A stretch of DNA of 37,606 nucleotides from a virus, in the IMG/VR virus record IMGVR_UViG_3300024262_000010, positions 1 through 37,606 of that record. One strand, 5' to 3'. Of the stretch, positions 1-37,606 are shown in pieces. The notes under the pieces are model-generated. The model worked only from the letters and a program-made list of their open reading frames with translations. It ran no database searches and had not been told where the DNA came from. Every line of letters starts with the position of its first letter. The first letter of the stretch is position 1. A program made the position numbers and the translations under genes.

Positions 1-71
1 GGAGTTGTGATGTAATGGAGTGGCAAGATATACAAGCTAAGTTATTGGATGAGTTAAAGGTAATGGTATGA
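1..71 (+). CDS. 3' end of hypothetical protein (full copy at 37227-37550)
   Basis: This is the C-terminal end of the 107-residue protein encoded in full at 37227-37550, split here by the arbitrary opening of a circular sequence. The frame runs through base 1 and stops at TGA 69-71, and its last residues are DELKVMV. The next gene starts inside this stop (ATG at 68), a translational-coupling overlap that is preserved at the right end of the window. Function unknown. Confidence 0.85.
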   Translation, partial: SCDVMEWQDIQAKLLDELKVMV

Positions 72-127
72 AAGAATGGAAAGGTTTAAAATGGGCTGCT
101 TTTTTCGGTTTATTTATCGGAATAATA
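1..127. repeat. Terminal direct repeat, left copy
   Basis: The first 127 bases are identical to bases 37480-37606. The repeat lies inside coding sequence (the end of one small gene and the start of the next) and has no special structure. A length of exactly 127 matches a commonly used assembler k-mer size, so I read it as the overlap of a circular assembly graph rather than a biological terminal repeat. The unique genome would then be 37,479 bp. Confidence 0.95.
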
Positions 128-172
128 TCAGCGTATGAAATAGCATTATTAATATTAATTAGTTTACAATGA
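68..172 (+). CDS. Small single-pass membrane protein, 34 aa
   Basis: A 34-residue ORF starting MKEWKGLKWAAFF. A hydrophobic stretch covers roughly residues 9-33 and could form one transmembrane helix; a short basic N-terminus precedes it. It overlaps the upstream stop by 4 nt (ATGA type) and its own stop overlaps the next start at 169 in the same way, so it sits inside a tightly coupled operon, which is the main argument that it is real. Its first 20 residues are repeated at the right edge of the window. No family recognised; a membrane-acting early phage protein is possible but unproven. Confidence 0.6.
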   Translation: MKEWKGLKWAAFFGLFIGIISAYEIALLILISLQ

Positions 173-372
173 GTATAGAAGAACAAAACAAAGAAATGGC
201 AAAGGCTTTAAGTATTAGTACAGATACATTAGTAACAGAACTATACTTACAAAGAGATAGAATAGCAGAATTAGAAAACGGATTAGAAGAGTTGAAAAGT
301 CAATTAATAGATTCTGGATATAAAGAAGATTCAGTTTTGATTTTAAGTATTAACGAATTAAAAAATAAGTAA
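169..372 (+). CDS. Small coiled-coil protein, 67 aa
   Basis: Hypothetical protein of 67 residues. Residues 25-50 (around LQRDRIAELENGLEELKSQL) show heptad spacing typical of a short coiled coil; the protein is charged and lacks cysteines and membrane segments. The ATG overlaps the stop of the 34-aa membrane protein (ATGA), and the ERF gene follows two bases after its stop, so it belongs to the recombination operon. Function unknown; an accessory oligomerising protein is only a guess. Confidence 0.75.
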   Translation: MSIEEQNKEMAKALSISTDTLVTELYLQRDRIAELENGLEELKSQLIDSGYKEDSVLILSINELKNK

Positions 373-373
373 G

Positions 374-1018
374 ATGGAAAACAATAAATCAAACATAGCA
401 AAAGCCATTATTAGCGTAATGAAAGACGTTAAAGGAATGGAGAAAAACTCAAAGGTAGGGACGGGAAATCACTCGTATAGTGGAACTAAAGACCAAGACG
501 TTAAGGAGGTTTTTAATGACGCTTTATCTAAACATGGTCTCTGCATTATACCTATCGACATAGCAGATGAAACACAAGTTGACAGATGGGAACAAGAGGA
601 GTTTTACAATGGGAAATCAAACGGTATAAAACAAAAACAAAGCATATTTACTAAGGTAAAAACAAAATATTTGCTGTTACACGAAAGCGGAGAGAGTATT
701 CAATTGTCGGGTTACGGTCATGGTGTAGATTCTCAAGATAAAGGAGCAGGAAAAGCAACAACATACGCTTTAAAGAACTGTTTATTATACACATTCTTAA
801 CCCCAGTAGGTAAGATTGATGATACTGAAACAACCCATAGTGAGGAAATACCAGTTGCAATTAAACCACCAACCAAAAAGAAGTTAGATGCTGATGGATA
901 TGCTTATTTAATGAGTGATAAAGCAACTAATGAAGAAAGATTAAAGGCTTTAAATAGTAGAGATATGACAAACGAACAAATAGAAACTTTAAACTTAATA
1001 TTAGATGGTAAAAAGTAA
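374..1018 (+). CDS. erf: ERF-family single-strand DNA annealing recombinase
   Basis: Essential-recombination-function family protein of 214 residues, the usual size for phage ERF proteins. These bind single-stranded DNA and anneal complementary strands during recombination-dependent replication or genome circularisation. The N-terminal region has the family pattern GNHSYSGTKDQDV around residues 31-43. The diagnostic core lies at 115-143: GHGVDSQDKGAGKA followed by TYALKNCLLYTF, matching the ERF signature of DKA..KA.TYA.K..L...F. The C-terminal third is a charged linker plus a short helical tail. It starts two bases after the preceding stop and overlaps the next gene by 14 nt. A PD-(D/E)XK nuclease and NinG further downstream are plausible functional partners. 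Confidence 0.9.
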   Translation: MENNKSNIAKAIISVMKDVKGMEKNSKVGTGNHSYSGTKDQDVKEVFNDALSKHGLCIIPIDIADETQVDRWEQEEFYNGKSNGIKQKQSIFTKVKTKYLLLHESGESIQLSGYGHGVDSQDKGAGKATTYALKNCLLYTFLTPVGKIDDTETTHSEEIPVAIKPPTKKKLDADGYAYLMSDKATNEERLKALNSRDMTNEQIETLNLILDGKK

Positions 1019-1238
1019 AGACATATTTTTAGAACAACAGATAGTTTACGCTCAAATGCAAGAAAGTGTATTTAACGAAATACCTGAAAGCATAAGACAT
1101 AAATTAACTGACTGGCAAAGAGAACCAGACGACTATAATGAACTTAAAAAAGATGAAACATTTTGCAAGTTGTATAAAGATTATAGAGATAGCAGAAAAA
1201 AGTTAAACGATTATAAACACTATTTAAGAAACAAATGA
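1005..1238 (+). CDS. Hypothetical protein, 77 aa
   Basis: Small charged, mostly helical protein with aromatic residues near the end (CKLYKDYRDSRKKLNDYKHYL). No motif recognised. The ATG lies inside the last codons of the ERF gene (14-nt overlap) and its own stop overlaps the next ATG by 4 nt, so translation is probably coupled to ERF. Position suggests a helper in recombination or replication, which is inference from neighbourhood only. Confidence 0.75.
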   Translation: MVKSKDIFLEQQIVYAQMQESVFNEIPESIRHKLTDWQREPDDYNELKKDETFCKLYKDYRDSRKKLNDYKHYLRNK

Positions 1239-1612
1239 GCAATTTAATAAGAACTGTAACCTTTGATAGAGCCAATAGGAAAAAAGATAAAAGCGTTTCA
1301 TTTACGTTTATCACACAATTAGAACAAAGTCCAGAGGAGTTTATGGAGATAGATAAACTTTTAAACGATTCTGGAGTGCTTTACTTTAAATCTAATGGTA
1401 GTTTAACCAAAGAAGAAATAAAAGCCTTAGAAAGTGCTGAAATAGAAGTTGAAGGTAAAAGTAAAAGCCAAAGATTAAGAAATGTTTTATACATCTATTA
1501 TCAACAAAAACTTGAGTACAAAGATAGTTTAGGAGATTTTAACGGTTTTTATTCTAACGAAATGGAAAAGATTATAGAACACTATAAAAGTAAATTAGAA
1601 CCTAATAACTAA
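1235..1612 (+). CDS. Conserved phage protein next to recombinase, 125 aa
   Basis: Protein of 125 residues with a predicted beta-rich first half (LIRTVTFDRANRKKDKSVSF) and a helical second half (SKSQRLRNVLYIYYQQ). I recognise this as resembling small proteins that sit beside ERF/RecT genes in low-GC and Bacteroidota phages and are annotated hypothetical; I know of no assigned activity. It starts in an ATGA overlap with the upstream gene. The tight coupling to ERF suggests a role around single-stranded DNA, but no DNA-binding motif is visible. Confidence 0.8.
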   Translation: MSNLIRTVTFDRANRKKDKSVSFTFITQLEQSPEEFMEIDKLLNDSGVLYFKSNGSLTKEEIKALESAEIEVEGKSKSQRLRNVLYIYYQQKLEYKDSLGDFNGFYSNEMEKIIEHYKSKLEPNN

Positions 1613-1623
1613 AAAATAAAACA

Positions 1624-1842
1624 ATGGAACCAAAAAGCCAATTAGAAGCCGTTAAACTTCATTTAGAGAAGTTCGGACATATTACAAGTAAAACGGCAAA
1701 TGATGAATATGGGGCGTCCAGATGCTCGGACATTATCTACAAACTAAGAAGAAAAGGAATGAATATAACCACAATACCACAAGACCACATAACAAGATTT
1801 GGTAACAAAGGTCAGCATGGTATTTATAAACTTATAGAATAA
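1624..1842 (+). CDS. HTH_39-type helix-turn-helix protein
   Basis: A 72-residue protein that is almost entirely a winged-helix-like domain. The pattern LEAVKLHLEKFGHITSKTA, then YGASRCSDIIYKLRRKGMNI, matches the HTH_39 family (short phage proteins with the shape I..L...G.IT...A...YG..R.A.RI..LR..G..I). It is a likely DNA-binding regulator or replication accessory protein. The stop overlaps the following ATG by one base. No operator was identified, so the target is unknown. Confidence 0.75.
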   Translation: MEPKSQLEAVKLHLEKFGHITSKTANDEYGASRCSDIIYKLRRKGMNITTIPQDHITRFGNKGQHGIYKLIE

Positions 1843-2153
1843 TGGAAAGTAGGTGGAAATGGATTGAAGGCTTTGAGGACCTTTATGATATAGATAAGAG
1901 AGGTAATATAAGAAGGCATTACGCAAATGGGAATATATCATTATTAAACATACACGACACAAATGGAACTGATACGGTTAGGTTATCAATGAATAGTGTT
2001 TTATATTCAAAAAGCGTAGATAAACTATTATTTGAAACTCACGGTATATCTTACAGCGTATGTGTATCACGATTGTTTAATGAACCAAAAAAAAAGGGGG
2101 CTTGGACAGAATTAAAAGAAACAGAATTATATAAACAACTTAAAGAGTTTTAA
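1842..2153 (+). CDS. NUMOD4-like domain protein without a nuclease domain
   Basis: A 103-residue protein opening with RWKWIEGFEDLYDIDKRGNI (residues 4-23), the NUMOD4 signature (W..I.GFE..Y.IS..G.I) usually found at the N-terminus of HNH homing endonucleases, where it helps bind DNA. Residues 24-70 continue with a second beta-rich unit resembling the following modular DNA-binding segment, but there is no HNH motif and the protein ends after a short charged helix. It is therefore either a domesticated DNA-binding remnant of a homing endonuclease or a stand-alone adaptor. It starts on the last base of the preceding stop, as if fully integrated into the operon. Confidence 0.7.
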   Translation: MESRWKWIEGFEDLYDIDKRGNIRRHYANGNISLLNIHDTNGTDTVRLSMNSVLYSKSVDKLLFETHGISYSVCVSRLFNEPKKKGAWTELKETELYKQLKEF

Positions 2154-2155
2154 TT

Positions 2156-2356
2156 ATGAATTATACTTTAAGAATATTAACAAAAGAACTTAATTCTTTA
2201 AATCAAGAAAGATTAAGAATCATTAATTCTCTTATTAATGCAAAGTTAACAATGGAATTAAAAGATGCTGTTAATCAAATTGATTCAAACATTGGAGAAG
2301 TATCAAATTCAATTGAAGTAATTGAAAACATCTACGAAAACTCGCTTTATTATTAA
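2156..2356 (+). CDS. Small helical protein, 66 aa
   Basis: Hypothetical 66-residue protein with a helix-turn-helical-hairpin look: two amphipathic stretches (TKELNSLNQERLRIINSLIN and residues 40-60) that could form a two-helix coiled coil. It starts two bases after the preceding stop, following TTAATT. No motif recognised. Confidence 0.65.
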   Translation: MNYTLRILTKELNSLNQERLRIINSLINAKLTMELKDAVNQIDSNIGEVSNSIEVIENIYENSLYY

Positions 2357-2395
2357 AACAAAGCAAAATAAATTATAAACCTAAAAATTAAAATT

Positions 2396-2878
2396 ATGAA
2401 AAAATTAACAACAACAGTATCAATAGTGCTTTTAGCATTAAGTTCTTTTGCACAATTAACAATTAATGAAACTAAAGATGATATGACTGACAAAGTATCG
2501 TATAGTATCTCAGAAGGTTTAGTATGTGCTAACATAGAACAAACTCTTGGATTTAGAATTGACCCAAATGTTTCTATTAAGAAAGATAAGAAGGTTGTCG
2601 AAAATCTAATTATTACAATGGTTGGATTAGAAAGCTGTAATGAGAATAATACTTTAATAATTTTATTTGAAAATGGTGATAAAATAACCCTCACTTCTTG
2701 GAATAAATTTAATTGCAAAGGAACATCTTACTTTTCTTTAACACCTTCGACTATTGAAAAATTAAAAGATAATGAAATATCTAAAATTAGATTGACTAAT
2801 GGAAAAAGCTACAAAAGTTTTACATCAGAGTTAACATATAAAAATTATTTCATTGAATTGATTTCATTGTTAGATTAA
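2396..2878 (+). CDS. Exported protein with signal peptide, 160 aa
   Basis: The N-terminus MKKLTTTVSIVLLALSSFA followed by QLTI is a textbook Bacteroidota Sec signal peptide, with cleavage expected between SFA and Q (residues 19/20). The mature part of about 140 residues is beta-rich and has three cysteines (near residues 45, 76 and 103). It resembles host periplasmic or secreted hypothetical proteins more than virion parts. It is the last gene of the early block, ahead of a promoter. A host-surface or envelope-modifying (moron-type) role, such as superinfection exclusion, is possible, but no domain assigns one. Confidence 0.75.
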   Translation: MKKLTTTVSIVLLALSSFAQLTINETKDDMTDKVSYSISEGLVCANIEQTLGFRIDPNVSIKKDKKVVENLIITMVGLESCNENNTLIILFENGDKITLTSWNKFNCKGTSYFSLTPSTIEKLKDNEISKIRLTNGKSYKSFTSELTYKNYFIELISLLD

Positions 2879-2886
2879 AATAAAGT

Positions 2887-2916
2887 TTGGATATTAAATA
2901 TTAAAGTGTATATTTG
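2887..2916 (+). promoter_or_regulatory. Bacteroidota-type promoter for the replication block
   Basis: TTG at 2887-2889 and TATATTTG at 2909-2916 are separated by exactly 19 nt, matching the Bacteroidota sigma consensus TTG-N17-23-TAnnTTTG. Transcription would begin a few bases after 2916 and would give a leader of about 130 nt before the replisome-organiser start at 3051. Confidence 0.75.
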
Positions 2917-2924
2917 CTATTCTA

Positions 2925-3022
2925 AACGACAAGTAAAAAAATGAAACGTATCAAAATTAATTATTAAAATCAAAACCCTAAAGGTAGTTTAACTGCGGCT
3001 TTACTTTGTCGTTATCGTTTCA
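2925..3022 (+). promoter_or_regulatory. Structured leader upstream of the replication genes
   Basis: Between the promoter and the gene at 3051, segment 2925-2937 (AACGACAAGTAAA) is complementary to 3000-3013 (TTTACTTTGTCGTT) over 13 pairs with one bulged T. Segment 2942-2948 (TGAAACG) is complementary to 3016-3022 (CGTTTCA). The order A-B-A'-B' is that of a pseudoknot. A smaller hairpin (2979-2987 with 2993-3003, loop TTTAA) competes with the first helix for 3000-3003. A short ORF (MKRIKINY, 2941-2967) lies inside. It could be a cis-regulatory RNA or part of a replication origin; the pairing is visible, the role is inferred. Confidence 0.45.
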
Positions 3023-3037
3023 CTGCATTATTCTACT

Positions 3038-3042
3038 GGAGG
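3038..3042 (+). promoter_or_regulatory. Unusually strong Shine-Dalgarno sequence
   Basis: GGAGG followed by GG, 8 nt before ATG 3051. Most genes here have A/T-rich leaders without such a motif, so this site stands out and fixes the start of the downstream gene at 3051 rather than the in-frame TTG at 3006. Confidence 0.6.
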
Positions 3043-3050
3043 GGTTTTAT

Positions 3051-3812
3051 ATGAAACTAACGACTATGGCTAAAGACTTACCTTATTTTAAATTTTTCTG
3101 CTCCGAATGGACTGATGGAGACATCACTTTAGAAGACTACCGTATTCAAGGATTGTTTATTAATATTTGCTCATACTATTGGAGTAACAATTGTGATGTA
3201 TCAATAACTAAATTAAAAAAGAAGTTTAAAATTGAATCTGAAACAATTGATTATTTAATAAAAGAAACTTTAATTAAGGTTAAGGGACAAGATATTATAA
3301 TTAGTTTTTTAGATGAACAATTAGATGAAAGGATAGAAACATCAAAAATAAAAAGTAAGGGAGGTAAAGCAAGTGCAGAAGCAAGAAGATTAAAGAAATT
3401 AGAACAAGAAAGCAACAAAGATTTAACAGAAAATGAACATGTGTTAAATTCCTGTTCAACAGAAACTCAACTATTAAGAGAAGATAAGATAAAAGAAGAA
3501 AAGAAAAGAGTATATCACACACACGAAACTTTTATTGAATGGTTTAATGAATGTAGAAAATTTATAAAACTACAATCTAATATTAAAAAACTTTCAACAA
3601 TAGAAAAGCAGCAATTTAAAGAATTAGAAAATACATACACAAAAGAAGATTTTAAAAAAGCATTTAAAAACTTTAGTAGTGATAAATATTACAAAGACAA
3701 TAATTTATTATTTCCTATTCACTTTCTTAAATTAGAGAACTTCACTAAATACTTAAATGCAGAAGTTAAACAAGAATTAACATTAGGTCAAAAATTAAGC
3801 GGAAAACAATGA
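3051..3812 (+). CDS. Replisome organiser / replication initiation-like protein
   Basis: Protein of 253 residues starting MKLTTMAKDLPYFKFF. The N-terminal 90 residues have the compact winged-helix pattern seen in phage replisome organisers: short aromatic start, ITLEDYRIQGLFINICSYYW, then a second helical unit and a basic GGKASAEARR segment. A charged, low-complexity linker follows (residues about 105-160), and the C-terminal domain (LFPIHFLKLENFTKYL) resembles DnaD-like or helicase-loader tails. Such proteins bind the phage origin and deliver the helicase, and the DnaB-like helicase starts within its last codons (4-nt overlap). I chose ATG 3051 because a GGAGG sits 8 nt upstream. Exact family not certain. 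Confidence 0.7.
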   Translation: MKLTTMAKDLPYFKFFCSEWTDGDITLEDYRIQGLFINICSYYWSNNCDVSITKLKKKFKIESETIDYLIKETLIKVKGQDIIISFLDEQLDERIETSKIKSKGGKASAEARRLKKLEQESNKDLTENEHVLNSCSTETQLLREDKIKEEKKRVYHTHETFIEWFNECRKFIKLQSNIKKLSTIEKQQFKELENTYTKEDFKKAFKNFSSDKYYKDNNLLFPIHFLKLENFTKYLNAEVKQELTLGQKLSGKQ

Positions 3813-4726
3813 TATTAAACCAAAACGATATAAACACTTATTTACAAGATTACCACGCTGGTAAAATTGCAATGGGATTAGGGATAGGGGTTGCTTACTT
3901 TGATAACGAGTTAAGATATAAGCAAGGTCAGTTTACAATGATTAACGGCTTAGATAATGTTGGTAAAACAGATTTTATTTTATGGTATGCGTTATGTTTA
4001 TCAGTAAAGCACAATATAAGATGGTGTATTTATTCGGGAGAAAACAAAGGTGGTCAACTTGTTAGAAAATTAATCTCATATCTAACTGGTAAAAGAGTTT
4101 TAAAAATGGAACTTAAAGACGTATTCCACGCTGAAATAAAAATTAAAGAATGGTTTACTTTTATTGATAATAAACCATTTTACAAATTAGAAGAGTTACT
4201 TAAAATATTTAAAGAAGGAAAATTTAACGCTTGTTTGATAGACCCTTTTACTGGATTGGATAGAGAGTTTACTCAATCAGCAAATTATAAATTCTTAAAC
4301 GAATGTAGAAACTTTTGCGAAAATACTAATATAAGCCTTTATGTTAATACTCACGTGGTAACAGAGGCAGCAAGAAGGACTTATTCAGAGAAACACGAAT
4401 TTGCAGACTATCCTTTTCCACCATCAAAAAGCCATAGCGAAGGAGGTCAACCATTTGGCAATAGACCTGATGACTTCTTAACTATCCATAGATTAGTAGG
4501 TCATCCATATATGGGGAACAAAACTTTACTGTATGTTAGAAAGGTAAAAGATACTGAGACTGGTAGTAGAGTTTCTCCGATAGATAGTCCAATATCATTA
4601 GATTTTAATTATGGATTAGGATTTACAATTGAAGGTCAAAACCCTTTAGGTAATGGAGTATTTATTGAGCCTGAATTAAGTGAATTAACCGTAAATAACA
4701 ATTTTGATAACGATGCCCCATTTTAG
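3809..4726 (+). CDS. DnaB-like replicative DNA helicase (RecA-fold ATPase)
   Basis: A 305-residue SF4-type ATPase. Walker A is GLDNVGKT at residues 47-54, a conserved acidic segment SGENKGG at 76-82 follows, Walker B is ACLIDPFTGL around 141-150, and a sensor-like NTHV lies at 180-183. A late KVKDTETG segment near 250 fits the arginine-finger/hairpin region. It lacks the N-terminal primase-interacting domain of full DnaB (usually about 450 aa), which is common in phage versions. Expected role: ring helicase unwinding DNA at the phage fork, loaded by the adjacent replisome organiser, whose stop it overlaps. A RAD55/KaiC-type recombination ATPase is the alternative, but context favours helicase. 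Confidence 0.8.
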   Translation: MILNQNDINTYLQDYHAGKIAMGLGIGVAYFDNELRYKQGQFTMINGLDNVGKTDFILWYALCLSVKHNIRWCIYSGENKGGQLVRKLISYLTGKRVLKMELKDVFHAEIKIKEWFTFIDNKPFYKLEELLKIFKEGKFNACLIDPFTGLDREFTQSANYKFLNECRNFCENTNISLYVNTHVVTEAARRTYSEKHEFADYPFPPSKSHSEGGQPFGNRPDDFLTIHRLVGHPYMGNKTLLYVRKVKDTETGSRVSPIDSPISLDFNYGLGFTIEGQNPLGNGVFIEPELSELTVNNNFDNDAPF

Positions 4727-4919
4727 TATGATAGATTTATTAAACACAAAATCGTTTCTTTTTGGACAAATTGAGGCGTATAAAAAAGAGTTTTCAGAAA
4801 CTGGTAATAATAAATATTTAGAAGTAATGAACGAACTAAATAGAACAATAAAAGTTATTAATCACATGGATTTAACCATAAGTAGATTAGCACTTGAAAA
4901 CAGAGAATTAAAAAAGTAG
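4713..4919 (+). CDS. Small coiled-coil protein, 68 aa
   Basis: Hypothetical helical protein with leucine-rich heptads in its second half (NRTIKVINHMDLTISRLALE). Two ATG starts are possible: 4713 (MPHFSMID, overlapping the helicase end by 14 nt) or 4728 (MIDLLNTK, one base after the helicase stop); I list the longer. No motif; part of the replication operon by spacing. Confidence 0.6.
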   Translation: MPHFSMIDLLNTKSFLFGQIEAYKKEFSETGNNKYLEVMNELNRTIKVINHMDLTISRLALENRELKK

Positions 4920-4934
4920 CAACAATAAAACTAA

Positions 4935-5387
4935 ATGATTATGGAGAAAATTGAAAGAATTTACCACCACCACGATAAGTGGGAGGATTACAAGGCTGGA
5001 TTTTATGATAATATATCTGGTAAAGACAAGGAACTAATGATACAGAAAGTTGTTGAGTTATTTTCTAACCCAAAACTAACAGAGGAATATATGCAGAAAG
5101 CAACAAAAGAATGGTTTTTTAGCTGCGAACATAACCTGACAAATGAATCAATGAATAAGATAGCATATATCGGTCAAGCTGCTTGTTGTTTATATGGGGG
5201 TGTGCCAAATATTATAACAATGTATTCTTGGAAGTTTTTAGATAATAAGTATAGGATAAAATCAGATAAAATAGCAAGTAAAATATTAAAAATATGGACA
5301 CAAGAAAAAAAATATCAAAATATATTAAAAGTTGGGAATCTAAAGGTTACGAAAATGGGATACCAGATGAAGCTCCTTCTGAATTAG
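4935..5387 (+). CDS. Conserved phage protein at the head of the IbrAB-like cassette
   Basis: Protein of up to 150 residues (ATG 4935 or 4941). The conserved-looking core runs from IERIYHHHDKWEDYKAGFY through WFFSCEHNLTNESMNKIAYI and GQAACCLYGGVPNIITMYSW to KIASKILKIW. This matches a widespread small phage protein pattern (W...KAG.Y, then E.S.N..A..GQAA...G.P...T...W..L) for which I know no function. Residues after KIW (about 120 onward) look unrelated to the rest and overlap, in another frame, the next gene by 94 nt. Either the gene simply runs on, or it shifts frame at an A-run into the next ORF. It sits directly before PAPS-reductase and ParB genes, suggesting it belongs to that unit. Confidence 0.75.
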   Translation: MIMEKIERIYHHHDKWEDYKAGFYDNISGKDKELMIQKVVELFSNPKLTEEYMQKATKEWFFSCEHNLTNESMNKIAYIGQAACCLYGGVPNIITMYSWKFLDNKYRIKSDKIASKILKIWTQEKKYQNILKVGNLKVTKMGYQMKLLLN

Positions 5388-5563
5388 AAAAAAGATGTTT
5401 AGTTCCTAGCTATAAAATGATATGCATAGCTTTGATGAGGAATCATAATAATCTTGAAATATTAGGGATTAAAAGAGAGAAGTGTAATATCTACCAAGAA
5501 ATTAAGAGGGAAGAAATTTATAATAGAGATACTAAAAACAAACAATTAAAAATATTCTTATGA
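5294..5563 (+). CDS. Stand-alone DUF3440-tail-like protein, 89 aa
   Basis: Small protein of 89 residues beginning MDTRKKISKYIKSW. The segment KGYENGIPDEAPSELEKR followed by PSYKMICIALMRN matches the C-terminal tail of IbrA/DUF3440 proteins. The same signature appears, diverged, at the end of the neighbouring PAPS-reductase-like protein (CPNWKAVCITIMKN, then GCSRTKDQ, against PSYKMICIALMRN, then GIKREK). It overlaps the previous gene by 94 nt and the next by 4 nt. It could be translated from its own ATG or appended to the upstream protein by -1 frameshifting at 5306-5312. Function unknown; probably a partner or specificity module of the adjacent enzyme. Confidence 0.65.
   Translation: MDTRKKISKYIKSWESKGYENGIPDEAPSELEKRCLVPSYKMICIALMRNHNNLEILGIKREKCNIYQEIKREEIYNRDTKNKQLKIFL
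5306..5312 (+). promoter_or_regulatory. Candidate -1 frameshift site (A AAA AAA)
   Basis: Within an eight-A run (5305-5312), the heptamer 5306-5312 reads A AAA AAA in the frame of the upstream gene, the X XXY YYZ arrangement of known -1 slippery sites. Slipping one base back would join the upstream protein after residue 126 to the DUF3440-tail ORF, giving about 209 residues. No clear stimulatory stem-loop is visible, so this is a candidate only. Confidence 0.3.
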
Positions 5564-6876
5564 TAAAAAAAGGAAATAAAAACGTTTATGATGCTTCTTT
5601 AGATAGATTAAAGGTTGCATTTGACAACTTTGAAAATGTATTAATTGCTTTTTCTTGTGGTAAAGATAGTGGTGTAATGTTAAACTTAGTGTATGAATAT
5701 GCTAAAAAAAGAGATATGCTACACAAAGTAGCATTATACTATCAAGACTATGAAGCTGGATATAAATATACTGATGAGTATGCTTATAGGGTGTTTAGTG
5801 AAATAGATATACCAAAAAAATATTGGCTATGCCTACCTCATTCAGCCGCCTGTTCTGTTTCAATGTATGAGCCAAGATGGATACCTTGGGATTCAGATAA
5901 AAAAGATATATGGGTAAGGGATATGCCAGACCTAGATTGTGTTGTTAATGAAAATAATGTACCTTATGAATTTGTAAAAGGCACAAAAGGTTTTGATGCA
6001 AGGATACAATTTGCTGAATGGTTTGCAAAAGAATATGGTAAGACAGCCGTTATGATTGGACTAAGAGCAGATGAAAGTTTAACTAGGTTAGCAATATTTA
6101 CATCTAAAAATAGGACTAAGATGTATAAGCAATATAAATATACCAAGGAGGTTAATAAACTTACTTACAATTTTTACCCTATTTACGATTGGGATGTTGA
6201 GGATATTTGGGGGGCTAATTATAAGTTCGATTGGGATTACAATAAGATATATGACCTTTATTACCAAGCAGGATTAACTGTTCATCAAATGAGGGTTGCT
6301 AGTCCTTTTCATCAATGTGGTCAGAATGATTTAAAACTATATAGGGTTATAGACCCTAATACTTGGGGCAGAATGGTTGGAAGAGTTAATGGTTGTAATT
6401 TTGGAGGTATTTATGGCGGCACAAGTGGTATGGGGTGGAAAAAAATATCAAAGCCAAATCATTTTACTTGGAAGCAATATGCTGAATTTTTAATTGACAC
6501 TTTACCAAAAGACACAAAAAAAAAATTGATTAGTCATTTAGATAGATTAAAAAATACTTGGTCTGAAAAGGGTTATGGAAGAAATCCAAGAGTAATTGAA
6601 GCAATTAAAAAAGCAGGAATTACAATAGAAGAAACAGAAGAAATAAGTAACTTGTGTAAAAAAGAAGATATTTATAAAATAATAAAAATAAAGGGAGAAT
6701 GGATAGATGAAATAGATATTGAAAACGCAACACCATTTAGACATTGCCCTAACTGGAAAGCAGTTTGTATAACAATAATGAAGAACGACTTTTCATTAAC
6801 ATATATGGGGTGTTCAAGAACTAAAGACCAAAATTTAAAAAAGAAAAATGCATTAAATAAATATAAAAACAATTAA
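5560..6876 (+). CDS. ibrA: PAPS reductase/DUF3440 family protein (IbrA-like)
   Basis: A 438-residue PP-loop ATPase-fold protein of the phosphoadenosine phosphosulfate reductase superfamily. The PP-loop is FSCGKDSGV at residues 31-39 (S.GKDS), followed by the adenylyl-binding region and GLRADESL near 168. The long C-terminal part (YRVIDPNTWGRMVGRVNG, then the tail with CPNWKAVCITIMKN) is the DUF3440 region that defines IbrA-type proteins. E. coli IbrA works with IbrB, a ParB-like protein, and exactly such a gene lies two bases downstream. The fold activates substrates with ATP, and DndC, which puts sulfur into DNA, is a relative. A role in nucleic-acid modification or phage-host regulation is plausible; true sulfate assimilation is unlikely in this context. 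Confidence 0.85.
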   Translation: MIKKGNKNVYDASLDRLKVAFDNFENVLIAFSCGKDSGVMLNLVYEYAKKRDMLHKVALYYQDYEAGYKYTDEYAYRVFSEIDIPKKYWLCLPHSAACSVSMYEPRWIPWDSDKKDIWVRDMPDLDCVVNENNVPYEFVKGTKGFDARIQFAEWFAKEYGKTAVMIGLRADESLTRLAIFTSKNRTKMYKQYKYTKEVNKLTYNFYPIYDWDVEDIWGANYKFDWDYNKIYDLYYQAGLTVHQMRVASPFHQCGQNDLKLYRVIDPNTWGRMVGRVNGCNFGGIYGGTSGMGWKKISKPNHFTWKQYAEFLIDTLPKDTKKKLISHLDRLKNTWSEKGYGRNPRVIEAIKKAGITIEETEEISNLCKKEDIYKIIKIKGEWIDEIDIENATPFRHCPNWKAVCITIMKNDFSLTYMGCSRTKDQNLKKKNALNKYKNN

Positions 6877-6878
6877 TT

Positions 6879-7412
6879 ATGGAAACGAAGAACAATTATT
6901 TATCACCAGTTTACAATGTGAAAAGAATACATATTGATAAAATAAGAGCAAATGCTTATAATCCTAACGCAGTAGCTCCGCCAGAAATGAAACTACTAGA
7001 AACGTCTATCTGGGAGGATGGTTACACTATGCCTGTTGTATGTTATTATATACCAGAGGAAGATATTTATGAGATAGTTGATGGATACCATAGATACACC
7101 ACATTAAAAACTAGTAAAAGGATATTTGAGCGTGAAGAAGGTCATTTACCAGTTGCTGTGATTGAAAAGGATATGTCAAATAGAATGGCATCTACAATTA
7201 GACATAACAGGGCAAGAGGTTCTCACTCTGTTGAGTTAATGAGTAATATTGTTGCTGAATTAGTTGAGAGTGGTATGAGTGATGCTTGGATATTAAGGCA
7301 TATAGGGATGGATAAGGATGAATTATTAAGGCTTAAACAAATAACAGGAATAGCAGCATTATTTAAAGACCACGAATTTAGTGTTTGTTCTGAATTAGAT
7401 ATAAAAAAATAA
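6879..7412 (+). CDS. ibrB: ParB-like nuclease-fold protein (IbrB-like)
   Basis: A 177-residue ParB/Srx-superfamily protein. The N-terminal domain carries IHIDKIRANAYNPN (residues 17-30), the phosphate-binding motif DGYHR at 68-72 and RHNRARGSH at 108-116, with a C-terminal helical domain (residues 120-162, ending LLRLKQITGI). This combination next to a DUF3440 protein identifies the IbrB type. ParB-fold proteins may bind or hydrolyse nucleotides or cleave DNA, and DndB, partner of DndC, has a related DGQHR motif; the actual activity here is unknown. It begins two bases after the IbrA-like stop, so the pair is co-translated. A fragment homologous to its C-terminus occurs at 13177-13353. Confidence 0.85.
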   Translation: METKNNYLSPVYNVKRIHIDKIRANAYNPNAVAPPEMKLLETSIWEDGYTMPVVCYYIPEEDIYEIVDGYHRYTTLKTSKRIFEREEGHLPVAVIEKDMSNRMASTIRHNRARGSHSVELMSNIVAELVESGMSDAWILRHIGMDKDELLRLKQITGIAALFKDHEFSVCSELDIKK

Positions 7413-7416
7413 AGTT

Positions 7417-8034
7417 ATGGATTTACCAAAAAAAGATAAGTATGGAGTAAATAGGCTTTCTTACTCTCAAATATCACTATTTAAAAAAGATAAAGATAGT
7501 TTTTATAAACGATATATTATTGGTGAGGATTTTCAAACAAATGAATATATTGAGTTTGGGACTAAGGTGGGTAATGCTTTAGAAATTAACGATTATTCAA
7601 ACTTTGATTATATTGAACAAGAAACACTAAAGAAAGTAACTAGACTGGATGAATTTGAAAGACCTATATTTTTAAAGTATACAGATTTTTATTTAGTAGG
7701 ATATATAGATACTAATACTTCGGATTTGTCTGAAATAATAGATTATAAAACTGGGGGGCAAAAAAAAGAATTTCAATATATGAATGAGGAATATAATCAA
7801 TTACAAATATATGCTTTAGGCATAAAACAAGAGACAGGATTAGTACCTAAAAAAGCTAGTGTAGAGTTTATTCGAAGAGTAGGTAATCTTTATAGGGGTG
7901 AAAGATTGATGGTTGGAGATGAAGAGCCAATAAAAATTGAGGTAGATTTAAATATAAAAAAACTTCAAAATGTTTATTCAGATATATTAAATACTGCAAT
8001 AGAGATAGATAAGTTCTATAAAGAGAATAAATGA
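7417..8034 (+). CDS. PD-(D/E)XK superfamily nuclease
   Basis: A 205-residue nuclease of the Cas4/RecB-like PD-(D/E)XK group. After an N-terminal RLSYSQISLFKK (typical opening of this group) come GYID with the acidic D98, the core IIDYKTGG with D109-x-K111, and the downstream Q-motif YNQLQIYAL (Gln near 128-130). There is no iron-sulfur cysteine cluster, unlike Cas4. In phages such proteins act as exonucleases processing ends for the annealing protein, so it is a natural partner of ERF. Its position right after the IbrAB-like pair also permits a role in that cassette. It overlaps the next start by 4 nt. Confidence 0.8.
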   Translation: MDLPKKDKYGVNRLSYSQISLFKKDKDSFYKRYIIGEDFQTNEYIEFGTKVGNALEINDYSNFDYIEQETLKKVTRLDEFERPIFLKYTDFYLVGYIDTNTSDLSEIIDYKTGGQKKEFQYMNEEYNQLQIYALGIKQETGLVPKKASVEFIRRVGNLYRGERLMVGDEEPIKIEVDLNIKKLQNVYSDILNTAIEIDKFYKENK

Positions 8035-8273
8035 AAGGACTAACCCAAAAGCAAAAGCAAGATATGCAAGAACTATCAAAGAAGAACAATAGTTTAAGAT
8101 TCTTTAGAGTAGATGGAGTATGGTATGAAATGACTGGCACAAATATATTCTTAAACGGTGGAGTAAGACACGATATTAAACCCTCTTACAAAGGCTTAGA
8201 CTACATAACAGACAAGGACTATAAACAGTTAATAAAAGATAACGAACAAGAAAACAAACATTTAAAAATATAA
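8031..8273 (+). CDS. Hypothetical protein, 80 aa
   Basis: Small basic protein with a central beta-rich segment (SLRFFRVDGVWYEMTG) and a charged helical tail. No motif recognised. It starts in an ATGA overlap with the nuclease gene, so it is translated with it. Confidence 0.7.
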   Translation: MKGLTQKQKQDMQELSKKNNSLRFFRVDGVWYEMTGTNIFLNGGVRHDIKPSYKGLDYITDKDYKQLIKDNEQENKHLKI

Positions 8274-8276
8274 GTT

Positions 8277-8465
8277 ATGGCAAAGAAAAAAGCAATAGAT
8301 AAGGTAACAGTAAGCAGATTAGATATGTGTTTTAAAATGGCTAATATACAAATGCCCTTATCGCTAATTGATAAAATTATTGATATTGTAGAGTTGATTG
8401 AGGATAAAGGTGGAAAAACATCTTTAAAAGATATGAGCAAGTTAATTGATGAATGGAAAAACTAA
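8277..8465 (+). CDS. Hypothetical helical protein, 62 aa
   Basis: Short protein with a basic start (MAKKKAIDKVTV) and an amphipathic helix rich in Ile/Leu (LSLIDKIIDIVELIEDKGG). No family recognised. Its end overlaps the NinG-like gene by 13 nt. Confidence 0.65.
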   Translation: MAKKKAIDKVTVSRLDMCFKMANIQMPLSLIDKIIDIVELIEDKGGKTSLKDMSKLIDEWKN

Positions 8466-9109
8466 AAGACATTTTAATGAAATGCAAATCTTGTAAAGAA
8501 CAACACGAACCATTCAATAGCCTCGATAATTGGTGCAAGAAAATAGATTGTCAAGTAGCTAAAGGTATGTACTTGCTTGAAAAGAAAAAAGCAAAGGATA
8601 AAAAGGATTGGAATAAGCATAAGTCTAAACGATTACCAGTATTATATCCAAAGAAGTATAAAAGCCTCTTACAATCGCAAATAAACCTATTAGCACGTAA
8701 GATTGATGCTAACTTTAACTACTTGTGTATTGATTGCGGTAAGCCATACGGAAAACAAATCGATGCAGCACATCTTCATAACTCACAAGGCAATGAGAAT
8801 ATAAGATTTAATTTACACAATCTACACTCTGCTAAGTCAGATTGCAACCAGTTCAGCTCGGAACACAAAGTAGGTTATAGAATAGGGATTGAAGCAAGAT
8901 ATGGAAAGGAATATCTAAACTATATTGATAATGAATTACCTTTAGAGTATAAGTATTTAGGATTATTAGATACGGAAGTAGCTGAAAAGTTGGCAATAGT
9001 TAGAAAAATAAACCGAGAATTTGATAATATAGTAAAAGATTTAGAATTAAATTCAATAGATATGCGTAGTTATTTCAATGGTTTGATAGGTATATATAAA
9101 AATAATTAA
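8453..9109 (+). CDS. ninG: NinG/Rap-like recombination protein
   Basis: A 218-residue protein of the lambda NinG (Rap) type. It has an N-terminal pair of zinc-binding-like cysteine groups (CKSCKEQHEPF, later WCKKIDC) and, after a basic linker, the second domain with CIDCGK (C92, C95), DAAHLH (104-109) and a late SDCNQF, the family pattern of C..CGK....DA.HF. Lambda Rap is a structure-specific endonuclease acting on recombination intermediates such as Holliday junctions and D-loops. Here it closes the replication/recombination block that contains ERF and a PD-(D/E)XK nuclease. An alternative start at ATG 8477 would remove eight residues. Confidence 0.85.
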   Translation: MEKLKDILMKCKSCKEQHEPFNSLDNWCKKIDCQVAKGMYLLEKKKAKDKKDWNKHKSKRLPVLYPKKYKSLLQSQINLLARKIDANFNYLCIDCGKPYGKQIDAAHLHNSQGNENIRFNLHNLHSAKSDCNQFSSEHKVGYRIGIEARYGKEYLNYIDNELPLEYKYLGLLDTEVAEKLAIVRKINREFDNIVKDLELNSIDMRSYFNGLIGIYKNN

Positions 9110-9127
9110 AAAAAGTTTGGTAAAAGT

Positions 9128-9157
9128 TTGTGGGTATCAAAAATAGGTCTATATTTG
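9128..9157 (+). promoter_or_regulatory. Bacteroidota-type promoter for the accessory gene block
   Basis: TTG at 9128-9130 and TATATTTG at 9150-9157 are separated by 19 nt. It lies in the gap after NinG and about 30 nt before ATG 9185, and probably drives the following run of small genes. Confidence 0.8.
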
Positions 9158-9184
9158 TAAGACAATAACACTAAAACAAACGAT

Positions 9185-9442
9185 ATGACAACTACACAAT
9201 TATCAAAGAAAGTAAAATTAATGGTTAAGAGTGATTTTGGAATGACTTTTACAGAATTAAAAAAGGTTATTAAGAAAACATATACTCATCAATCTGGTTC
9301 TGACCATTTTAAAAGTAAAAATGGATATAGTGTTTTTTATACAGGCAACGATAACTATATGCAAGGTAAAAAAAATGGTGGTGGTGTAGGTTTTTATGCG
9401 TCTTTAAATGGCGTAGGTGTATGCAGGACTATAAAATTATAA
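9185..9442 (+). CDS. Hypothetical protein, 85 aa, first gene of accessory block
   Basis: Protein of 85 residues: a helical, lysine-rich N-terminal half (TQLSKKVKLMVKSDFGMTF) and a glycine-rich beta-like C-terminal half (KKNGGGVGFYASLNGVGV). No family recognised. As the first gene after a strong promoter it should be well expressed. A host-interaction role is conceivable from position alone. Confidence 0.65.
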   Translation: MTTTQLSKKVKLMVKSDFGMTFTELKKVIKKTYTHQSGSDHFKSKNGYSVFYTGNDNYMQGKKNGGGVGFYASLNGVGVCRTIKL

Positions 9443-9443
9443 T

Positions 9444-9665
9444 ATGGAAAGATTGAATTATAATATACAGGTTGGTGAAAAATACATCAATAGAATTGGT
9501 GTTGAAATGTACGTTATTAAACAAGTAAAAGATAAGTTTTTAGTAACTAATCCTGTAGGCACTTACAATGTGAAAGATTATGGGGATGGGTACTTTGTAG
9601 GTAGTAAAGGCGGGTTTGGAAACACACCTAACGGTAGAGATTTAATTAAAAAAACAAATAAATGA
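9444..9665 (+). CDS. Hypothetical beta-rich protein, 73 aa
   Basis: Small protein with alternating hydrophobic residues suggesting a small beta barrel (GEKYINRIGVEMYVIKQVKD, then GDGYFVGSKGGFG). It begins one base after the preceding stop. No motif with known function. Confidence 0.65.
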   Translation: MERLNYNIQVGEKYINRIGVEMYVIKQVKDKFLVTNPVGTYNVKDYGDGYFVGSKGGFGNTPNGRDLIKKTNK

Positions 9666-9668
9666 GTT

Positions 9669-9863
9669 ATGGATAATATAAAAAAAAGAAGGTGCCATAA
9701 TTGTAAATTTTCAGGACAACCATTTAAAATTGGAAAGTTAACGCATAATCATTGTGAAGACCCTAAAGTATATAATGAGGAAGCATTTAATAAAGAAAGT
9801 TGGTCAGCGTGGGAGACATTAAGAGTTTTTAATAACACTTGTAATAATCACGAATTTAAATAA
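9669..9863 (+). CDS. Small putative zinc-binding protein, 64 aa
   Basis: Contains CHNC near residues 9-12, HNHC near 27-30 and CNNH close to the end, a spacing compatible with one zinc site built from Cys and His. Otherwise short and polar with a WSAWETL segment. Function unknown; could be a small DNA- or protein-binding factor. Confidence 0.65.
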   Translation: MDNIKKRRCHNCKFSGQPFKIGKLTHNHCEDPKVYNEEAFNKESWSAWETLRVFNNTCNNHEFK

Positions 9864-9865
9864 AA

Positions 9866-10039
9866 ATGAAAGATAAAATAATTATGAAAAACAATTGGGT
9901 AAAGAAAACATTAAGATTAAAAGAAAAGGCTTGGAATGATTTAGAAAAACTATCTATTCAAGAAGGAACTAATAATGTTTCTCACGAGATTAGAGAAGCA
10001 GTAAAAGATAGGTTAAAGAAGAAACTAAAAAACAATTAA
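9866..10039 (+). CDS. Ribbon-helix-helix-like small protein, 57 aa
   Basis: A 57-residue ORF (ATG 9866; an internal ATG 18 bases later is also possible). The pattern KKTLRLKEKAWNDLEKLS, then a turn, then NVSHEIREAVKDRLKKKL is one short strand followed by two helices, as in Arc/CopG/MetJ ribbon-helix-helix DNA-binding proteins. It is therefore a plausible transcriptional regulator of this block, acting as a dimer. The gene fills an otherwise empty gap between its neighbours. Confidence 0.6.
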   Translation: MKDKIIMKNNWVKKTLRLKEKAWNDLEKLSIQEGTNNVSHEIREAVKDRLKKKLKNN

Positions 10040-10061
10040 AAAACAATCAAAATTAGAGATA

Positions 10062-10259
10062 ATGAATGATTTATGCGACAAACTAAAATATGCTATACAT
10101 AATGTTGTGGTGCGTTTTTTAAGCCGATTAACAATGAAAAATACAGGCAGATGCTTGTTTGTTGATAAGGTAAATGGTAGAGAGGTTTGGCTATACCTTG
10201 ACAAGTATGGAAAAGAATGGATGGCTCAAAGTAAATGGGAAATGAGGTGTGAAAGGTAA
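10062..10259 (+). CDS. Hypothetical protein, 65 aa
   Basis: Short basic protein with an N-terminal amphipathic helix (LKYAIHNVVVRFLSRLTM) and a beta-hairpin-like second half (CLFVDKVNGREVWLYLDKYG). No recognised motif. Its stop directly abuts the next ATG, consistent with an operon. Confidence 0.6.
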   Translation: MNDLCDKLKYAIHNVVVRFLSRLTMKNTGRCLFVDKVNGREVWLYLDKYGKEWMAQSKWEMRCER

Positions 10260-10538
10260 ATGCACTACAACACCAAACTAAAAGAACTAAATAATAGAGG
10301 TATGGAAGAACAACTAAATAAATTGCAAATAAGATACGACAGCATTAAAAAAAAGAATGAACAAAAACTTTTAAATAAAATATATTTTGAATTTGAGTTA
10401 GTCCATCATAACGATTACAGTGGTTGGTGTGTGTTGAATCTTAGAACATCAAGTTTAGCAACATTAAAAAGATGTTTAAACCATATTAGTAAATATAAAT
10501 TTTTAAACGAATACGACCATAATAAATTAAGCACTTAA
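10260..10538 (+). CDS. Hypothetical protein, 92 aa
   Basis: Protein of 92 residues: a helical N-terminal half (MEEQLNKLQIRYDSIKKKNE) likely forming a coiled coil, then a beta-alpha segment (EFELVHHNDYSGWCVLNL). No family recognised. It begins at the base after the preceding stop. Confidence 0.6.
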   Translation: MHYNTKLKELNNRGMEEQLNKLQIRYDSIKKKNEQKLLNKIYFEFELVHHNDYSGWCVLNLRTSSLATLKRCLNHISKYKFLNEYDHNKLST

Positions 10539-10549
10539 AACAATAAACA

Positions 10550-10870
10550 ATGAAACATCAAAAGAAAGGAGATAAAACAATTGGTATTTTTAACGCCAAA
10601 AAATCAAAAAGAGAATTAAATAGAATTAATAATAAAAAACTAAATAAAATGGAAGTAATAAATGAAGTTTGTAAAAAAATATTGACAATTACAGATAAAG
10701 AGGTTAGTGAGTTGAGAGAAGTGGCAAAAGGACAAGAAGAATATCATAATCCTTTAAAGATGGGTACAACAATAAAGCAGCATAAGTTAGGTGAGTATAA
10801 CAAACAAGTTTTGGACAAGGTTTTAGAGCTAAAAGAATTGCTTATTAGTGGTGCGGAAATCTGTAAATAA
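10550..10870 (+). CDS. Hypothetical protein, 106 aa
   Basis: Highly basic first third (KSKRELNRINNKKLNKMEV) followed by helical segments with ITDKEVSELREVAKGQEEY. The second methionine at residue 34 could be the true start, giving a 73-residue acidic/helical protein. No motif recognised. Confidence 0.6.
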   Translation: MKHQKKGDKTIGIFNAKKSKRELNRINNKKLNKMEVINEVCKKILTITDKEVSELREVAKGQEEYHNPLKMGTTIKQHKLGEYNKQVLDKVLELKELLISGAEICK

Positions 10871-10881
10871 ACTTTAAAACA

Positions 10882-11085
10882 ATGGAAGGAAAAACACTAA
10901 ATACAATAACAATGGAAAATAAAAGTAAATCAAATTTAGAGTATCAATTTGTAGTAATACTACAAGGTATTCAAAACGAAATTAATAATGCAGAACAACC
11001 AAACGATATTGATTGTAATAGTTTAATTGAGAGCTTGGAAGGTATAAAAGAAATTCAAGTAGCATTAAATACATTAACAAACTAA
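10882..11085 (+). CDS. Hypothetical protein, 67 aa
   Basis: Small acidic helical protein (residues 18-35 YQFVVILQGIQNEI; C-terminal IESLEGIKEIQVAL). A second ATG at residue 11 is possible. No recognised family; part of the small-gene operon by spacing. Confidence 0.6.
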   Translation: MEGKTLNTITMENKSKSNLEYQFVVILQGIQNEINNAEQPNDIDCNSLIESLEGIKEIQVALNTLTN

Positions 11086-11089
11086 ACAG

Positions 11090-11542
11090 ATGAAAGAAAC
11101 AATAAAGGCAAAAGATATAGTTATGGAGAAATTAAAACTTGAACACTTAGCACCTTATTTATCTTATGGGTTGAAATTTTATAGTGAAAAATTGAGCAGT
11201 AGAGAGGTGCAAATATGGGGAATGACTACGCAAACAAATTTAGATGACGTTTTAGCCTTTCAAAATAAACCAATACTACGACCATTAAGCGACTTGACAA
11301 AAGATGAAAAATATCTTAATGTATTAAGAAATTTATTTGTAGAAAACTTAATAGTATGTAGTAAAGGTCAGATTTATTTAGACCAAGAAACTGGAGGTGT
11401 TCAATTAAATGTAATTGAAATATCTAATATAGTTAATAAGTTGTATGAATTTCACTTTGACGTTTTTGGTTTAATAGAAAAAGGTTTAGCAATAGACATT
11501 AACACTTTAACAAACGAAGAACTAACAATTAAAACAGATTAA
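11090..11542 (+). CDS. Conserved hypothetical phage protein, 150 aa
   Basis: Protein of 150 residues. The segments LEHLAPYLSYGLKFY and KPILRPLSDLTKDEKYL match a hypothetical family that I recall from many Bacteroidota phages and prophages, with no known function. It is soluble and mixed alpha/beta, without cysteine clusters. It is the largest member of the accessory run. Confidence 0.75.
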   Translation: MKETIKAKDIVMEKLKLEHLAPYLSYGLKFYSEKLSSREVQIWGMTTQTNLDDVLAFQNKPILRPLSDLTKDEKYLNVLRNLFVENLIVCSKGQIYLDQETGGVQLNVIEISNIVNKLYEFHFDVFGLIEKGLAIDINTLTNEELTIKTD

Positions 11543-11544
11543 TT

Positions 11545-11727
11545 ATGACAAAGAAAAAAAAGGTTGAGATTATTAGTAATTGTGAAGAAGTTACAACGGC
11601 TGTTAAAATATTAATCTCTTTAATGGATGAGTCTGAAATAGAAAACTTTGTTAGTATTGATTATGAAGCATTAGGGAATAAATATAGGTTAGAGTTTAGC
11701 AAATTAAAACAACAATCAAAAGATTAA
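11545..11727 (+). CDS. Hypothetical protein, 60 aa
   Basis: Small acidic protein with a helix (VTTAVKILISLMDESEIENF) and a lysine-rich start. Starts two bases after the preceding stop following TTAATT. No motif recognised. Confidence 0.6.
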   Translation: MTKKKKVEIISNCEEVTTAVKILISLMDESEIENFVSIDYEALGNKYRLEFSKLKQQSKD

Positions 11728-11729
11728 TT

Positions 11730-11987
11730 ATGAAGATACTATTAATGACAATTTCTTTTTATGCTCTTTTAACAACTATGACAGCATACGAATCAATAAA
11801 AAATAATAACATCATTGAAGAAAAACTTATAGAAAAATCGGATTCAATTGAAGTTTCAAGGCAATTGATCTTAAATTTAGATTTATGCAATATCAGACTT
11901 TCTGAAATATGCGACAAATTTCAAAGTAGTAAGAATTTCAAAGACAACGATAGTTTATATTTAGAATTAATTGATAATGTGAATTAA
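11730..11987 (+). CDS. Small membrane-anchored or exported protein, 85 aa
   Basis: The N-terminus MKILLMTISFYALLTTMTA is a signal peptide or membrane anchor (cleavage possible after MTA). The remaining 65 residues are helical and acidic with two cysteines (C51 and C59, in LDLCNIRLSEIC). The topology of an N-terminal hydrophobic segment plus a short periplasmic helix is compatible with an envelope-acting protein. Last gene of the accessory run. Confidence 0.6.
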   Translation: MKILLMTISFYALLTTMTAYESIKNNNIIEEKLIEKSDSIEVSRQLILNLDLCNIRLSEICDKFQSSKNFKDNDSLYLELIDNVN

Positions 11988-11997
11988 AAAAAAATGT

Positions 11998-12005
11998 TAT
12001 ATTTG
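11998..12005 (+). promoter_or_regulatory. Probable -7 promoter element (TATATTTG)
   Basis: TATATTTG in the gap between 11987 and 12029. The nearest TTG (11971-11973) is 24 nt away, slightly beyond the usual range, so only the -7 element is convincing. It would drive the block at 12029-13742. Confidence 0.55.
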
Positions 12006-12028
12006 TCTTGTAACAGATAAAAAATAAC

Positions 12029-12310
12029 ATGAGCATTATATCAATAATCGAGGGAAATTTAAGGTACGCTTTCAATATTCGGTCAACTATAATGGTTTAC
12101 AGAGAGGAGGAATACTGTATGAATTGTCCAATTGCTCATACTAACGGAAAGTACACAGGTCAATGTAATAAAGAATTAGGTGGCTGTGGATGTGGCGTTG
12201 GTGCAAAAACATCTCAAAACAAGGATGTTTGTCCTAAAGGATTTTGGGGTAGTAATTGGTTTAAGCCCGAATTATTCAAAGAATTTTTAAACGAAGAAAA
12301 TGGCAAGTAG
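12029..12310 (+). CDS. Cys-rich conserved phage protein, 93 aa
   Basis: Protein of 93 residues with a cysteine-rich core: CMNCPIAH, GQCNKELGGCGCGVGAKT and VCPKGFWG. This resembles a family of phage proteins with C..CP...C...GCGC...KT....CP.G.W whose function I do not know; a structural zinc site is likely. The N-terminal helix (IIEGNLRYAFNIRSTI) fits the full-length family, so I prefer ATG 12029 even though an in-frame ATG at 12119 has an AGGAGG 8-9 nt upstream. It overlaps the SEC-C gene by 11 nt. Confidence 0.75.
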   Translation: MSIISIIEGNLRYAFNIRSTIMVYREEEYCMNCPIAHTNGKYTGQCNKELGGCGCGVGAKTSQNKDVCPKGFWGSNWFKPELFKEFLNEENGK

Positions 12311-12506
12311 TAAAAGACGTGGAAAACAAGCGTATCTTCCACAGGAAAATGAGTATAAACCACAGTTCAATTCTAAAGGTCAATTTAGTGGTTTAAAAAG
12401 ACATTATCTTAAATTTGAGCCTAATGGTCAATGTCCATGTAATAGTGGCTTAAAGTACAAGAAATGCTGTAAAGGAAAAAAGGAATATTTTATTAAAGAT
12501 AAATAA
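12300..12506 (+). CDS. SEC-C motif mini-protein
   Basis: A 68-residue protein that is little more than a basic N-terminal tail (SSKRRGKQAYL) and a C-terminal SEC-C zinc-binding motif, CPCNSGLKYKKCC at residues 45-57 (C45, C47, C56, C57). SEC-C motifs, named after SecA, bind zinc and mediate protein-protein contacts. Stand-alone phage versions have no defined role. It overlaps its upstream neighbour and lies one base before the ParB-like gene, placing it in the pre-terminase group. Confidence 0.75.
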   Translation: MASSKRRGKQAYLPQENEYKPQFNSKGQFSGLKRHYLKFEPNGQCPCNSGLKYKKCCKGKKEYFIKDK

Positions 12507-12507
12507 C

Positions 12508-13086
12508 ATGGAAATTAAAGAAATACAAATCGGTAGAATAAAAAACAATGAAGAAAATCCTCGTATAATTTCAGAGGAAAACTTTCAGAAATTAGTTAAG
12601 CAAATAGTCGAAATGCCATCAATGAATAAATTAAGAGAAATCTTAGTAGATGAAGATATGGTGGCTTTAGGTGGTAATCAGAGACTAAAAGCGTATCGAG
12701 AGGCAGGATGGAAGAAAATACAGATTAAAAAAGTTTCTCCCGAAGATTTCGCCTTTGAGTTAAGTCAAGAGGGTGCAACATGGGAAAAGGTAAAAAAGAG
12801 AATTATAGTTGCTGATAACAAGGAATTTGGAGAATGGGCTAAAAGTTTGATTATCGATTTCGGATTCGAGGAAACTATGGATGAGGTTGGAATTGGTAGA
12901 GAGGAATGGGATGAGGAAGAAATATCTTTTGAGCCAAATTACAATCCATCAGCATCTAATCATAAAATGACACAGGAACAGATGGACAAAAAAGAAGAGG
13001 TACTAAAAGCACAAATGACAATGGAGCATACGACTAAAAAAGTTGTTTGTCCTCATTGTTTTGAAGAATTTGAAATAGATAAATAA
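12508..13086 (+). CDS. ParB-like nuclease-domain protein with terminal Cys pair
   Basis: A 192-residue protein with a ParB N-terminal-type domain: EIQIGRIKNNEENPRI (residues 5-20), then VALGGNQRLKAYREAG with the GGNQR motif at 55-59. It differs from the IbrB-like protein, which has DGYHR. Residues 90-135 form a helical region, and the C-terminus ends in CPHCFEEFEI (C181, C184), half of a zinc-ribbon-like motif. ParB-domain proteins are common just upstream of phage terminases, sometimes linked to methylases, but none is present here. It may bind DNA near the packaging site. Its stop overlaps the next ATG. Confidence 0.8.
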   Translation: MEIKEIQIGRIKNNEENPRIISEENFQKLVKQIVEMPSMNKLREILVDEDMVALGGNQRLKAYREAGWKKIQIKKVSPEDFAFELSQEGATWEKVKKRIIVADNKEFGEWAKSLIIDFGFEETMDEVGIGREEWDEEEISFEPNYNPSASNHKMTQEQMDKKEEVLKAQMTMEHTTKKVVCPHCFEEFEIDK

Positions 13087-13190
13087 TGATTGCTACAGTA
13101 GTTAAAAATATCGAAAGAAATAAATGGCAGTTTGCTAAATCGATGTCAGATATTCCTCATTATTATACCGTAAGAAAATGGGTGGAGTGA
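13086..13190 (+). CDS. Truncated phage gene, 34 aa (probable remnant)
   Basis: A 34-residue ORF, start overlapping the ParB stop, reading MIATVVKNIERNKWQFAKSM then SDIPHYYTVRKWVE. It resembles the N-terminus of a longer phage family (N....W.FAK.MP..PH.Y..R..W) that normally continues well past this point; here TGA ends it right after the conserved R.W. The following bases in another frame encode the end of an IbrB-like protein, so the missing part was probably lost in a deletion. Confidence 0.55.
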   Translation: MIATVVKNIERNKWQFAKSMSDIPHYYTVRKWVE

Positions 13191-13353
13191 TGTAGATATT
13201 TGTAATGAATTAGGAATGGAGGCAGAAGAACTATTGAAGCTGAAACATATTACAGGATTTAGTAAACTATTCGCTGATACGGAATACAGAAAGGCTTGGG
13301 AAACTAACCACCAAATAAAGCTAAGAAAAGAGCATGGTGTTAAAACTATTTAA
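13177..13353 (+). pseudogene. C-terminal fragment of a second IbrB-like ParB protein
   Basis: In the frame open from 13174 to TAA 13351-13353, the translation NGWSDVDICNELGMEAEELL continues with KLKHITGFSKLFADTEYRKA and ends KLRKEHGVKTI. By hand alignment it matches residues 131-162 of the IbrB-like protein at 6879-7412 at 16 of 32 positions (shared G.SD, I, GM, ELL, LK, ITG, LF). There is no N-terminal ParB domain and no good start; ATG 13216 would give 45 residues. It overlaps the end of the truncated gene at 13086-13190. Best read as the surviving tail of a second ibrB-type gene. Confidence 0.65.
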
Positions 13354-13355
13354 TC

Positions 13356-13742
13356 ATGGCGTACGATAAACAAGAATTATTTGAAAAGGCAAAAGAGGTA
13401 ACGATATCGAGAAAACTATTTTTCGTTGAGGATATAGTCGCATTCATGCCATGCACAAAGTCAACTTTCTATGAGCATTTTCCAATTGATTCAGACGAAA
13501 TGAACTGTATAAAAGGACTTATTGAGGAAAATAAGATAAACGTCAAGGTAACTATTCGGTCTAAATTATTAAGGGGTAAAGGAATGGAATTGATTGCATT
13601 GTATAAATTGATAGGTACTGATGAGGAACGTATTAGATTATCTCAACAGCATGTTGACCACACAACTAAAGGAAATGAGATGCAACCAAATATTATCAAC
13701 TTAGGAGTTGGAATAAATCCTGATGAGGATAAGGATAAATAG
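13356..13742 (+). CDS. terS: Terminase small subunit (Bacteroidota phage type)
   Basis: A 128-residue protein immediately before the large terminase. The segments FFVEDIVAFMPCTKSTFYEHFP (an HTH-like unit near residues 22-43), KINVKVTIRSKLLRG and IALYKLIGTDEERIRLSQQH match the short terminase small subunit type that I know from Bacteroidota phages. It should recognise the packaging site and stimulate the large subunit. A short C-terminal acidic tail (NPDEDKDK) follows. It begins three bases after the pseudogene stop. Assignment rests on motif resemblance plus position. Confidence 0.75.
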   Translation: MAYDKQELFEKAKEVTISRKLFFVEDIVAFMPCTKSTFYEHFPIDSDEMNCIKGLIEENKINVKVTIRSKLLRGKGMELIALYKLIGTDEERIRLSQQHVDHTTKGNEMQPNIINLGVGINPDEDKDK

Positions 13743-13758
13743 TTGTCTCCACCCTATG

Positions 13759-13766
13759 TAACTTTG
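13759..13766 (+). promoter_or_regulatory. Probable -7 promoter element (TAACTTTG)
   Basis: TAACTTTG fits TAnnTTTG and lies in the 59-nt gap between the small and large terminase genes, 35 nt before ATG 13802. No TTG occurs at the preferred distance, so confidence is moderate. Confidence 0.45.
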
Positions 13767-13801
13767 TAACGAAATACCTATAAACATTGGCTTTTTAAAA
13801 A

Positions 13802-15094
13802 ATGGAATTATTAAGAAAACAGAATCATGCAATCCATTTATTGAGAGATAAAACTACAACAGAGATTCTTTATGGTGGTGCTGCAGGTGGAGGAAAATCT
13901 GCGATAGGTTGTTTGTGGTTGATAGAGCAATGTCAAAAGTACCCCGAAACAAGATGGTTAATGGGTAGGGCAATTGGTAAAACATTAAGAGAAACTACAT
14001 TAAATACATTTTTTGAACTGTCAAAGAAATTAGGTATAGATAACCAATGGATATTCAACTCAAATAAAGGTGCTATTATATTCGATAATGGCTCTGAAAT
14101 AATACTTAAAGATTTATTCTTTTACGCAGGTAAAGACCCTAATTTTGATTCGTTAGGTTCTCTTGAAATTTCGGGAGCATTTATTGATGAGTGCAACCAA
14201 GTTGTTTTTAAAGCGTGGCAAATAGTTAAATCGAGGATTCGTTACAAATTAACTCAATATGATCTAACACCAAAGATTCTTGGTAGTTGTAATCCTGCAA
14301 AGAATTGGACTTACAAATATTTCTATAAACCGTACAAGGCAGATGAGTTGCCTAACCATAGGAAATTCATTCAATCATTACCTCGAGACAATCCGTATCT
14401 ACCCGAAAGTTATATTGAATCATTATATCAATTAGATGAAGCGAGTAAACGAAGATTGCTAATGGGAGATTGGGAATATGACGATGACAAGAGTTCTTTA
14501 ATCTCATACGATGCGATAGTTGACTATTGGAATGGAAGACATATTGAGCATGGAGAAACATCCTATTTAACAATTGATGTTGCTCGTAAGGGAAAAGATA
14601 AAACAGTAATGAGGGTTTGGAAAGGTTTTGTTTGTATCGAAAGGCATGAGATGAAAATATCTAACATCCCTCAAATATGTGAATTGGCTATTGAATTACA
14701 GACGAAATACAAAATACATAACTCAAACACTATAGCCGATGAAGATGGAGTTGGTGGTGGTGTTGTGGATTTATTAGGATGCTGTGGATTCATAAATAAT
14801 AGCAAGGCTAAATTAAAAGAGAATTACGATAATCTTAAAAGCCAATGTTCTATACGAATGGCTAAACGAATTGAGGAAAGAGGGATTGTTGAGTTGTGTA
14901 AAGCAACTGATGTCATGGAATATGTATCAGAAGAAATGGAACAGGTAAAAGTTAAAGACATTGACAAGGATGGTAGAATGGGAATTATTCCAAAAGATAA
15001 AGTAAAAGAATTAATTGGTAGGTCGCCTGACGATTGGGATTCTATTATGATGCGAGAATATTTTGAACTTTTTGGGGATTTTTATGTTAGTTAA
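13802..15094 (+). CDS. terL: Terminase large subunit
   Basis: A 430-residue packaging motor with both domains. ATPase: Walker A GGAAGGGKS at residues 25-33; Walker B with IDE at 128-130 (SGAFIDEC); coupling motif near GSCNPAKN (161-168). Nuclease (RNase H-like): first Asp in YLTIDVARKGKDKT (D259), second acidic site in ADEDGVGGG (about 313-315), third in PDDWDS (410-413). Length is normal for the terminase_6/terminase_3 range. It translocates DNA into the prohead and cuts it; by eye I cannot tell cos from headful packaging. A -7 element precedes it and another separates it from the portal. Confidence 0.95.
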   Translation: MELLRKQNHAIHLLRDKTTTEILYGGAAGGGKSAIGCLWLIEQCQKYPETRWLMGRAIGKTLRETTLNTFFELSKKLGIDNQWIFNSNKGAIIFDNGSEIILKDLFFYAGKDPNFDSLGSLEISGAFIDECNQVVFKAWQIVKSRIRYKLTQYDLTPKILGSCNPAKNWTYKYFYKPYKADELPNHRKFIQSLPRDNPYLPESYIESLYQLDEASKRRLLMGDWEYDDDKSSLISYDAIVDYWNGRHIEHGETSYLTIDVARKGKDKTVMRVWKGFVCIERHEMKISNIPQICELAIELQTKYKIHNSNTIADEDGVGGGVVDLLGCCGFINNSKAKLKENYDNLKSQCSIRMAKRIEERGIVELCKATDVMEYVSEEMEQVKVKDIDKDGRMGIIPKDKVKELIGRSPDDWDSIMMREYFELFGDFYVS

Positions 15095-15108
15095 TAAGAA
15101 AATTATAT

Positions 15109-15116
15109 TATATTTG
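15109..15116 (+). promoter_or_regulatory. Probable -7 promoter element (TATATTTG)
   Basis: TATATTTG in the 63-nt gap between the large terminase and portal genes. The position 19 nt upstream holds TTA instead of TTG. It would give separate, probably late, expression of portal, protease and capsid. Confidence 0.5.
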
Positions 15117-15157
15117 TCTCGAATTACTTCAATCAATTACCAAACATTTTTTTCTTA

Positions 15158-16477
15158 ATGGGTAAATCAAGAATCGGTACAGCACTAAAAGCCTTCGTAA
15201 ATCCTCAATTGTATAGTGAGCATTACGAGAAACGCTTTATGACAATTTTATCAGAATTTGGCTTTGGTCAAAAGGATTTAAAGACGGTAATCGAAAAAGG
15301 ATATTTAACTAATACCTATGTTTATGCAATTATTAATAGAATTGCAGAAACGGCCTCAAACATTCCATTGTTGATAGAGGCAAAATTACCTAACGGAGAT
15401 ATAGAAATTATTACAGAGGGAGATTTTTACAACTTTGTACATAATCCAAATAAAGAAAAAAATTACAGAACATTTTGTTATGAGAGCATGGTTTACCAAT
15501 TGGCTACAGGCAATGTTTTCCAATATGGAGTTAAAGGTGTAGGGTTTAATAATTTCATGGAGAGATGGAATTTAGCACCACAGTATATTAATCCAAAGGT
15601 TGAATACGCTATAACAGGTGCTTATGCAACATCTTACAAATATAGTATTGGAGGCAAAACATATTCGTTGGATGTAGAGGAATTATCTCATTTAAAGAAA
15701 TTCAATCCCGACCCTAATAGTGAAAATCCTGTGATGGGTTTAAGTCCATTACAATCTGCATACCGTACCCTATCAGCCTCAAATGAGATTATTACTGCTG
15801 ACGCTTCGTTGATAAAAAACAGAGGGGCTATGGGTATGTTATCTTCAAAAGGAGAAAGACCATTAACATCTACAGAAAGAGAGCAAACAGAGGAATCTTT
15901 AAGAAAACGAATTGGTGGGGGAGATAAATTTGGCTCAATCGGAGTTACTTCGGGAGAGTTTGATTTCATTAAATTTGCAATGTCTCCAAGTGATTTACAG
16001 ATATTAGAAAGTGGTGTTATGAAATTGAGAGATTTGTGTGCTGTTTACGGAGCATCTTCAAGACAATTTGGAGACCCTAATGGAACTACATACAACAACT
16101 CAAAAACAGACGATACCAAATTTTATACTAACGCAGTATTGCCTCCATTGGAAGCTGAATTGGATAACTTTAATAGATTCTTTACGCAGGGTTGGAATGA
16201 AAGAGATAATGTAATTTATACTGTCTATACCGACACTAAAGACATTGAGGCATTACAGGAAGACCAAGCAAAACTAATTGTAAAATCAAGAACTCGTTCA
16301 GAGATTGTTACTAAAATAATTGCAGGAATAACAGAAAAAAAATGGAGTAGAGAATCTGCAATCAGACAACTAATGGATGCTTTGGACGTAAAGGAAGAAT
16401 ATGCAACAGAATTAATCGGTAATGAAATCGTTGAGGTTGCTCCGATAGTATTACCTAACAATTTACCAAATGAATAA
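15158..16477 (+). CDS. Phage portal protein (HK97 family)
   Basis: A 439-residue portal protein, the typical length for HK97-type portals. Recognisable segments are AIINRIAETASNIPLLI near residues 57-73, then VYQLATGNVFQYGV, then VMGLSPLQSAYRTL near 190, and late GASSRQFGDPNG followed by a long helical region and LPPLEAELDNFNRFF. It forms the dodecameric ring at the capsid vertex through which DNA passes and to which connectors attach. The order terminase-portal-protease-capsid supports the assignment. The last 8 nt overlap the protease start. Confidence 0.9.
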   Translation: MGKSRIGTALKAFVNPQLYSEHYEKRFMTILSEFGFGQKDLKTVIEKGYLTNTYVYAIINRIAETASNIPLLIEAKLPNGDIEIITEGDFYNFVHNPNKEKNYRTFCYESMVYQLATGNVFQYGVKGVGFNNFMERWNLAPQYINPKVEYAITGAYATSYKYSIGGKTYSLDVEELSHLKKFNPDPNSENPVMGLSPLQSAYRTLSASNEIITADASLIKNRGAMGMLSSKGERPLTSTEREQTEESLRKRIGGGDKFGSIGVTSGEFDFIKFAMSPSDLQILESGVMKLRDLCAVYGASSRQFGDPNGTTYNNSKTDDTKFYTNAVLPPLEAELDNFNRFFTQGWNERDNVIYTVYTDTKDIEALQEDQAKLIVKSRTRSEIVTKIIAGITEKKWSRESAIRQLMDALDVKEEYATELIGNEIVEVAPIVLPNNLPNE

Positions 16478-17351
16478 ACCAACACTAAATCAGAAATTAG
16501 CAAAACATTTCGGGGTTAAATCTTCGGGAAAGGTTTTAGACGCTAAAGCAATAAATGAGGACGATAGAACAATTAAAGCAATTGCTAATACATATTACTT
16601 TATAGATTCTGATAATGATATGTTGATTAAGGGATGTTCTCAAAAATCAATTAATGATAGAGGGCCTCAAAGTAATGCAACAGCAAAAATCAAACATCAG
16701 TCCGACCATATTCTAAACACTAAAAATGCAGTAGGTAGAATAAAAGTTTTGGATGAGAGAGAAATAGATGGTAAATTTGGACTATATTTTGAAAGTTATT
16801 TACCTCAAAATACAAAAGGAAATGATGACTTAGCTAATTATAAAGAGGGTATTTACGACAATCATTCGATTGGCTTTAGATATAAAATCATTGAATTAGC
16901 AGAAAGAGATGGAGATGAACAGTCATCTAAAAATTGGGCTGAATTTTATCCATTAGCAATTAACCAAGATAAAGCAGACATGCTTGGATATTTTTGGGTA
17001 ATAAAAGAAATAGAGTTATTTGAAATATCGGTTGTTAGTTTTGGAGCAAATGAGTTAACACCTTATTTGGGAAGTAAATCGAAAGATGCTAACGACAAAT
17101 TAAAAGCAGAACTATTTGAGAGAATAGATTCTTTAAATGCACAACTTAAATCAAACGCTGATAATAAGGACGAGAGAAAAAATATAGACCTTGAATCCTT
17201 ACAATTGAAGCAAATAATTACCGATTTGAAATTGGAACAGCCAACTAAAACAAACACTCCATCGAAAGAGCCGAATGCTATAGTTACTGAAACAGGAGTA
17301 GAATCAAAAACAGAAATCAATTTATTATCAATCATTACTAAAAATTATTAA
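16470..17351 (+). CDS. HK97-type prohead protease
   Basis: A 293-residue serine protease of the HK97 prohead family. The catalytic His is in KIKHQSDH (H76 or H80) and the Ser in YDNHSIGFRY (S133). The family end motif FEISVVSFGANELTPY closes the protease domain near residue 200. Residues 205-293 form an extra helical, lysine-rich tail that may act as scaffold. It matures the prohead by cleaving the capsid protein N-terminal delta domain, and the capsid gene lies three bases after its stop. It overlaps the portal gene by 8 nt. Confidence 0.9.
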   Translation: MNKPTLNQKLAKHFGVKSSGKVLDAKAINEDDRTIKAIANTYYFIDSDNDMLIKGCSQKSINDRGPQSNATAKIKHQSDHILNTKNAVGRIKVLDEREIDGKFGLYFESYLPQNTKGNDDLANYKEGIYDNHSIGFRYKIIELAERDGDEQSSKNWAEFYPLAINQDKADMLGYFWVIKEIELFEISVVSFGANELTPYLGSKSKDANDKLKAELFERIDSLNAQLKSNADNKDERKNIDLESLQLKQIITDLKLEQPTKTNTPSKEPNAIVTETGVESKTEINLLSIITKNY

Positions 17352-17353
17352 AA

Positions 17354-18823
17354 ATGAGAAAATTACATGAAAAATTTGCAAGAGGCTTAATGCTATTTGC
17401 AATGGTTACGTTAGGCTTTTTAGCCACAGGTATTGCATTCGCCTGTACAGGAATTGATGCAGGTACTTTAGCAGATTGCTTTGATGGTGCAGTAGTTGGA
17501 ATTTCAACTGCGAGTTTACCTATTTGGTTTGTCGTTAAAGACAACATAAATACTTTCAAACAATTATCTGATGAAGAAGTTGGAAAACTTACTGATGAGG
17601 ATAAATCTAAGTATTTAGCTGATTTAATTAAGTGGCAGACAAAATCAATCAATGATCTAAATGAGAAAATGTCTAAAGACAATTCTAATAAAGATGAGAT
17701 TGAAAGCCAAATTAAAGCGTTAACATCAACACAATTAGCTTCTTTAAAAGCATCGTTAGAAACACAAGGTGGAGTAATAGCAAAAATGTCAAAAGAGTTA
17801 GAGGCAAAAACTTCTGACCGTCCATTGTCATTTACTGCGAGTGTTTACAAAGCGTTGGAAGAACAAAAAGATGAATTAGCTTCTATGTTAAAAGATGGTG
17901 CAAAAACAATCAAGTTAGAAATCAAAGCAAGTCAAGGTGCAGGAGATATTACTTCGGGTACTGATTTCGCAGAGATGGAAGCAGGTATTGGACAAATTGC
18001 TACACGTCAGCCATTTATGAGAAGTTTGTTTGTTAACAAGAATACTTCTAAAGAATATGTTAAATACAATGACCAAGAAACTATTGTTAGAGATGCTAAA
18101 AATGTTGCAGCATGTGCTCCAACAACTCACAACTCTAAAATCACTTGGCAAGTTAGAACTATGCAAATCACTAAAGTTAGAGATTTCGTAGATGTTTGTG
18201 TTGACATGATGGACGATTACGACTTCGTAGAGGGAGAAATCAGAGAGTTAGTTGATATGGATGTTAAGTTAAAGGTTGATGAGCAATTATTATTAGGAGA
18301 TAATATCTACCCAAATACTAATTCAGTATCGGCAGTTGCTTCAACTTTCGCAGCAGGAACTTATGCTGTATCTGTTCAAGCACCGACATTAATTGACTTA
18401 ATTAGAGTTGCAGCATGTCAGATTTCTGACTTCGGGCAAAACAATAAATTCAATGCAAATGTTGCTGTATTAAATCCTGCTGACCAATGTTTAATGACTT
18501 TGGAAAAGGATTTGAATAACAACTACTTAATTCCAAATTGGATTACTAAAGATGGAGTTAACATTGGTGCAGTAAGAATTGTAACTAACCAATTAGTTCC
18601 TGTTAATGAAATGTATATCATGGATTCAACAAAAGGAACTGTTTACTCTCGTAAGGGAATAACTGTTGAGTTAGGATTCGAGAACAATGATAACTTTGAA
18701 AAAGAGTTAGTAACTGTTAAAGCATACGAAAGATTAAACTTTAGAGTACGTAATGTAGATGCTAATGCATTTATGCACGTGACAAGTATTTCGGCAGCAA
18801 TAACCGCAATTACTAAACCGTAA
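17354..18823 (+). CDS. Major capsid protein with hydrophobic N-terminal prodomain
   Basis: A 489-residue HK97-fold capsid protein. The mature body appears to start near residue 192 (SQGAGDITSGTDFAEMEAGI), continues through IATRQPFMRSLF and the E-loop region, and ends with ELVTVKAYERLNFRVRN. Residues 65-190 are a charged coiled coil (delta/scaffold domain) expected to be removed by the upstream protease. Unusually, the first 62 residues contain two hydrophobic stretches, about 11-30 (LMLFAMVTLGFLATGIAFA) and 45-61 (GAVVGISTASLPIWFVV), preceded by a basic start, like a signal or membrane anchor. The reading frame is continuous, so this is part of the protein. A terminator hairpin follows. Confidence 0.9.
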   Translation: MRKLHEKFARGLMLFAMVTLGFLATGIAFACTGIDAGTLADCFDGAVVGISTASLPIWFVVKDNINTFKQLSDEEVGKLTDEDKSKYLADLIKWQTKSINDLNEKMSKDNSNKDEIESQIKALTSTQLASLKASLETQGGVIAKMSKELEAKTSDRPLSFTASVYKALEEQKDELASMLKDGAKTIKLEIKASQGAGDITSGTDFAEMEAGIGQIATRQPFMRSLFVNKNTSKEYVKYNDQETIVRDAKNVAACAPTTHNSKITWQVRTMQITKVRDFVDVCVDMMDDYDFVEGEIRELVDMDVKLKVDEQLLLGDNIYPNTNSVSAVASTFAAGTYAVSVQAPTLIDLIRVAACQISDFGQNNKFNANVAVLNPADQCLMTLEKDLNNNYLIPNWITKDGVNIGAVRIVTNQLVPVNEMYIMDSTKGTVYSRKGITVELGFENNDNFEKELVTVKAYERLNFRVRNVDANAFMHVTSISAAITAITKP

Positions 18824-18844
18824 TAACCTATAAAAACCAAAGAG

Positions 18845-18870
18845 CCTCGCTATGAAAATAGCGGGGTTTT
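18845..18870 (+). terminator. Terminator after the capsid gene
   Basis: CCTCGCTAT (18845-18853) pairs with ATAGCGGGG (18858-18866) over nine positions with one G-T pair, closed by a GAAA tetraloop and followed by TTTT. Flanking ACCAAA and TTTTGGT can extend the stem with bulges. It ends the portal-protease-capsid unit or reduces read-through after abundant capsid mRNA. Confidence 0.8.
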
Positions 18871-18890
18871 GGTGGTAAAAACAATTCGTT

Positions 18891-19127
18891 ATGAAAAAAT
18901 TACTATTCATTAAAGACCATCCAAGTAAAAGATTTAAGAAAGGAGATATAATCGACATGCCAAATGAAAATTTAACTACATGGTTAGATTCGGGTTATGT
19001 TGAACTGTTGGAAGATTCGGAGGAAGATTTGGGAAACGTAGAATCCTCACAGAAAAGTGGGGAGAGTTCAAATCAAAAGTCAAAAGGACAATCGAAATTT
19101 GGAAAGAATAAATACAAGAAAAAATAA
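18891..19127 (+). CDS. Small head-region protein, 78 aa
   Basis: The first 42 residues (KLLFIKDHPSKRFKKGDIID, then LTTWLDSGYVELLED) form a small beta-rich unit reminiscent of short phage proteins located just after capsid genes. The last 35 residues are a disordered Ser/Lys/Gln-rich tail. Function unknown; a minor head or assembly protein by position. Its stop overlaps the next ATG by one base. Confidence 0.65.
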   Translation: MKKLLFIKDHPSKRFKKGDIIDMPNENLTTWLDSGYVELLEDSEEDLGNVESSQKSGESSNQKSKGQSKFGKNKYKKK

Positions 19128-19645
19128 TGGGGTTATACGTTTCAACATCGGACTTTAAAGGGCAAGATAAATTGGCTCGTGATAAATTCTCTACAAGTGA
19201 ATTAGATATTTATATTGATAAATACGAGGTAAGATATTTGCAGGATTTAATGGGGTGTGATATGTACGAGGATTTTAAAACTGATTTTGCTATATTAGGC
19301 AATGCTCCAACAGACCCTAAATTCGTTGCTATTTGGGAAGCGTTTTGTTTTGATGACGACTGCGGAATAAAAAGAAGTGAGGGAATTAAATCAATGTTGG
19401 CATTATTTATTTACTTTGAGTATTTGAGAGATTCAAAGGTAAAAGGAAATATTGGAGGAATAAACATTAACACACAGGTAAATTCTACGGAAGCACCTTT
19501 TCATGTATCGAATATTTATACTAACTATAACGATGCTTTAGAAAGCTATTGGGCTATCCAATGGTATATTTATGAATACAATCCTAACGCCTATAATTAT
19601 GAGAATTTTAATGGGCAATTAAAGGATCTAATTAGTTGGATATGA
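19127..19645 (+). CDS. Putative head-tail connector/adaptor protein
   Basis: A 172-residue mostly helical acidic protein (LDIYIDKYEVRYLQDLMGCD; later IKSMLALFIYFEYLRDSK) in the slot usually filled by the head completion or adaptor protein (gp6/gp15 type) after the capsid gene. The pattern of helices followed by aromatic-rich NYNDALESYWAIQWYIYEY resembles DUF6712-like proteins in Bacteroidota phages, which I recall but cannot verify. Likely binds the portal ring. It overlaps the next gene by 4 nt. Confidence 0.6.
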   Translation: MGLYVSTSDFKGQDKLARDKFSTSELDIYIDKYEVRYLQDLMGCDMYEDFKTDFAILGNAPTDPKFVAIWEAFCFDDDCGIKRSEGIKSMLALFIYFEYLRDSKVKGNIGGININTQVNSTEAPFHVSNIYTNYNDALESYWAIQWYIYEYNPNAYNYENFNGQLKDLISWI

Positions 19646-19986
19646 GTAAACCGATTCAAAGATTTTTCACTTTTGGTAGTGATGGAATAGTACATGATGC
19701 AACCGTTTCTGAAACATCGGAGGCATTAGAAAGTTGTGCAAATTATACGTGGAGTGTAGCACCTAATCCAATTGGAGTAACAGGTGGTAATCCAAAATAC
19801 ACAATTGAGGTTTCTAATAATGGTACTATTTGGTACGAATACAATTCACTATCAACTAATGTAGATATTGTAGATGCAGTAGATGATATTCATTTAGCAT
19901 TTACTATGATGCGAATTGTTTATAATGGAACAGGTGTTAGTGCAGGAACTATAGAATTTTTATTTACACAAAAAGCAAAGTCTTAA
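19642..19986 (+). CDS. Beta-sandwich virion protein, 114 aa
   Basis: ATG 19642 overlaps the previous stop (ATGA); an upstream in-frame TTG at 19636 is less likely. The 114 residues are almost all beta: KYTIEVSNNGTIWYEYNSL and FTMMRIVYNGTGVSAGTIEF look like the discoidin-like or fibre-associated sandwich found in small phage structural proteins that pack against fibres or decorate heads. No enzymatic motif. Probably a head decoration or fibre-base protein given its neighbours. Confidence 0.6.
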   Translation: MSKPIQRFFTFGSDGIVHDATVSETSEALESCANYTWSVAPNPIGVTGGNPKYTIEVSNNGTIWYEYNSLSTNVDIVDAVDDIHLAFTMMRIVYNGTGVSAGTIEFLFTQKAKS

Positions 19987-20808
19987 ATGGGGGTTGTAAT
20001 TCACATAGATGGTGGAGCAGGAAGTGGCTCGGGAACAGGTACAGGTTGGGACGGTCAAGTTGAGTACAGGGCAAATCTTCCAATTACAGTTGGCGTACCA
20101 CCTATTGGCTCAATTTATTTAGTTGAAAAACCAACTACATTTTTAGGTATTACAACATATCAAAGTGGGCTATACATTAAAGATTCTGATACAGGCAGTT
20201 TAAGTGATTGGCGAAGATTAAATATTGCAGTAACACTATACAATTCAGACGGAACATTATCCTCAAATAGAGTAGTTAATGGTAATTCAAAAAACCTAAC
20301 ATTCAATTCTTTAGTAACAACACAATTTAATTCAGAAACTTTTAGCGTGTTGGCAACAGCAGGTGCTACCATCCAAAGTTCGGGTATAGCAAATGCAACT
20401 GTTGAAACAACAGGAACAGGAGATGTTGTATTGTCTACAAATACAGGTAATGTTAAAATTAATTCTTTAAATTATCCAAAGTTTGATGGTGCTAACGGTC
20501 AAGTATTAAAAACAAACGGAACAGGAACTTTATCATTTGGAGCTATAACGGAGGGATTAAAGACTAAGAGTGGTAAAGTTTTAAAGGTAACATTCACAGG
20601 TAATCCAAAAATAGCAACCGTAACATTCGCTACACCATTTGTAGATGCTAATTATTCTGTTTCATTAACAGTAGAGGGAACGCGTTCATTTACTCCGAGA
20701 GTTAATAATGGTAGAACAGCAGGAACTTTTATTATTAATATGAATGCTAACAATATTGCAGGTTTAACTTCAATAGGATGGACAGCAACTAAACATGGAG
20801 AAAATTAA
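19987..20808 (+). CDS. Putative head (or neck) fibre protein
   Basis: A 273-residue fibre-like protein. A Gly/Ser-rich opening (DGGAGSGSGTGTGWDG) is followed by IGSIYLVEKPTTFLG and SGLYIKDSDTGSLSDWRRLN, a pattern I associate with phage fibre N-terminal domains. Repetitive beta segments follow (DGTLSSNRVV; GDVVLSTNTGNVKI), then a C-terminal domain (PFVDANYSVSLTVEGTRSF) resembling gp53/H-type lectin-like receptor-binding tips. It lies among connector genes, not tail-tip genes, so a head or neck fibre is more likely than a tail fibre. It abuts the previous stop. Confidence 0.65.
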   Translation: MGVVIHIDGGAGSGSGTGTGWDGQVEYRANLPITVGVPPIGSIYLVEKPTTFLGITTYQSGLYIKDSDTGSLSDWRRLNIAVTLYNSDGTLSSNRVVNGNSKNLTFNSLVTTQFNSETFSVLATAGATIQSSGIANATVETTGTGDVVLSTNTGNVKINSLNYPKFDGANGQVLKTNGTGTLSFGAITEGLKTKSGKVLKVTFTGNPKIATVTFATPFVDANYSVSLTVEGTRSFTPRVNNGRTAGTFIINMNANNIAGLTSIGWTATKHGEN

Positions 20809-20810
20809 TA

Positions 20811-21254
20811 ATGACTTTACAGGTAGATAATATATTAATTGATGGACAATCAGGCGGCTTGAAAACTAAGTTTTTAGCATTGTCGTTCTCAATTGGTGGG
20901 ATTGTAGGACATTCTTCGGCTTCATACAACTATGTTGTTAGTCAATTAATCATTCCTAAATTAGAATCTTTAGATACAGGATTCACAAAAATTGAAGTTA
21001 AATATCTGATTAATTATTCAACAAAGGGAACAGCCACAATTGATGTTCAATTGTATAATTATACTAATTCGGTTGTAGTAGCAGGAACAGAAAAAAACTT
21101 TCCAAATGGCTCATGGATATTTGGAGAATCTAATTGGTTAGATATTACTTCTCTTGGTGGTAAAGCATTAAGAGTTGGAACGAAAAGAAATGGTGGTGTT
21201 GGCTCAAATAAAGTCTATTTAGAGGGGGTTACATTATTATTAAAATTTAGTTAA
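20811..21254 (+). CDS. Beta-rich virion protein, possible lectin-like domain
   Basis: A 147-residue beta-rich protein (FTKIEVKYLINYSTKGTATI, then YLEGVTLLLKFS) with no cysteines and many Thr/Ser/Gly, typical of a jelly-roll binding domain. It starts two bases after the fibre gene stop and may form the fibre tip or a decoration protein. No specific family recognised. Confidence 0.6.
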   Translation: MTLQVDNILIDGQSGGLKTKFLALSFSIGGIVGHSSASYNYVVSQLIIPKLESLDTGFTKIEVKYLINYSTKGTATIDVQLYNYTNSVVVAGTEKNFPNGSWIFGESNWLDITSLGGKALRVGTKRNGGVGSNKVYLEGVTLLLKFS

Positions 21255-21255
21255 G

Positions 21256-21588
21256 ATGGCAAAACAAAATAAAGATATGCACTCTGAAATGACTACTGAT
21301 TACATCGTTAGATCACTTCATAATAGATTCGGAACTTTAGCAAATGCTACAATGAATATGGTAGGTTATTTCATTAATTTAGGAAAGACGTATTCAGAGG
21401 CACAATTGCAGGTTGACCAAATATCATTTGTAATGTTCGGGAATGATTCTTTTGTATTTGGTTATATTATGGGAAGCGCAACATGTAGGTCAGCATTCTT
21501 TGATAAAATAAATAACATCGATGAAGTTACCTATCCATTTATGGATTCAGATGCTAAATCGTTTTTGATTAATGAATTAACGGTTTAG
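21256..21588 (+). CDS. Hypothetical virion-region protein, 110 aa
   Basis: A 110-residue protein with helical N-terminal half (TTDYIVRSLHNRFGTLANAT) and a hydrophobic aromatic middle (ISFVMFGNDSFVFGYIMGSA). No motif recognised. It sits between fibre-like and membrane/coiled-coil genes in one operon; virion or assembly role by position only. Confidence 0.6.
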   Translation: MAKQNKDMHSEMTTDYIVRSLHNRFGTLANATMNMVGYFINLGKTYSEAQLQVDQISFVMFGNDSFVFGYIMGSATCRSAFFDKINNIDEVTYPFMDSDAKSFLINELTV

Positions 21589-21593
21589 GAAAA

Positions 21594-22004
21594 ATGAGTG
21601 AATTATTACAGATTCAAGGAATGTCAGATGTTATCTTTGGAGTGAAAGATTTAATTACTATTGGTGGTGGTGTGATAGCAACTGTAACAGCGTATTTAAC
21701 TTTAAAATTTGAATTTAAAGCACATAAGGAAGCATACGAAAAAGAGATTGTATTATTGAGAGAGGAATTATTAAATGCTCGAAATGGAAGACGTGCAATA
21801 GAAAAAAAATCAGCTATGGACTTAAAAGAAAAAGACGATTTAATTCAAAGAAGAATTGACAAAACGCAAGATAAATTGGAAAAGGAAATAGAAAAAAATA
21901 CGCAAGAGTTCAATAAAATTAACGAGACAATTTCGGGAGTGAAACAAGATACTTCGGAGATTAAGGGAATGATTCAAATGCTAATTAACAGTTCTAAACA
22001 ATAA
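21594..22004 (+). CDS. Membrane-anchored coiled-coil protein, 136 aa
   Basis: One hydrophobic segment at about residues 22-40 (ITIGGGVIATVTAYLTL) followed by a roughly 90-residue highly charged coiled coil. This one-helix-plus-coil layout is shared by XhlA/haemolysin-like and holin-accessory phage proteins and by small tail proteins. It is far from the lysis genes at 35.5-36.8 kb, so holin function is doubtful. Its stop overlaps the DUF1353 start. Confidence 0.6.
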   Translation: MSELLQIQGMSDVIFGVKDLITIGGGVIATVTAYLTLKFEFKAHKEAYEKEIVLLREELLNARNGRRAIEKKSAMDLKEKDDLIQRRIDKTQDKLEKEIEKNTQEFNKINETISGVKQDTSEIKGMIQMLINSSKQ

Positions 22005-22435
22005 TGTTAGATGTATCTTTATACGATGTAAAAGATTCTTTGATTAATAACTTAATCAGAATTACAATTGTTTATCCAATGACAAGGAAATCTCATTTTC
22101 GTTTGTTACAGGAAATTTGTGTTACATTAAGCAATAAAGATGTTATTATCATTCCTGCAGGATTTCAATTCGATGGAAGTTCTGCCCCAAGATTTTTATG
22201 GTGGGCTATGCCATCATACGGAGATTTTTTCATTGGAGCATTAATCCATGATTATCTTTATCAAACACAATACAAGCATACTGAATTAGGATATAAAGAA
22301 GCACAGAAATTTGCTGACAAGGAAATGTTGGAATGGAGTAATGCTGTCAATAATAGAAACATTGGTAAAATAATAGACAACTATTTACGATATTTAGCCG
22401 TTAGATTATTTGGAAAGAAAGTATTTAGAAAATGA
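22004..22435 (+). CDS. DUF1353 family protein
   Basis: A 143-residue protein matching DUF1353: the signature IPAGFQFDGSSAPRFLWW at residues 50-67 and ALIHDYLY at 79-86 correspond to the family pattern P.GF..DGAS.PR..W followed by A..HDYLY. The family is common in phage late regions and has no proven activity. The conserved His-Asp pair suggests a metal site. Overlaps both neighbours by 1-4 nt. Confidence 0.85.
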   Translation: MLDVSLYDVKDSLINNLIRITIVYPMTRKSHFRLLQEICVTLSNKDVIIIPAGFQFDGSSAPRFLWWAMPSYGDFFIGALIHDYLYQTQYKHTELGYKEAQKFADKEMLEWSNAVNNRNIGKIIDNYLRYLAVRLFGKKVFRK

Positions 22436-23136
22436 GAAAACAAACAGTAGATATTATAGAGGATTTAGTTTCTCAATTGATTGCCACGTTTACAATAAAT
22501 AATGCTGTAGATAATGGTAATGGAACTTTTACGCTGTTTTCAGATTGTACATGGTGGCTTTCGATTAAAGATACTATTGATATTTCGGGTAGTAAATATG
22601 AGGTTGAATCATTTATAATAAACGTAAGTATCACTATACGTCCTTTGAATGGTGCTTTAATTCCTGTTGTACCAACTTTTTTACTAACAGTACCTAAATA
22701 CATACATGGAACTCTAAAGATGGCTCAAAACGAAATTGATGCAATCAACAATAAAACTGAATTAGTTCCTTTTGTTTATTTGTATGAGGTAATTAAAGAC
22801 CGAAAAAATACTGATTCAGAAAGTATGATAGACAGGAATACCGAATTAAGGATATTCTTTTTAAATTCAGCCAATACATCAGATTGGCTAACAGACGACC
22901 ATTATGAGAATGTTATCTACCCTATGCAACAGATGGTAGATTTATTCATCAAACAAATAGAAAAAAATAAACTATTCACAGACAATTTGGATTACGAATG
23001 CTTACCTTTGTTAAACATCTCGGAAGAGGGCAGACAAGAAAATTCAGTATTCGATTGCAATTTGTCGGGAGTAGAATTAAGATTATCTGCTGAAATACGG
23101 CATGATTTAAGTTGTGAAAATAAATGTAAATGTTAA
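22432..23136 (+). CDS. Putative neck/tail-completion protein
   Basis: A 234-residue protein directly before the tail tube gene, the position of tail terminator or tail-completion proteins. The N-terminal third is beta-rich (NGNGTFTLFSDCTWWLSI); the middle (VPFVYLYEVIKDRKN; RIFFLNSANTSDWLTDDH; YPMQQMVDLFIKQIEK) matches a protein type I recall upstream of tail tubes in Bacteroidota phages. It ends with a cysteine-containing tail (CENKCKC). Assignment rests mainly on position. Confidence 0.55.
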   Translation: MRKQTVDIIEDLVSQLIATFTINNAVDNGNGTFTLFSDCTWWLSIKDTIDISGSKYEVESFIINVSITIRPLNGALIPVVPTFLLTVPKYIHGTLKMAQNEIDAINNKTELVPFVYLYEVIKDRKNTDSESMIDRNTELRIFFLNSANTSDWLTDDHYENVIYPMQQMVDLFIKQIEKNKLFTDNLDYECLPLLNISEEGRQENSVFDCNLSGVELRLSAEIRHDLSCENKCKC

Positions 23137-23152
23137 TTAAAAATTAGAAACT

Positions 23153-24091
23153 ATGAGCTTATGTAAATGCGACACAGGTGGAGGTAACTTAGGAAGACCA
23201 AATTGTTTTGGTGTATTCGATGTTACTAAACAGGCTATTTTAGTTGAGTACTACACTCCATCGGGAGCAGTAAACGGTATAGATATATCGTTGCTTTCGG
23301 CAGGTGGCGTTCTTGACCAAGCCTTTTTAGATAGCAAAGTTAAAGACCTTAACTCGAAAACGAGATGGTATCCAACTCCCGAATTAAAAAATATCACTGA
23401 TGAAAGAGCAGATGATATTACAGAAGAATTTGAAGATACTTCTTCTGTTTTCATCCAAGAGGGTGCAAGAACTTTCAATGGTTTAATTATTAAAGGCGAC
23501 CCTGTATTATTAGGGAATCTTCAATCATGGAGATGTTTAACAGTTGGAGTTTTCTTTATTGATAAATCGGGCAACTTAATTGGTAAGCAAACAAGAGCAG
23601 GTTATTTAGACCCTATTTTGTTACAGGACGAATCATTTTCTCCTGCACTTATCAAAGGTACTGATACAACTAAGCAAAAAAATTCAATCAAATTTATCGT
23701 TTCTCAATTAGAGAATGATGCTAATTTAACAATGATTGAGGGTGCAAAAATTACAGCAAACCTTTTAGGGGTTAGTGGATTAATTGATGTTTTTGCTGAA
23801 ACACCAACAAATATAACTACAACAGGATTTGATGTTGTGTTAAATACAGGTTTTGGTGGTATCACTTCTCCAATAGTTGCAGAGGGATTAACTGCTTCTG
23901 ACTTTTCAATCTTTAACGAGACAACTCAATTAGCAGTTGTTCCGACATCGGTAACAGAAGTTAGTGCAGGAAATTATACTTTTGTTATTCCTGCTCAAAC
24001 ATCTTTAGATGTATTGACTGTGAGTAACACGCTTATAAGTCCTTTAACTAAAAATTATGACTTAACACCGTTTACGGTAGCAATTCCTTAA
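23153..24091 (+). CDS. Major tail tube protein with Ig-like C-terminal domain
   Basis: A 312-residue protein. The N-terminal 210 residues, starting with a Cys/Gly-rich segment (LCKCDTGGGNLGRPNCFG), form the tube domain (FIQEGARTFNGLIIKGD; KGTDTTKQKNSIKFIVSQ). Residues about 215-312 are a separate beta domain (TNITTTGFDVVLNTGFGG, then AGNYTFVIPAQTSLDVL) of the bacterial Ig-like kind often appended to tail tube proteins and exposed on the tail. Position before chaperone-like genes and tape measure supports the call. Confidence 0.75.
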   Translation: MSLCKCDTGGGNLGRPNCFGVFDVTKQAILVEYYTPSGAVNGIDISLLSAGGVLDQAFLDSKVKDLNSKTRWYPTPELKNITDERADDITEEFEDTSSVFIQEGARTFNGLIIKGDPVLLGNLQSWRCLTVGVFFIDKSGNLIGKQTRAGYLDPILLQDESFSPALIKGTDTTKQKNSIKFIVSQLENDANLTMIEGAKITANLLGVSGLIDVFAETPTNITTTGFDVVLNTGFGGITSPIVAEGLTASDFSIFNETTQLAVVPTSVTEVSAGNYTFVIPAQTSLDVLTVSNTLISPLTKNYDLTPFTVAIP

Positions 24092-24093
24092 TT

Positions 24094-24279
24094 ATGAAAA
24101 AGTTAGAGTTAGATAACAAAGTAGTAACTATTGGTAAGACTTCTTTTAATACTGAAAATTTCGTAGGTATGAATAAAAAGGAGTTCATGGATATTTATTC
24201 TAAAGTAAAAATTGGTTACGACCTTAATGATGCTTGGAAGATATTATCTAAATATACCAAAGTTCCTAAAGGTAAATAA
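24094..24279 (+). CDS. Small tail-region protein, 61 aa
   Basis: A 61-residue basic protein (VVTIGKTSFNTENFVGMNKK, then YDLNDAWKILSKYTK) between tail tube and terminator. No family recognised; possibly a tail assembly accessory protein. It begins two bases after the tail tube stop and is co-transcribed with it. Confidence 0.6.
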   Translation: MKKLELDNKVVTIGKTSFNTENFVGMNKKEFMDIYSKVKIGYDLNDAWKILSKYTKVPKGK

Positions 24280-24286
24280 TTCAAAC

Positions 24287-24315
24287 ATGGAGTGGGTTTC
24301 GGCTCACTCCATTTT
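24287..24315 (+). terminator. Terminator after the tail tube block
   Basis: ATGGAGTGGGT (24287-24297) pairs with GCTCACTCCAT (24302-24312) in an 11-position stem (two G-T pairs) around a TTCG tetraloop, followed by TTTTATATTT. It probably limits read-through from the highly expressed tail tube gene. The A/T tract holds TATATTTA, one base off a -7 box. Confidence 0.8.
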
Positions 24316-24326
24316 ATATTTAGATC

Positions 24327-24821
24327 ATGGCGAAGTTTTTTATTCCAATAAGAAAAATATTAGAGGGAATTTTAAAATTGGATGTAGATTCTATCGCTTA
24401 CGAAATAGCCAACACAACTGAATTTAGTCAATTGGTTATAAGATTAAACACAGAGGGAGAGCCAACATCTCAATTGTATGAGTTGGGAGTTGATTCACAA
24501 AACAGGGAATTAAAAGATATTGCAGGAAATCCAAATACGTCAAGTGGTTATTCTCCATTTACTATTTCGGAAAAAGAAAGGAAAGGGCAACGTACAGACC
24601 ATATTACTCTAAAAGATACAGGTGAGTTTTATTTGTCGTTTACGGTCAAGCCATTTAAAGGAGGCTTTTCAATTGATGCAAACCCTATTAAAGATGAAGA
24701 TAATTTATTCGATATTTGGGGTAGTGAAATTGTAGGACTTAATGAGGAAAATTTACAAATAATTATAGAATACTATCGTGGAATTATTTTGGAAAAGGTC
24801 AATCAAAAACTTATCGCTTAA
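24327..24821 (+). CDS. Putative tail assembly chaperone, first ORF
   Basis: A 164-residue protein in the slot between tail tube and tape measure that holds tail chaperones in siphoviruses. The N-terminal half is mixed (FIPIRKILEGILKLDVDSIA), the middle basic with ISEKERKGQRTDHITLK, and the C-terminus helical (NLQIIIEYYRGIILEKVNQK). It also resembles small tail proteins of the gp10/HK97-gp10 class by length. It overlaps the next ORF by 44 nt in a different frame. Confidence 0.55.
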   Translation: MAKFFIPIRKILEGILKLDVDSIAYEIANTTEFSQLVIRLNTEGEPTSQLYELGVDSQNRELKDIAGNPNTSSGYSPFTISEKERKGQRTDHITLKDTGEFYLSFTVKPFKGGFSIDANPIKDEDNLFDIWGSEIVGLNEENLQIIIEYYRGIILEKVNQKLIA

Positions 24822-25269
24822 ATGTTATACATCGATAGATGATTTACCTATAAAAACATGGTTTGAAATTCATAAAACGGCTAACTTTCTATTGTTATTG
24901 AGAGAGCCTGTAAAAATAACGAATGATATTTACGATGAGATATTAGGATTTTGGGAAGAAATGTATAATCAATACATAAATAAATTTGGCTTATCAGATG
25001 AATTTATTGTAGATTTAAGGTCGCAAATGAGAGTTGCTGAAATGAGAGCAGATTATATTATTACAGGGCAGAGACATTTTTTAACATTAATAAAGATAGA
25101 GGAAGAAAAGGAAAGGTTACATAATTTGGATGTAAAAGAGCCACAGGATTTAGAAATCATTTTGGCTAAAATAAGCAAGTATTATGGATTCAAATTGAGT
25201 TCAAAAGAATTAACAGTTACAGAATATTATTCATATTTACACAGTATAGGTAATGGCAAAGCAAGTTAA
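24778..25269 (+). CDS. Putative tail assembly chaperone, second ORF
   Basis: A mostly helical protein (up to 163 residues) ending 17 nt inside the tape measure gene. From residue 17 on it reads YTSIDDLPIKTWFEIHKT, a start typical of related phage proteins, yet no ATG lies in frame before residue 60. The only usual alternative start is GTG 24778, inside the previous gene. The overlap of 44 nt in the +1 (or -2) frame is the arrangement of G/GT frameshifting chaperones. Either it uses GTG or it is made as a fusion. Confidence 0.6.
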   Translation: MELFWKRSIKNLSLKCYTSIDDLPIKTWFEIHKTANFLLLLREPVKITNDIYDEILGFWEEMYNQYINKFGLSDEFIVDLRSQMRVAEMRADYIITGQRHFLTLIKIEEEKERLHNLDVKEPQDLEIILAKISKYYGFKLSSKELTVTEYYSYLHSIGNGKAS

Positions 25270-28200
25270 AAATACTGACATATTCGAGGCGAATCTATTT
25301 AAGAAAACGCAAGAGGATGTTAAGGCATTGATTACCGAAATAGATAATCTTGAAGGTAAATTAGTATTGGTTGCAAAACAACAAAAAGAGATATTAAGCC
25401 AACAGGACAACAAGACGATTCAATCAATTCAGAGAACAAAGATTGCAGTTGATAAATTGAATGAGGCTGAAAAGCTAACCAATAACATTCGTAATCAAAA
25501 AATCAAATTAGAGCAAAATTTAAAACAAGCACGTAAAGTTGCTATATCAGAAAATGAGCAATTGAAATTGTTGTTGGCTGAACAGAATAAAATCAACAAA
25601 CAATTAGCGAGAGAAAAATTAGGGTTGGTTGGTGCATACGAGAAAGAATCAAAGCGTTTAATATTACTTCGGAAGCAATACAAGGATTTAGCACTTGCAG
25701 AGGGAGAAACATCGGTAAAAGCAAAACAATTGCTTACCGATATTACTGCGTTGGATTCAAAGTTAAAACAAGTTGATGCAACGGTAGGACAATCTCAAAG
25801 AAATGTAGGTAACTACGGAAGTGCATGGAGTAGGGTTGGAAACACTTTAAAGACAGGATTAGGTATTTTAGGTATAGGTTCTGCAATAGCTGTAATTGGT
25901 AGAGTTCTTTTTGGAGCAGTCAAAACAATTAGAGAGTTTGATGAATCGGTTGCTGATTTACAGAAAGTAACAGGATTAGCCAAAAAGGATGCAAGAGAAT
26001 TAGCAGAAGAAATCACTAAAATAGATACAAGAACAAGTGTAAAATCATTATTGGAATTAGCTACAGCAGGTGGACGTTTAGGTTTAACAGGCAGACAATT
26101 AATTGAGTTTACTAAATCGACTGATAAAGCATTTGTCGCCTTGGGAGATTCATTGGATGGAACTGCAGAAGAAATTGGTTTATCACTTGGAAAGATTGCT
26201 GCGAATTTTGGTGCTGAACAAGAATTTGGAATTGGATTAGCTATTGAGAAAGTTGGTAGTTCATTGAATGATTTAGGTGCTAAATCCAAAGCAAGTGAGG
26301 ATGCAATATTAGATTTTACTACTCGACTATCGGGTGTGGCCTCACAGTCAGGAATTACGATTGCTGAAACAAATGCGTTAGGTGCTTTATTTGATGAGGC
26401 AGGAATTTCAGCCGAAATTTCATCTTCATTGATAGGAAAATTATTACCTGCAATTGGAAAAAATGTTAAGAAATTTGCAAAAGTCGCAGGTGTTGATGTC
26501 AAATCATTTTCTAAATTATTGGCAGATAAACCATTTGAGGCATTACAATTAGTTTCAAAAGGCGCTCAATCGAGCAAAAAAGGATTAGAGGGATTGAATA
26601 AAACTTTAGAGGGATTCGGAATAAAAGGAGGACGAGCTGCTTCCGTTGTTGGAATTTTAGCAGGTAAACAAGAAAGGTTAAATGAATTGGTAGAAATATC
26701 AAATGAGGCATACGAAAAAGCAACTTCTTTATCAGATGAATTTGCAGTTAAAAATGAAACTTTAAATGCTCGAATAGAAAAATTAGGTAATAATTGGGAT
26801 AAGTTTATTATCAGCGTTGAGAGTGGAGAGGGTGTTTTGTCAGATATATTTAATGGTGCTATTGGTGGTGTGAATGATTTTCTTGTAGGATTAACGAAAG
26901 TTGACCAAGCATTAAAGAAAGTAACGCAAAGAGCAATCGGAGGTAGAGAGGCTTATTTGAAAGCCGTTGAAGAATTTGGATTAGGTTTTGATGGGATTGC
27001 TTCGGGATTAGGAAAGGCAGATAAATTTATCGAAAAGAAAACTGATGAGATTGCAAAGGCATTTATTGATAAAGACGAAAAAACGCAAAGAACAATCACT
27101 AACAATCTACTTAAAAGAATAAAATCAGATAATAAATTATTGGAATCAACTTCGGGATTAGAGCAATTGGCTGTAGAAAAAAGAATAAATGCTAACTTGC
27201 TATTATTGTCAAAATTAAAAACTGTTAGGATAGCACAAAAAGAGGGAGCAGATGAAGAAATAGAAAGTTTAGGAAAACTAACTAAACAGAGAGCAAGATA
27301 TTTAGGTATTATTGAAAAACAAGCAAGTGTAGTTTCTGATTTGCAGGAGAAAATTCAAAGAGCATCCATTGATGAAGAACAGATATTAACTTTGAGTTTA
27401 CAATTGGATGTTGAGAAAGAGGAATTAGCAAGGCTAAATAGAATTGTATCTTCCACAATTGAGGAAATAAATAAAATTGAAATTGATCTAACGGAAGACC
27501 AAACACAAAAAAGAATATTGCTTGAAGAAGAAAAGAGCCGTAAATTGATTGAACAAATCAGAACAAACTCGAGAGCAGAAACAAAAGTTAAAGAGGAATT
27601 AATTCAGAAAGAGCAAGAGAGATTAACTCAATTTATATTGAATGAAAACATTAATGAGGTAAAGGGAGAAATTGACCAAGCGAAAAAATTAGCAGAGGCA
27701 GAAATATCTCAAAGAAAGAGTGGATTCAAAAGCCAAAAGGAATTTGACGAATTTAAAGCAGAACAGACTTTGGCTATAAAAAGAAATTCATTACAGGCAG
27801 AATTAGATGTTTTGGAATTTTATGGACGTGAAGAAGATGCTGTTCGTAGAGAACAATTGAAAGGAGAGATTGCTGAATTGTACGAATTTGAAAAGGAAAA
27901 AGAAAGGATTATGATTGACTTTCTCGAAGTTGTTGCAGAGTTAGTAGATAAGGAATTTGAAAAACGAATTGAGAATATTGGAAAACAGATTGATAAAACA
28001 ACTGCAAGAATTGACCAATTAAGAGAAAAAGCAAATGAGGGTCAATTGGCTTCACAGGAAAGTTTGGCGTTTGAACAAAAGCGAGAAGCTGAATTGGAAA
28101 AGCAACGTGCAAGAGAACAAAAAAGGCAACAGAAAGTTCAAGCATTATTTACGGTACTATCAACATTTCAAGCGAATGTAAATAGTGGTGCATCGAATCC

Positions 28201-28672
28201 ATTGGCTAAGACATTTGCTGATGTCGCAGTATTGAAATCTTTAGCAGGTACTTTAGGAAGTGCTTATGATGGGGTAGATGATACAGGCGATAGAGGTAAG
28301 GTAGATTCTAAAGGAGGTAAATTATGGGTGCTACATCCTAATGAGCAAGTATGGTCAAAAAAGGATAGAAACGATGTTGGGTTTAGAGATAGAAATGAGA
28401 TAAAAGATATTGTTAAAATGTATGATAATGGAATGTTGGATAATTTATCTAAAATGGACAATTCAAGCAACTTTATAAATCCATCTGCATTCGTTGTAAA
28501 TGGATTAGATAATAATATTGTGGTAAACAAATTAGACCAATTGAATAGAACTTTAAAACAAATGGAGATTCCTAAAGGAATGGTTGACATCGATGAGGTT
28601 AGAAAATTAATTACATTGACAACCAAAAAAGGAAATCAAATAACCAAGGAAAGAAGCAAATTACACTCATGA
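25253..28672 (+). CDS. Tail tape measure protein
   Basis: The longest protein, 1139 residues. The N-terminal 190 residues are coiled coil. A hydrophobic segment at about 200-224 (GLGILGIGSAIAVIGRVLFG) is followed by a TP901-type tape-measure core (FDESVADLQKVTGLAKKDA, later ATAGGRLGLTGRQLIEFTKS and AETNALGALFDEAGISAEIS). Residues 600-1000 are again coiled coil. It sets tail length; at roughly 0.15 nm per residue this suggests a tail of about 170 nm. Overlaps the preceding gene by 17 nt and the next by 4 nt. Several long minus-strand ORFs inside it are shadows. Confidence 0.92.
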   Translation: MAKQVKNTDIFEANLFKKTQEDVKALITEIDNLEGKLVLVAKQQKEILSQQDNKTIQSIQRTKIAVDKLNEAEKLTNNIRNQKIKLEQNLKQARKVAISENEQLKLLLAEQNKINKQLAREKLGLVGAYEKESKRLILLRKQYKDLALAEGETSVKAKQLLTDITALDSKLKQVDATVGQSQRNVGNYGSAWSRVGNTLKTGLGILGIGSAIAVIGRVLFGAVKTIREFDESVADLQKVTGLAKKDARELAEEITKIDTRTSVKSLLELATAGGRLGLTGRQLIEFTKSTDKAFVALGDSLDGTAEEIGLSLGKIAANFGAEQEFGIGLAIEKVGSSLNDLGAKSKASEDAILDFTTRLSGVASQSGITIAETNALGALFDEAGISAEISSSLIGKLLPAIGKNVKKFAKVAGVDVKSFSKLLADKPFEALQLVSKGAQSSKKGLEGLNKTLEGFGIKGGRAASVVGILAGKQERLNELVEISNEAYEKATSLSDEFAVKNETLNARIEKLGNNWDKFIISVESGEGVLSDIFNGAIGGVNDFLVGLTKVDQALKKVTQRAIGGREAYLKAVEEFGLGFDGIASGLGKADKFIEKKTDEIAKAFIDKDEKTQRTITNNLLKRIKSDNKLLESTSGLEQLAVEKRINANLLLLSKLKTVRIAQKEGADEEIESLGKLTKQRARYLGIIEKQASVVSDLQEKIQRASIDEEQILTLSLQLDVEKEELARLNRIVSSTIEEINKIEIDLTEDQTQKRILLEEEKSRKLIEQIRTNSRAETKVKEELIQKEQERLTQFILNENINEVKGEIDQAKKLAEAEISQRKSGFKSQKEFDEFKAEQTLAIKRNSLQAELDVLEFYGREEDAVRREQLKGEIAELYEFEKEKERIMIDFLEVVAELVDKEFEKRIENIGKQIDKTTARIDQLREKANEGQLASQESLAFEQKREAELEKQRAREQKRQQKVQALFTVLSTFQANVNSGASNPLAKTFADVAVLKSLAGTLGSAYDGVDDTGDRGKVDSKGGKLWVLHPNEQVWSKKDRNDVGFRDRNEIKDIVKMYDNGMLDNLSKMDNSSNFINPSAFVVNGLDNNIVVNKLDQLNRTLKQMEIPKGMVDIDEVRKLITLTTKKGNQITKERSKLHS

Positions 28673-30432
28673 GTTCAGTATCAAAAAATAGCGAACAGAA
28701 ATATATCTTAAATGGTGTTCAATATAATGCTCCGATAAAATGGGAGGATGTTACTATTTCGGCTGATTACGTGAATGATTCAATACAACCATCTTTATCA
28801 ATTGATGAGTTTGAGTTTCCTTTGGAATCGAGAGAGGCTATAAATAAATGGATTTCAGATGGGCTTACGAATGGAGTAGGAATATTTGAGGGAATGCCTT
28901 TTTTGTTAAGGTTATTTAACAACCAACCACAAACAGAGGACTTTAAAGCATTCATTGATTTTACTAATGGATATAAAGATTTGCTACAGGATGGAAAGGT
29001 TTCTGTTTCAATCATGAAAGATAGAGGATTAGATAATTTCTTTGAACAAATTGAGGGAACTACTTTTGGTTACTTATTTGGAATTGGAGAGATAACATTT
29101 GCAGACTATGTAAATGTTGATTATGTTGTAGAGAAAAAATTCAATCTAATTGAGATATTAATTTCTTCGGTCATATTGTATTTAATGATTAAGGAATTGG
29201 CTGAACAGGTTGAAAAATTAGCAGATACTATTGCGACTATTTCAGCACTTTTAGCGACATCTGCATTGCCTCTACCTGCAGGAAGTATAGCTTATGCTAT
29301 AGCAAGTGCAATAATACAGGCAGTTTATACAGCCGTTTTATTGATAGCAATAATTGATTTGGGGATTACATTGATAGAAACTTTAGTTCCACCAAAAAGA
29401 ACTCATCGAGCAATGACCATGAAAAGATTGCTTGAAAAGGTATGTACTCATTTCGGGTATAATTTAGTAGCACCAATTTCGGAATTAGATCATGTTGTAT
29501 TTTTACCGAGCAATCCAAATACAGACAACAAGAATTTATTCGGTTTATTGACTTCAACAAATGGAGCAGGAGGAATACCTAACATTTTAGATTACGGCTA
29601 TAGATGTTCAGAGATGTTTGATTTAGCTAAAAAATTGTTCAATGGAAAAATGGCTATTATAGGAAATGATGTCCATTTAAGACCAAAGAATGACCCTTTT
29701 TGGATTCAACAATCTACATGGAATTTGCCAAGCGTTTTGCTACAAACAAAAGAATATAATACGGAGGACATGAAAGCCGAAAGATTATTAACTTTTGAAA
29801 CAGATATTAGCGATGAGTGGACAATTGATTATTACTTTGGAACTTCTTATGAGATTCGGACAGAGGCAAAAACGATAATTAGAAAACGTGCTGTTTTATT
29901 AAAGGGATTAGATGAGGTTAATTTTGTTTGTGCATTAGGAAATAGAAAGACTGAATTAAATGGAATAGAAAAATTACTAAAAGCATTAGCAGGAGTAATT
30001 GATGGATTGACAGGAATCTTTGGTGGAGGAACTAATTTTGTTTCTAAAATATCTACGAAGATAGGCGTATTAAAGCAAACAAGCAATTGGCATACAGTAC
30101 CAAAGTTACTTTATTTGAATAACGGAAAGATGCCTTCAAATCATAGGCAATTATGGAATGCTAAAATACTTTACGACAAATACCATAAAGAAAAAAGTTT
30201 TGTTCTTGACAATTGGCATAATCAAAAAGAAGTTTACAATGATGTAGATGTTCCTTTTGGTTTAACTGATTATCAACAATTAACGACAAATCCTTATTTC
30301 TTTTATAAGGGAAATGTCGCAAAAATAACTAAATTTGTATGGACTGTAGGAAGTGATAGAGCAAAGATTAGTTTTTGGGTTAGAAAGCCTTACACAAACA
30401 ATTTAAAGGAATTTTATATTTATCCAATATGA
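28669..30432 (+). CDS. Tail-tip/baseplate hub protein with hydrophobic helices
   Basis: A 587-residue protein right after the tape measure, where distal tail and tail-associated hub proteins lie. Residues 1-155 are mixed (YILNGVQYNAPIKWEDVTI). Residues about 158-242 contain several strongly hydrophobic helices (IEILISSVILYLMI; AIASAIIQAVYTAVLLIAII); the remainder is soluble and beta-rich. Membrane-like segments in a virion tip protein suggest insertion into the host envelope or a buried helical bundle. No enzymatic motif seen. Starts in ATGA overlap with the tape measure gene. Confidence 0.7.
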   Translation: MSSVSKNSEQKYILNGVQYNAPIKWEDVTISADYVNDSIQPSLSIDEFEFPLESREAINKWISDGLTNGVGIFEGMPFLLRLFNNQPQTEDFKAFIDFTNGYKDLLQDGKVSVSIMKDRGLDNFFEQIEGTTFGYLFGIGEITFADYVNVDYVVEKKFNLIEILISSVILYLMIKELAEQVEKLADTIATISALLATSALPLPAGSIAYAIASAIIQAVYTAVLLIAIIDLGITLIETLVPPKRTHRAMTMKRLLEKVCTHFGYNLVAPISELDHVVFLPSNPNTDNKNLFGLLTSTNGAGGIPNILDYGYRCSEMFDLAKKLFNGKMAIIGNDVHLRPKNDPFWIQQSTWNLPSVLLQTKEYNTEDMKAERLLTFETDISDEWTIDYYFGTSYEIRTEAKTIIRKRAVLLKGLDEVNFVCALGNRKTELNGIEKLLKALAGVIDGLTGIFGGGTNFVSKISTKIGVLKQTSNWHTVPKLLYLNNGKMPSNHRQLWNAKILYDKYHKEKSFVLDNWHNQKEVYNDVDVPFGLTDYQQLTTNPYFFYKGNVAKITKFVWTVGSDRAKISFWVRKPYTNNLKEFYIYPI

Positions 30433-30656
30433 TAAACGAGAAACTTCAAAACAAAATAAATCAAATGCAAAACGATGCAAAAGATTTAAAGATTATTAGG
30501 GCTGAATTACATTCTGATATTTTATCTAAATTAGAATTAATGGAAGATGGAGAGCAAAAGAATAATTTAAAAAAAGCGTTTCAATCGATGAAAGAGGCAG
30601 AGGCAGGAAAAGATGTTAGTGGATTGAACAACATAATTAATTTATTGACTAAATAA
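30429..30656 (+). CDS. Small coiled-coil tail-region protein, 75 aa
   Basis: A 75-residue charged helical protein (NEKLQNKINQMQNDAKDLKI). It overlaps the hub gene stop by 4 nt and precedes a large baseplate gene. No motif; could be an assembly chaperone for the tail tip. Confidence 0.65.
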   Translation: MINEKLQNKINQMQNDAKDLKIIRAELHSDILSKLELMEDGEQKNNLKKAFQSMKEAEAGKDVSGLNNIINLLTK

Positions 30657-30662
30657 AATACA

Positions 30663-33161
30663 ATGCCTGTAGAGATATTAATAACGAGTGAAAAATTCTA
30701 TAACGAGTTTAAAAACGATGTAGGATTTGTTTCTAATTTGGGAGATTACACAAATAATCTTGCAGGTGGCGTAATGGAGAATATTCAGATTGTCAGAGAA
30801 ATAAATTTACAATGGTATTTTGAGGCCACAGCAGGAAATAGTATTTCTATACGTCCACTTGGAGGGGGGTTGTCTGAAATAGAATCCTCCGTAAATTCAT
30901 ACAATTTTAGAAATGATGGTTTGGCTGTTGGAGATTTATGCACTATAATTTGGACTGATAATGGAGGGCCTGGCAATGCAGAGGATTTTAGGATTCAATC
31001 AATGACAAATGGAAAGATAATTGCTCAACAGGTTGCAGGTGTTCTGCCCGATAGTTCTTTAAATGGATTTATAAATGAATCAGTTTATCTAAGAGGGAAA
31101 GAGCCTCAAACGGCTTTAATTTACAAATTTGGATTAATAGGTAATAATGAATCATACAATATAGAAAGTAAAGTATCTAAAAACGACCAAGGGTATTATG
31201 GAAGTAATATTGGATTCGATACAGGTGGAGGCGTGAGAGATACTAATTTTGTTCCATTGACTAAATTAGGTCAGTATTCTGATTGGGTTACAGGTAATGC
31301 GAAAGCGAGGTACATGAATAATCCTACTATTTGGACACAGAAATTCGAGATTGTTCATGAGTTAACAATTGTTCCTTATTATTTAGATGGAGAAATAACC
31401 AACTTACAAAACAATATTATTCCTAATTTACTGAATGGAATTAATACTTTAAAATATGTTTTTTCTCCCGAATTTAGAACTGTTTTAAGCAATCCTAATA
31501 CGGCAAAAAATATAATCATTGAAAACAATTTAGGGTCTGTTGCATGGTTTAATGAGAATTTTAATGGATTCGCTAATAACTATCAGATTAATTCTATTAC
31601 GTATCAAGATGCTAATACGTTGTCAAGTGCTGATGGTTTATTAATAGGAACAAAAACAAGGGTATCAATTCAAGTTCAGAAAAATAATGGAAACTTTGTT
31701 GTAGGGGAAAGAACAGGTGTTTATGTTTCTTATTTGCCTGATGAGGTAGAATATGAAGATACGATATTAAGTAATTTGAAACAAAATTTCCTTTACGATA
31801 ATGCTTTAGGAAATTCGGGTGGAGGTGGATTTGTTGGACAAGATTTTATTTCTAATTACAACATCTTTAGTTCGACTTCAAATCTAATGACAATGCAATT
31901 CGATGTAGAATATTCGGGTACTCAAAAAGCATTTTTATCAAGCAAGTTGCAATCACAACCAACGTACTTTTTAATAGGTGTTGAGTTGGGAGATAATACG
32001 CTACCAAGTGGTAATTCGGATAGAATAATTCTTTTATCTGATGTAGAGTTATACGATGAGAGTGCTGATATACCCGACTTAATGGACTTCGATAGTTTTA
32101 ATATTTACCCTCACAATGAGCAAATTGGAGCAGGTGGGTTTTATACAGACATGACTTCATGGAATGAGGATGGGTTGGTAATTGAATTTGATTTTTGGAT
32201 TGACTTAAATAAGTCGACAGTAATAAATTCTTTGGACTTCAAATTGGTGGCATACAATCCAACTACAGGACAATATTTTGATTTAGATAGTTATGCTTAC
32301 GGAGTTCAACAGGCGATTATTTCTGCAGGGATTCAACAATTAATAGAAAATACTACAAGGGGTTACATTTTAAAGTTGGGAGATCAATTCAATGATGTAA
32401 CAATTACTGTTGGAGCAAATGTAGGAGGGATTCAACATTATACAGGTGTATTTGCTCAAAAAATTTCATGGCAAGAATGGATTAATAACTTATCAGTTGA
32501 TACAGTATTTTTTAATTCAGCAGAGCCAAATAATAATCTAAATTACAAATCGAGTAATTACTCTTTATTGAATGGTTACGAAATTCGATTAGCCGTTTAC
32601 TCAAATTTAGATGGAGTAAATGTTTTCAATGTTGCAGGAAATACAAATTATCTTTTTGTTAGTCCGACTATTACAGTTTATGATTACGATACAGATGGGG
32701 GTACGCCTCCGCCTATTTGGAGTTGTTTAATTGAAACATTTAATGCCTCAAATAATGCTCCATTAAGTGGTGCTATTTTGACAGGTCAAGATACATTGTT
32801 TAGAGCAACATGGACAAATAAAAATGGTGCAGTAGCATCTTTGTTAGGGCTATGGGGCATAAATAGAATAGAGGAAACAGATGAGCAAGGCTATCAAATT
32901 ACAGAAATGAGTTCATTGAATGACCCTGCTACAAATCAAATACTAATACCTAATTCGGGTACTAAATTATTTGTTTATCTAAATGCAGGAAATGTTGTTT
33001 TTGAATGCTTAATAGATGGTAGTTTAGTAGCGAGTGGAATAGGTTATAATTTATCTTCAAGAATACATGATGGTAATATAGCAGAGGGCAAATTAACATC
33101 TCCCGACAATTCCATTAAAGATACAAGTGGAACTGTAGAAACAAAAATTGAAGCACCATGA
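30663..33161 (+). CDS. Large baseplate/tail-tip structural protein
   Basis: An 832-residue protein dominated by beta structure with Gly/Asn/Thr/Ser-rich segments (for example TGNAKARYMNNPTIWTQKFE and YDYDTDGGTPPPIW). The last 130 residues (about 700-832) look like an added carbohydrate-binding or Ig-like module (SCLIETFNASNNAPLSGAIL). Expected to form part of the tail tip together with its neighbours. No glycosidase or peptidase motif recognised. It overlaps the next gene by 4 nt. Confidence 0.65.
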   Translation: MPVEILITSEKFYNEFKNDVGFVSNLGDYTNNLAGGVMENIQIVREINLQWYFEATAGNSISIRPLGGGLSEIESSVNSYNFRNDGLAVGDLCTIIWTDNGGPGNAEDFRIQSMTNGKIIAQQVAGVLPDSSLNGFINESVYLRGKEPQTALIYKFGLIGNNESYNIESKVSKNDQGYYGSNIGFDTGGGVRDTNFVPLTKLGQYSDWVTGNAKARYMNNPTIWTQKFEIVHELTIVPYYLDGEITNLQNNIIPNLLNGINTLKYVFSPEFRTVLSNPNTAKNIIIENNLGSVAWFNENFNGFANNYQINSITYQDANTLSSADGLLIGTKTRVSIQVQKNNGNFVVGERTGVYVSYLPDEVEYEDTILSNLKQNFLYDNALGNSGGGGFVGQDFISNYNIFSSTSNLMTMQFDVEYSGTQKAFLSSKLQSQPTYFLIGVELGDNTLPSGNSDRIILLSDVELYDESADIPDLMDFDSFNIYPHNEQIGAGGFYTDMTSWNEDGLVIEFDFWIDLNKSTVINSLDFKLVAYNPTTGQYFDLDSYAYGVQQAIISAGIQQLIENTTRGYILKLGDQFNDVTITVGANVGGIQHYTGVFAQKISWQEWINNLSVDTVFFNSAEPNNNLNYKSSNYSLLNGYEIRLAVYSNLDGVNVFNVAGNTNYLFVSPTITVYDYDTDGGTPPPIWSCLIETFNASNNAPLSGAILTGQDTLFRATWTNKNGAVASLLGLWGINRIEETDEQGYQITEMSSLNDPATNQILIPNSGTKLFVYLNAGNVVFECLIDGSLVASGIGYNLSSRIHDGNIAEGKLTSPDNSIKDTSGTVETKIEAP

Positions 33162-34081
33162 TAACTATACAATTACCTAATACAATACCGTATGCTTACG
33201 GAAGTGCAAATGCTCATAAGATTTTAGGTGCGAGTTTACCAAATATACCCGAGCCACAAACTAACGATATTTGTATTTGTGATTATATTGCTTGTCCTTA
33301 TGTAGAAAAAATATTTGTTTTTGCAGGAGGCGAATGGTATAAGAATGATAAAAACGAATTTCTATTTAAGAGGTTTGTACCTGCTGATACGGTTGCAATT
33401 GAACTTTATTTGAATGATATTAAGGTTGCTGATTTAAATACAAATACTTACGGAACTTTCTTTAATGGATTTCCTACAGGAAGTGCAGAACAACAACTTT
33501 ATGTAGGATATTTAGTTGATTGGGAATTGGTTTATAATGCCTTTGGAGTAGGTCAATACCAAATTAAAGCACAGTTAAATATAGTGGGGAATCCATCAAC
33601 TTACGAAAGTAGATTGTTCAATGTTTGTGTTTATTCAGATGAGAATGCAGACGGAACAGTACGAATTGAATCAACTCAAAATGGAAATATTATAGGGAAT
33701 CAGTTTGACTTCACAGGTTTAAATTGGTATCAGTCAGTTAGGATTCCTGCTCGATTTGGTAATCCTACGCCTGTTTATGAGAATGATAGATACGTTACTG
33801 AAACAAGAAAAATAGAACAGATTCAAGATAAAATGTCGAGAGAGTGGACGTTGAACACAAAGCCATTAGATTATGAAGTTGCTACACAATTGATTTACAA
33901 CAAAATGTTAGCGAATGAAATTCTAATTACTGATTATTCAATTAAAGCTGAAAGCATTTTTAGACGAATAGGAGTTTTTCCTAATACGATTGAAAAGCCC
34001 GATAGCATCTTAAATCCAAAGAAAAAATATACAATGAAATTTGTTGAGAACAACGACTATTTCATAAAACGAAATTTTTAA
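33158..34081 (+). CDS. Tail-tip protein, 307 aa
   Basis: A 307-residue protein with a cysteine-containing N-terminal region (DICICDYIACPYVEKIFV), a central beta domain (AIELYLNDIKVADLNTNTYG) and a C-terminal segment (REWTLNTKPLDYEVATQLIY) seen in tail-tip proteins that contact the hub. Function is inferred from its place in the tail operon. Confidence 0.6.
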   Translation: MITIQLPNTIPYAYGSANAHKILGASLPNIPEPQTNDICICDYIACPYVEKIFVFAGGEWYKNDKNEFLFKRFVPADTVAIELYLNDIKVADLNTNTYGTFFNGFPTGSAEQQLYVGYLVDWELVYNAFGVGQYQIKAQLNIVGNPSTYESRLFNVCVYSDENADGTVRIESTQNGNIIGNQFDFTGLNWYQSVRIPARFGNPTPVYENDRYVTETRKIEQIQDKMSREWTLNTKPLDYEVATQLIYNKMLANEILITDYSIKAESIFRRIGVFPNTIEKPDSILNPKKKYTMKFVENNDYFIKRNF

Positions 34082-34092
34082 AATAAAAAGCC

Positions 34093-35028
34093 ATGAGTAA
34101 GCAAATAAATCAATACACAAAAATAAGAACTTCGGGAACTGTAACATCAGATGATTTGATGGATTTAGATTCTACAGACGATGTAGGAAGCTCGTATGAA
34201 TCAGCAAAAATAACAGTAGCCAATTTTCTTACGTACATAAATACTAACGTAAATAATATCTATACGGCAGACGGAACAATTTTGGCTGATAGAACATTGA
34301 CTGCAAACACTAATTTTACTAAATGGTTAGGTGGAGATGTTGCTATTCAGATGGCAGATGAAACTTTTGATTATGGATTTTTGGTTAGAGATGTTAGTGC
34401 CACAGAAAGAGCAAGGTTGGGTTATGACCAAGCAACATCAAGTGGGGAGTTAATACTATCAAGTTTGGCAGAAAGCAATTATTTTGTGGCACAAGACGGT
34501 AGGCTACTAATAGGAACACCATCTATTTCAACTGCTAAAGTCCACATAAAGGGGTTGGATAGTTCTGTTGCTTTAAGGGTTGATGGAGACAACAGAAACA
34601 ATGTGTTGGTGGCAGGAGAAAATGCAGGAGGAACAAGTGGATACGTATGTATTAATACAGCTACACAGTTCTCTACTGCTTTATTAACAGTACAAGGTAA
34701 TGTGAATATTGCGAACTCATTATCATTTGGAACACAAGCATTTGTAGGAAATGCAGTATCAATGCCGACAGGTTATGTTATTCAAATAGGTGGCACAACG
34801 AGAATTGGAGAGGATGCAGGAACTACTTATGTGGACTCAGGGGCTGACCACATAATACAATTTAGAAACTCGGCAAATCAGGTAAATGCTTATTTTGATA
34901 ATAATGGAGTGGCAGGAAACACGAGATTTGTTATTTATGATGTTGATAATGGAACATTAGAAAGGGTAAGTGTTGGTGTTGCTGATTCGGGTGGTGTTGG
35001 ATATAAAGTCTTAAGAATTCCAAATTAA
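34093..35028 (+). CDS. Putative tail fibre protein
   Basis: A 311-residue fibre-like protein. The N-terminus (KQINQYTKIRTSGTVTSDDL, then SAKITVANFLTYI) is a common anchoring segment in Bacteroidota phage fibres. The repeat-like motif YTADGTILADRTLTANTNFT resembles YNSDGTLSSNRVVNGNSKNL of the head-region fibre at 19987-20808. The C-terminal half is repetitive beta (ALLTVQGNVNIANSLSFG; ADHIIQFRNSANQVNAYF) with no chaperone domain. Likely the receptor-binding fibre or part of it. Confidence 0.7.
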   Translation: MSKQINQYTKIRTSGTVTSDDLMDLDSTDDVGSSYESAKITVANFLTYINTNVNNIYTADGTILADRTLTANTNFTKWLGGDVAIQMADETFDYGFLVRDVSATERARLGYDQATSSGELILSSLAESNYFVAQDGRLLIGTPSISTAKVHIKGLDSSVALRVDGDNRNNVLVAGENAGGTSGYVCINTATQFSTALLTVQGNVNIANSLSFGTQAFVGNAVSMPTGYVIQIGGTTRIGEDAGTTYVDSGADHIIQFRNSANQVNAYFDNNGVAGNTRFVIYDVDNGTLERVSVGVADSGGVGYKVLRIPN

Positions 35029-35054
35029 TTAATAACTTTACAAAAAATTAAATC

Positions 35055-35378
35055 ATGATAAAAATTAATAAACAATTGCAAAGACCCGATGGAGGGAATG
35101 TATCAGCAGGAAGTATAGTTGATTATACTACTCGAATGGTAGGCGAATCAATGACTGTAATATATTTTATAAAACTATATTTTAGTCAGTCAGCTATGGA
35201 GAATGGTAAATTGACCGTTCCTGCCGTAGATAATTTTGGCTACAAAATAGTTAAAAATTGCACAGAGCAAGAGTGGTTAGATATGAATACATTACCGAAT
35301 GCAGGATTACTTGTACAGGATTGGCTTCAAGATATAATAGATGAATTAATTGGTGTAGGAAATACAGAAATAATATAG
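35055..35378 (+). CDS. Hypothetical tail/fibre-associated protein, 107 aa
   Basis: A 107-residue protein (IKINKQLQRPDGGNVSAGSI, then TEQEWLDMNTLPNAGLLVQD) after the tail fibre gene. No motif known to me; resembles small proteins that follow fibre genes in related phages and might cap or assemble the fibre. Confidence 0.6.
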   Translation: MIKINKQLQRPDGGNVSAGSIVDYTTRMVGESMTVIYFIKLYFSQSAMENGKLTVPAVDNFGYKIVKNCTEQEWLDMNTLPNAGLLVQDWLQDIIDELIGVGNTEII

Positions 35379-35396
35379 ACTAAAAATAATTGTAAC

Positions 35397-35570
35397 ATGG
35401 AAAAATTAACAGAAGCAGAAAAAACACTTTTATTAGGTGGATTAGATTTAACTGTTTCAGTTTTATCGAATGAATTAAATAAAGCACAAAAAAATGAAGA
35501 CAGAACAATGTTGAGGAATAAAATGTCGGAAGCATTGGTATTGTCTGAAAAAATTCAAAAAATAAAGTAA
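35397..35570 (+). CDS. Small helical protein, 57 aa
   Basis: A 57-residue ORF from ATG 35397 (MEKLTEAEKTLLLGGLDLTV) to TAA 35568-35570, whose last base is the first base of the endolysin ATG. The tight coupling and clean charged helices argue it is real. Function unknown; part of the fibre-to-lysis transition. Confidence 0.6.
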   Translation: MEKLTEAEKTLLLGGLDLTVSVLSNELNKAQKNEDRTMLRNKMSEALVLSEKIQKIK

Positions 35571-35953
35571 TGTACAAATTAAGTCAAAGAAGCCTTTCAA
35601 GATTAAATGGTATTGAGCCAATATTAATTGAAATAGTTAAGGAGGCAATAAAAGAAAGTCCTATAGATTTTGGAATACCGAATGATGGAGGTTTAAGAAC
35701 TGCTGAAAGGCAAAATGAACTTTACAAAAAAGGTGTTTCTAAATTGGATGGTTACAATAAAAAGAGTTACCATCAGACAGGAAAAGCATTTGATATTTAT
35801 GCTTACGTTGATGGAAAGGCATCTTGGGATAGAAAGCATTTAACAGCTATCGCAGAACATATTAAAGAAGTTGCTTTAGATAAATTTGGCGTAAAATTAA
35901 CTTGGGGAGGCGATTGGAAAAGTTTTGTAGATATGCCTCATTTTCAAATATAA
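35570..35953 (+). CDS. M15-family peptidase endolysin
   Basis: A 127-residue peptidoglycan peptidase of the VanY/M15 type (L-Ala-D-Glu or D,D-peptidase class), the normal size for a single-domain phage endolysin. Zinc ligands and catalytic residues are in SYHQTGKAFDIYAYV (H68 and D75, the HxxGxAxD motif) and GGDWKSFVDMPHF (H124, with an upstream Asp). There is no signal peptide, so release depends on the holin candidate immediately downstream. Confidence 0.9.
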   Translation: MYKLSQRSLSRLNGIEPILIEIVKEAIKESPIDFGIPNDGGLRTAERQNELYKKGVSKLDGYNKKSYHQTGKAFDIYAYVDGKASWDRKHLTAIAEHIKEVALDKFGVKLTWGGDWKSFVDMPHFQI

Positions 35954-35958
35954 AGGTT

Positions 35959-36228
35959 ATGGCAAATTGCAAGTTTTTTAAAGACCAATTTTTAGAGGAA
36001 GAAGGAGGTAAATATTCTTCAAAGAAGATTTGGGGTTTAATAATTATGTTTTTAGTTTGCTGTTCTTTTATATTGGATGGATTAAACTTTTATACATCAA
36101 ATGAAAATTTATTTAATTCAATGTTAATTGCTGGTTGCACTTTATTAGGATTGAATGGAGTGAGCAAAATATTTAACAAAAAGGAAAGCAAAAAAGCAAA
36201 TCTTTTAAATAGTGAAGAAAATGATTAA
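35959..36228 (+). CDS. Putative holin, 89 aa
   Basis: An 89-residue protein with two hydrophobic segments, about residues 25-42 (GLIIMFLVCCSFILDGL) and 53-68 (FNSMLIAGCTLLGLNGV), and a charged C-terminal tail, the class II holin layout. It begins five bases after the endolysin stop, the expected place. ATG 35959 is preferred over the upstream TTG at 35902, which lies inside the endolysin gene. Confidence 0.7.
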   Translation: MANCKFFKDQFLEEEGGKYSSKKIWGLIIMFLVCCSFILDGLNFYTSNENLFNSMLIAGCTLLGLNGVSKIFNKKESKKANLLNSEEND

Positions 36229-36514
36229 AAATAATATTCAATATATTATTATTGGTTTGCTTCTGATTATATTCTTTCAAGGAATGTTTTCTTCTCCAGA
36301 AGGGATTTCTGAAGAGGAGCTTATTTATCAACTTGCAATTGATAGTTTAAAAGATGAAAGAATTAAGGACCTTGAAATTATAAATGAACTTCAAAATATA
36401 AATACTATTTATGAAAACCTATATGATAGCCTTGAAAAAGATAACAGTATTGATACATTTACTGTTAATCAGTTACAGTTCAGTTTGTCAAACTACGCAA
36501 ATAAAAGAAGATAG
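36221..36514 (+). CDS. Spanin-like inner-membrane protein, 97 aa
   Basis: A 97-residue protein (ATG 36221 within the holin stop region; GTG 36212 possible) with one N-terminal transmembrane segment (IQYIIIGLLLIIFFQGMF, about residues 5-22) and an acidic helical periplasmic domain. This is the topology of an Rz-type i-spanin, which links inner and outer membranes in the last step of lysis of Gram-negative hosts. The next ORF overlaps its last 104 nt in another frame, as is typical for Rz/Rz1 pairs. Confidence 0.6.
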   Translation: MIKNNIQYIIIGLLLIIFFQGMFSSPEGISEEELIYQLAIDSLKDERIKDLEIINELQNINTIYENLYDSLEKDNSIDTFTVNQLQFSLSNYANKRR

Positions 36515-36797
36515 CGTTTGTTTAACTGCTGAAGATGCAAGAATTATATTCAAGGATTTACAGTTGTTTGAAATTTGTGATTCAATCCGTTCAAATCAAG
36601 CACTTCAAATAAATCATTTTAAAAACGTTTTAAAGAACGACCAACAACAGATTCTTCTTCATACAAGCAGAATATCCAAATTGGATAAAGAGTTGCAGAA
36701 AACCACCTTAAAATTGAAAATCAGCAAGAAATTAACTTTCTTTGGAGTTCCAATTGCTTTTGGAGCTGGAATAATTACTGTATTGATATTAAGATAA
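36411..36797 (+). CDS. Exported spanin-like protein with C-terminal membrane segment
   Basis: A 128-residue protein. A signal-like N-terminus (VLIHLLLISYSSVC at residues 13-26, cleavage near C26/Q27) is followed by a coiled-coil middle (VLKNDQQQILLHTSRISKLD) and a final transmembrane segment (FFGVPIAFGAGIITVLIL, residues 110-127). A signal sequence plus C-terminal membrane helix is the layout of a one-protein spanin of T1 gp11 type, though the lipobox around C26 is not canonical. It overlaps the upstream spanin-like gene by 104 nt. Start could also be ATG 36423. Confidence 0.6.
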   Translation: MKTYMIALKKITVLIHLLLISYSSVCQTTQIKEDSVCLTAEDARIIFKDLQLFEICDSIRSNQALQINHFKNVLKNDQQQILLHTSRISKLDKELQKTTLKLKISKKLTFFGVPIAFGAGIITVLILR

Positions 36798-36804
36798 CCA
36801 AAAC

Positions 36805-36828
36805 AACAAGCTTTGAATCTTGTTTTTT
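36805..36828 (+). terminator. First of two tandem terminators after the lysis genes
   Basis: AACAAG (36805-36810) pairs with CTTGTT (36819-36824), loop of 8, followed by a T-run to 36828. A short stem, but followed at once by a second hairpin. Confidence 0.6.
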
Positions 36829-36857
36829 ACTCCTCATTGATTTGCTGGAGTTTTTTT
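36829..36857 (+). terminator. Second tandem terminator after the lysis genes
   Basis: ACTCC (36829-36833) pairs with GGAGT (36847-36851) followed by seven T. Together with the preceding hairpin it separates late from early transcription on the circle. Confidence 0.6.
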
Positions 36858-36914
36858 ATGTTTATTCATTTTCAAGTAGTTAAGTATTTTTAGTAAAATA
36901 TCACATCTTTTTAT

Positions 36915-36944
36915 TTGGTATTGTAAACATTTTGTGTACATTTG
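36915..36944 (+). promoter_or_regulatory. Bacteroidota-type promoter for the early block
   Basis: TTG (36915-36917, within TTTG) and TACATTTG (36937-36944) with exactly 19 nt between them, 28 nt before ATG 36973. It follows the tandem terminators and should start the early operon that continues across the circular junction to about 2.9 kb. Confidence 0.8.
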
Positions 36945-36972
36945 TAGAGTATTAATTCTAAAACTAAAAAAT

Positions 36973-37230
36973 ATGTTAATTACAGAACAAAAGAACAAAT
37001 TTAAAAAAGCAGATGCTAACGGTAATGAGTTACCCGAAGCAATCGGACAAGGTAGAAATGAAACTCATATTACCCTTGTATTAGAAGCACGAGAAAAAAA
37101 AGAACCAATGTACGGGAATATTAATGTACGAGTAACCAAAGAAGAAGAAGAAAAATTTAAAAGCATTGATAATCACAAAGAAATGACAAGGGCTTTTGTA
37201 AGAGGCTTAATAAAAATGAATAACAAATGA
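36973..37230 (+). CDS. Early small protein, 85 aa
   Basis: An 85-residue charged protein starting MLITEQKNKFKKADANGNEL, with a beta-like middle (NETHITLVLEAREKKEPMYG) and a helical end (DNHKEMTRAFVRGLIKM). I use ATG 36973 because the promoter -7 box ends at 36944; the longer GTG start at 36934 would lie inside the promoter. First gene of the early block; function unknown. Its stop overlaps the next ATG by 4 nt. Confidence 0.7.
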   Translation: MLITEQKNKFKKADANGNELPEAIGQGRNETHITLVLEAREKKEPMYGNINVRVTKEEEEKFKSIDNHKEMTRAFVRGLIKMNNK

Positions 37231-37550
37231 GAGAAATAACAAACATAAATTGGAATGAAGAAAAACAGTTCCCCAATATCCAATTTAACTATAAGAATGA
37301 AGATAGTTTTAAGGATGATTGTTGGGCTGTTTCATTTGATTGGAATGGATATTGGTTAACTGCTCACTTAGACATTAGATTAGATTTAAGCACTTATGAG
37401 GAGGAAGGATATTATGAAGTAAGAGTTGATAGTTTCAATCTTCAATTAATAGAGCTTTACGATAGCGAGTGTAGTGAGTGGAGTTGTGATGTAATGGAGT
37501 GGCAAGATATACAAGCTAAGTTATTGGATGAGTTAAAGGTAATGGTATGA
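37227..37550 (+). CDS. Early acidic protein, 107 aa
   Basis: A 107-residue, strongly acidic, Trp/Tyr-rich protein (CWAVSFDWNGYWLTAHLDIR; later CSEWSCDVMEWQDI). High negative charge with many aromatic residues is seen in some small phage inhibitors and DNA mimics, but nothing specific identifies this one. It crosses into the 127-base terminal repeat; its 3' end is repeated at 1-71. Confidence 0.7.
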   Translation: MREITNINWNEEKQFPNIQFNYKNEDSFKDDCWAVSFDWNGYWLTAHLDIRLDLSTYEEEGYYEVRVDSFNLQLIELYDSECSEWSCDVMEWQDIQAKLLDELKVMV

Positions 37551-37606
37551 AAGAATGGAAAGGTTTAAAATGGGCTGCTTTTTTCGGTTTATTTATCGGA
37601 ATAATA
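37480..37606. repeat. Terminal direct repeat, right copy
   Basis: Identical to bases 1-127; see the left copy. Removing it leaves a circular 37,479-bp sequence in which the early genes at 36.97-37.55 kb continue directly into those at 68-2878. Confidence 0.95.
37547..37606 (+). CDS. 5' part of the small membrane protein (full copy at 68-172)
   Basis: First 20 codons of the 34-aa membrane protein, cut by the window end. Starts in an ATGA overlap with the preceding stop. Confidence 0.6.
   Translation, partial: MKEWKGLKWAAFFGLFIGII

Follow-up and report, generated by a model that had tools for sequence, protein, structure and literature searches.

Conserved linkage suggests that phage IbrA and IbrB form one working unit with two small helper proteins

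What do phages use IbrA and IbrB for, two proteins that are already known, widely annotated and present in over 200 phage records as well as numerous bacterial genomes, and which of the neighboring genes work with them? The question is raised by a 37.6 kb IMG/VR virus record, here called the window and analyzed over its full 37,606 nucleotides, which carries genes for an HK97-type portal, a PBSX-type terminase and a tape-measure protein. Its IbrA/IbrB genes lie in the phage replication and recombination region, on the plus strand like all features given here, together with genes for an Erf-type single-strand annealing protein (374..1018; PF04404 7.5e-9, phrog_155), a DnaB/primase-helicase-like ATPase (3809..4726; phrog_18375 1e-22) and a NinG/Rap-like junction nuclease (8453..9109; PF05766 9e-21). 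A first-pass annotation, made from the sequence alone, had proposed that five consecutive genes at this place form one functional unit that modifies or marks phage DNA or counters host defense. All five open reading frames are present where it had placed them, on the same strand, and the motifs it had pointed out could be read from the sequence.

The run begins with S (4935..5387), a small all-helical protein of 150 aa with the motif SCEHNLTN...N..AYIGQAACC and no Pfam family. It is followed by T (5294..5563; 89 aa), a stand-alone DUF3440 C-terminal module of the GIPDEAP type, and by IbrA (5560..6876; 438 aa), a PP-loop enzyme resembling PAPS reductases that has a long DUF3440 region of its own; its PP-loop SCGKDS occupies residues 32-37 (codons 5653..5670). 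IbrB (6879..7412; 177 aa) is a protein of the ParB/sulfiredoxin fold with the motifs DGYHR (residues 68-72) and TIRHNRARG and a helix-turn-helix-like C-terminal segment. A PD-(D/E)XK nuclease gene (7417..8034; PF12705 4e-8, phrog_69 exonuclease) comes last. S shares 94 bases with T, T shares 4 with IbrA, and only 2 bases separate IbrA from IbrB, an arrangement that fits the expectation for a co-expressed run; a promoter scan of the cassette region gave no signal exceeding shuffles. A programmed frameshift fusing S and T at an A8 run near 5310 was also considered. The -1 frame fits, but both frame relations occur among 50 loci with a separate T (34 and 16), so that ordinary overlapping genes are likelier.

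Each of 15 viral contigs that encode close IbrA relatives has the full set of S, T, IbrA and IbrB, and this conservation excludes a chance arrangement. Profile searches gathered 251 loci, in which every one of the 141 S genes has an IbrA or IbrB match at a distance of no more than 357 bp. The unit of S, tail, IbrA and IbrB spans many unrelated phages, with hosts from several bacterial phyla (Pseudoalteromonas, Pseudomonas, Microcystis, Mycobacterium). Six records of isolated phages contain S, and all of them have the tail, IbrA and IbrB as well; they belong to Pseudoalteromonas XCL1123, Pseudomonas Amjad_SA, Microcystis Mwe-JY13, Mycobacterium Gaia (two records) and Nebkiss. S was found neither on plasmids, though IbrAB is present there, nor in 80 bacterial-genome loci with IbrAB. 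The anticipated recurrence of the accessory genes with the pair in other genomes is thus clearly borne out for S and T. S-T-IbrA-IbrB is a real, recurrent phage unit, and the data suggest that IbrA and IbrB, together with two small helper proteins confined to IbrAB, form one working unit.

The proposal of a five-gene unit holds for these four genes, by linkage and recurrence, and is not supported for the nuclease. Of the 15 contigs just mentioned, 10 contain a match to the nuclease (PDDEXK_1, 4e-8 in the window), in one case on the upstream rather than the downstream side. Among 123 non-redundant viral loci its family is found nearby in only 8; elsewhere unrelated PD-(D/E)XK exonucleases or YqaJ are found. 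Such variable presence makes the nuclease probably a neighbor and not a fifth member. Since the same genome encodes Erf, it is most simply a phage recombination exonuclease, and more likely the exonuclease partner of that recombination protein.

The match of T to DUF3440 is confined to the end of that domain (PF11922 positions 145-177, E 0.005; phrog_15645, 4e-6). In an alignment T corresponds to the C-terminus of a shorter type of IbrA, present in Amjad_SA, Mwe-JY13 and CV-1-33. Wherever the contig extends far enough, the gene immediately 3' of S bears a GIPDEAP-type tail, alone or fused to IbrA; loci that seemed tail-less under the first pattern had variant motifs on re-examination. The tail is fused to the IbrA that follows S in 37 non-redundant viral loci and forms a separate T in 50, where the long IbrA additionally keeps its own tail. 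Judged by sequence, T is a detached form of the domain that other phages carry fused to IbrA. The coexistence of both states marks the tail as a movable part, acting in cis or, we infer, in trans, and the stand-alone state requires about six changes on the IbrA-body tree. The arrangements noted among non-redundant viral loci are S-IbrA(t)-IbrB (28 loci), IbrA-IbrB-S-T (25), S-T-IbrA-IbrB (19, the order of the window) and IbrB-S-IbrA(t) (8), where (t) denotes the fused tail.

S itself has no convincing match in family and profile searches. Its AlphaFold model is a confident all-helical fold (pLDDT 91.6, pTM 0.82) for which a fold search found nothing in the PDB with an E of 0.001 or lower and one relative in BFVD, the unnamed viral protein A0A649V0K8. 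Neither S nor IbrB is matched by any PADLOC model. S is thus an unannotated protein, modeled as an apparently new helical fold, and serves as a marker of the module.

Partners other than S and T also occur. A SNF2-like helicase (PF00176 3.5e-15) adjoins 23 of 26 viral IbrAB loci without S, as against 2 of 87 with S. The isolated phages phiAQ113, FCL-2, D4276, CHPC877, Pika and phiFN37 have the helicase and no S, while XCL1123, Amjad_SA, Mwe-JY13 and Gaia have S and no helicase; neither is found in CHPC1230, PhiR5_2, CV-1-33, L338C, E. coli ybdNM and 31 of 65 bacterial-genome loci. The three types differ in gene order as well: helicase, IbrA, IbrB in the Streptococcus phages Pika and CHPC877; IbrB, S, IbrA with fused tail in Amjad_SA; and IbrA, cupin-IbrB, S, T in Gaia, a phage of M. 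smegmatis. After correction for the tree all informative pairs agree in direction, with about four such pairs and a sign test p of 0.125; the exclusivity of helicase and S rests on few independent events. A further partner is an ectoine-synthase-family cupin (PF06339). In 24 of the 25 IbrA-IbrB-S-T loci it either occupies the position between IbrA and IbrB or forms a fusion with IbrB, and loci in which S comes before IbrA seldom or never have it; the cupin-IbrB fusion was seen in 11 viral loci. In loci L012-L015 a methyltransferase-like gene sits in this slot, which is empty in the window.

IbrA matches PF11922/DUF3440 (5e-59), PF01507 (7e-11) and phrog_2302 (5e-98), and with the adjacent ParB-like IbrB it has both parts of an IbrA/IbrB pair, a PP-loop enzyme with a DUF3440 region and its neighbor. 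Across 215 IbrA relatives the S-x-G-K-D-S loop is invariant, as are dozens of further residues. The nearest PDB folds to its AlphaFold model (pLDDT 87) are APS/PAPS reductase, ATP sulfurylase, FAD synthase, GMP synthetase and TilS, all of which rely on ATP-pyrophosphatase chemistry or derive from enzymes that do. None of the cysteines is invariant in the 215 sequences: the best column reaches 92%, with Ala, Ser or Thr instead in some sequences, and the next highest reaches 66%. Public annotation as a PAPS reductase and the fold match to APS/PAPS reductases would make IbrA an auxiliary enzyme aiding host sulfate assimilation. This role is highly improbable in view of the intact S-x-GKDS loop like that of ATP pyrophosphatases, the constant ParB-fold partner and the lack of an invariant, catalytic cysteine; with 21 bits against the cysH model (cut-off 165), IbrA falls outside the PAPS reductase (CysH) family.

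IbrB matches phrog_2159 (ParB-like, 7e-77) and, with 24.4 bits against a curated cut-off of 26.3, ParB_N (PF02195, 3e-5). The PDB search returned Noc and ParB chains, in agreement with a ParB_N fold. A weak relationship links IbrB to Noc and ParB as well as to two serine kinases, SbnI and SerK. The one constant partner found for IbrB is IbrA.

The modification of DNA as such is a plausible role. Our preferred reading, to which we give a probability of roughly one half, is that S, T, IbrA and IbrB modify phage DNA in an ATP-dependent reaction that IbrB directs to its target, while S and T act as docking or specificity subunits. IbrA, using ATP, would most likely adenylate, and so activate, a group on DNA. 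IbrB would bind DNA, probably also a nucleotide, and direct IbrA, while T, the detached C-terminal domain of the other IbrA type, and S may form a docking or specificity unit. In type-1 IbrAB cassettes the SNF2-like DNA motor would take the place of S and T, both being exchangeable DNA-handling parts, and the product would most likely be modified phage DNA that resists host restriction. Such a reading accommodates the linkage of all 141 S genes, the fused or separate tail, the swap for a helicase, the cupin or methyltransferase-like genes in the slot, the invariant PP-loop and the position of the cassette in the replication and recombination region. It also has a precedent in CmoX/CmoY: CmoY, an AMP-forming ligase homologous to asparagine synthetase, hypermodifies phage DNA and often has ParB-domain genes nearby (PMC12783734). 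A more specific version, which we put forward only tentatively, makes IbrA a PAPS-reductase-fold DNA-base ligase or adenylase that attaches or rearranges a small group; IbrB would guide it, S/T or the SNF2-like motor would present the DNA, and in a subset the ectoine-synthase-like cupin fused to IbrB would further process the group. The system would then be a new hypermodification family with interchangeable parts. None of the scanned proteins proved to be a handle-making enzyme. The literature search, with most subscription journals outside its coverage, returned no demonstration of DNA modification in IbrAB phages, no papers on IbrAB biochemistry and no description of the S/T module, its alternation with the SNF2-like helicase or the cupin fusion.

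IbrAB as a stand-in for a DNA methyltransferase found no general support. Methyltransferases of PF01555 and PF00145 are both absent from the window record. Methyltransferases are carried by 11 of 16 terminase relatives of the window (0 with IbrB) as against 9 of 41 IbrAB phages (p 0.0016). In an independent control, however, 4 of 20 NinG-bearing, IbrAB-negative phages carry one as against the same 9 of 41 (p 1.0), so the contrast with the terminase relatives reflects that phage lineage.

Against DNA modification stands the original observation on IbrA/IbrB in E. coli, which was one of gene activation. The pair is annotated as co-activators of prophage gene expression, IbrB carries a helix-turn-helix of DNA-binding type, and ybdNM is controlled, along with citrate genes, by the E. 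coli regulator YbdO/CitR (PMC9068703). IbrA and IbrB might accordingly turn on phage or prophage genes without modifying DNA, with S and T as co-regulators. We regard this as unlikely: an invariant PP-loop and dozens of other invariant residues imply an enzyme, a cupin enzyme fused to IbrB would be odd for a plain activator, and gene activation could itself result from DNA modification.

A further possibility, doubtful but a shade less so than co-activation, is that the module serves counter-defense or host takeover and targets host nucleic acid, tRNA, nucleotides or a defense protein instead of phage DNA. Its basis includes the fold match of IbrA to TilS, a PP-loop enzyme that modifies tRNA, the assignment of IbrA to the host takeover category in PHROGs and the presence of AcrIIA5 near IbrAB in Streptococcus phage D4276. 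Moreover, ParB/Srx proteins can act as nucleases or NTPases (PMC10853773, PMC12839542). The loci, however, showed no consistent defense or anti-defense neighbor, and the usual location among replication and recombination genes, together with the SNF2-like motor of type 1, points to DNA.

IbrA and IbrB now fall into a few defined modules with interchangeable partners: a SNF2-like motor, S plus tail, or an ectoine-synthase-like cupin. A vaguely described co-activator pair has become a testable multi-protein system, and the isolated phages named above are available for such tests.

Among known systems, DndC/DndB shares with IbrA/IbrB the partnership of a PAPS-reductase-fold protein with a member of the ParB superfamily and a DGxHR-type motif. 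The likeness to DndC was remarked upon by the authors of a mycobacterial prophage study (PMC8092301), and DndC profiles match a stretch of about 80 residues in IbrA (E 1e-8). A DndC-like transfer of sulfur into phage DNA, as phosphorothioate or thio-base, is nevertheless improbable, because the cysteine pair that has been reported for DndC (PMC10853773) is missing from IbrA; the analogy with phosphorothioation drawn in the first-pass annotation is weakened by the same absence. IbrA reaches 24.9 bits over 70 residues against the DndC model TIGR03183 of NCBIfam (cut-off 290), which places it outside that family, and only a partial DndC match in PADLOC, in which no model matches IbrB; no DndD- or DndE-like gene was recognized beside IbrAB. 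CmoX/CmoY resembles the cassette as an ATP-dependent enzyme working on phage DNA with ParB-domain genes nearby (PMC12783734), the activity of IbrA on DNA being the presumed half of this likeness. It differs in that IbrA belongs to the PAPS-reductase/DUF3440 branch, with no asparagine-synthetase match in family searches that would group it with CmoY-type amide ligases, and in that the window record is without a C5-methyltransferase. With the ParB/sulfiredoxin kinases SbnI and SerK, IbrB shares the fold and a similar DGxHRY segment (DGVHRY in SbnI), but the similarity is weak and confined to part of the fold, and the C-terminal part differs. IbrA/IbrB and the chromosomal YbdN/YbdM of E. coli have homologous IbrA and IbrB, adjacent genes and the same domains as the phage cassette. 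Unlike the phage unit, however, ybdNM of K-12 comes without S, stand-alone T or helicase, and YbdN, a short IbrA, ends in a variant tail without GIPDEAP.

Immediately 5' of the gene at window position 13356, two short overlapping ORFs lie in different frames (window 13086-13353). The second of them (window 13174-13311) resembles the helix-turn-helix end of IbrB, the ParB-fold protein encoded next to the PP-loop protein IbrA (E 3.6e-13). The ORF pair has the look of a second IbrB-type domain or, alternatively, of a single small gene split where the frame shifts by one base. Near the terminase is a second ParB-like protein, distinct from IbrB (window 12508-13086; phrog_620, 1.5e-13). Window 12300-12506 encodes a protein of 68 aa in which a SEC-C-like zinc motif (CPCNSGLKYKKCC) was recognised by eye only. 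Of 16 terminase relatives of the window that lack IbrB (L256-L312), 11 have DNA methyltransferases, several of them located 2-10 kb upstream of the terminase.

In other phages the N-terminus of IbrB carries a fused ectoine-synthase-like cupin (11 non-redundant viral loci, including L141, L157 and L020). In 27 loci without the small helical protein S, IbrA is adjoined by a conserved protein of ~140 aa (e.g. L240:7583-7990 and L232:7564-7977), which had no Pfam match and, by eye, resembles an acetyltransferase. A 114 kb phage contig (L067) carries two IbrA and two IbrB genes close together, and in Streptococcus phage D4276 (L401) the anti-CRISPR gene acrIIA5 shares a block with helicase, IbrA and IbrB genes, flanked by lysin and cro.

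Within the window itself, a NUMOD4-like domain was detected at 1842-2153 (6e-4, below the curated cut-off); NUMOD4 domains are typically found in the company of homing endonucleases.
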